Below are positions 1 to 37,912 of a stretch of 37,912 bases of DNA, one piece after another (position 1 is the first letter of the stretch; the number at the start of each line of letters is the position of its first letter). The notes under the pieces are model-generated. The model was not told the origin of the DNA. It saw only the letters and a list, made by a program, of their open reading frames with translations, and did not search any database. Origin of the DNA: Microcaldota archaeon (GTDB lineage Archaea; Micrarchaeota; Micrarchaeia; Anstonellales; Bilamarchaeaceae); assembly GCA_023248035.1 (NCBI GenBank), contig JAHFFJ010000006.1:1-37912 (forward strand), read 5' to 3'. The translations under genes and the position numbers were made by a program.

Positions 1-1
1 T

Positions 2-427
2 TCGTCGTCACCTGAATATGTAATGGTGCTTATAGACTCGAATGGTATCACTCCAGAGTTTAAGAGTAAAATTGAATTAGAAATCAAGAACCTTGGAAAA
101 TCTTTAGGTCGTGATTTCATGGTTGGAGTATTTACTACCGATACTCATCAAATGAACATGGTTAAGGGGGTTCTAAATCCTCTTAAGGACGAATCTAATG
201 TTCTTGCTACAATAAAGGAGGCCTGTAGCGAAGCATTGTCGGATATGCAACCCTGTAAGTTCTTTTCAGATAATCGCTGGTTCGATATTAAGGTTATCGG
301 AGCCAAGCAGTCAATTGAAGTTATTTCTACTGTAAATTCAATAGTTGCAGTAGCAAAAATTACTCTACCGCTCGTTTTCATAGGTGGCGTATTATTACTT
401 TTAGCTATAATCACGAAATTCTTCTAA
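2..427 (+). CDS. Hypothetical protein with C-terminal transmembrane segment, probably 5'-truncated by the window edge
   Basis: Open frame continues upstream of the ATG at 23 to the window edge (SSSPEYVMVLIDSNG...); C-terminal hydrophobic stretch LPLVFIGGVLLLLAIITKFF. Confidence 0.55.
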   Translation, partial: SSSPEYVMVLIDSNGITPEFKSKIELEIKNLGKSLGRDFMVGVFTTDTHQMNMVKGVLNPLKDESNVLATIKEACSEALSDMQPCKFFSDNRWFDIKVIGAKQSIEVISTVNSIVAVAKITLPLVFIGGVLLLLAIITKFF

Positions 428-455
428 ATTGAAGGATAGGACATTGAAGAACAAG

Positions 456-480
456 ATGTGGGAAAAGATAGGTTTTTAAG
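456..480 (+). promoter_or_regulatory. Conserved upstream element ATGTGGGAAAAGATnnnTTTTTAA, copy 1
   Basis: Same 24-nt block occurs at 27248-27271 upstream of the related ORF; only 3 mismatches in the middle. Confidence 0.6.
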
Positions 481-523
481 TAATTTGTTCTATATAAATA
501 TTGCCATTAATAGAGGTGTATCT

Positions 524-1189
524 ATGGTTGCTGCCGTAGCGATTCAAAAATATAAAAGGACAACTGATCCGAAAAGAATGATGGTTCATGCCTTGCTTAG
601 CGAGGCTATTAGAAAAGATTGGGATGCCATCAAAGGTTTTCTTCCAGCGAGAACAGCAACTTATACCAGATATGATAACGGTGCAACAAAAGCAGTAGCA
701 TGGGATGAAGGAGGAAAAGAAACAAAAATAGATTTACCTCTTAACCACGGTTGGTATGTGCCGGATGGGAATCCATTTGCGATACCAAACGGCAAAGAAA
801 GCAATAGAGAGGATCCAGTTGCTCTCTACTTATATCGTTATCAAGATAGAAGTTTTAATGGCCCTCTTGGTTGTGGCGACTACTGGAGCGTTGGCGGCGG
901 GAGGCGGTTCGTTGCCGGTGGCGATTGGTCCGATGTTGCCGGGGTGGCTTTGGTTGGTCGCGAAGCGACCGCGCCGCTGGTCAGGGTACCAAGAGAAGCG
1001 CTTGTCACAGTTAGTGATCCAAAAGCATTGCTACAAAGGGCTGAACAATTAGAAGGAGCTGCAAAAGAGCTCACAGAAAGGTTGGGTGGCGTGCTTAATC
1101 CAGAGGATTATGCAAGATTGATTAAGCCAACAGCTGATGAAGCAGCCTTTCTAAGAGAATTGGCAGGAAAAATTCAAAAGAATGAGTGA
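524..1189 (+). CDS. Candidate DGR-type variable protein (C-type-lectin-like segment) with a helical C-terminal tail
   Basis: Start chosen at ATG 524 (MVAAVAIQKYKR), preceded by GAGGTG. Segment RSFNGPLGCGDYWSVGGGRRFVAGGDWSDVAGVALVG resembles the GGxWxxxxxAGVxAL pattern of DGR target proteins. Homologous to ORF 27425-28216. Confidence 0.6.
   Translation: MVAAVAIQKYKRTTDPKRMMVHALLSEAIRKDWDAIKGFLPARTATYTRYDNGATKAVAWDEGGKETKIDLPLNHGWYVPDGNPFAIPNGKESNREDPVALYLYRYQDRSFNGPLGCGDYWSVGGGRRFVAGGDWSDVAGVALVGREATAPLVRVPREALVTVSDPKALLQRAEQLEGAAKELTERLGGVLNPEDYARLIKPTADEAAFLRELAGKIQKNE
868..990 (+). other. Putative DGR variable region (GC-rich, A-poor patch)
   Basis: Strong compositional break from AT-rich flanks; about 10 A in ~116 nt; many NNC/NNT codons; ends in GGGGTGGCTTTGGTTGGT, nearly identical to the patch in ORF 27425. 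Confidence 0.45.
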
Positions 1190-1195
1190 CCTAAT

Positions 1196-2029
1196 TCATC
1201 CGCCAACCATCATCCGCAATATGTCTCTTATCCCAGGCGCAAAACCCATTATCATTAATATCAGCGCCAGATAATTTAAATCCTCACGATCTACCGTTTC
1301 TTTCTTAAGTACATGAGCAGCTCCAAATGCCAATATGCTCTTCAATAAATAGAAGGTAAAAAAAGTTCCAGTTATTTCACCTATTGCAGAAGAAAATACG
1401 TGTTGCTCAAAGTAAGTAATCCCGGAAATTTTTGAAAATATATCAATTACAAAAAAAGTAGCTGCACCATCCAATGCTTGACCCATTACGATCCCTGCAA
1501 GTACCATATCCTTGAAATATCTGTAAGCCAAATATGCCGGTATCGCTGCCAATATGACTATGGGTATTGCATAAGCTGCATATGCCATGAATGGCACTAA
1601 AATGATAAAATGGGGAATCCAGAGTGCCAGGCCAGCGTATTTGACCAAATGCAAAGCATTCAGTTTTTTGAATATTAATAATGAAAGTAAGAATAGTCCT
1701 GCAGTTACTATGTAAATTCCCGGAGTCACTGTAAAATAACCATAATCCCAAATATGGCTATCAAGCATTAGTTTGTGTATCGGGCTTACTGCTTTGAAGA
1801 CGCCACTATCTATAGAATCAGTAACCACCCTTATTGTAGATCCAAAAAGCACAAAGCTTAGGGCTCCAAATATGAATTCTCGATCTATCTTAACCCTGCT
1901 CTTTAGCAGTATTCTGATCAAATATATCGCAACTATTGCTATTACTGCATAAGTCAATGTATTGACGATATTATAGCCGGTTTTATCCCAAATAGGCTTG
2001 ATATAGTAATCGTATATAAAGTTTTCCAT
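1196..2029 (-). CDS. DUF63-family multi-pass membrane protein
   Basis: 277 aa, multiple TM helices; composition and motifs typical of archaeal DUF63 (FGALSFVLFGSTIRVVTDS...). Confidence 0.7.
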   Translation of the reverse strand: MENFIYDYYIKPIWDKTGYNIVNTLTYAVIAIVAIYLIRILLKSRVKIDREFIFGALSFVLFGSTIRVVTDSIDSGVFKAVSPIHKLMLDSHIWDYGYFTVTPGIYIVTAGLFLLSLLIFKKLNALHLVKYAGLALWIPHFIILVPFMAYAAYAIPIVILAAIPAYLAYRYFKDMVLAGIVMGQALDGAATFFVIDIFSKISGITYFEQHVFSSAIGEITGTFFTFYLLKSILAFGAAHVLKKETVDREDLNYLALILMIMGFAPGIRDILRMMVGG

Positions 2030-2041
2030 CGTACCAACTTC

Positions 2042-2341
2042 ATGGATAGTAGGCGCAGAAATATTATAAAAACCAGTGTACTATCCTCTATAGCGAAACT
2101 ATTGGTTGAAGCTAGAAATTCATATAAAAAATCCAATTCCGTTCGTTCAAAAAGATACACAAAAATGGCATTTGATCTTCTAAAAAAGCATCGTGCCAGG
2201 CTTCCACCTGAACTTAAAAATAGCTTTTGCAGAAAATGCCTGTTAATCTGGATACCGGATAGTACCATGACCATCGCTTATGATCGTAAAAATCACTGTC
2301 TGCGTGTTACCTGCACATGTGGCCATAATAAAAGAATTTAG
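2042..2341 (+). CDS. Ribonuclease P protein component 4 (Rpr2/Rpp21-like)
   Basis: 99 aa basic protein with paired Cys motifs CRKC...CTCG characteristic of Rpr2/Rpp21. Confidence 0.75.
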   Translation: MDSRRRNIIKTSVLSSIAKLLVEARNSYKKSNSVRSKRYTKMAFDLLKKHRARLPPELKNSFCRKCLLIWIPDSTMTIAYDRKNHCLRVTCTCGHNKRI

Positions 2342-2375
2342 AAATCTATTTAATATTTTCAAACTATGTGATCTT

Positions 2376-3365
2376 ATGGATCTTTATCCTCATCTTAAGG
2401 ACTACCTCTCATTGGTAGAAGAATTGATGCAGGCTGATATTGCACGACAAGATAGTCGAATATACGGCCTTATAGGGCCATTTATTAAAAGGGGTGGCAA
2501 GCGAGTTCGTCCTGCTCTTTGTCTCCTCTCTTGCTCTGCTACTGGTGGTGTTTATCAGTCTGTAATTGAACCATCAATGATCATTGAGCTCTTCCATAAC
2601 TTTACCCTAATCCATGATGATATCGAAGACGATTCAAAATTTCGAAGAGGTGAACCTACACTACACGTTACCTATGGTATTCCTATTGCCATTAACTCTG
2701 GTGATGCACTTTATACCTTATTATGGCAAAAAATAGTCGCATTAAAAATTAAACCAAAGAGTCGTTTGTTGGTTCTACAGTCACTCTATGCGCAAACATT
2801 CAAAAAAGTTGTTGATGGTCAGGGTATTGAGCTTTCATGGATAATGAGTGGTCGTTTTGATGTTTCAGAATCAGAATACTTTCAGATGATAAATGGTAAA
2901 ACATCTGCACTAATTGGCCTTTCATGCGAAGTTGGGGCACTTCTCTCTGGAAGTAATAAGAAAACCCGGGCTCTGCTAAGAACCTACGGTGAAAATATCG
3001 GAACTGCATTCCAAATTCAGGATGACATCCTTAATCTTAGTGGTGATTTTGATAAATATAAGAAAGAAATTGGTGGTGACATTACTGAAGGTAAAAGAAC
3101 CCTTATGGTGGTACACTCAATTAGTAATTCATCAGAAGTTGATCGTAATCGTTTAATCTCCATACTTAAGAGCCATACTAGCGATAAAAAAATAATAGAA
3201 GAAGCAATCTCAATAATAAAAAAAACCGGTTCTGTTGATTATGCTCGTTCTCATGCAGTTCGTCTTGTTGAGGATGCAAAGAAATTACTAACAAAATTAG
3301 GTGACTCACAAGATAAACAGGCGCTTATCTCGACTGCGGATTATTTTATTAGCCGCGAGCTATGA
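2376..3365 (+). CDS. Polyprenyl (geranylgeranyl-type) diphosphate synthase
   Basis: FARM/SARM regions LIHDDIEDDSKFRRGEPTLH and QIQDDILNLSGD; GGKRVRPAL. ATG at 2376 (MDLYPHLK) preferred over the upstream start at 2280. Confidence 0.9.
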   Translation: MDLYPHLKDYLSLVEELMQADIARQDSRIYGLIGPFIKRGGKRVRPALCLLSCSATGGVYQSVIEPSMIIELFHNFTLIHDDIEDDSKFRRGEPTLHVTYGIPIAINSGDALYTLLWQKIVALKIKPKSRLLVLQSLYAQTFKKVVDGQGIELSWIMSGRFDVSESEYFQMINGKTSALIGLSCEVGALLSGSNKKTRALLRTYGENIGTAFQIQDDILNLSGDFDKYKKEIGGDITEGKRTLMVVHSISNSSEVDRNRLISILKSHTSDKKIIEEAISIIKKTGSVDYARSHAVRLVEDAKKLLTKLGDSQDKQALISTADYFISREL

Positions 3366-5500
3366 AAAACTATTTAAATAAGCATGAGAAATTATGCTCG
3401 ATGACATTTACTAAACTTTTATTGTTCCTTATGTTATTGTCGACTACTTTCCTTGCATTTACTGTTAGCGACTACATTTTCTCTAATGAAACCAATGCTA
3501 CTATATCATATACTAACTTTACTGTGACTGGTGTTGACTACTCTCTAGTACAAATAAATTCGGTTGATACATTTTTGCTTAAGGGAACTGATTTAGTTAC
3601 AAATCAATCCCAGATAAATTCTGTTCTTCATTCGTACTATCTAAAGGCATACTATCCTACTGAAAGCGAATTGGAAGAACTTAAGTTTTTGGTCAAAAAA
3701 TTCAACGATAGTCGTAACGATGGTCTGGATTTTAAAAATAAGGAAGAATATGTGTGCAGGGATGATGTACTTCTGTCAAATGGTAAAATAACTGTTTCAG
3801 GAAAGCCTGTTATCTGCAATAATCAAAGTAATTGTCTCAATAATGCTGCTTTGCTTTATGGTGTTTATGGTGAGGCACTGGGTTTAGGTTCTCCAACAGT
3901 CATAGTACAACCCCTATTTGACTTTACGCCATCAAGTCTCACTATGGATTCTTTACTTGAAAATTACACCAAAATTTTAAATTCTTCAGATTCAGATGAA
4001 TTACCTGCTTCACTCCAATATATCAAGGACACATCACCGCAACTCAAACCCCTGTCACTAAAAATTGAAAATACAATATTTCGTACTCCTAAACTTCAAG
4101 ATCCTGAAGATAAGAAAATCTGTTTATTAAAATGCTGGGCAATCTGCCCCTCATTTGATCTAGATCAGGATGCTGCCGATCAGATCGTTTCAAAGTCAAC
4201 TGCTCTTTACCTAAAAGTCAGTCCGCTTAAAAATTTCAATTCTTCATCTACTAAATTATATAATTTGACACTCGCAAGGCTAGATTATGTTAAAAATGAG
4301 AAAACTGCAGTTTATTATCTTGATCTATTTTCACCTTTAAATCAAAGTGGTGAAGCTGTTATCTCATCTGCACAAGAGATATTATCCCATGTTTCAAATG
4401 TCAGTCTATCAGACTCTCTTAATTCTTTCAAGTCACTCCACAATTCCATACCACTAGATATCTCAAATAGAAATTTTACAAATCTTGATTATGATATTGC
4501 CAAATATTCTGCACTAAAGGAAATACTTGAAAATTCTTCTGCTGATGTGTCTCTAAAATATGAAGAAACAAGGATGGTAAAAAATAGTGCGTATTCCCTT
4601 ATCTTATTGCTTGAAACAAAAGATCTTGATCCTATATCAATGAAATCTTTTGAATTGTTAAAAAACAATACATATGACCTAAATCTAAAATTTAAGGATG
4701 GTATGACACTTGATGAACTAGAAGTGATAAAATCTAACTATACATCTGTTGAGGCTCAGGCAAAAGACCTATTAAATTCAGAAAGCATTGCACCTGCTGC
4801 TGAAGTTCTGCTCATAATGAGGACTCTTGCAAAAAAAATTAATGTCGGGCTTGCAAAATTCTCAACTGAAATTTCAATTCCTCGAACATACGTATCAGAT
4901 AATTCAATCGTTCTTCCTGCCCTCTCCGTTATTTTTTTCTTATCTTTTGCATCCTTGCTCTTTCTGTTCTTCATCTACCTTCTTTCATCTATGCACTTCC
5001 CAATTCCAAAAACCATGCCAATACTCGGGGTAGGATTTTTATGTACTATAATAATACTTCTACTATGTACGGTTCTTCTCTATCTCTTTTTAGTAAAAAC
5101 ATCTACCGATTCCACTATTGACGAATTTCTATCAGACTTTGAAACTAAAAACTCGACAGTAATCGTTCTAGATTTTAAACAAGCTTCATTCTCTGATTCA
5201 GAGGCTATGGCTTCCTGTGCCCAAACTCTTGCCGACTCTTTTGGGGAACAAAACAAAAGCTGGGAAATATACAGTTTAACTTCCAACACATGCACCTCTA
5301 CTGACAGTTATGGTGATAGCTATAGTTTTACCTCCATCGAGTGCTCAAAAAAGATAGAAAATGCCAGCTCTTCATTCATACTGCACTCAGCAATTGATAA
5401 TAAACCTCCAAAACTTTCAGCCATCTATAGGACAAAGGCCGAACTCTATGCAAATTTTGATTATTATGAATCATGCCCGTTAGTGGCTTTATTTGGTTGA
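3362..5500 (+). CDS. Large membrane-anchored hypothetical protein
   Basis: 712 aa; N-terminal TM plus two C-terminal TM segments; overlaps the previous stop by 4 nt. Confidence 0.75.
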   Translation: MKNYLNKHEKLCSMTFTKLLLFLMLLSTTFLAFTVSDYIFSNETNATISYTNFTVTGVDYSLVQINSVDTFLLKGTDLVTNQSQINSVLHSYYLKAYYPTESELEELKFLVKKFNDSRNDGLDFKNKEEYVCRDDVLLSNGKITVSGKPVICNNQSNCLNNAALLYGVYGEALGLGSPTVIVQPLFDFTPSSLTMDSLLENYTKILNSSDSDELPASLQYIKDTSPQLKPLSLKIENTIFRTPKLQDPEDKKICLLKCWAICPSFDLDQDAADQIVSKSTALYLKVSPLKNFNSSSTKLYNLTLARLDYVKNEKTAVYYLDLFSPLNQSGEAVISSAQEILSHVSNVSLSDSLNSFKSLHNSIPLDISNRNFTNLDYDIAKYSALKEILENSSADVSLKYEETRMVKNSAYSLILLLETKDLDPISMKSFELLKNNTYDLNLKFKDGMTLDELEVIKSNYTSVEAQAKDLLNSESIAPAAEVLLIMRTLAKKINVGLAKFSTEISIPRTYVSDNSIVLPALSVIFFLSFASLLFLFFIYLLSSMHFPIPKTMPILGVGFLCTIIILLLCTVLLYLFLVKTSTDSTIDEFLSDFETKNSTVIVLDFKQASFSDSEAMASCAQTLADSFGEQNKSWEIYSLTSNTCTSTDSYGDSYSFTSIECSKKIENASSSFILHSAIDNKPPKLSAIYRTKAELYANFDYYESCPLVALFG

Positions 5501-6131
5501 TTTTATGAAAAAAGGTTCTAAAAAAAAATCAGTAGCCTCCACAAAGTCTCCTGAGAAAATTGAAAGTAAAGTTGAACCAGTGATAAAAGGAAGCAGTTTC
5601 GAAACACCTACCCCAGTTGTTCCTACTAACCTTTCTGTTCCTACTAATAATAATACAAAGAATAAAAATTCAACAATGAAAAACCTGGCGGTTATCGTTC
5701 TTTGTATCGTTTTAGTGCTATTGGCCTATCACTTCATTACTTACTCTGATAATAATTTTATTCCTGGTTCCCCCACGGATTCTGAAACTTTTAAGTCTGA
5801 CTTTAATTCCGCCAATCTTATATCCATCGTGATGGACGGACGCGGTGTTACTGATCAATCTACATTGAATAATATCCTTCAGTGTGGGGTAGATTTTGCC
5901 GGAAGTAGCGGTATGGGTGGGAAAAAGGTCAACTATTTTTCCATCTCTAATGAGAACTGTGCTGCTTCTGATGGGTTTCATAATTACAAGTATTGCTTTT
6001 CGAAACTTCCTGAGGGTTTGACAATATATGTGAAAGAAGGAACTACTGGTACTACTTACTATGACAATGGTATGGTCGTAACAGTTGGTAAGAATTATAC
6101 TCTTGGTACCTGCGGAATAAAACGGGTTTAA
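5493..6131 (+). CDS. Hypothetical protein with single TM and extracytoplasmic domain
   Basis: Lys-rich N-terminus, TM NLAVIVLCIVLVLLAYHF, Cys residues in C-terminal half; overlaps the upstream gene. Confidence 0.65.
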   Translation: MVDFMKKGSKKKSVASTKSPEKIESKVEPVIKGSSFETPTPVVPTNLSVPTNNNTKNKNSTMKNLAVIVLCIVLVLLAYHFITYSDNNFIPGSPTDSETFKSDFNSANLISIVMDGRGVTDQSTLNNILQCGVDFAGSSGMGGKKVNYFSISNENCAASDGFHNYKYCFSKLPEGLTIYVKEGTTGTTYYDNGMVVTVGKNYTLGTCGIKRV

Positions 6132-6197
6132 ATTCTAAAATTTCTCTTTTATTTTTTTACCCGTCATTTTTATCCATCATTTTTACCTATTTATTAT

Positions 6198-7415
6198 CTA
6201 CCTTGTCTTATATCTTAAGAATGCACCTACACCGCCAAATCCAGCGAGGAACTGGTTTCCTTCAACCGTATTGGTTGATATTATCTCAACGTTAATGCCA
6301 TGCTCACGTGCAAGATCAGTAAGTTCATCAATAAGTTCCATACTATTTTGTAATTTCATCTGTCCTTTGCAAGCTCCACAGGGTAAAGTTTCATCAACAC
6401 TTTCCTTGTAGATTTTCTTCTCCTCTGCATCACAAGAACTGCATTTATAGCTGCCAATAACATGCCTAATCCCCTCAGAAATCAGGACATTATCTGCCTG
6501 TTTTGATGAAATCGCCTCTCTTACTTCTTTTGCACCATAGATCGCAAGTCCATCGCTTACTACTGATTTTATGAAACGATCTACGATAATTTTTTCCTTT
6601 ACTGCTTCTTGTTGGGCAAGTATCACCTCACTCTTAGATAAAACCTCACGCACTCCATATTCTTCAGTGTAACCAGTATCAACTACTCCTAGTACTTTTA
6701 TCTGGTAGTTAAATGGACTCATTTTCATGAAAAATTCTTTTGCCGGACCAGGTCCTCCTACAATGACACCCTTAACAATACTTTTTTCATCTTTCAAATA
6801 TGCATTATCCATAGCATTTCCGATTCTCTTATAGTATACCTCGATCTGTTCTTCTATCAGTCTCTCATATCTTCTTGCCGACTGACCTCCTTTTCTGATC
6901 TTTGCATGTGCGGTCGAGTTCAGTTTTTTTATTATGTTAATGTTTGTTCCCTTTACACTCGCTATTGTAGCTTCCCTTCCATCCATAACCACAATGCCAT
7001 AAGAATCTGTAGATCCCAACATAGCTACTAGCGGATCAAGAAAAAACCTGCTATCACAGCGATAGGTTCCTATATTGAGTTTTTCTGGTGGTTCCAAGGA
7101 GAAAAGTTCAATGTCAGTTTTTGCAGCATTATCTGATACATTACCAGCAAAAACTGCAAGTCCATTTTCTGGTGTTTTTCTAAAAAGCTTTAGGTGATTC
7201 ATTATCCTTTCCAGGGCTCCTAATACGTTTAATTTTGTTGACTTTGATTTTATGTTGCTTGCCTGACTCATTTCCTCTCTTAACTTGTTATTCATCTCAT
7301 GTACTGGGGAACCTGAAGTTATGTAAACAGAAATAAGCTCAGTTCCACTACCTCTAAAAGACTCTAGTTTCTTAAGCTGTTTTTTAAGCTGGTACATTTT
7401 TTCCGTATCCGCCAT
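6198..7415 (-). CDS. prf1: Peptide chain release factor aRF1
   Basis: NIKS motif (ASNIKSKSTK), GGQ motif (RKGGQSARRYERL), C-terminal Zn-ribbon-like CSSC...CGAC. Confidence 0.97.
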   Translation of the reverse strand: MADTEKMYQLKKQLKKLESFRGSGTELISVYITSGSPVHEMNNKLREEMSQASNIKSKSTKLNVLGALERIMNHLKLFRKTPENGLAVFAGNVSDNAAKTDIELFSLEPPEKLNIGTYRCDSRFFLDPLVAMLGSTDSYGIVVMDGREATIASVKGTNINIIKKLNSTAHAKIRKGGQSARRYERLIEEQIEVYYKRIGNAMDNAYLKDEKSIVKGVIVGGPGPAKEFFMKMSPFNYQIKVLGVVDTGYTEEYGVREVLSKSEVILAQQEAVKEKIIVDRFIKSVVSDGLAIYGAKEVREAISSKQADNVLISEGIRHVIGSYKCSSCDAEEKKIYKESVDETLPCGACKGQMKLQNSMELIDELTDLAREHGINVEIISTNTVEGNQFLAGFGGVGAFLRYKTR

Positions 7416-7491
7416 TCAAAACCCTCTACGCCATTCTAAGTGGGGTTTTGTATCCCCATCTATATGTCCTCTTCAATCTCATTCAAAACCC
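7413..7491 (-). repeat. Leader repeat copy 1 (GGGTTTTGAATGAGATTG...GGGGATACAAAACCCC...GAGGGTTTTGAATG)
   Basis: Matches 29502-29581 by eye over ~80 nt; ends exactly on the aRF1 start codon. Confidence 0.75.
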
Positions 7492-7497
7492 ACTCCT

Positions 7498-7675
7498 AAA
7501 AGAAACCTACGGTTTCTTTTTAACTTCCCTTTTTTGGATTTCCTTGAAAGGAAACTACGTTTCCTTTCTAACCTTCCTTTGAAAAGAACCAAGGTTCTTT
7601 TCTAATCTCCTTTAAAAGGGACCAAGGTCCCTTTTTATCCTCCTTTCATTTGACGGCCGGTTTTGTATCCGTCAA
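7498..7675. repeat. Tandem array of short perfect hairpins separated by purine-rich GGAGAT/GGAAGGTT spacers
   Basis: Inverted repeats at 7498-7520, 7546-7568, 7581-7602, 7614-7635 and 7650-7675, each with 7-10 bp stems. Confidence 0.85.
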
Positions 7676-7715
7676 CCTGTTTTACTCCTTCCATTTGAAA
7701 ACCCCTAAAATTAAT

Positions 7716-8153
7716 TTATTGCTTTAATTTTTCCTTAAAATCAACGAGCTTTTTTGCAAGTTCTGGATCGCTTAGTGCCAAAATCTCTACTGCCAGAATT
7801 CCTGCATTCTTCCCCATTCCTATTCCTACTGCCGCAACTGGCACATTCGGTGGCATCTGGGTTACTGATAGGAGCGAATCAAGTCCATCGAGTGCTGCAT
7901 TTACCGGAACCCCGATTACTGGTTTGGTAGTTCTAGCAGCTACAACCCCAGGAAGGGCTGCGCTTAAACCTGCAATTGCTATGAAAACACTTGCAGTTGA
8001 ATTCTTAACTAGCGTATCTACTTTATCAGGGTTCCTATGTGCAGATGCAACTTCGTATTTGCAGCTTACTCCAAATGCATTTAAGACATCCATTGCCTGC
8101 TTAGCTATTTCTTCATCGCTCTTGCTTCCGCTTAATATGAGTACTTTCTCCAT
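7716..8153 (-). CDS. purE: N5-carboxyaminoimidazole ribonucleotide mutase / AIR carboxylase PurE
   Basis: [16 protein letters not shown]..., [32 protein letters not shown]. Confidence 0.95.
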
Positions 8154-8217
8154 TATTTTTTATCTCGCTATATAATTTAAAACATAGGCACTGCAAACTG
8201 ATTATAAAATAAAAAAA

Positions 8218-8787
8218 TTATTTTGAAATTACTTCTATCCTTCCATCAAAATAGTATTTCATACCTATAATTTTGACCCGATCCTCATCGAGTGCCTTCT
8301 TTACAATAGGGCTCTTTTTGAGTTTTCGCATCACAGCCTTCACGTTTGCTACAACTGCCTGCTCTATCTCACTTGTTCGTTCTCCTCCTTTCTTAACTTT
8401 ATTAACGCAAGGAGCTATCTTTTTGACTATTTTTGTAATTTTTGATTCGTCATGTCCATCATAAGCTGCTGTGACTGCACCGCACTTCTCGTGCCCCATT
8501 ACAATAAGCAGTGGGGTATGCAAATGCCCTACACCATACTCTGCCGAACCAATATCAATATCACTAACAATGTTTCCTGCATTGGCTATTGTAAATATCT
8601 CACCGAGATTGGTATCAAATATATATTCAGGAACCACTCTTGAATCCGAGCAGCAAATTACTGTTGCAAGTGGGTGCTGACCGGTTTTTGTCTCTTCTCT
8701 CTTCCCCTTTAGGTCTTTTTGTGAGGTTAATCCCTCGACATACCTTCTGTTTCCTTCCATCAATTTAGCTAAGGTTTCAGATTCCAT
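8218..8787 (-). CDS. Beta-class carbonic anhydrase
   Basis: CCSDSRVVPEYIF (CxDxR), IANAGNIV, MGHEKCGAVTA (HxxC). Confidence 0.93.
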   Translation of the reverse strand: MESETLAKLMEGNRRYVEGLTSQKDLKGKREETKTGQHPLATVICCSDSRVVPEYIFDTNLGEIFTIANAGNIVSDIDIGSAEYGVGHLHTPLLIVMGHEKCGAVTAAYDGHDESKITKIVKKIAPCVNKVKKGGERTSEIEQAVVANVKAVMRKLKKSPIVKKALDEDRVKIIGMKYYFDGRIEVISK

Positions 8788-8848
8788 AAAATCAACCTGA
8801 CTAACAATAACTTATAACATTTAAAAATTAAACCCGTATTGTATTTCC

Positions 8849-9988
8849 ATGGTTACTCAAACAGAAAGAATATACGAACCGCTTTCATCCAGAAGGCCAT
8901 CTACTCAAAAAAAGTCTCCTGATTCAGGCGGTCTTTCACAGGATCTTATCGACCTTAGGCAAAAGCATACCAAATATGTGCTCGGTGTCGGTCCTAACCT
9001 TAGCCAGGAAGAGTCTTTACGTTTTGTACTTGCAGGTAATGATGAACATTTCCGCACTCTTTCGAGGCTTGAAATAAAACCTCGCTCAAGGTATGACAAA
9101 ATAAAGGGGGGCGAAGCAGACTATCTTGTAAATGCATGTTCTGATGCAAGAATTCCTCATCTTGATTCTGAAGAAGATCGGTTCGTGGGTATCTTTATTC
9201 GGGTGGCTGGTAATATTGTAGGTCGGGTGGGAACTCCTGCTTTTGATGAAATGCGAGACGCTCTTAAACTTGTAAAAAATGATGGAGCTTTGATCGTTGA
9301 AGGGCACTCTTGTTGTGGTGCTCTTAAGGCGCATAACGATTGGCGTGAGAGTGGTTCACACTCAACCGGTAACAGTTCACTAGACAATCTTCTTGCAATG
9401 GTTGAAGGTGATAGCCCCACTCTAAATGCACTTCATCAGCGTTCAAGAGCGGATGTTCAGTTCCCATCACTCCGTCCTTCAGCAGCTGTAATCTATGACT
9501 GGGAAGCTGGTTTGGCAGGCGGAATAACTATTGTAAGTCATCACCCTTCACCAATAATAGAAATACTTGAAGCAAACTGGAATCATCGTCATAAGGTTGC
9601 TTTTGAAGATGGTGCAATGGCTGCCAGACTTCAAAATCACCGTCCTCATGTTATTGCTATTGGAACTTCTACTCTCCCCTATAGCCTTGCAACAATAATG
9701 CATACTGAGCAGAATGAGGTCTTTTCTACGACCGGTTCAGAAAAAGGACTGGATGCACTTGACGAAGCCTCGATATTATATGGAATTCAACATCTTGGCA
9801 TTCGTCATATTGCTTTTGTTGCCCCTAGTGAAAAATCTACAGGAAACATGTTCTCAAAATGGGAACGTGATCTTAGGGCAATGACTGTTAATGGTGAGCA
9901 TGTAATTGCAACAATGCTTGATTCTGGAGAATTGAAAATAAGTTGCTTGGGTTACGATTTGGATAGCGGTAAATTGGAAATGAAATAA
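8849..9988 (+). CDS. Double-length beta-carbonic anhydrase-like protein, second domain lacking zinc ligands
   Basis: N half: NACSDARIPHLD...IRVAGNIVGR...IVEGHSCCGALKAH. C half: GTSTLPYSL...VFSTTGSEKGLDALDEASILYGIQHLGIRHIAFVAPSEKSTG parallels a CA domain. Confidence 0.75.
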   Translation: MVTQTERIYEPLSSRRPSTQKKSPDSGGLSQDLIDLRQKHTKYVLGVGPNLSQEESLRFVLAGNDEHFRTLSRLEIKPRSRYDKIKGGEADYLVNACSDARIPHLDSEEDRFVGIFIRVAGNIVGRVGTPAFDEMRDALKLVKNDGALIVEGHSCCGALKAHNDWRESGSHSTGNSSLDNLLAMVEGDSPTLNALHQRSRADVQFPSLRPSAAVIYDWEAGLAGGITIVSHHPSPIIEILEANWNHRHKVAFEDGAMAARLQNHRPHVIAIGTSTLPYSLATIMHTEQNEVFSTTGSEKGLDALDEASILYGIQHLGIRHIAFVAPSEKSTGNMFSKWERDLRAMTVNGEHVIATMLDSGELKISCLGYDLDSGKLEMK

Positions 9989-10008
9989 TCAAAAATAAGG
10001 TTCCCAGA

Positions 10009-11202
10009 TTACTCTCTTCCTGGCACTTTTAATATATTCACTTCAGGGTTATATTGTAAAACCACATCTACCCCACAGGTTTTATTCAAAATCCTCATCT
10101 CTTTTCCATCAAATCCTAAAAGAGTTATTTTTGCTCCATTTTTTGTTGCGGTATTTATCGCTTCCTCTCTGAGGAGTGCACGTTTCACTGAAGTTGCCCT
10201 TAATAACTCAAGATCGGTATCAGTGCAGATTATGTGGCCGTTTCCGTTTGAACCTTCCTTAAGGCTATTTACTCCATTTACATGATTAAGTGCATAGACA
10301 ATTGATCCCATATCATCCCAGGAGAAACTGGTTTCTCCATTACATTCTACTGTTACGCTAAATGCAGTATTAGGGCTCATTCTTGCAAGATATCTCAATG
10401 AATCAGGGGTGTTTGGGCTTAAACGTGCATCAACGCAAGATATCCCCCCAACATCAAGTGCAGGATTATTTGGATCAAGAACCTTTCTCATCAGGAGCGG
10501 ATCGTCTACCAGAATGGCATGGGCATAGTGAGTACCTAGGTTGATTCCTAAATTCCTCACCTTGTCCAGACCTTTTAAGAGTTGGATACGCAATGCATTC
10601 AGTTTCGGGTGGCGTTCAAACAGTTTAGTTTCATTCCACCCAGTTCTATTCATAATAGTAAATTCAAGTGTATCAGAACAAACTGCTGCTATTACAGTAA
10701 TATTACTTTTTCTTATTATTTCACCTAGTTCAAAGTCACTAAGTAATTTTCTCGCTTGATACGCAGCATTTATCATCTCAGCTTGGGGTGAACCAAGCCC
10801 AGAAATCTCGGGTGATATCTGATTAACTAACCTTACTATATGGGGGTGCTCTTCAAAAGTCATACCCCGGCGTTCAAGTTCAATTGCTTTCTTTTTTGCT
10901 GCAACTGCTCCACATGGAATACAACCGCCATGTCCAAGAACTACAAAAGCACCACCTGTCACAGTATTTTCTAAAATTCGCCTTATCTCTTTTTTAGATC
11001 CATCATCGCTAAGATCAACTGCCTGGCCAGCCACCCGTGTGAAACTAACTCCTCTTGCAGAAGATGGAAACTGCCTTTCTTGGAAATGTTGAAAACCTCC
11101 TGCTATGACTGATAAAGATTCAATAAGACCTAATGGTTGTCCAGCTCTTTTCTTTTCGTACAAACCAGTCAATTTTTGAGGATCAGTAATCAATTGTGCC
11201 AT
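10009..11202 (-). CDS. Divergent double-length carbonic anhydrase-like protein
   Basis: FTRVAGQAVDLSD...VVLGHGGCIPCGAVAAKK in N half; GISCVDARLSP...GHIICTD in C half. Confidence 0.6.
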   Translation of the reverse strand: MAQLITDPQKLTGLYEKKRAGQPLGLIESLSVIAGGFQHFQERQFPSSARGVSFTRVAGQAVDLSDDGSKKEIRRILENTVTGGAFVVLGHGGCIPCGAVAAKKKAIELERRGMTFEEHPHIVRLVNQISPEISGLGSPQAEMINAAYQARKLLSDFELGEIIRKSNITVIAAVCSDTLEFTIMNRTGWNETKLFERHPKLNALRIQLLKGLDKVRNLGINLGTHYAHAILVDDPLLMRKVLDPNNPALDVGGISCVDARLSPNTPDSLRYLARMSPNTAFSVTVECNGETSFSWDDMGSIVYALNHVNGVNSLKEGSNGNGHIICTDTDLELLRATSVKRALLREEAINTATKNGAKITLLGFDGKEMRILNKTCGVDVVLQYNPEVNILKVPGRE

Positions 11203-11420
11203 TTTTTCACCTCTACTTTTCGTTCTAAGCGTATTTTTATTACTGTTTATTTCTATGTATAAAAGTGTTTAAATTTCTATCCTTAGATCGTTCTCAAACA
11301 TTTTCTAGATTAACTAAGGACAAACAAATATCTATATCTATAAACACCTTTAAATATTTTGCACTTTTGCCAAAAAGCAACTTTATATCCTTTCCCGATG
11401 AGTTACTATAATCGATCCTT

Positions 11421-13148
11421 ATGTGCGGCATTATTGGTTATGTTGGTCTAGGTAAAGCCTCCCAGATTATCACTGACGGCCTAAAAAGGCTTGAATATCG
11501 GGGATATGATTCTGTTGGGATAGCTGTTCTTAAGAACAAAAAATTCGAGTTACGCAAAGATAAGGGAATGGTGGGTGAGGTTTCATCCCAACTTGAATTC
11601 ACCACCATGGATGGCAATATCGGTATTGGTCACACTCGCTGGGCAACTCATGGCGTAGTTTGCACTGAAAATGCCCATCCTCATTTTGACTGTAATAAAA
11701 CTGTGGTTCTTGCGCACAATGGTGTAATAGAAAACTTTTTGCAACTTAAAAAAGGTTTAAATGGTCACAAATTCTCTTCAGAAACTGATTCTGAAGTGGT
11801 TGCTCATATTTTCGAGGAAAATCTTAAGTTACTCTCTCCAGAGGAGGCGTTCCTAACAACAATCTCTTCGCTGGGGGGCTCGTACGCTATTGCGGCACTA
11901 AGTACCAATGACCCAGAGGAGCGGCTTTTTATTGCCAGGAGAAATAGCCCGCTTATAATAGGGGTGGGTAAAGGGGAGATGTTTTGTGCCTCAGATATTC
12001 CGGCAATGCTCCCATACACCCGTAGTTTTATACATCTCGAAGAGGGTGATCGGGCCATACTATCAAAATCTGGCTACACAATCTATGATCCAGAAGGGAA
12101 GAAAATTAATAGGGAAATAATTACTGTTGATTGGAATTTTGATGTTGCCCAAAAAGGTGGCTACTCGCATTTTATGCTTAAAGAGATCCATGATCAGGAA
12201 CATTTTATCGGTCAAACTCTTCATTCAGAAACCGATAAGGCAAAAGTCATGATAGATAAATTTGAAAAAATCCATATCTTAGCTGCAGGTACATCCTATC
12301 ATTCCGCCCTTCTTTTTTCTTATCTTCTTTCAGAAAAAGGTAAAATTGCCCAGGCCTTTGTTGCAAGTGACTACCAATTTATTGGCAAACCTGATGAAAA
12401 AACGCTTGTTATTGCAATAAGTCAAAGCGGTGAAACTGCTGATGTGCTTCAGGCACTTCGTTATGCTTCAAAAAGCAAAAAAATTGCTATTACCAACACG
12501 ATCGGTTCAACAATTACGCGTATATCTGATGAAACTATCCTGCTGAATGCTGGTCCGGAGGTTGGTGTTGCAGCTACAAAAACATTCACTTCCCAAATGG
12601 CTATAATCTACAAAATCATCTATGGCAAGGTCAAACTATCCGCCCTTCAGAAACTTATTGCTACCATGTTGGAATGTGAGGAAAGTGTTCGTAAAATAGC
12701 CCCACTTCTAGCTAAAAAATCCAATGTTTTCTTTATTGCACGTGGTAAAAATGTTCCAATAGCCTATGAGGCGTCCCTCAAATTTAAGGAAATAACCTAC
12801 ATTTCTTCAGAAGCCTATCCTGGAGGCGAACTCAAACACGGCACTCTTAGCCTTATCACCGAAGGTGTTCCTGTGATTGTACTTGCTCCAAATGATCAAA
12901 CCTTATCAAAGCTTGCTGGAAACATTCAGGAAGCAAAGGCTCGGGGTGCAATGATCCTAAGCATAACTGATGATCCAGAAACTGCAAAAATTAGCTATCA
13001 ATCGATCCAGATCCCAAAATGCGATCCGCTTCTATATCCTTTTGCACTCATAATCCCTCTTCAGCTTTTAGCTTATCACGTCAGTATTGAAAGGGGAATA
13101 AATCCGGATCGTCCAAGGAATCTTGCGAAATCAGTTACTGTTGAGTGA
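11421..13148 (+). CDS. glmS: Glutamine-fructose-6-phosphate aminotransferase (isomerizing)
   Basis: MCGIIGYVG N-terminal Cys; tandem SIS domains (AAGTSYHSAL, ISQSGETADVLQAL); C-terminal PRNLAKSVTVE. Confidence 0.97.
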   Translation: MCGIIGYVGLGKASQIITDGLKRLEYRGYDSVGIAVLKNKKFELRKDKGMVGEVSSQLEFTTMDGNIGIGHTRWATHGVVCTENAHPHFDCNKTVVLAHNGVIENFLQLKKGLNGHKFSSETDSEVVAHIFEENLKLLSPEEAFLTTISSLGGSYAIAALSTNDPEERLFIARRNSPLIIGVGKGEMFCASDIPAMLPYTRSFIHLEEGDRAILSKSGYTIYDPEGKKINREIITVDWNFDVAQKGGYSHFMLKEIHDQEHFIGQTLHSETDKAKVMIDKFEKIHILAAGTSYHSALLFSYLLSEKGKIAQAFVASDYQFIGKPDEKTLVIAISQSGETADVLQALRYASKSKKIAITNTIGSTITRISDETILLNAGPEVGVAATKTFTSQMAIIYKIIYGKVKLSALQKLIATMLECEESVRKIAPLLAKKSNVFFIARGKNVPIAYEASLKFKEITYISSEAYPGGELKHGTLSLITEGVPVIVLAPNDQTLSKLAGNIQEAKARGAMILSITDDPETAKISYQSIQIPKCDPLLYPFALIIPLQLLAYHVSIERGINPDRPRNLAKSVTVE

Positions 13149-13177
13149 ATATAAATATAATAAAAAGAACTGAAAGA

Positions 13178-13507
13178 TTACTGATTGAAACTACTAATCC
13201 TTTTTAAAAGTTCAGTAAAAATAGTTCTTTTCTTTTCTGGAGTAAGATGGAAAAGTACTTTTGGCACTTCTGATTGTGAAATCGTAAAAATATAATTAAG
13301 CTTTATCACGCTATCTTTTATTGCACCTTCTTTTTTAGTCAATTCTATGCCTTTCATTTCTCTGTTACTGGTGATTCCTGCTACTACAATGTTTCCAAAT
13401 TCTTCAAATAAAACTACGCAAGGTCGTGTTTTTCTTTCTGTACTATCGGTAAATTGAACTTCAGCTAAAATAACATCTCCTGATCTAAGCACTTTCCCAA
13501 ACCTCAT
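13178..13507 (-). CDS. MazF/PemK-like toxin
   Basis: RSGDVILAEVQFTDSTERKTRPCVVL...VVAGITSN pattern of the MazF/PemK family; adjacent small antitoxin-like ORF. Confidence 0.75.
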   Translation of the reverse strand: MRFGKVLRSGDVILAEVQFTDSTERKTRPCVVLFEEFGNIVVAGITSNREMKGIELTKKEGAIKDSVIKLNYIFTISQSEVPKVLFHLTPEKKRTIFTELLKRISSFNQ

Positions 13508-13706
13508 CTTCCTTATTATCCCAAAGTTCCTTCATTTTGGTTTTCTGAATTTGGGTTAGAAACTTACTCCGATATTGTTCAGATTCCTTAGCAATTTCTA
13601 CTAGTTCAGAAATAATTTCATTGTAGCTTTCCCGTGGATGCTTCTTAAGCTTGTTTAAAGCTTCCAGAACATCGGTATCAACTCGGACTGTTGTAAAGTT
13701 TGACAT
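13485..13706 (-). CDS. Antitoxin-like small protein (RHH/VapB-like)
   Basis: TTVRVDTDVLEALNKLKKHPRESYNEIISELVEI; overlaps the MazF-like gene. Confidence 0.7.
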   Translation of the reverse strand: MSNFTTVRVDTDVLEALNKLKKHPRESYNEIISELVEIAKESEQYRSKFLTQIQKTKMKELWDNKEDEVWESA

Positions 13707-13715
13707 ATATATACC

Positions 13716-13740
13716 TATAACTAGTTATATGTACATATAA
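13716..13740. promoter_or_regulatory. Overlapping perfect palindromes, candidate toxin-antitoxin operator
   Basis: TATAACTAGTTATA (13716-13729) and TTATATGTACATATAA (13725-13740), directly upstream of the antitoxin start. Confidence 0.6.
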
Positions 13741-13822
13741 TATTATAAAATTAACTTTACTCAACATCACTGCCTTTCAGATAAAATTCTCTTTCTAAAA
13801 ATCGACTGACATTAGAAGTAAT

Positions 13823-15469
13823 CTATCGTTTACTAAATCTCTGTTTGAGGAATCTGGTCCATATTTGCTGAAGTATAACTACAATTAGTAGCACGCCTAT
13901 TAAGAGAACTATTGGATTAACACCACGTGAATTAACATTTACAGTAATTGTAGCATCTTTGAAACCTATTTTCTTTATTGATAGGTGGTAGGTTCCTGCT
14001 TGTGGGATGGTTATCGACACATTCTTATCACCTTTATAGCCTCTGCCATCAAAGCTTACTACCACTCTGTCCAGGGGAGAGCCATCATCACCATCGTTTA
14101 CAAAAACCGAAAACGGTTCACCTTCTAAAATATTCGGTGAAACCGTTCCAACTATCTGACTTAAGGCTATTGTAGGATCATGGTTAACATCAACTGTTGT
14201 GAATTTTGGTCCACTTTCTTCGCCACCACTATCAACTATCTTGCATGATATAGTATTTATCCCAGGAACAAGCATTTTCTCGGGGTCTATATAGTAAACC
14301 CAGCTTCCATCGGTTGCGTTTCCTTCCTCCCACTCACCACTATTTACCTTCACCAGGACTTTTGCATCTCCACCTGTTTGTGATAGGTATTTGCCTTTTA
14401 CTACGATTTCTTTTAGGCCAACCACATCCGCTTCATTTGGTGTGGTTATCGAACAGGCTCTTTCTGTACTATATGCGTGTAGCGCTCCATCCTGCGATCC
14501 AAAAATGACTGAATTTTGATAGAATAAAGGATCACCAACTACACCTGATGTTGACCCTTTCCATACGATTTCTCCACTGTCCTTTGACAATGCATAAATG
14601 CTCTTATCATTTCCGCCTACAAATATTACCTCGGTTCCACCCATTATTCCTGCTTCTGGTTGTGTCTGTACTGCAAGTTGAGTTTGCGCTATCCATCTTA
14701 TCTGGCCACTAGTGCTAGCTGCATAAACCGTGCCATCATTGCTTCCAAAATAAATATTTCCATCTTTTACTAGTGGTGTACTAAGTATCCAGTCTTTGGT
14801 TTTGATGGTCCATATCTCCAATCCATTTGAAACCAGGTAAGCGTGCATTTGGTTATCTAAGTTTCCGATATAGGCATTTCCGCCTGATATCACCGGTCTT
14901 GATAGCCAGAATGACTGTTCAGTGTGCGCTTTCCACTGCACTACACCATTTTCATTGATCCTGGTAAGCTCATTTCCCTTACCATATACCACATAATCCG
15001 GACCTGCGGCTGGCGGGGTAAGTATCGATTCATTAAAAGAGGCTATTTTTGATTTTACTGAGCCATTCTTATCAATTATGAAAACTCCACGGTCACTTGT
15101 GACAAATATGTATTTATCATTCGCACTTGCACCATAAAGTCGGGTTATATTCTGAGTTTTATTAAGATCTAAAGTCCACTGTAAATTACCTGCGTTATTT
15201 ATGCGCAGAAGCTTTCCATTTGTAGTGGAAGTGAATATTGAGTTATCAAAAACAAACACTTCATTAGGTTCTTTTCCTACTACAGTTTGCCATTTTTTTA
15301 CTCCATTGACTGGATTTATGGCATAAACTTTTCCGTCATCAGAGGGGAAAATTACCATTCCCTGGTATATAACTGGTTTTGAGTTTATTGCACCATCACT
15401 GTTAAACTCCCAGATGACAGCTGCGTAAGATAAAGAAAGAAGCAAAATTAGGGCAAAGGCATTTTTCAT
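13823..15469 (-). CDS. PQQ-like/BamB-type beta-propeller protein with signal peptide and C-terminal membrane anchor
   Basis: Repeats such as GKVYAINPVNGVKKWQT, GTVYAASTSGQIRW, KSIYALSKDSGEIVWKG; C-terminal TM. Confidence 0.85.
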   Translation of the reverse strand: MKNAFALILLLSLSYAAVIWEFNSDGAINSKPVIYQGMVIFPSDDGKVYAINPVNGVKKWQTVVGKEPNEVFVFDNSIFTSTTNGKLLRINNAGNLQWTLDLNKTQNITRLYGASANDKYIFVTSDRGVFIIDKNGSVKSKIASFNESILTPPAAGPDYVVYGKGNELTRINENGVVQWKAHTEQSFWLSRPVISGGNAYIGNLDNQMHAYLVSNGLEIWTIKTKDWILSTPLVKDGNIYFGSNDGTVYAASTSGQIRWIAQTQLAVQTQPEAGIMGGTEVIFVGGNDKSIYALSKDSGEIVWKGSTSGVVGDPLFYQNSVIFGSQDGALHAYSTERACSITTPNEADVVGLKEIVVKGKYLSQTGGDAKVLVKVNSGEWEEGNATDGSWVYYIDPEKMLVPGINTISCKIVDSGGEESGPKFTTVDVNHDPTIALSQIVGTVSPNILEGEPFSVFVNDGDDGSPLDRVVVSFDGRGYKGDKNVSITIPQAGTYHLSIKKIGFKDATITVNVNSRGVNPIVLLIGVLLIVVILQQIWTRFLKQRFSKR

Positions 15470-15473
15470 TTCA

Positions 15474-15947
15474 TCACTTTAACAATGAGTCGTGCTTGCC
15501 TTCATCCACTTCCTTAATTGTATCCGTTGCTTTTTTTCCCCCTACTGTTATTCCCATGCTAAGGCATGTGCCTAGTATCTCTTTAAGCGTTTCCTTTGGG
15601 CTCTTTCCAAGAGAATTTCTTTTAGCTTTGGCAATAGCCGCTGCTTTCTCTATACTTATATTCCCTGCAGGAGCCTCACGGTTTCCGCCACCCTTTTCTA
15701 CTCCTGCCTCTTTTTTTATTATCTCGGCAGTTGGCGGGCTTCCCACTTCTATCGTGAACTGCTTGGTTTTAGGATCAACCAATACTTTTACTGGTACTTT
15801 CATACCTGCAAAATCCTTAGTAGACTCATTTATTTTTGCTACAACCTGCCCAATATTTACCCCTAATGGTGCTAATGCAGGTGCCAATGGCGGACCAGCC
15901 GTTGCTTTCCCACCTTCCACTATAGTATTAATAATTTTCATATTCAT
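15474..15947 (-). CDS. rpl11: 50S ribosomal protein L11
   Basis: EGGKATAGPPLAPALAPLGVNIGQVVAKINE; C-terminal GTCLSMGITVGGK. Confidence 0.96.
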   Translation of the reverse strand: MNMKIINTIVEGGKATAGPPLAPALAPLGVNIGQVVAKINESTKDFAGMKVPVKVLVDPKTKQFTIEVGSPPTAEIIKKEAGVEKGGGNREAPAGNISIEKAAAIAKAKRNSLGKSPKETLKEILGTCLSMGITVGGKKATDTIKEVDEGKHDSLLK

Positions 15948-16062
15948 AACCTCGATTTTCTCATAACCTTTATTTTTCCATTAATAGATTCAGCAATCAT
16001 CCACAGATCCAAATGATCGTGTATTTGATCTAATATTAGTTCGTCTAATTTGTTTTTTAAGT

Positions 16063-16776
16063 TTATCCCCACGCTTCAACGTGTAGCTTTTTCAAGTCTG
16101 CACCGGTTTCTTCAAGTGCAGCACGCATATCCTTAACCATTGGAAGAGGTCCACATATCCACCAGTCAAATGAACTGGTACTGTCTATGTATTTTCTTAT
16201 CATACTGGAATTTACTCTTCCTTGTTCGCCACTCCAACCTACACTATCTTTTGTAGTGGTTATCACGACCTTTATATTAGGATTAGACTGGCTCATCTCT
16301 TCGAGTTCTTGGCCATAAAGTATGTCATCCTTGGTTTTTACGCTGTAAAATACAACGAAACTTCCATCAATTTTCTTATTGTTAATGAACCTTAGCATAC
16401 TCATAAATGGTGCAATCCCGGTTCCTCCGCCTATGAATGCTGCATTTTTTTCTTCATTATAAACAAAACGACCTTTGGGTGCTTCTAAACCCACAGTATC
16501 CCCCAGCTTCACCAATTCAAGTTTTCCAGTTACCTTTCCATTTACCATTTTTATGCAAAATTCCAAATATCTCTTGTCTGGGCCGGAGGCTATAGAATAT
16601 GGCTTTTTCTCAATTGTACTCCCATCGCCATCAATAATATGCAGAAAGACCGACTGTCCTGATATGAATTTAGGTATCACACCATCTAATGGTGTAAGTC
16701 TAAAAATTTTCACTCCAGTAACTGGCTCTTCTATATGGGTTACCTCATATTTTTTTATCTCTATCAAACTTAACAC
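16063..16776 (-). CDS. Ferredoxin/flavodoxin-NADP reductase-like FAD/NAD(P) oxidoreductase
   Basis: KPYSIASGP (FAD), FIGGGTGIAPFMSMLRFI (NAD), WWICGPLPMV. Confidence 0.85.
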   Translation of the reverse strand: MLSLIEIKKYEVTHIEEPVTGVKIFRLTPLDGVIPKFISGQSVFLHIIDGDGSTIEKKPYSIASGPDKRYLEFCIKMVNGKVTGKLELVKLGDTVGLEAPKGRFVYNEEKNAAFIGGGTGIAPFMSMLRFINNKKIDGSFVVFYSVKTKDDILYGQELEEMSQSNPNIKVVITTTKDSVGWSGEQGRVNSSMIRKYIDSTSSFDWWICGPLPMVKDMRAALEETGADLKKLHVEAWG

Positions 16777-16855
16777 CTTTTTCTTAATTAGTTTGGTAAT
16801 GTTACAGTTTATTGCCTCCCCCTATTTATTTAAATTATGCGTTCCATTCTTCATT

Positions 16856-17584
16856 ATGGAAAGAAGAATATTTACCTATGCTCTGGACTTTTACTTAAAG
16901 CGTCTTGGTATCATTGTTGTCTTTTCAGTGCCTTTTATACTAGCATTTCTTATTCCGGTACTGGTGCCCGCACCAACCTATCTCGCTCTGGGGGGCGTAT
17001 TTCTGAGGACTGGTAGCATACCGGAATTATCTATAATCGACATAATCATAACCGCATTTGCTTATGGTATCGCCGTTTTCTTAATTGCAGATACTATTGT
17101 TAACATAAATTTAGTTGTTCGCTCAAAACGAACGTTAACTACGATTAAATACGAAGTTGTCCAGGCTGTTGGAAGCTATGCTATGCGTATATTCTATATC
17201 TATACAATGGTGCTTCTTTTGATGTTCATAGCCCAGCTTTTAACTTATGAGAATTCTCTACAGATATGGATATATCCACTATTTACATTTGTACTGTCAT
17301 TCCTTCTGTTCTTTGTTCCGCCTGCAGTTGTAATCGATAATTCTGATACTCCAACTGCAATAAGGCGCTCAGTTGCTATGGCACTTAAAAATCCACAAAC
17401 CATATTCCTATGGATACTCTTCTCGCTTGTGAGCTTGTCTATACTAAAAGTATTTTCTGATGTGATATTTTCCAATCCATTTTCGGGTTACTTTGTCCTT
17501 TTGATAAATTCGCTCCTGCTACTTCCATTCCTTACTGTGTTGCAGACCCAGATGTACATGGAAAAATATCCTCTGGCAAGGTGA
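16856..17584 (+). CDS. Multi-pass membrane protein, hypothetical
   Basis: ATG at 16856 (MERRIFTYALDFYLKRLG); about 6 hydrophobic segments. The upstream part of the listed ORF overlaps the reductase antisense and is rejected. Confidence 0.7.
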   Translation: MERRIFTYALDFYLKRLGIIVVFSVPFILAFLIPVLVPAPTYLALGGVFLRTGSIPELSIIDIIITAFAYGIAVFLIADTIVNINLVVRSKRTLTTIKYEVVQAVGSYAMRIFYIYTMVLLLMFIAQLLTYENSLQIWIYPLFTFVLSFLLFFVPPAVVIDNSDTPTAIRRSVAMALKNPQTIFLWILFSLVSLSILKVFSDVIFSNPFSGYFVLLINSLLLLPFLTVLQTQMYMEKYPLAR

Positions 17585-17629
17585 TTTGATATCATATCTA
17601 ATCGTATTGATGACATAAAGATTGACAAA

Positions 17630-18934
17630 TTGATAAAAAAACTTGATGACCCAAAAACACTTGTAAGACAAGAAGCCTATGAAGATCTTTTATATTTCGA
17701 TGAACGTGCTATCCCAAAACTAATCAAAGCTTTAAAAAATAAAAATAGGAGGATCCGTTGCTATGCTGCCGGTTTATTGGGTGAGCTTGGGGGTGAGCAC
17801 GTTATCCAATCACTAACTCCAATTTTGAATGATAAGGATAAAAGAACAAGAGAAGTAGCATCGGAATCTATTGAATCAATTAAAAAAACTTTAAAGTTAA
17901 AAGATCAGCATACTATTAAAGTTTCTTTACAAAAGAAAGATATGCAACAAACAGAGTCTCGCAAAAAAGACCATGTTGAACTTGTTATTGCTAAAGGTGC
18001 ACAATATGCAAAAACCTCTGGTTTTGAACGTGTGGATTTTATTCATAATGCGCTTCCTGAAATCTCATTAAGTTCAGTTGACCTTTCAACCAAATTTCTT
18101 GGTAAGTCTATTCGCTATCCACTACTTATAACCGGTATGACTGGTGGCTATTCCGATGCTGAAAAAATAAATCGAGGACTTGCAGCAGCAGCACAAAAAC
18201 ATTCCATTGCTTTTGGTGTAGGGTCGCAAAGAGCTATGATTGAAAAGCCAGAACTTGCAAAAACCTACAAGGTGCGTGACGTTGCTCCTGACATCCCCCT
18301 TCTGGCAAATATTGGCGGGTTTCAGCTCAAAAAATACTCATTTGGGCAGATTGATTCACTGGTTCAAACGATCGAAGCAGATGCCCTTGCAGTTCATCTA
18401 AATCCCCTCCAAGAAGTAATTCAGCCGGAAGGAGATACTGATTTTACCGGCGTTCTTGGTGCAATCTCTGCTACCTGTGATAAACTTTCCGTTCCTGTCC
18501 TAGTTAAGGAAACCGGTGCGGGAATAAGCCAGGAAACTGCTATAAAACTAAAAGAGGCAGGCGCAAAATGGCTTGATGTTTCTGGTGCTGGTGGAACTTC
18601 CTGGAGCAAGGTGGAGTACCTTCGTTATCTTAAAAATGCCGGTGTTCATGGCTTTGAAGATTGGGGTATTCCTACTGTTGAAGCAATAATTCAGTGTCGT
18701 GGCGTTCTTCCCCTAATCGCAAGTGGTGGGGTGCGAAGCGGTATCGATGGTGCAAAGGCAATTGCGCTTGGTGCTGATCTGTGTGGTGCTGCATACCCTT
18801 TCATAAAAGCACTAAGGGCAAAATCACTCGAGCAGTCACTTGGGGTTTTTGAAAAACAAATGCAGATATGCGCTTATCTCACTGGTTCTAAGACAATAGA
18901 GGAATTAAAAAAAGCTAAAATGCGAATTAACTAA
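17630..18934 (+). CDS. fni: Type 2 isopentenyl-diphosphate delta-isomerase with N-terminal HEAT-like repeats
   Basis: SRKKDHVELVIAKGAQY, TGMTGG, GVGSQRAM, HLNPLQEVIQPEGD, GGVRSGIDGAKAIALGAD; N-terminal ~90 aa HEAT-like (IPKLIKALKNKNRRIRCYAAGLLGELGGEHVIQSLTPIL). Confidence 0.92.
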   Translation: MIKKLDDPKTLVRQEAYEDLLYFDERAIPKLIKALKNKNRRIRCYAAGLLGELGGEHVIQSLTPILNDKDKRTREVASESIESIKKTLKLKDQHTIKVSLQKKDMQQTESRKKDHVELVIAKGAQYAKTSGFERVDFIHNALPEISLSSVDLSTKFLGKSIRYPLLITGMTGGYSDAEKINRGLAAAAQKHSIAFGVGSQRAMIEKPELAKTYKVRDVAPDIPLLANIGGFQLKKYSFGQIDSLVQTIEADALAVHLNPLQEVIQPEGDTDFTGVLGAISATCDKLSVPVLVKETGAGISQETAIKLKEAGAKWLDVSGAGGTSWSKVEYLRYLKNAGVHGFEDWGIPTVEAIIQCRGVLPLIASGGVRSGIDGAKAIALGADLCGAAYPFIKALRAKSLEQSLGVFEKQMQICAYLTGSKTIEELKKAKMRIN

Positions 18935-19709
18935 GTAACTCTTTCTGTGCACTTTCTGCAAATGTCACTACGCTTTCTTTCAATGTTTTTGCAAATCTTA
19001 CTAGCTGAGAAAATATGTGCTCAAATGATCTCATGTCTACTACTTGCCCTCTTTTCATTATTTTTGCGTACCTAGTGCCAATCTCACTTGCGTCATCTCC
19101 ATTACTTACTATTACGTATGCTGCACGCTTTAGTCTTTTTTGTGTTGCTGATTGTGGGTCTATCATAGTTGCTAATAGCAAACCCGGATCTGCAACTACG
19201 ATATCCAAACTCCCATAACTATTTCCACTCAATGTGAATTTTTCTGACCTATCAAAATCTTCAGGTTTTATTACTGTTTCACATACCCCACCGACAAAAA
19301 GATCAACTTTGGAAAGAGCAGGAAATTTTCTGTCATCTAGAGTGTATACCTTATAATCAAGTTCACTTAGGGTTTCAGTAACTTTACTTCCGGAATACTC
19401 TACTCGCTGCCTACCTATTATCCTTCTTTCTATTATGTTTCTTCTCACTCCCTCCGGTATCTTATCTACTACCATATCTACATCTGTTGGGTGTGCCCCA
19501 GTTAAGTTTTTCTTATATCTTGGATCACTTTGTAGCATACAAGCTGTTCCGCCTATTAACATTGGTTCAATTCCTAGTTCTCTAAAACCTCTAAAAACAT
19601 CACCTATCTGGTCCAAGACTGGCACTCCTTTTTTTGAAAAAGCTGTTCTCTCTAGTACTTCCGCTCTATTGTGTGTTCTTCCGAAGAAGTCCTTTCTTGT
19701 TTGGAGCAT
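18927..19709 (-). CDS. Nucleotidyltransferase-fold protein (AbiEii/NTase-like)
   Basis: MLIGGTACMLQSDPRY...HPTDVDMVVDKIP (GG...DxD pattern). Confidence 0.5.
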   Translation of the reverse strand: MLQTRKDFFGRTHNRAEVLERTAFSKKGVPVLDQIGDVFRGFRELGIEPMLIGGTACMLQSDPRYKKNLTGAHPTDVDMVVDKIPEGVRRNIIERRIIGRQRVEYSGSKVTETLSELDYKVYTLDDRKFPALSKVDLFVGGVCETVIKPEDFDRSEKFTLSGNSYGSLDIVVADPGLLLATMIDPQSATQKRLKRAAYVIVSNGDDASEIGTRYAKIMKRGQVVDMRSFEHIFSQLVRFAKTLKESVVTFAESAQKELLS

Positions 19710-19849
19710 AAAGAATTACCACATTTGATCTATTTAAATGTTATAGTTTCTATTTTTTAATGTTAATTATTCAATTATCATTTTCCACTATTTAATCCTA
19801 TGTAACCTGATCAATATGTTTAAATAAACGTGTTAGTATATATATTTTC

Positions 19850-21568
19850 ATGGCTAGCGCTAGAAGAAGTACCTCTACATCATCAAGGCAGTTTGCTGAC
19901 CTGGGTGGTAGTCCTTATCCAGAACCGCTTAATGCAGCTGCCAATCGCTGGTTTGATCTTTATTCGAAACATGCTGGTCAGGATCTAGGGCCACGTGCCT
20001 TTGATCATGTTAAACGGGTAGTTGACTGCGCAATTATTTATGGTGTAATTGAACCAAAAAAAATTACTGACCAAAAAGCGGATCCGACCGGCATTAATCT
20101 TCAACTTGCGAATGTTATCTTTCCTCATCTTTTTGGTATAACTGTAAGAGCGGCACAATTAACTTTCCCATCTGAAGATTTTGGGCGTTACCGTCATGTA
20201 ACTGATGGTTATGATGTCTTTAACGGCTTAAGGGATAATGATCTTGCACTTCGGGATCCGGGAGTCTATACTGGTCTTTTGAGTAACCCTTCACTCGGTC
20301 TTCTTGCAAGGATGGTTGATGTTTTACAATATGCGCCACCACACCTACATTTGGCTGAAGTTGAGCTTGGGGATCTTCCTGGAAATTTATTCTATGTTTT
20401 CAATAAAAAAAGTATTAAACCCGAGGCAAGTCATATTGCTGGAGCAATAAGAAAAGTTTATTTTCCCCTAGCCGAAGTGCTTGGTTATCCACAAATGGCT
20501 GGCGATCTTATATGTACCTCTATATTCCACTCTAACCTTCTTGTATATACAACTGTAAAAGAAGCACTTGATAGCTTTGGTAATGAGGTAAGAGATACCA
20601 GTTTACTTTTTAGCAATGGTGTACTTCCCGCTCTTAAAAAAGAGCTTGAAAAGAGAGGCTTTGAATTTGAGGTAACAAATCGTCATTCCAAACACCCAGG
20701 CAAAGTTATGGAAAAAGTCCAGCGTTACCTTGGTGAAAATGGAGGTATGAGCAAGAATAAGTCTGAGGAAGAAGTAAAACTTTCAATAACTGACCAGGTT
20801 CGTTCCCTTGCTGATCTTGCAGCTGCACGTATAATTTTAATTTCAAGAAACGGAACTCCAATAACTCAAAATGATCTTCCAACTTTTAGGGAAGTAGCAG
20901 AACTTATAGTTCAACTTACTCAAAATGCATCACAAATACATACTTCTGAAATAACTGATAATATTTCCAAGCCAAAAGCAAACGGCTACCAGGATTTTAA
21001 GGTCGATCTTGTTTTTACTGATCCTCGTTTATTTAGGTTTGAAGTTATTCTTATGACTCCTAGCATGTACCTTTATTCTGAACATGGTGGCGCTGCTCAT
21101 TACCTTTACAAAGCCAAGTTGGGTGGTGGTAATTCAGCAACCCAGGTTACTCAGACAGTTGCAAATGCTTATGGTGATGTAGTTCGTTCTCTTCAAAATG
21201 GGCATCACAAGCTAACTGGAGATATCCCACCTCCCCATAGCAGCAGAATTACAGTTCAAATTCAAGCGGATGGCAAAACTCAAAACCAGATGTTGGCTCC
21301 CAATGTAACTGTTCTTGATGCAATAATAAGTGCTGGATTTGATCCTTTAACAGGTCGTTATGCAATTACAAACTTTAGGGGGTCACATCATTTACCAATA
21401 GACCTTGGATCGGGGATTCTAGATCTTGGCCCTACTCCTACCATAGTACTAAGTTCTGGCTCAGGCAGGCCAATAGGTGATCCTATAATCAGAGCGCTAG
21501 TGCCAAAGGTGGTACTGCCTGCAACTAAAGAGGCACTTCGTCAGCGATTAAGAGATCTTAAAGTCTAA
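19850..21568 (+). CDS. Long RelA/SpoT homologue-like protein with C-terminal TGS domain
   Basis: IRKVYFPLAEVLGYPQMAGDL; VRSLADLAAARIILIS; KPKANGYQDFKVDLVF; FEVILMTPSMYLYSEHGGAAHYLYK; TGS-like ITVQIQADGKTQNQMLAPNVTVLDAI. Confidence 0.7.
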   Translation: MASARRSTSTSSRQFADLGGSPYPEPLNAAANRWFDLYSKHAGQDLGPRAFDHVKRVVDCAIIYGVIEPKKITDQKADPTGINLQLANVIFPHLFGITVRAAQLTFPSEDFGRYRHVTDGYDVFNGLRDNDLALRDPGVYTGLLSNPSLGLLARMVDVLQYAPPHLHLAEVELGDLPGNLFYVFNKKSIKPEASHIAGAIRKVYFPLAEVLGYPQMAGDLICTSIFHSNLLVYTTVKEALDSFGNEVRDTSLLFSNGVLPALKKELEKRGFEFEVTNRHSKHPGKVMEKVQRYLGENGGMSKNKSEEEVKLSITDQVRSLADLAAARIILISRNGTPITQNDLPTFREVAELIVQLTQNASQIHTSEITDNISKPKANGYQDFKVDLVFTDPRLFRFEVILMTPSMYLYSEHGGAAHYLYKAKLGGGNSATQVTQTVANAYGDVVRSLQNGHHKLTGDIPPPHSSRITVQIQADGKTQNQMLAPNVTVLDAIISAGFDPLTGRYAITNFRGSHHLPIDLGSGILDLGPTPTIVLSSGSGRPIGDPIIRALVPKVVLPATKEALRQRLRDLKV

Positions 21569-22029
21569 ATCTCATCAAACTCAGTAAGTCTTTTTACTAC
21601 ATTAAGTACGATGTTGGTATTTGTTTTTTCTACACCTTCACTTCCTAGTATCTTTTTCACCACTCCGCTAAGCTCGCTTCGTGATTTACACATGACTATT
21701 GCTATTGCATCATATTCGCCAGTCGTATCCCAAACTGCTGCCACATAAGGAAGCTGTGCTATCTTACTTTCAAGAGCTAAGATGTTCTTTCCACTCATAC
21801 TAATCTCTACTATGGCCATGAATTCAAATCCAAGTTTCTGATAATCAAGCCTGCAACCATAACCAGTTACGTAACCTGAACGTTCCAGCCATCTTATCCT
21901 CTCTATCATAGCTGCAGGTGACATTTTCATATCTCTGGCAAGAGTTCGGTAAGAACGTTTTGAATTTTTTATAAGTTCAGCCATTATTTTTTTATCGAAT
22001 TCGTCCGGTTTTTTATTTATTTTTGGCAT
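21565..22029 (-). CDS. Lrp/AsnC-family transcriptional regulator
   Basis: DEFDKKIMAELIKNSKRSYRTLARDMKMSPAAMIERIRWLERSGYVTGYGCRLD HTH plus RAM domain. Confidence 0.93.
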   Translation of the reverse strand: MPKINKKPDEFDKKIMAELIKNSKRSYRTLARDMKMSPAAMIERIRWLERSGYVTGYGCRLDYQKLGFEFMAIVEISMSGKNILALESKIAQLPYVAAVWDTTGEYDAIAIVMCKSRSELSGVVKKILGSEGVEKTNTNIVLNVVKRLTEFDEI

Positions 22030-22035
22030 ATAAAT

Positions 22036-22047
22036 GAACATTTGTTC
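22036..22047. promoter_or_regulatory. Inverted repeat GAACA-TT-TGTTC near the lrp start, possible autoregulatory site
   Basis: Perfect 5-bp inverted repeat between the divergent lrp and glnA genes. Confidence 0.3.
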
Positions 22048-22193
22048 TGTATATTTATATATAATCCTATTTTTTGTTCAGTTTCTTAGCTGACTAATAA
22101 CTTTTCACTAGCTTTTTAATTCTTTTTTCCGATTTCTAATTAACTTCTTCAAATTTGTTCCCAATTGAGCCAATCTGAAGCGGAGGTTTTTTT

Positions 22194-23603
22194 ATGGATG
22201 CAAAGTCAGCTAAAGCACTAGTGGAAAAGGAAGGACTGGAATTTGTTGATGTGAAGTTTTCTGACCTGTTTGGTCAATGGCAGCATTTGACTTTACCTAC
22301 TCCGTATATGAAATTTACTGAAGGAGAAATTGTACCTTTTGATGGTTCATCCATTCGTGGATTCAAGGAAATTAATGAAAGCGACATGTATCTTCATGCG
22401 GACTATTCTACTTCAATAGTAGACCCATTCTCATCCAGTACATTATCTGTAATCTGTGATGTCTACGATCCAATACACAAAAAATATTTCGATCGTGATC
22501 CTCGTGTTATAGCTAAGCGTGGCGAAGAATACCTTAAGCATTCGGGTGTCGGCGATGTTGCATATTTTGGTCCAGAAGCCGAGTTCTTCATATTCGATGA
22601 CCTAAGATTCCAGCAAAACGAAAATTCCGGTTTCTATGTGGTTGATTCCGATGAAGGCATCTGGAATTCCCATGGTGGAGGCGAACCGAGTCTGGCTTAC
22701 AAAATGCGCCATAAAGAAGGCTATTTCCCTACCCCTCCTCATGATTCTGTTCACGAGATCCGTTCGGACATGGTTCGTAGCATGATGCAGTGCGGGATAA
22801 AAGTGGAACGTCATCATCATGAAGTTGCAACTGCCGGTCAGTGTGAGATCAATTTTCGATTTGATACTCTGCTCAAGTCTGCTGACAACATGATGCTTTT
22901 CAAATATATTGTCAAGAACATGGCCAGAAAACATGGCCGAGTTGCGACTTTCATGCCAAAGCCACTCTTTAACGATAATGGTTCTGGTATGCACTGCCAT
23001 CAAAGTATCTGGAAGGAGGGTAAGAACATGTTTGCTGGTGATATGGTTGGCGGTCTGAGCCAGGATGCACTCTACTATATCGGTGGTCTTCTTTCTCATG
23101 CACGTGCACTTGCAGCCATCCTTTCACCAACCACGAACTCTTATAAGAGACTTGTTCCTGGTTTTGAAGCACCTGTAAATCTTGCATTTAGTGTTGCAAA
23201 TCGGAGTGCAGCAGTGAGAATTCCTCTTACTGAAAAAGAAAACACTTCAGCAAGAAGAATTGAGTATCGTCCCCCGGATCCAAGTACCAATCCTTATATC
23301 GGATTTTCAGCAATGCTCATGGCTGGTTTGGATGGAATAAAGAAAAAGACCGATCCAGGTGAGGTGGTTACTGAGAATATCTATCATATGTCAAAGGAAA
23401 GGGCAGCCAAGATAAGAAAACTACCAGGAAGCCTGGATGAAGCTTTGGCTGAACTTGAATCTGACCATGCATTTTTACTCCAAGGTGGCGTGTTTACCAA
23501 GGATGTAATAGAAAGCTGGATAGATCAAAAGAGACATAAAGAAATCGATCAGGTTAGGCTAAGGCCTCACCCCTGGGAATTCCATCTTTACCACGATGTC
23601 TAA
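22194..23603 (+). CDS. glnA: Glutamine synthetase type I
   Basis: FDGSSIRGF, NGSGMHCHQSIW, NRSAAVRIP, RRIEYRPPDPSTNPY; SD GGAGGT upstream. Confidence 0.97.
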   Translation: MDAKSAKALVEKEGLEFVDVKFSDLFGQWQHLTLPTPYMKFTEGEIVPFDGSSIRGFKEINESDMYLHADYSTSIVDPFSSSTLSVICDVYDPIHKKYFDRDPRVIAKRGEEYLKHSGVGDVAYFGPEAEFFIFDDLRFQQNENSGFYVVDSDEGIWNSHGGGEPSLAYKMRHKEGYFPTPPHDSVHEIRSDMVRSMMQCGIKVERHHHEVATAGQCEINFRFDTLLKSADNMMLFKYIVKNMARKHGRVATFMPKPLFNDNGSGMHCHQSIWKEGKNMFAGDMVGGLSQDALYYIGGLLSHARALAAILSPTTNSYKRLVPGFEAPVNLAFSVANRSAAVRIPLTEKENTSARRIEYRPPDPSTNPYIGFSAMLMAGLDGIKKKTDPGEVVTENIYHMSKERAAKIRKLPGSLDEALAELESDHAFLLQGGVFTKDVIESWIDQKRHKEIDQVRLRPHPWEFHLYHDV

Positions 23604-23680
23604 TTTTTTTATTTTTTTCAAAAATTTGATTCCCTAAAAATTTTGCAAATTTGCCTAAGAGGCAAATCAGTTAACAAAAA

Positions 23681-23943
23681 CGGGCTCAGAGGGATTTGAA
23701 CCCTCGACCTGCGGATTGCCGCTTTTTAGGAAAAAGTGGCGCAAAAACTCGCGTGCTATTTCCGAAAAAGTAAAAGTCCGACGCTCTACCAAGTTACTCC
23801 CCCACTTTTAGGAAAAGTGGGACCAAAACAGTTTCGTTAATTTTCGCTTCGCGAAAATGTAAATGCGACAAAACGCTAAGGCGTTTTGAAACAATCAGTT
23901 TTGATCCACCTTTTTCCAAAAGGTGGAACTGAGCTATGAGCCC
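23681..23943 (-). tRNA. tRNA-Lys(UUU) with two introns (D-loop ~23791-23926 and 37/38 ~23717-23770)
   Basis: Spliced: GGGCTCA TA GCTC AGTTGGTA GAGC G TCGGA CTTTTAA TCCGC AGGTC GAGGG TTCAAAT CCCTC TGAGCCC G. Acceptor, D and T stems pair perfectly; one mismatch (27-43) in the anticodon stem. Confidence 0.88.
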
Positions 23944-23999
23944 TTAAATAAAATTTACTGAAAGCATTTTAAAAAGCTTGACTCCTAATTAACTTTCAA

Positions 24000-24385
24000 G
24001 CCGGGTTGGCAGATCGGCTATGCGTCCGCCTGCAGCCGCTTTTTAATAAAAAGCTTGGCAAAAACATTCCGTTTCAAAACGCTCCCGCGTTTTGGAGTAA
24101 AATCATTTTTTCGTAAAAGCGAAAAAATTAAGATGGATGTTTTTGGCTCGTCTTTTTCTTAAAAAGGTAGAAAGCGGAAAAGAGGGGTTCAATCTCGCCC
24201 TTTTTTACTAAAAAAGGGCACAAAAAAACCAGAAGTTGCAAAACGCTCTCGCGTTTTGTTGCTGGGTTTTGATAGAACCTTTGCAATTTAGAAAAAATTT
24301 GCATCAAAAACTTATGATAAGTTTTGGTCAAACTTTTCCTAAAAGTTTGAAAAAGGTTTGAATGGAACTATTCCTCTACCCGGCT
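24000..24385 (+). tRNA. tRNA-Cys(GCA) with two introns (37/38 ~24036-24172 and T-loop ~24193-24370)
   Basis: Spliced: GCCGGGT TG GCAG ATCGGCT ATGC G TCCGC CTGCAGA GCGGA AAAG AGGGG TTCAATT CCTCT ACCCGGC T. All stems pair (13-22 non-WC); U73 discriminator as expected for Cys. Confidence 0.9.
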
Positions 24386-24500
24386 TTATTTTTTTATTGT
24401 CTTTTCTTCCCAAAGCTTTTTTTGCTCAAAATGAAAGACGGATCGAATTACTTTAGGTGGCATCTGCTTATAGGTAAATTCTATCTACCTCTTCTTTAAA

Positions 24501-24740
24501 TTACCCACAAACATAATTTTCACAAGAACTTCCGCTTTCACAATCATCAGATGTGATGCAAGTCTCCCCCGTTTTTGCCTTTATTGCCTGATCGGTTATA
24601 TCATTTATTTTTGCTGTTTTTTCAGTTATACTTTTTCCGGTATCCTTTGCTGTACCGATAAGCTGGGTTGCAGCAATCATAATAACTGCCATAATCACAA
24701 CGACTAAAATTAACATCTCTGCAGATAACTGACCTTTCAA
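24501..24740 (-). CDS. Class III signal peptide (pilin-like) small protein with Cys-rich tail
   Basis: MKGQLSAEMLILVVVIMAVIMI (QxSxE motif); C-terminal CITSDDCESGSSCENYVCG. Confidence 0.75.
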   Translation of the reverse strand: MKGQLSAEMLILVVVIMAVIMIAATQLIGTAKDTGKSITEKTAKINDITDQAIKAKTGETCITSDDCESGSSCENYVCG

Positions 24741-24931
24741 ATACCCACCTCTTGATCGATTGCTCTTCCAGCTTTTTTGAGTTTAAGATATTCCTCTAAT
24801 CTTTGTTCCGGTTCAAGTTCGTTTCTTTGCTTTCTAAAAAAAGTATAAGCAAGCTCAACAAAAGCCAAGTTAAGGTCTAAGGACAGTTTATTAACTAGAG
24901 CGACTATTGCGTTTTCGTCAAGCTTGCTCAT
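24737..24931 (-). CDS. Small hypothetical protein
   Basis: 64 aa, overlaps the pilin-like gene start by 4 nt (translational coupling). Confidence 0.5.
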   Translation of the reverse strand: MSKLDENAIVALVNKLSLDLNLAFVELAYTFFRKQRNELEPEQRLEEYLKLKKAGRAIDQEVGI

Positions 24932-25104
24932 ATCATCCCCCGTTTTATTAGCTAAAATTGTTAGTATTTATATATTTTCTTAAGATATATGTTAATATAA
25001 ACATAAAATCCTAATTTTTATGTGGATTTAAACATAGGACACGTCTTTAATTAGATATAATCGAGATGTAACTAGTATAGTACTATTCACAGGCTAAGAA
25101 ATGG

Positions 25105-25830
25105 TTAATTCTCTCTTTGGAGTGGTTTAGGGCCATTTTCCCTTAGCCATTTGCGCCTTTCTTTGTAATCAGGCATTATTCGTTCTACAAGCGACCAAAA
25201 GCGTTTGCCATGGTTTCTGTGCCTGGTGTGGCTTAACTCGTGGACAATCACATAATCCAGTATTTCTTCTGGCATAAAAAATAGCTTAAAATTTAGCATT
25301 ATCGAGCCATCTTTCGAGCAACTTCCCCACCTGCTTACATTTTCACGTATAGAAATTCTCGGTATCTCCGCCTGAAAAAAATTGTTATTTATGCTTTCTA
25401 TTTTGTACTTTATGTTCGTCATTATCTGGTTGACTATTATCGACTTTACTCTTTTTGCAGCTATCTCATCTTTCTGCGGATGGTTCGAATTGATCTTTAT
25501 AGTTATCTCTTCATCATCCAAACAACTTCCAAAACGTTCGGATTCAACAAAATTTATCCTGAACCTTTTACCCATCACAGTTACCATCTGGCCATGGAAA
25601 AAAATTATTTTTTTGCTTTTTTCTACCTGCCATTTCCCTATTTCTATTGATCGGATCGCTCTTTGGAGGAGGTTAGTTTCAACACGCAATTTTTCAGAAT
25701 TCGGCCATCGCTGCGGGATGCTTATAACTATTCTTCCCTCCCTCAACCTGGCACTTGCATTTTTGTTTTTATTCAACATCCTTACTATGCCAAATTTTCG
25801 CCCGTTTATCTCCACTTCTGAATTTTCCAC
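25105..25830 (-). CDS. YgjP/SprT-like (DUF45) metallopeptidase-fold protein
   Basis: RWGSCS and VIVHELSHTRHRNHGKRFWSLVERIMPDYKERRKWL. Confidence 0.9.
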   Translation of the reverse strand: MENSEVEINGRKFGIVRMLNKNKNASARLREGRIVISIPQRWPNSEKLRVETNLLQRAIRSIEIGKWQVEKSKKIIFFHGQMVTVMGKRFRINFVESERFGSCLDDEEITIKINSNHPQKDEIAAKRVKSIIVNQIMTNIKYKIESINNNFFQAEIPRISIRENVSRWGSCSKDGSIMLNFKLFFMPEEILDYVIVHELSHTRHRNHGKRFWSLVERIMPDYKERRKWLRENGPKPLQREN

Positions 25831-25842
25831 CTGAGTTTCCCC

Positions 25843-26184
25843 CTATCTAACATTTCTTTGCTGCCTTAATAGTGCCTGTCTTCTTTCTATTTCATCCTGA
25901 AAATATGCCCATATCTTACTCCCTTCATTCTGGGGTAAAATTTTTATTATTTGTAATTTTTTGTTTCGCGAATCCGGGGATAAAGGAGTATAATCTACAA
26001 GTACATAATCGCCTTTCTTGATTTTGGCACCTATTCCTTCACCTACGCTTAAAATAAGGAGATTTCCATCCCACATTTTCACTACACTCTGGATACTTTT
26101 ATCCGCTCCAACGACCCCACTTTTTCCAGCTATTATGAGATGTTCTGCAATGCCTATATGGTACACGGTTTCACCTTCAATCAT
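25843..26184 (-). CDS. Conserved-looking hypothetical protein
   Basis: 113 aa beta-rich sequence; adjacent and co-oriented with the DUF45 gene. Confidence 0.5.
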   Translation of the reverse strand: MIEGETVYHIGIAEHLIIAGKSGVVGADKSIQSVVKMWDGNLLILSVGEGIGAKIKKGDYVLVDYTPLSPDSRNKKLQIIKILPQNEGSKIWAYFQDEIERRQALLRQQRNVR

Positions 26185-26246
26185 TTATAGAAGAAATTTA
26201 AATTGACTATGGTTGCAAATAAAAGCTTTAATTCATATTCACAATC

Positions 26247-27188
26247 ATGGATTGTGCTACTAAATCAAGTTTTACCCTTTCTTTTAATACCCGCTCGCAA
26301 ATTCAAAAACTACCATCCTGGCTCAAGATCAAATACGTGGATAATGAACTTACTAACAAAATCGAATCACTATCAAAAAACTATAATCTTCATTCTGTCT
26401 GTCAAAGCGCACACTGCCCAAACCGGAGCGAGTGTTGGTCCCAGGGGACTGCCACATTTATGGTTATGGGTGAGCAATGTACTAGGGGCTGTAGATTTTG
26501 TGCAGTTAGCACCATGAGTAAACCACCACCACTTGATCCAAACGAGCCACAAAATCTTGCTTCTGCAGTTGCTGCACTCAATCTACGCTATGTTGTAATA
26601 ACCTCGGTTGCACGTGATGATCTGGAAGATGAAGGTGCAGGACATTTTGCAGAATGCATAAAGGCTCTTAAGGAAAAACAAGCCGGGCTTCTAATCGAAG
26701 TTCTTGTTCCGGATTTTAAAGCCAAAAAATTTGCCATTAAGAAAATAATTGAAGCACAACCTGATGTGGTTTCTCATAATGTAGAAACTGTTGAAAGACT
26801 TACCCGCTCGATTAGGGATATCCGGGCAAACTATAACCAGTCTCTCGAAGTTCTTCGACTCTATCGCGAAATGTCAAATGAAAAAATAATAACCAAATCC
26901 GGAATGATGGTGGGTTTTGGGGAGAGTGAGGGTGAAATTAGAAAAACCATGTTTGATCTTCGTGCTATTGGTGTGGAAATCTTTACCATTGGTCAATACC
27001 TGCAACCAACAAAAACTCCTCGGCATCTTCCGGTTAAGGAATTCGTTCATCCCGATGTTTTTAAGAAATACGAGCAGATGGGTTACGAAGTCGGTTTCAA
27101 ATACATGGCATGTGGAGCATTGGTGCGCAGTTCGTATAAGGCTGCAGAACCTTTCATAGAAAAAATGATAGTTAGCAGAAATCGTTGA
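26247..27188 (+). CDS. lipA: Lipoyl synthase
   Basis: CQSAHCPNRSECW, CTRGCRFCAV, VITSVARDDLEDEGAGHFAECI, MVGFGE. Confidence 0.96.
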   Translation: MDCATKSSFTLSFNTRSQIQKLPSWLKIKYVDNELTNKIESLSKNYNLHSVCQSAHCPNRSECWSQGTATFMVMGEQCTRGCRFCAVSTMSKPPPLDPNEPQNLASAVAALNLRYVVITSVARDDLEDEGAGHFAECIKALKEKQAGLLIEVLVPDFKAKKFAIKKIIEAQPDVVSHNVETVERLTRSIRDIRANYNQSLEVLRLYREMSNEKIITKSGMMVGFGESEGEIRKTMFDLRAIGVEIFTIGQYLQPTKTPRHLPVKEFVHPDVFKKYEQMGYEVGFKYMACGALVRSSYKAAEPFIEKMIVSRNR

Positions 27189-27247
27189 TCTTTTTATAGA
27201 TTAAAGTCTCTATTACAAACAATTTGGGCCTGGCTTTTATTAAAGAC

Positions 27248-27271
27248 TATGTGGGAAAAGATGCATTTTTA
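27248..27271 (+). promoter_or_regulatory. Conserved upstream element ATGTGGGAAAAGATnnnTTTTTAA, copy 2
   Basis: Match to 456-479 upstream of the related ORF. Confidence 0.6.
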
Positions 27272-27300
27272 ATATAATGTGAAACATATAATTCTACAAA

Positions 27301-27410
27301 AAGGAGATTCAAAGAAAGGAAGTTAGAAAGAAACCTTGGCTTCTTTCATGAGATTCAAAAAGAACCTTTCAAATAAAAAGGAGATTCAAAAAGAACCATT
27401 GGTTCTTTTT
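27301..27410 (+). repeat. Hairpin/spacer repeats of the same style as the 7498-7675 array
   Basis: GGAGATTC units and hairpins at 27326-27347 (GAAAGAAACC TT GGCTTCTTTC, 9/10) and 27388-27410 (AAAAAGAACC ATT GGTTCTTTTT). Confidence 0.75.
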
Positions 27411-27424
27411 ATTGGGGTGTGTCT

Positions 27425-28216
27425 ATGGTTGCTCAAACTGCTGAATTAAAGAATCGATTACCCGATGGTAGACCAATCAGGGCTTTTGTAGATGCAAAAG
27501 GAAAAAATACTTTTACCCAAGTAGAGATGTTTGCTTTAGCTAAATGTATCCCTAAGGGAGAAAGTATAATGACCAACAATGATCATGATGCTTCTATTCG
27601 ATTTGGTCTTTCTGGTTCGGTTAATGTAAACGACTGTTGGAGAACCAGAGAGTATGTTGCTTATGAGAAAGGTTTTGGAATAGAACTAGGAAAACCAATT
27701 GGTAAAGAAATAAGATATGTTCAAGATGGCATATTATACGTTCTTGTTGTTCCTGATGTTCCTGTATTTGATCCAATTTCCAGAAAAAGAGTAAACTTGC
27801 AAAAAATAACTCAAATGGCTGTTTTCAGAGACATTGGACTATTGACAATTACTCAGAAAGATGAAAAAAGATTTGAAGTTTCTGTTGCTTCAGATCTTAA
27901 GCAAGGAGATGTAAAATCTGTTGGTACTATCAGAAACGGCTGGGGTCTTGTTGATGTGGATGGTTTTCCACTAAGAACTCGGGCATCAAATGAACGTGTT
28001 CTACACGCTAGATGTTTACATGTGCCCTATGATTTTGATTTTAGCTTTGATGAAACGGGTTATCACGGCTCTGTGGTCCGCGGCCGCCACGAGGACAGCA
28101 TCGACTCCAGGCGTACCGTCACTGTGGACTGCGACTGGTACCTTGCTTCAGGGGTGGCGTTGGTTGGTGCAACCGTGCCGAGCGATGTAAAGCTAGGTAG
28201 AGATCCAAAGGTCTAA
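27425..28216 (+). CDS. Candidate DGR-type variable protein, possibly C-terminally truncated by frameshift
   Basis: ATG 27425 in GGTGTGTCTATGGTTGCT, matching GGTGTATCTATGGTTGCT at 524. C-terminal DSRRTVTVDCDWYLASGVALVGATVPSDV parallels ORF 524-1189. Confidence 0.6.
   Translation: MVAQTAELKNRLPDGRPIRAFVDAKGKNTFTQVEMFALAKCIPKGESIMTNNDHDASIRFGLSGSVNVNDCWRTREYVAYEKGFGIELGKPIGKEIRYVQDGILYVLVVPDVPVFDPISRKRVNLQKITQMAVFRDIGLLTITQKDEKRFEVSVASDLKQGDVKSVGTIRNGWGLVDVDGFPLRTRASNERVLHARCLHVPYDFDFSFDETGYHGSVVRGRHEDSIDSRRTVTVDCDWYLASGVALVGATVPSDVKLGRDPKV
28056..28180 (+). other. Putative DGR variable region (GC-rich patch with many NNC codons)
   Basis: CAC GGC .. GTC CGC GGC CGC CAC GAG GAC AGC ATC GAC TCC ... 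GAC TGC GAC TGG TAC ... GGGGTGGCGTTGGTTGGT. Confidence 0.45.
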
Positions 28217-28397
28217 AGAAGGCGAAACACGCCAAACTTTTACTATAGAAGGAAGTATAGCTGAAGCAGAATACGCTGCTGTCACTGGTTCTGGACACTT
28301 AAATCTAACTGCAATAAGAGAACTAGATGCGCTAGCAATAATCATAGATAGATTTTGCCTGATTATTCAAAAATTTTCAAATCCAATCATCCAATAA
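28217..28397 (+). pseudogene. Out-of-frame coding remnant downstream of the DGR-like ORF
   Basis: In the +1 frame: ...SKEGETRQTFTIEGSIAEAEYAAVTGSGHLNLTAIRELDALAIIIDRFCLIIQKFSNPIIQ*, open with no obvious own start. Confidence 0.4.
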
Positions 28398-28428
28398 ATT
28401 ATTAATCTAACGGTGTTTAACCGCTTTT

Positions 28429-29493
28429 ATGCCAATCACGCAGGTTTTTGAGGGAAAAGTCGATTATATGCAGATAATCGATAAGGATGGCGTAGTTGAT
28501 TCGAAACTTGAACCAAAACTTCCAAACGAACTTCTTGAAAAAATGTATCGTTTTATGGTGCTTGGGCGTATATGGGATAAAAAATGCCTTGTCCTCCAAA
28601 GAACCGGAAGAATGTATACCTATGCTCCACTAGAGGGTCAGGAAGCCATAGCTGTAGGTAGTACGCTTGCAACCGAATCAGGCGATTGGATATTTCCCAC
28701 CTACCGTGAAAGTTTCATCTATCATATAAGAGGTACTCCACTAGACATGATAAATGTGGCGTGGATGGGTATGGAAGATGGCCTCAAGATCGATCCTAGT
28801 CTTTGTTGTTTCCCAATTGCAGTTCCTATCGCTACACAGTTTGTTCATGCAGTTGGTGGTGCATATTCTCTTCGGGCTAAGGGGATAAAATCTGCCGTAC
28901 TGAGTTATGGTGGGGATGGTTCCACAAGTGAGGGAGATTTCCACGATGCACTTAACTTTGCAGGTGTTTGGAATTCACCATGCGTTTTTATTGTTTCAAA
29001 CAACCAGTGGGCAATTTCTGTCCCGAGAAAATGGCAGACAAAATCAGAAACCATCGCACAAAAAGCACTTGCCTATGGCTTTAAGGGAATACAAGTAGAC
29101 GGAAACGATGTTCTTGCAGTATATTCTGCAGTAAAAGAGGCTGCAGATAATGCCCGCTTAGGAAAAGGGCCGGTTCTGATTGAAGCAATAACCTATCGTA
29201 TGGGTCCACACACCACTGCTGACGATCCTAAAAAATACCGGAGCGAGGAAGAGGTTGCTTACTGGAGGGAACGCGATCCAATAAAACGCTTTCAAATTTA
29301 TCTTCAAAAGAAAGGCATATGGAACGAAGAGTATGAGCAAAAGCTTATTGCTGATTGTGCCAAAATTGTTGAAGATGCAGTTACAAAAGCTGAGGCCTAT
29401 ACGCAGGATCCAAAAGATATGTTCAAGTTTGTATTTGCCAAAATGACAAAAGATACAAAAGAGCAAATGGACGAATGCTTTGGAGTTGGATAA
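28429..29493 (+). CDS. pdhA: Pyruvate/2-oxoacid dehydrogenase E1 component, alpha subunit
   Basis: YGGDGSTSEGDFHDALNFAGVWNSPCVFIVSNNQWAIS (TPP motif); YRMGPHTTADDPKKYR. Confidence 0.95.
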   Translation: MPITQVFEGKVDYMQIIDKDGVVDSKLEPKLPNELLEKMYRFMVLGRIWDKKCLVLQRTGRMYTYAPLEGQEAIAVGSTLATESGDWIFPTYRESFIYHIRGTPLDMINVAWMGMEDGLKIDPSLCCFPIAVPIATQFVHAVGGAYSLRAKGIKSAVLSYGGDGSTSEGDFHDALNFAGVWNSPCVFIVSNNQWAISVPRKWQTKSETIAQKALAYGFKGIQVDGNDVLAVYSAVKEAADNARLGKGPVLIEAITYRMGPHTTADDPKKYRSEEEVAYWRERDPIKRFQIYLQKKGIWNEEYEQKLIADCAKIVEDAVTKAEAYTQDPKDMFKFVFAKMTKDTKEQMDECFGVG

Positions 29494-29501
29494 ATGTTGG
29501 G

Positions 29502-29581
29502 GGGTTTCAAATGAGATTGGGATTTGCATGTAGATGGGGATCGAAAACCCCTCTAAGAATTATGTGGAGGGTTTTCAAATG
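29502..29581 (+). repeat. Leader repeat copy 2, ending on the E1-beta start codon
   Basis: GGGTTTCAAATGAGATTG...GATGGGGATCGAAAACCCCTCTAAGAAT...GAGGGTTTTCAAATG; matches minus strand 7413-7491. Confidence 0.75.
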
Positions 29582-30553
29582 AAAATAAATATGGTGGAAG
29601 CAATAAACCTCTGCCTCAAGCAAGAGATGGAAAGAGATAAAAATATCGTCGTCATGGGTGAAGATGTAGGTGTTGATGGTGGCGTATTTAGGGTAACGGA
29701 CGGTCTCTACACGAAGTTTGGTCGGGATAGAGTTATCGATACCCCACTTTCGGAATCAGGAATAATCGGTACGGCAATCGGTATGGCTGCACTTGGCTTA
29801 AGGTCGGTTCCAGAAATTCAGTTCCAGGGTTTTGAATATAATGCCTATCACCATATTGTTCAGCATGCTGCCAGGTTAAGGAATCGTACCCGGGGTGCCC
29901 TAAACGTTCCTATGGTTATCCGTTTGCCCTATAGCGGTGGAATAAAAGCGCTCGAACACCACAGCGAAAGTCTCGAAACTGTTTATCTACATATTCCAGG
30001 ACTTAAACTAGTCTGTCCCTCTTCCCCCTACGATGCAAAAGGTCTTCTTGCTTCCTCACTAAAGGATGAAGATCCAGTACTTTACTTTGAACCAAAACGT
30101 CTCTATCGTGCATTTAAGGAAGAAGTACCGGAAGAGCACTATGAAATTGAGATTGGCAAGGCACATGTGCTAAAAGAAGGCAATGATGTTACTGTTATCT
30201 CATGGGGTGCAATGACCTATATCAGCAAAGAAGCAGTTGCAGAAGCAGAAAAGCAGGGCATTTCAGTAGAACATATCGATCTACGTACCCTTTCACCATG
30301 CGACTGGGAAGCAATACACAAATCAGTTTCCAAAACTGGACGGTGCGTTGTTGTTCATGAGGCTGTGAAAACCCTAGGGTTTGGTGCAGAAATTGCAGCT
30401 AGAATAATGGAGAAAGATTTCCTTAGCCTGGAAGCTCCGGTAAAACGGGTTACTGCCTGGGATATCACAATACCCTATCCTAAAACCGAAGATTATTATT
30501 TTCCAGACAAAAAGAGAATCTTAAAGGGAATAATCGAAACAGCAAAATTCTGA
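29579..30553 (+). CDS. pdhB: Pyruvate/2-oxoacid dehydrogenase E1 component, beta subunit
   Basis: GEDVGVDGGVFRVTDGL, DTPLSESGIIGTAIGMA; ATG 29579 (MKINMVEAINLCL). Confidence 0.95.
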   Translation: MKINMVEAINLCLKQEMERDKNIVVMGEDVGVDGGVFRVTDGLYTKFGRDRVIDTPLSESGIIGTAIGMAALGLRSVPEIQFQGFEYNAYHHIVQHAARLRNRTRGALNVPMVIRLPYSGGIKALEHHSESLETVYLHIPGLKLVCPSSPYDAKGLLASSLKDEDPVLYFEPKRLYRAFKEEVPEEHYEIEIGKAHVLKEGNDVTVISWGAMTYISKEAVAEAEKQGISVEHIDLRTLSPCDWEAIHKSVSKTGRCVVVHEAVKTLGFGAEIAARIMEKDFLSLEAPVKRVTAWDITIPYPKTEDYYFPDKKRILKGIIETAKF

Positions 30554-30567
30554 ATTTGGTGTACAAA

Positions 30568-31845
30568 ATGGCAAAAGAATTTAAATTTCCTGATGTTGGC
30601 GAAGGAATTCACGAAGGTACTATTGTAAAATGGCACTTTAAAGAAGGTGATGCTGTCAAGGCTGACCAGACTATTGTTGAAGTTGAGACTGATAAGGCCG
30701 TAGTTGAACTTCCTTCTCCCAATACCGGCACCATACTCAAGATAAATCACACTGTTGGTCAAGTGATCAAGGTTGGGGAGGTTTTAGTCGTCATAGGTGA
30801 ATCAGGTGAAAAAATCGACTCTATCCCCACTCTTAAAACTATTACTGAAAAAAATGTGGTTGAAAATAATCAAATAGAACGCCAACATTCGAAATCAGTT
30901 TCTGAAATTACGCTTCCATCATCCTCTTCCCACGTTCCAATCGCCACCCCGTCTACAAGGAAACTAGCACGTGAACTTGGTGTAGATCTCTCTTTAGTTA
31001 AAGGAAGCGGACCTGGAGGAAGAATAACTGATGATGATGTTCGGACAGCCAAACCTTCAAACCAAGTTCAACAAAGTATTTCATCGCCTGCTCTTGCACC
31101 TCAAAAATCTACCCCCTCCCCAATGGTGGTTAATAGTGAAGAGGGAGATCAAAGGATTCCACTTACTGGTATAAGAAAAGTAATTGCTCAAAGAATGACC
31201 TATTCCAAAACTCACATTCCCCATGCCTGTGGAATGGATTTTGTTGATGTAACCCGGCTTGTTGCAGTTAGAGAAAAAGAAAAATCCTCACTGGCAGCTC
31301 GGGGAGTGAAACTTACCTACCTTCCATTTGTTATTAAGGCATGCACGGTTGCCCTCCGTAAATATCCAAGCTTTAATGCCCATTTTGATTCTGAAAAAAA
31401 TGAACTTATTGCAAAAAAGGCATTCAACATTGGCATTGCAGTTGATACACCTGATGGATTAATTGTCCCTGTGATTAAGAATGTTGAAAAGAAATCCATA
31501 ATGGATATTGCAAGTGAAATAGAAAATCTTGCTGCACTTGCACGCGAGCGAAAGCTTAAACTCGAGGACTTAAAAGATGCAACTTTTACTATAACCAATA
31601 TTGGTAGCGTTGGGGGGATGTTTTCAACTCCCATCATAAATCCTCCTGAAGTTGCAATTATGGGCATTCATAGGATAAGGGATATGCCCATGGTTTTTAA
31701 TGGAAGGATCGAAGCAAGAAAAGTAATGGGTGTTTCACTCTGTTTTGATCATAGGGTGGTAGATGGTGCACTGGCAACTGAATTCATGAATGTTGTAAAG
31801 CAACATCTGGAAGACCCCGACCTTCTCCTTGTGGAAATGGTATGA
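30568..31845 (+). CDS. pdhC: Dihydrolipoamide acyltransferase (E2)
   Basis: Lipoyl domain VETDKAVVELPSP, E3-binding domain TPSTRKLARELGVDLSLVKGSGPGGRITDDDV, catalytic DHRVVDGA. Confidence 0.96.
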   Translation: MAKEFKFPDVGEGIHEGTIVKWHFKEGDAVKADQTIVEVETDKAVVELPSPNTGTILKINHTVGQVIKVGEVLVVIGESGEKIDSIPTLKTITEKNVVENNQIERQHSKSVSEITLPSSSSHVPIATPSTRKLARELGVDLSLVKGSGPGGRITDDDVRTAKPSNQVQQSISSPALAPQKSTPSPMVVNSEEGDQRIPLTGIRKVIAQRMTYSKTHIPHACGMDFVDVTRLVAVREKEKSSLAARGVKLTYLPFVIKACTVALRKYPSFNAHFDSEKNELIAKKAFNIGIAVDTPDGLIVPVIKNVEKKSIMDIASEIENLAALARERKLKLEDLKDATFTITNIGSVGGMFSTPIINPPEVAIMGIHRIRDMPMVFNGRIEARKVMGVSLCFDHRVVDGALATEFMNVVKQHLEDPDLLLVEMV

Positions 31846-31847
31846 AA

Positions 31848-32642
31848 TTAAGCAACTGTACGCAATTCTTTTCTATCAGTTATTTTTACTAAATCAAATT
31901 CAGAAATCATGCATAAAACGCTGTCATACTCCAGAACTGGTTCATTGGCAAATATATAATCATGACCAAAAACATAGCGAGTTGGCATTCCAATATAAGA
32001 ACCCTTTAATCTTTGGAAGAAAACTCCAGCCAGACCATTTGAGAATTCTCCATCCAAAGCTGAAATATCTATTGGAATAGTGCCATCCGAATTCTGTTTA
32101 CGATTGTACCAACCAGTTTTCTTAGGAAAGTTTTCTAAATGAGATAAACGATCGCCAGTAACATTTATATCAACTCTTCGAACCACTTCCCCAGTCTTTT
32201 CAACAACAAAATCAGAAGATTTTGGATCTCTTACAACAAGCGCGATATTTGAAGCGCCCCTATATTCGCCAGTTGGGAAAAAAATTGTAGGTTGATCTTT
32301 CTGTGTATATCGAATATATTTACCAAGTTCTTTGTTTGGTGCAGTATAAGCAATCATATCTGGAAGATAAAATGTTCTAACTCCGAAATCATTTAATCTT
32401 CTAAAAGGAGCCCTACTATCTGGTTTATCACGAACTACATCCAAAATACCCTGAGCTTCAGTTGCAGTAACTAAACGTATGCCTGTACCATACGTTGTAT
32501 TAAAAGCTTCAATAGCTCCAGGTACTTTGAAAAAAGGAAGTTGCGGTCCTGGGAAGGTGTGCTGAGGAGAAAAAACTCCGACATTAACTGTTTCATTCTT
32601 TAGTCTAAAAGTTAAAACATTCATGGTATGTGGGTGGTTCAT
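31848..32642 (-). CDS. Orphan hypothetical protein inserted antisense between E2 and E3
   Basis: 264 aa ORF, no recognised family; probable start at 32642 or 32624. Confidence 0.6.
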   Translation of the reverse strand: MNHPHTMNVLTFRLKNETVNVGVFSPQHTFPGPQLPFFKVPGAIEAFNTTYGTGIRLVTATEAQGILDVVRDKPDSRAPFRRLNDFGVRTFYLPDMIAYTAPNKELGKYIRYTQKDQPTIFFPTGEYRGASNIALVVRDPKSSDFVVEKTGEVVRRVDINVTGDRLSHLENFPKKTGWYNRKQNSDGTIPIDISALDGEFSNGLAGVFFQRLKGSYIGMPTRYVFGHDYIFANEPVLEYDSVLCMISEFDLVKITDRKELRTVA

Positions 32643-32761
32643 TTATATCAATTAACTAACTTTGGTTTAAAAAAGTATTTACAATTTATAGGCAAAAACA
32701 AATTCTATCAACATGAAGTTAAACTTAAGAAGTTTGGGTGTCTTTTAACAAAAGTGGAAAA

Positions 32762-34171
32762 ATGGTAATGGGACAACTTACAACCGATGTTGATCTTGCA
32801 GTAGTTGGCGGAGGTCCTGGTGGCTATACAGCAGCTATTCGTGCAGCACAGCTTGGGCTTAATGTAATTCTAATAGAGAAAGATAAACTTGGCGGAACAT
32901 GTACTAATTTAGGTTGCATCCCAGCCAAGGCACTAATTCATGCTGCTGATGTAAAACACGAGGCAGAAATTGATAATACAAAGAACATGGGTATCGAGGC
33001 AACTGTGAAAGTAGATTTTGAAAAAACACAAAAATGGAAGGACTCAGTTGTCGCAGATATCCGTGCCAGTGTGGAAAAACTTTGCAAGCTAAACGGCGTG
33101 GAAATAATCGCTGGCGTGGGGTTTTTTACTTCCTCAAATGCATTGTCTGTTGAAACCAATAATGGCATGCGCTCAATCGCTTTCAAAAAGGCAATAATAG
33201 CAACAGGCACTTTCATTAAAGATCTACCAAATCTCCCAACCGACCATCAAAAAATAATCAATTCAAACGATGTGTTTTCACTTAAAGAAATTCCCAAACA
33301 ACTAATCATAATTGGTGGGGGTTACATTGCAGTTGAAATGGCAAACCTGTTCATGAAGTTTGGTTCAAAAGTAACCATTGTTCATCATGGCCCTAGACTC
33401 CTTAAGCGCATGGAACCGGATATAGCATCTATATTACTTGCAAAAATAAAGGAGATGGGTGGGGAAGTTTTCTTTGATAGTGATGTAGAATCATTTTCAG
33501 GTAATACTGCAAATTTAAAGACTCCAGATGGCGTCAAATCAGTTGTTTTCGATAAGCTCCTTGTTGCAACTGGACGTGTTCCGGCACTTGAAGAATTAAG
33601 GCTTGAACATACCGAGGTCAAACTTGATCCAGATGGTTTTGTTATTGTTGATAAGACCATGAAAACAACCGATGAAAATATCTATGCTGTTGGGGATATT
33701 GTCCCTGGTCTTGAGCTTGCACATAAGGCATTTAAGGAAGGCAAGGTTGCTGCCGAAGTCATAGCTGGTCTTAAGAGCGCATTTGATAATATTGCCATTC
33801 CAATGGTGGTTTTTTCCGATCCTGAAATTGCTGTTGTAGGCCTTAGTGAAGATGAGGCCAAAGAGCAAGGCTACAAAGTGAAAATTGGTAAGATGCCATT
33901 TAGTGCAGTTGGTAAGGCCAAAGTCCTAAACCGAACGGAAGGATTTGCAAAAATTGTCGCAGATGAGAATGGTGTCGTTCTAGGTGTCCATATTGTTGGT
34001 GCAGGCGCAGGAAAACTTATTGCCGAGGGTTGCCTTGCAATAGAAATGGGTGCCCTTCTGGAAGATGTTGCATCAACCATACACGCACACCCCACTCTCC
34101 CAGAAATCCTTGCTGAAGCTGCAGAGAATGCGCTTGGTCGTGGAATTCACATTTATAAGCCAAAAATATAG
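32762..34171 (+). CDS. lpdA: Dihydrolipoamide dehydrogenase (E3)
   Basis: VVGGGPGGYTAAIRAAQLG, GGTCTNLGCIPAKAL, AVGDIVPGLELAHKA, HAHPTLPEILAEAA. Confidence 0.97.
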   Translation: MVMGQLTTDVDLAVVGGGPGGYTAAIRAAQLGLNVILIEKDKLGGTCTNLGCIPAKALIHAADVKHEAEIDNTKNMGIEATVKVDFEKTQKWKDSVVADIRASVEKLCKLNGVEIIAGVGFFTSSNALSVETNNGMRSIAFKKAIIATGTFIKDLPNLPTDHQKIINSNDVFSLKEIPKQLIIIGGGYIAVEMANLFMKFGSKVTIVHHGPRLLKRMEPDIASILLAKIKEMGGEVFFDSDVESFSGNTANLKTPDGVKSVVFDKLLVATGRVPALEELRLEHTEVKLDPDGFVIVDKTMKTTDENIYAVGDIVPGLELAHKAFKEGKVAAEVIAGLKSAFDNIAIPMVVFSDPEIAVVGLSEDEAKEQGYKVKIGKMPFSAVGKAKVLNRTEGFAKIVADENGVVLGVHIVGAGAGKLIAEGCLAIEMGALLEDVASTIHAHPTLPEILAEAAENALGRGIHIYKPKI

Positions 34172-34193
34172 CCAAAAAAATAATTTTGGCTAT
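34168..34193. terminator. Perfect 10-bp hairpin downstream of E3
   Basis: ATAGCCAAAA-AAATAA-TTTTGGCTAT shortly after the stop codon. Confidence 0.4.
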
Positions 34194-34253
34194 TTGACTT
34201 TGGTTCTTTTGTGATAAAAAAGGTTAAAAAAAGTTCTCATAACAAATAACTCC

Positions 34254-34820
34254 ATGCAAAGTTTTCGTACTATCCCGCTTTTTGATGGTTTTCAAAATTC
34301 CAAGCCATTTCATGCTAAATTGAGAGAAATTGGAATTGATATGAAACCCGAACACCTAAAAAGATTAGCTATTTTAGGCAGGTTTTATTCTGACATACCT
34401 GATCAAAGATTGAGGGGATATATAGATTTTCCAACAACAAGAGAAATAGAAGCACATGTAGTTAGGGGTCATTTTTCACCTGATCTTTTATTTAGTTTTG
34501 GAATACCCACTTATGATTTAATGCAACTATCTATTTCTCCATCCTCACATAGAACAATAATTGCTATTACATCTGAACTTTTGAGTATGGAATCATGCAA
34601 TACCTTATTTTCCTGGTTGTATTCCTCGGCCTTAGTAAGGACATTATTCCATATTGAAGACCATTATGGTGCAAGAATTGGTGATGATGCTTTTGGGAAT
34701 TTTCCATCTATTGCTATTACCCGACCAAATTTTCACCTTACGGATTTTGAAGCTCGTGAACTAAGTTTGGCTAGCGAAAGATTTTCATTTTCCATAAGCC
34801 TTACTGGAACTGATTGTTGA
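34254..34820 (+). CDS. Orphan hypothetical protein
   Basis: 188 aa ORF with ATG; no recognised family. Confidence 0.5.
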   Translation: MQSFRTIPLFDGFQNSKPFHAKLREIGIDMKPEHLKRLAILGRFYSDIPDQRLRGYIDFPTTREIEAHVVRGHFSPDLLFSFGIPTYDLMQLSISPSSHRTIIAITSELLSMESCNTLFSWLYSSALVRTLFHIEDHYGARIGDDAFGNFPSIAITRPNFHLTDFEARELSLASERFSFSISLTGTDC

Positions 34821-35013
34821 AATAGTTTGAATTCCTTGGATACAGATCTATAATTTACTCAAATTTCGACTATAAACGAAGTATTCCGCTCTGCATACTG
34901 GGTTTTTATAGTTCTCGAATACAAAATACTCTTATTGTTCGCGCAGCACTAAAAAACAAAAACGAGTCAAAAAAACAGATCGGTAATGTCGGGGTAATGA
35001 AAAGGTGTCTAAT

Positions 35014-35739
35014 ATGTTTGCAAAAAGAATTTTGTTTGTAAAAAATACAAAAATTGAAGGGCCGGGACTTTTGGCAAAATTGGTACTTGAACGCAGAATT
35101 TCCTACGACATAATAGAACTTGATAATGGTGCGCACCTTCCACACTCGATAAATTATTCTGGGGTAGTAGTACTTGGTGGACCCGATAGTGCAAACGATT
35201 CAACAAGTAAAATGGCTAATGAAGTTAATTGGGTAAAGAAAATTACTGATTTAGGTGTGCCTTATCTTGGTATTTGCCTGGGTATGCAGGTCTTAGTTAA
35301 AGCAACTGGTGGCCAAGTAACAAAAAATCCAGTGAAGGAGATAGGCTGGAAAGATCCGGAAGGAAATCCCTTCCAGGTAGAACTGACCCAATTAGGACTC
35401 ACAGATCCTCTTTTTGCTAACATGGAACATACTCTACCAATATTCCATTTGCATGGTGAAACCGTAGTTCTTGAACCCGGAATGGTTCTTTTAGCTACAG
35501 GCAAACACTGTACCAACCAGGTTGTAAAAGTGGGAAAGAGCGCTTATGGTATACAGGGTCATTTTGAGATTGATGAAGCGAGTTATGAAATTCTTATAGC
35601 ACAAGATGCCGATTTGAAAAATATGGATATTTTTGCTCTCAAAAATGATTATGAACGTGCACGGGAAGCATATATGCGAGTTGGTAGAATGTTATTTGGA
35701 AATTTCCTTAATATAATTGAAAACGAGGAGAAAAAATGA
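35014..35739 (+). CDS. Class I glutamine amidotransferase (GMP synthase-like GATase)
   Basis: VPYLGICLGMQVLVKATGG nucleophile elbow; HLHGETV; GIQGHFEID. Confidence 0.88.
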   Translation: MFAKRILFVKNTKIEGPGLLAKLVLERRISYDIIELDNGAHLPHSINYSGVVVLGGPDSANDSTSKMANEVNWVKKITDLGVPYLGICLGMQVLVKATGGQVTKNPVKEIGWKDPEGNPFQVELTQLGLTDPLFANMEHTLPIFHLHGETVVLEPGMVLLATGKHCTNQVVKVGKSAYGIQGHFEIDEASYEILIAQDADLKNMDIFALKNDYERAREAYMRVGRMLFGNFLNIIENEEKK

Positions 35740-36797
35740 CAACAACAGCAATAGCACCAACAAACATTGCAATAGTTAAGTACTGGGGTAAAAATCCGGC
35801 TTTTGAGAACCTGCTTCTTCCAACAAAAAGCAGTCTCTCATTTACAGTTAAGGACTTGTACACCAAAACAACAGTGACTGCAAAAAAAGGAAGCGGTCAA
35901 ATAGACTTTACCCTTAACAAAAAGAAAATCTTACAATCTATGAAAGAATACGAATATGTTGAAGAGTTTTTACGGAAAGTCAGCCAATTTTTTCCATTTA
36001 TACTAAAATACGATTACAAGATAATTAGCGAGAATAATTTTCCTACTGCAGCAGGTTTTGCAAGCTCTGCAAGTGGTTTTGCCGCACTCATTAAAGCATT
36101 GGCTGGCGAACTTAAGGAATTCGAAAACCTTCGTTCCGATGATCGACAACTCTCTGCACTAGCAAGGCTAGGTTCAGGTTCTGCAACAAGAAGTATACCA
36201 TCAAAAGGTGGTTTTGTAATCTGGCATCGTGGTCTTGATTATACTGAAAAAGTCAAGATTTCACAAATAGATGCTCATAATTGCAGCTATGCAGAAACAC
36301 TGTTTGAACCTTCTCATTGGCCTGAACTTGTAATAATCTACGCTAAAGTTGGAAAAGAAGAGAAAAAGATCAAGAGCAGGGCAGGTATGAGAACCTCTAT
36401 AGATACAAATCCCCTTTATGGTGGTTGGGTAAAATACGAAGAGGAAGAAATGAACAATCAGGTCATTGAGGCGATGAAGGCAAAAAATTTTCCAAAACTT
36501 GCCGAATTGATAATGAAAGCAAGCAACAACCTCCATCAGATCTGTTTGGGCACTTACCCCCCAATTATCTACTTAACTCAAAAAAGTATGGAAATAATCG
36601 ATGCAATTTCTGAGCTTAATAAAAATGGAATAAAAGCTGCATATACTTTTGATGCAGGGCCAAATCCGGTCATTTTCTGCATTGCCAAAAACAAAGACGA
36701 AGTCATGTCAAGCCTTACTAAAATTATGGGTTCTGAAAATCTGGTCGTAACATCTATGGGACCCGGTGCCAGATATGAAAGTAAAAATCTAGGATGA
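35736..36797 (+). CDS. mvaD: Diphosphomevalonate decarboxylase
   Basis: APTNIAIVKYWGK, FPTAAGFASSASGFAAL, SGSATRSIPSKGGFVIW. Confidence 0.93.
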   Translation: MTTTAIAPTNIAIVKYWGKNPAFENLLLPTKSSLSFTVKDLYTKTTVTAKKGSGQIDFTLNKKKILQSMKEYEYVEEFLRKVSQFFPFILKYDYKIISENNFPTAAGFASSASGFAALIKALAGELKEFENLRSDDRQLSALARLGSGSATRSIPSKGGFVIWHRGLDYTEKVKISQIDAHNCSYAETLFEPSHWPELVIIYAKVGKEEKKIKSRAGMRTSIDTNPLYGGWVKYEEEEMNNQVIEAMKAKNFPKLAELIMKASNNLHQICLGTYPPIIYLTQKSMEIIDAISELNKNGIKAAYTFDAGPNPVIFCIAKNKDEVMSSLTKIMGSENLVVTSMGPGARYESKNLG

Positions 36798-36802
36798 TAT
36801 TT

Positions 36803-37912
36803 ATGAAAGTAACTGCACCTGGCAAAGTACTTCTTCTTGGCGGCTATGCTGTTCTTGAATCATTTCCTGCCCTAACCCTTGCCGTTAGTGATAGCCTTGG
36901 TCTTGGTGTTACTGCATTATCTAAAGAGGGGAGCAATACAATAATTTCTCGATCTTTTAATATTTCAAAAAAACTAAACCCAAACAATTGTGCGGCAGAA
37001 ATAAAAAAATCAAAACCTGGTGAAAAAATAGCTGTAACTGCCTACTGTGTTGCCTCAGCTTACCTTATACAAAATGGCTATCGGATAAAAGATTTGGATT
37101 ATGAAATTTCAAACAGCCACATTTTTGGCCAAAAAAATGAGAAAAGCGGGCTTGGAAGTTCAGCTGCTGCAACTGCTGCAATTGTCGGCTGTATTCTGAA
37201 GTCTAATGGTGTTGAAGTTTATGAAGAAATCCATAAACTCGCCCAAATATCTCACAGTTTAGCAACCAAAAAAATAGGTAGTGGTGTTGATATTGCTACT
37301 TCGGTTTATGGAAGTATCAAGTATAATCGCTATCCTAAAGAAACTCTTGAAATGCTAAGTGCTGATATGGATGAAGATGGCTTTGCTAAAGAACTTTCCG
37401 CTACGGTTAAGAGTTCCTGGAAAATGGAGATAAAACCTTTTAATTTTGCACCCTATAAGCTGCTTGTATTCAACGTAAAAAAGCGAAGAACTTCCACAGT
37501 TTCCGCAGTTGGTTTTGTTGCAAAACTTAAAAACAAAAATCCCGCTCTTTATAATTACCTAATAAGTGAGCAGGTAAAATCCGAGGCTTTGGTTTTCGAC
37601 TCCTTAAAAAAACAGGATAATTCTGGAATCATGGAAGGTATGCATGGTGCACGCTCTGCCCAGGCAAAACTGAGCGAAGCTGTCTGTTCAATTGATCGCG
37701 ATTTTGATTCAATCGAGCCTCTAGAGCTTACAAAACTGATTGATCAATCCGAGCAGATTGAGGGTGTTATAGCTGGCCGTTGTCCGGGTTCTGGAGGTTA
37801 TGACTCTATCTGTTTTGTTGTTGAACCTGATGATGTCACCCCAAAAATCCTGTCAATCGCTAAAGGTCTGGGGCTTAATATAGAATATATTGACTGTAAA
37901 CTAAGTTTGGGG
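36803..37912 (+). CDS. Phosphomevalonate kinase (GHMP family), truncated at window end
   Basis: MKVTAPGKVLLLGGYAVLESFPALTLAV..., EKSGLGSSAAATAAIVG, CPGSGGYDSICFV; absent from the ORF track because it has no stop in the window. Confidence 0.85.
   Translation, partial: MKVTAPGKVLLLGGYAVLESFPALTLAVSDSLGLGVTALSKEGSNTIISRSFNISKKLNPNNCAAEIKKSKPGEKIAVTAYCVASAYLIQNGYRIKDLDYEISNSHIFGQKNEKSGLGSSAAATAAIVGCILKSNGVEVYEEIHKLAQISHSLATKKIGSGVDIATSVYGSIKYNRYPKETLEMLSADMDEDGFAKELSATVKSSWKMEIKPFNFAPYKLLVFNVKKRRTSTVSAVGFVAKLKNKNPALYNYLISEQVKSEALVFDSLKKQDNSGIMEGMHGARSAQAKLSEAVCSIDRDFDSIEPLELTKLIDQSEQIEGVIAGRCPGSGGYDSICFVVEPDDVTPKILSIAKGLGLNIEYIDCKLSLG

Follow-up and report, generated by a model that had tools for sequence, protein, structure and literature searches.

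The introns of the tRNA-Lys(UUU) and tRNA-Cys(GCA) genes in the stretch of archaeal DNA analyzed here (37,912 nt in full; hereafter "the window") are likely members of a family of non-autonomous, mobile, splice-competent bulge-helix-bulge (BHB) introns. The introns are shown to be homologous and dispersed, their junctions to be capable of forming BHBs, some congeners to have empty sites, and the genome to carry both enzyme genes, whereas actual splicing, the neutrality of the insertions, and the direction of change as gain are inferred.

The window corresponds to contig C69 in an archaeal genome bin (MAG) with 83 contigs and a size of 1.17 Mb. By aRF1, the closest named relatives of the host are Micrarchaeota bins, including LFW-283_2, the type of Ca. 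Bilamarchaeum dharawalense (PMC8561730). Neither ARAGORN nor Rfam found a tRNA in the unspliced 37,912-nt window, and only three Rfam-detectable tRNAs are present in the whole host genome. Because these raw searches are blind to the tRNAs in the window, a splice-aware alignment was used, in which the tRNAs of relatives were aligned to the genome with long gaps allowed; matches were kept from a score of 24, and the maximum in a reversed control, which covered about one-quarter of the genome on one strand, was 21.3. Among the other genes of the window, all identified by eye, are an operon at 28429-34171 for a complete pyruvate dehydrogenase complex (E1 alpha, E1 beta, E2, and dihydrolipoamide dehydrogenase), which is unusual for a DPANN archaeon, a lipoyl synthase at 26247-27188, and three neighboring ORFs at 8218-11202, the first of which resembles a beta-carbonic anhydrase and the others loosely resemble the first.

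Table 1. Coordinates of the two tRNA loci and their introns in the window, and of copies in 23S rRNA and C/D box sRNAs (contig or locus given where outside the window).
Feature	Position	Strand	Basis or remarks
tRNA-Lys(UUU) gene, two introns	23681..23943	-	exons 23929-23943, 23771-23793, 23681-23716; splice-aware alignment
D-loop intron of tRNA-Lys(UUU), 135 nt	23794..23928	-	covariance model, E 2.3e-18
5' (L) terminal hairpin TCCACCTTTT-GGA-AAAAGGTGGA, then T-CAAAA; tRNA-Lys(UUU) D-loop intron	23905..23927	-	half-element scan
Core hairpin CAAAACGC-CTTA-GCGTTTTG; tRNA-Lys(UUU) D-loop intron	23869..23888	-	pattern count
Second core hairpin ATTTTCGCGAAGCGAAAAT; tRNA-Lys(UUU) D-loop intron	23840..23858	-	sequence; equivalent place in related introns
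3' (R) terminal hairpin CCCACTTTT-CCT-AAAAGTGGG, preceded by TTTTGGT; tRNA-Lys(UUU) D-loop intron	23801..23821	-	half-element scan
37/38 intron of tRNA-Lys(UUU), 54 nt	23717..23770	-	R hairpin only; relaxed BHB
tRNA-Cys(GCA) gene, two introns	24000..24384	+	exons 24000-24035, 24173-24192, 24371-24384
37/38 intron of tRNA-Cys(GCA), 137 nt	24036..24172	+	covariance model, E 7.1e-10
Core hairpin CAAAACGC-TCCC-GCGTTTTG; tRNA-Cys(GCA) 37/38 intron	24075..24094	+	pattern count
T-loop (58/59) intron of tRNA-Cys(GCA), 178 nt	24193..24370	+	covariance model, E 1.5e-8
L terminal hairpin GCCCTTTTTT-ACT-AAAAAAGGGC; tRNA-Cys(GCA) 58/59 intron	24197..24219	+	half-element scan
Core hairpin CAAAACGC-TCTC-GCGTTTTG; tRNA-Cys(GCA) 58/59 intron	24239..24258	+	pattern count
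Mini-element (hairpin-ATCAAAAACTTATGATAAGTTTTGGTC-hairpin) nested in R (3') hairpin; tRNA-Cys(GCA) 58/59 intron	24281..24350	+	sequence
23S rRNA insert of the tRNA-intron family (locus L083)	C81:1666-1852		between GCAT and CTAAGG; BHB-type, <200 nt, non-coding
C/D box sRNA copies between D' and C'	C75:15650-15760, C83:4170-4250; L225, L235, L248, L249, L253		

When the exons of the two genes are joined in silico, ARAGORN calls Lys(ttt) and Cys(gca), respectively. The first-pass annotation, made from the sequence alone, had claimed introns in the D loop of tRNA-Lys and at position 37/38 and in the T loop of tRNA-Cys, all of which are present at the given place (Table 1). Its claim that these introns, that in the T loop in part, share one layout also held and can be extended in two respects. 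The 37/38 intron of tRNA-Lys(UUU) has an end hairpin of the family type, but its match to the covariance model is weak (E 0.047), and the T-loop intron of tRNA-Cys(GCA) is compound, with a nested mini-element that resembles those in C/D sRNAs (84% over 62 nt with the sRNA copy L248).

Pairwise similarity among the introns of the window is modest, with BLAST scores of 35–42 bits versus a best score of 39.7 bits in ten shuffles of all introns; hence, the case for homology is carried by a covariance model and the genome-wide set. The first-pass annotation had proposed a covariance model of the three introns as a check; the model used here was instead trained on six introns outside the window, excluding the window itself and the near-copy in tRNA-Lys(CUU). 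Over its full length, it matches the D-loop intron of tRNA-Lys(UUU) and both introns of tRNA-Cys(GCA) (E values in Table 1). MAFFT alignments of whole introns slip in the A/T runs, and RNAalifold retained the terminal hairpins only; the covariance model worked regardless. The hairpin CAAAACGC-N4-GCGTTTTG occurs five times in 1.17 Mb, exclusively in tRNA introns, with three occurrences in the window and the others in tRNA-Lys(CUU) and tRNA-Thr(GGU). The D-loop introns of tRNA-Lys UUU and CUU are located at the same position and share 98.5% identity, and that of tRNA-Lys(UUU) is also similar to the 37/38 introns of a tRNA-Thr (76% identity, 126 nt) and of tRNA-Glu(CUC) (77% identity, 128 nt).

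The introns of the window are part of a genome-wide pattern. Thirty-seven tRNA genes were accepted from the splice-aware alignment, and three more, for Cys, Gly(UCC), and Arg(GCG), were identified by inspection of the sequence; at least 39 of these 40 genes are interrupted, the sole uninterrupted one being tRNA-Leu(GAG). The 78 insertions catalogued in 37 tRNA genes measure 21–238 nt each, with up to four introns per tRNA, and are located near position 37/38 (24), in the D arm (22), in the T arm (18), or elsewhere (14). Almost all spliced sequences (38 of 39) are recognized as tRNAs, a few with the wrong anticodon because the exon edges were set by alignment.

The full layout of the family comprises a palindromic hairpin followed by CAAAAC, one or more core hairpins, and GTTTTG followed by another palindromic hairpin. 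Half-elements, in which a self-complementary hairpin containing runs of T and A precedes CAAAA, were found 110 times in the genome versus 5 times in a Markov shuffle. Viewed from the CAAAA side, both ends have an AGG-like three-base loop (exactly AGG in 42 of 89 cases; 91% purine), so that the ends represent inverted repeats with the RNA loops AGG and CCU. Among 27 elements, the arms of the two terminal hairpins are never identical, yet each arm pair is self-complementary. The terminal hairpins covary, with frequent compensatory changes; the underlying alignment is model-fitted and includes both strands, so the counts lean towards structure. Genome-wide, the covariance model matches 56 places at E ≤ 0.01, with both strands counted because the elements are quasi-palindromic. 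Several short or odd introns lack the family signature.

Homology of introns across non-homologous sites is evident throughout the genome. An all-against-all comparison of 68 introns and elements yielded 594 pairs at E ≤ 1e-3, versus 0–5 in dinucleotide shuffles. Between different tRNAs and different positions, intron bodies reach 85–91% identity. The best matches link different sites, namely the anticodon-loop intron of tRNA-Glu(UUC) and the T-loop intron of tRNA-Gln (90.6% over 212 nt), the T-loop intron of tRNA-Arg and the 37/38 intron of tRNA-Val (85.6% over 209 nt), the anticodon-loop intron of tRNA-Glu and the D-loop intron of tRNA-Thr (84.7% over 203 nt), and a tRNA-Val 37/38 intron and an insert in the 23S rRNA gene (89.6% over 125 nt). 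Intron bodies that are about 90% alike differ in their terminal tetranucleotides and hairpin arms, each fitting its own exon. Movement of the introns is therefore well supported. The first-pass annotation had inferred movement between tRNA sites, and would have been refuted by a lack of copies in relatives or by similarity no better than that of shuffled sequences; neither is the case, as relatives carry copies and the similarity is far above that of shuffles. Its inference is supported, although the movement is not confined to tRNA sites, and splicing is inferred in the absence of RNA data.

The junctions of the introns have a clear potential to form BHB structures. A full 4-bp BHB helix is present in 63% of the 78 introns versus 15% of a null set of mismatched partners, in which the 5' junction of one intron was combined with the 3' junction of another from its class; the combination of the 4-bp helix with an exon helix occurs in 38% of the introns versus 2% of the null set. 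In the window, the full helix is formed by the D-loop intron of tRNA-Lys(UUU) (GCUC/GAGU, with 3-nt bulges and a 3-bp inner helix) and by the 37/38 intron (CUGC/GUAG, with one G-U) and the 58/59 intron (GUUC/GAAC, with 3-nt bulges; junction read from the sequence) of tRNA-Cys(GCA), i.e., by three of the four introns, and is relaxed in the 37/38 intron of tRNA-Lys(UUU). The genome encodes an EndA of 402 aa with a full-length match to the ARMAN-2 endonuclease 4fz2 (E 1e-129), which is of the epsilon2 type, and an RtcB (contig C18). Epsilon2 endonucleases have a broad choice of substrates (PMC12397907, PMC4033280), and it is inferred, without RNA data, that the introns are excised by the epsilon2-type EndA and RtcB of this genome. 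A second EndA-like protein (C5:1-339, L008), which is short and has the fold of the catalytic domain, has homologues in most congeners; its catalytic histidine appears, by eye, to be missing. A connection between this second gene and intron load was rejected: the gene is absent from the element-free, nearly uninterrupted G003, but the other genomes do not follow.

Copies of the family are also present outside tRNA genes. At its junction, the 23S rRNA insert forms AAGC/GCUU, along with an inner helix of CCC/GGG and bulges of 3 nt; removal of the insert restores the conserved sequence of the empty site exactly. The empty site, in which CTGAAAGCAT directly adjoins CTAAG, is intact in 11 of the 17 genomes of the genus; it is filled in the host genome and unresolved in the other five congeners. 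In the C/D sRNA, which is ordered as box C, GCAATACC guide, D', C', GATCTTGAGTT guide, and D, the element is located between D' and C' in six genomes (G000, G005, G010, G011, G013, and G016), and its place is taken by a short loop in six others (G002, G004, G007, G008, G014, and G015); excision of the element from this RNA is not established. Comparison of filled and empty sites revealed no target-site duplication in either 23S rRNA or the C/D sRNA. Single copies or halves are found also beside tRNA ends and in leader, trailer, UTR, and intergenic positions. A search for Rfam ribozyme cores (group I/II intron) gave no match in the window, and 126 kb around other copies matched only SSU and LSU rRNA. 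In the C/D sRNA element of G011, a further insertion is located within the hairpin, and only one hairpin is left in G012; tandem GATGAAGTTTGATGAAACTTT-type repeats adjoin the C/D sRNA copy on contig C83 (4010-4330).

The family is found across the genus. The pattern CTTTTNNNAAAAGN{3,8}CAAAA matches 42 times in the host genome, 2–18 times in 15 of the 16 congeners, 12–14 times in a sister genus, and mostly 0–2 times elsewhere in the phylum; the reversed control pattern is absent from all 16 congeners and matches once in the host genome. The matches in G216 resemble simple A/T-rich repeats, and the copies in G275 are located near genes and tRNAs. A member of another family, G076, harbors multicopy elements of ~150 bp (L191, L195, L203, L207, L211, and L215) with similar hairpin-CCAAAA ends and nearly identical interiors, several of which adjoin tRNA genes; L203 is accompanied by a partial duplication of the 3' end of tRNA-Leu. 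The number of Rfam-detectable tRNAs per genome ranges from 3 to 36 in the genus, which indicates that intron load changes within a single genus, and in two congeners, G009 and G015, the D-loop intron is missing from tRNA-Lys(CUU). Since certain 37/38 introns, for instance the one in tRNA-Ile, recur at one position throughout the genus, part of the intron set is vertically inherited, and it is likely, as an inference, that the family grew from older canonical introns.

In the proposed mechanism, a full copy is an inverted-repeat element that begins with the hairpin with the AGG-type loop and ends with the hairpin with the CCU-type loop. Upon insertion into the loop of a structured RNA, its outer nucleotides would form a BHB together with the host exon, with the 3' end of the intron supplying four nucleotides complementary to the 5' exon. 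The epsilon2-type endonuclease would then cut the BHB and RtcB would join the exons, rendering the insertion silent. Copies have spread between tRNA genes and positions, to 23S rRNA, and to the D'-C' loop of C/D sRNAs. Whether the copying route leads via DNA or RNA is undecided and open in either direction. A DNA route is suggested by the inversion of the hairpin ends and by those copies that are located outside RNA genes. An RNA route is suggested by the element's preference for the loops of RNAs, by the missing target-site duplications, and by 3' ends that match their sites. A simple cut-and-paste element would not explain the site-fitted intron 3' ends and hairpin arms. A Y1/REP (RAYT) transposase was rejected as the mover, because it is present in only 2 of the 11 genomes searched; all but one of the nine genomes without a Y1 transposase carry several copies of the element. 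Two genes for Y1 (IS200-like) transposases are located in the host genome (C15:17206-17562 and C45:41682-42038). An exact pattern search found no viral carrier.

Among the alternative explanations, the most serious is a MITE- or REPIN-like DNA element moved by an unidentified transposase that recognizes the hairpin ends, in which case the location in RNA genes would merely reflect the survivorship of spliceable or harmless insertions. It is supported by the terminal inverted repeats, whose L and R ends both read hairpin(AGG)-CAAAA inward, by copies located between genes and in leaders, trailers, and UTRs, and by the multicopy elements with similar ends beside the tRNA genes of G076. However, target-site duplications are lacking at the empty sites of 23S rRNA and sRNA, the copies are strongly concentrated in the loops of structured RNAs, and no common transposase was found, so that this explanation remains possible but is slightly disfavored.

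A spread driven chiefly by gene conversion or by recombination among tRNA genes, without any element-specific mobility, would account for introns at the same position of sister tRNAs, such as the near-identical D-loop introns of tRNA-Lys UUU and CUU (98.5%) and the T-loop introns of tRNA-Val, and could make use of the D- and T-arm sequences common to tRNA genes. It is nevertheless unlikely: the closest pairs include introns at different positions, without obvious flanking similarity to guide an exchange, copies occur also in C/D sRNAs and UTRs, and the present data suggest that most shared bodies are located at non-homologous sites. Convergence towards one layout, imposed by the requirements of the endonuclease or of A/T-rich folding, would be in line with terminal hairpins that are low-complexity A/T runs and whose arms vary by site yet remain self-complementary. 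By contrast, the excess of significant pairs over dinucleotide shuffles (594 versus 0–5), identities of 80–90% over ~200 nt, the near-absence of the reversed pattern (0 in 16 congeners and 1 versus 42 in the host genome), and the rarity of the motif in most genomes of related families that also encode EndA homologues render convergence very unlikely.

The preferred reading thus remains that of a family of mobile, splice-competent BHB introns. A bolder version of it, for which the present evidence falls a little short, would be an archaeal counterpart of introners, i.e., an active and selfish, splice-competent hairpin element that targets the loops of tRNA, rRNA, C/D sRNA, and its own copies and whose site-matched 3' end is made at insertion. 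If true, the tRNA introns of these archaea would be the portion of this element that is visible. How archaeal tRNA introns originate has long been unresolved; in the open-access literature searched, the sole earlier case in which movement is clear concerns the hyperthermophilic Thermoproteales. Here, a single genus comprises species with nearly uninterrupted tRNA sets alongside species in which nearly every tRNA is interrupted. Because the element is recognizable by its sequence and both filled and empty sites are available in tRNA, 23S rRNA, and C/D sRNA, how it is gained and lost, which targets it chooses, and how it is linked to the epsilon2 endonuclease can be tested directly. That a plain tRNA model finds only three tRNAs in this genome could also distort statements on completeness and codon use of DPANN archaea.

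Multiple-intron tRNAs are known from ARMAN-1 and -2 (PMC4033280); the open-access literature contained no further report for Micrarchaeota and no report of tRNA introns shared with C/D sRNAs, which is weak evidence given the restriction to open licenses. In Asgard archaea (Atabeyarchaeia and Freyarchaeia), the intron load is similarly heavy, with 92–95% of the tRNA genes interrupted, many of them at non-canonical positions and often by several introns per gene; numbers and positions are reported, but the relevant sections mention no repeated element, structure, or copies in rRNA or sRNA (PMC11291895). Archaeal rRNA BHB introns, such as the 16S introns of Thermoproteales (PMC4496867), resemble the 23S copy in their BHB junctions, splicing enzymes, and conserved rRNA sites. 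However, many of them encode LAGLIDADG homing endonucleases, whereas the 23S copy is non-coding and represents the very element found as tRNA introns. Eukaryotic introners are non-autonomous repeats with copies that are spliceable by the spliceosome, and bacterial REPINs are non-autonomous repeats with inverted hairpin ends that are driven by RAYTs; neither is homologous to the introns of Micrarchaeota, and the likeness is one of analogy only. The closest parallel is found in Thermoproteales, where similar introns at different tRNA positions have been attributed to burst-like gain by an unknown mechanism (Fujishima et al. 2010, as cited in PMC4090602 and PMC4033280). Both systems share near-identical introns at non-homologous positions or in different tRNAs, but the Micrarchaeota family belongs to another phylum, reaches intron lengths of 238 nt with as many as four introns per tRNA, has a defined architecture of inverted-repeat hairpins, and includes copies in 23S rRNA and C/D sRNA whose sites are empty in some congeners, a contrast not based on a sequence comparison. 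Although the transposition of tRNA introns as such is already known from Thermoproteales, the defined element, its rRNA and sRNA targets, and its turnover within a genus are new.
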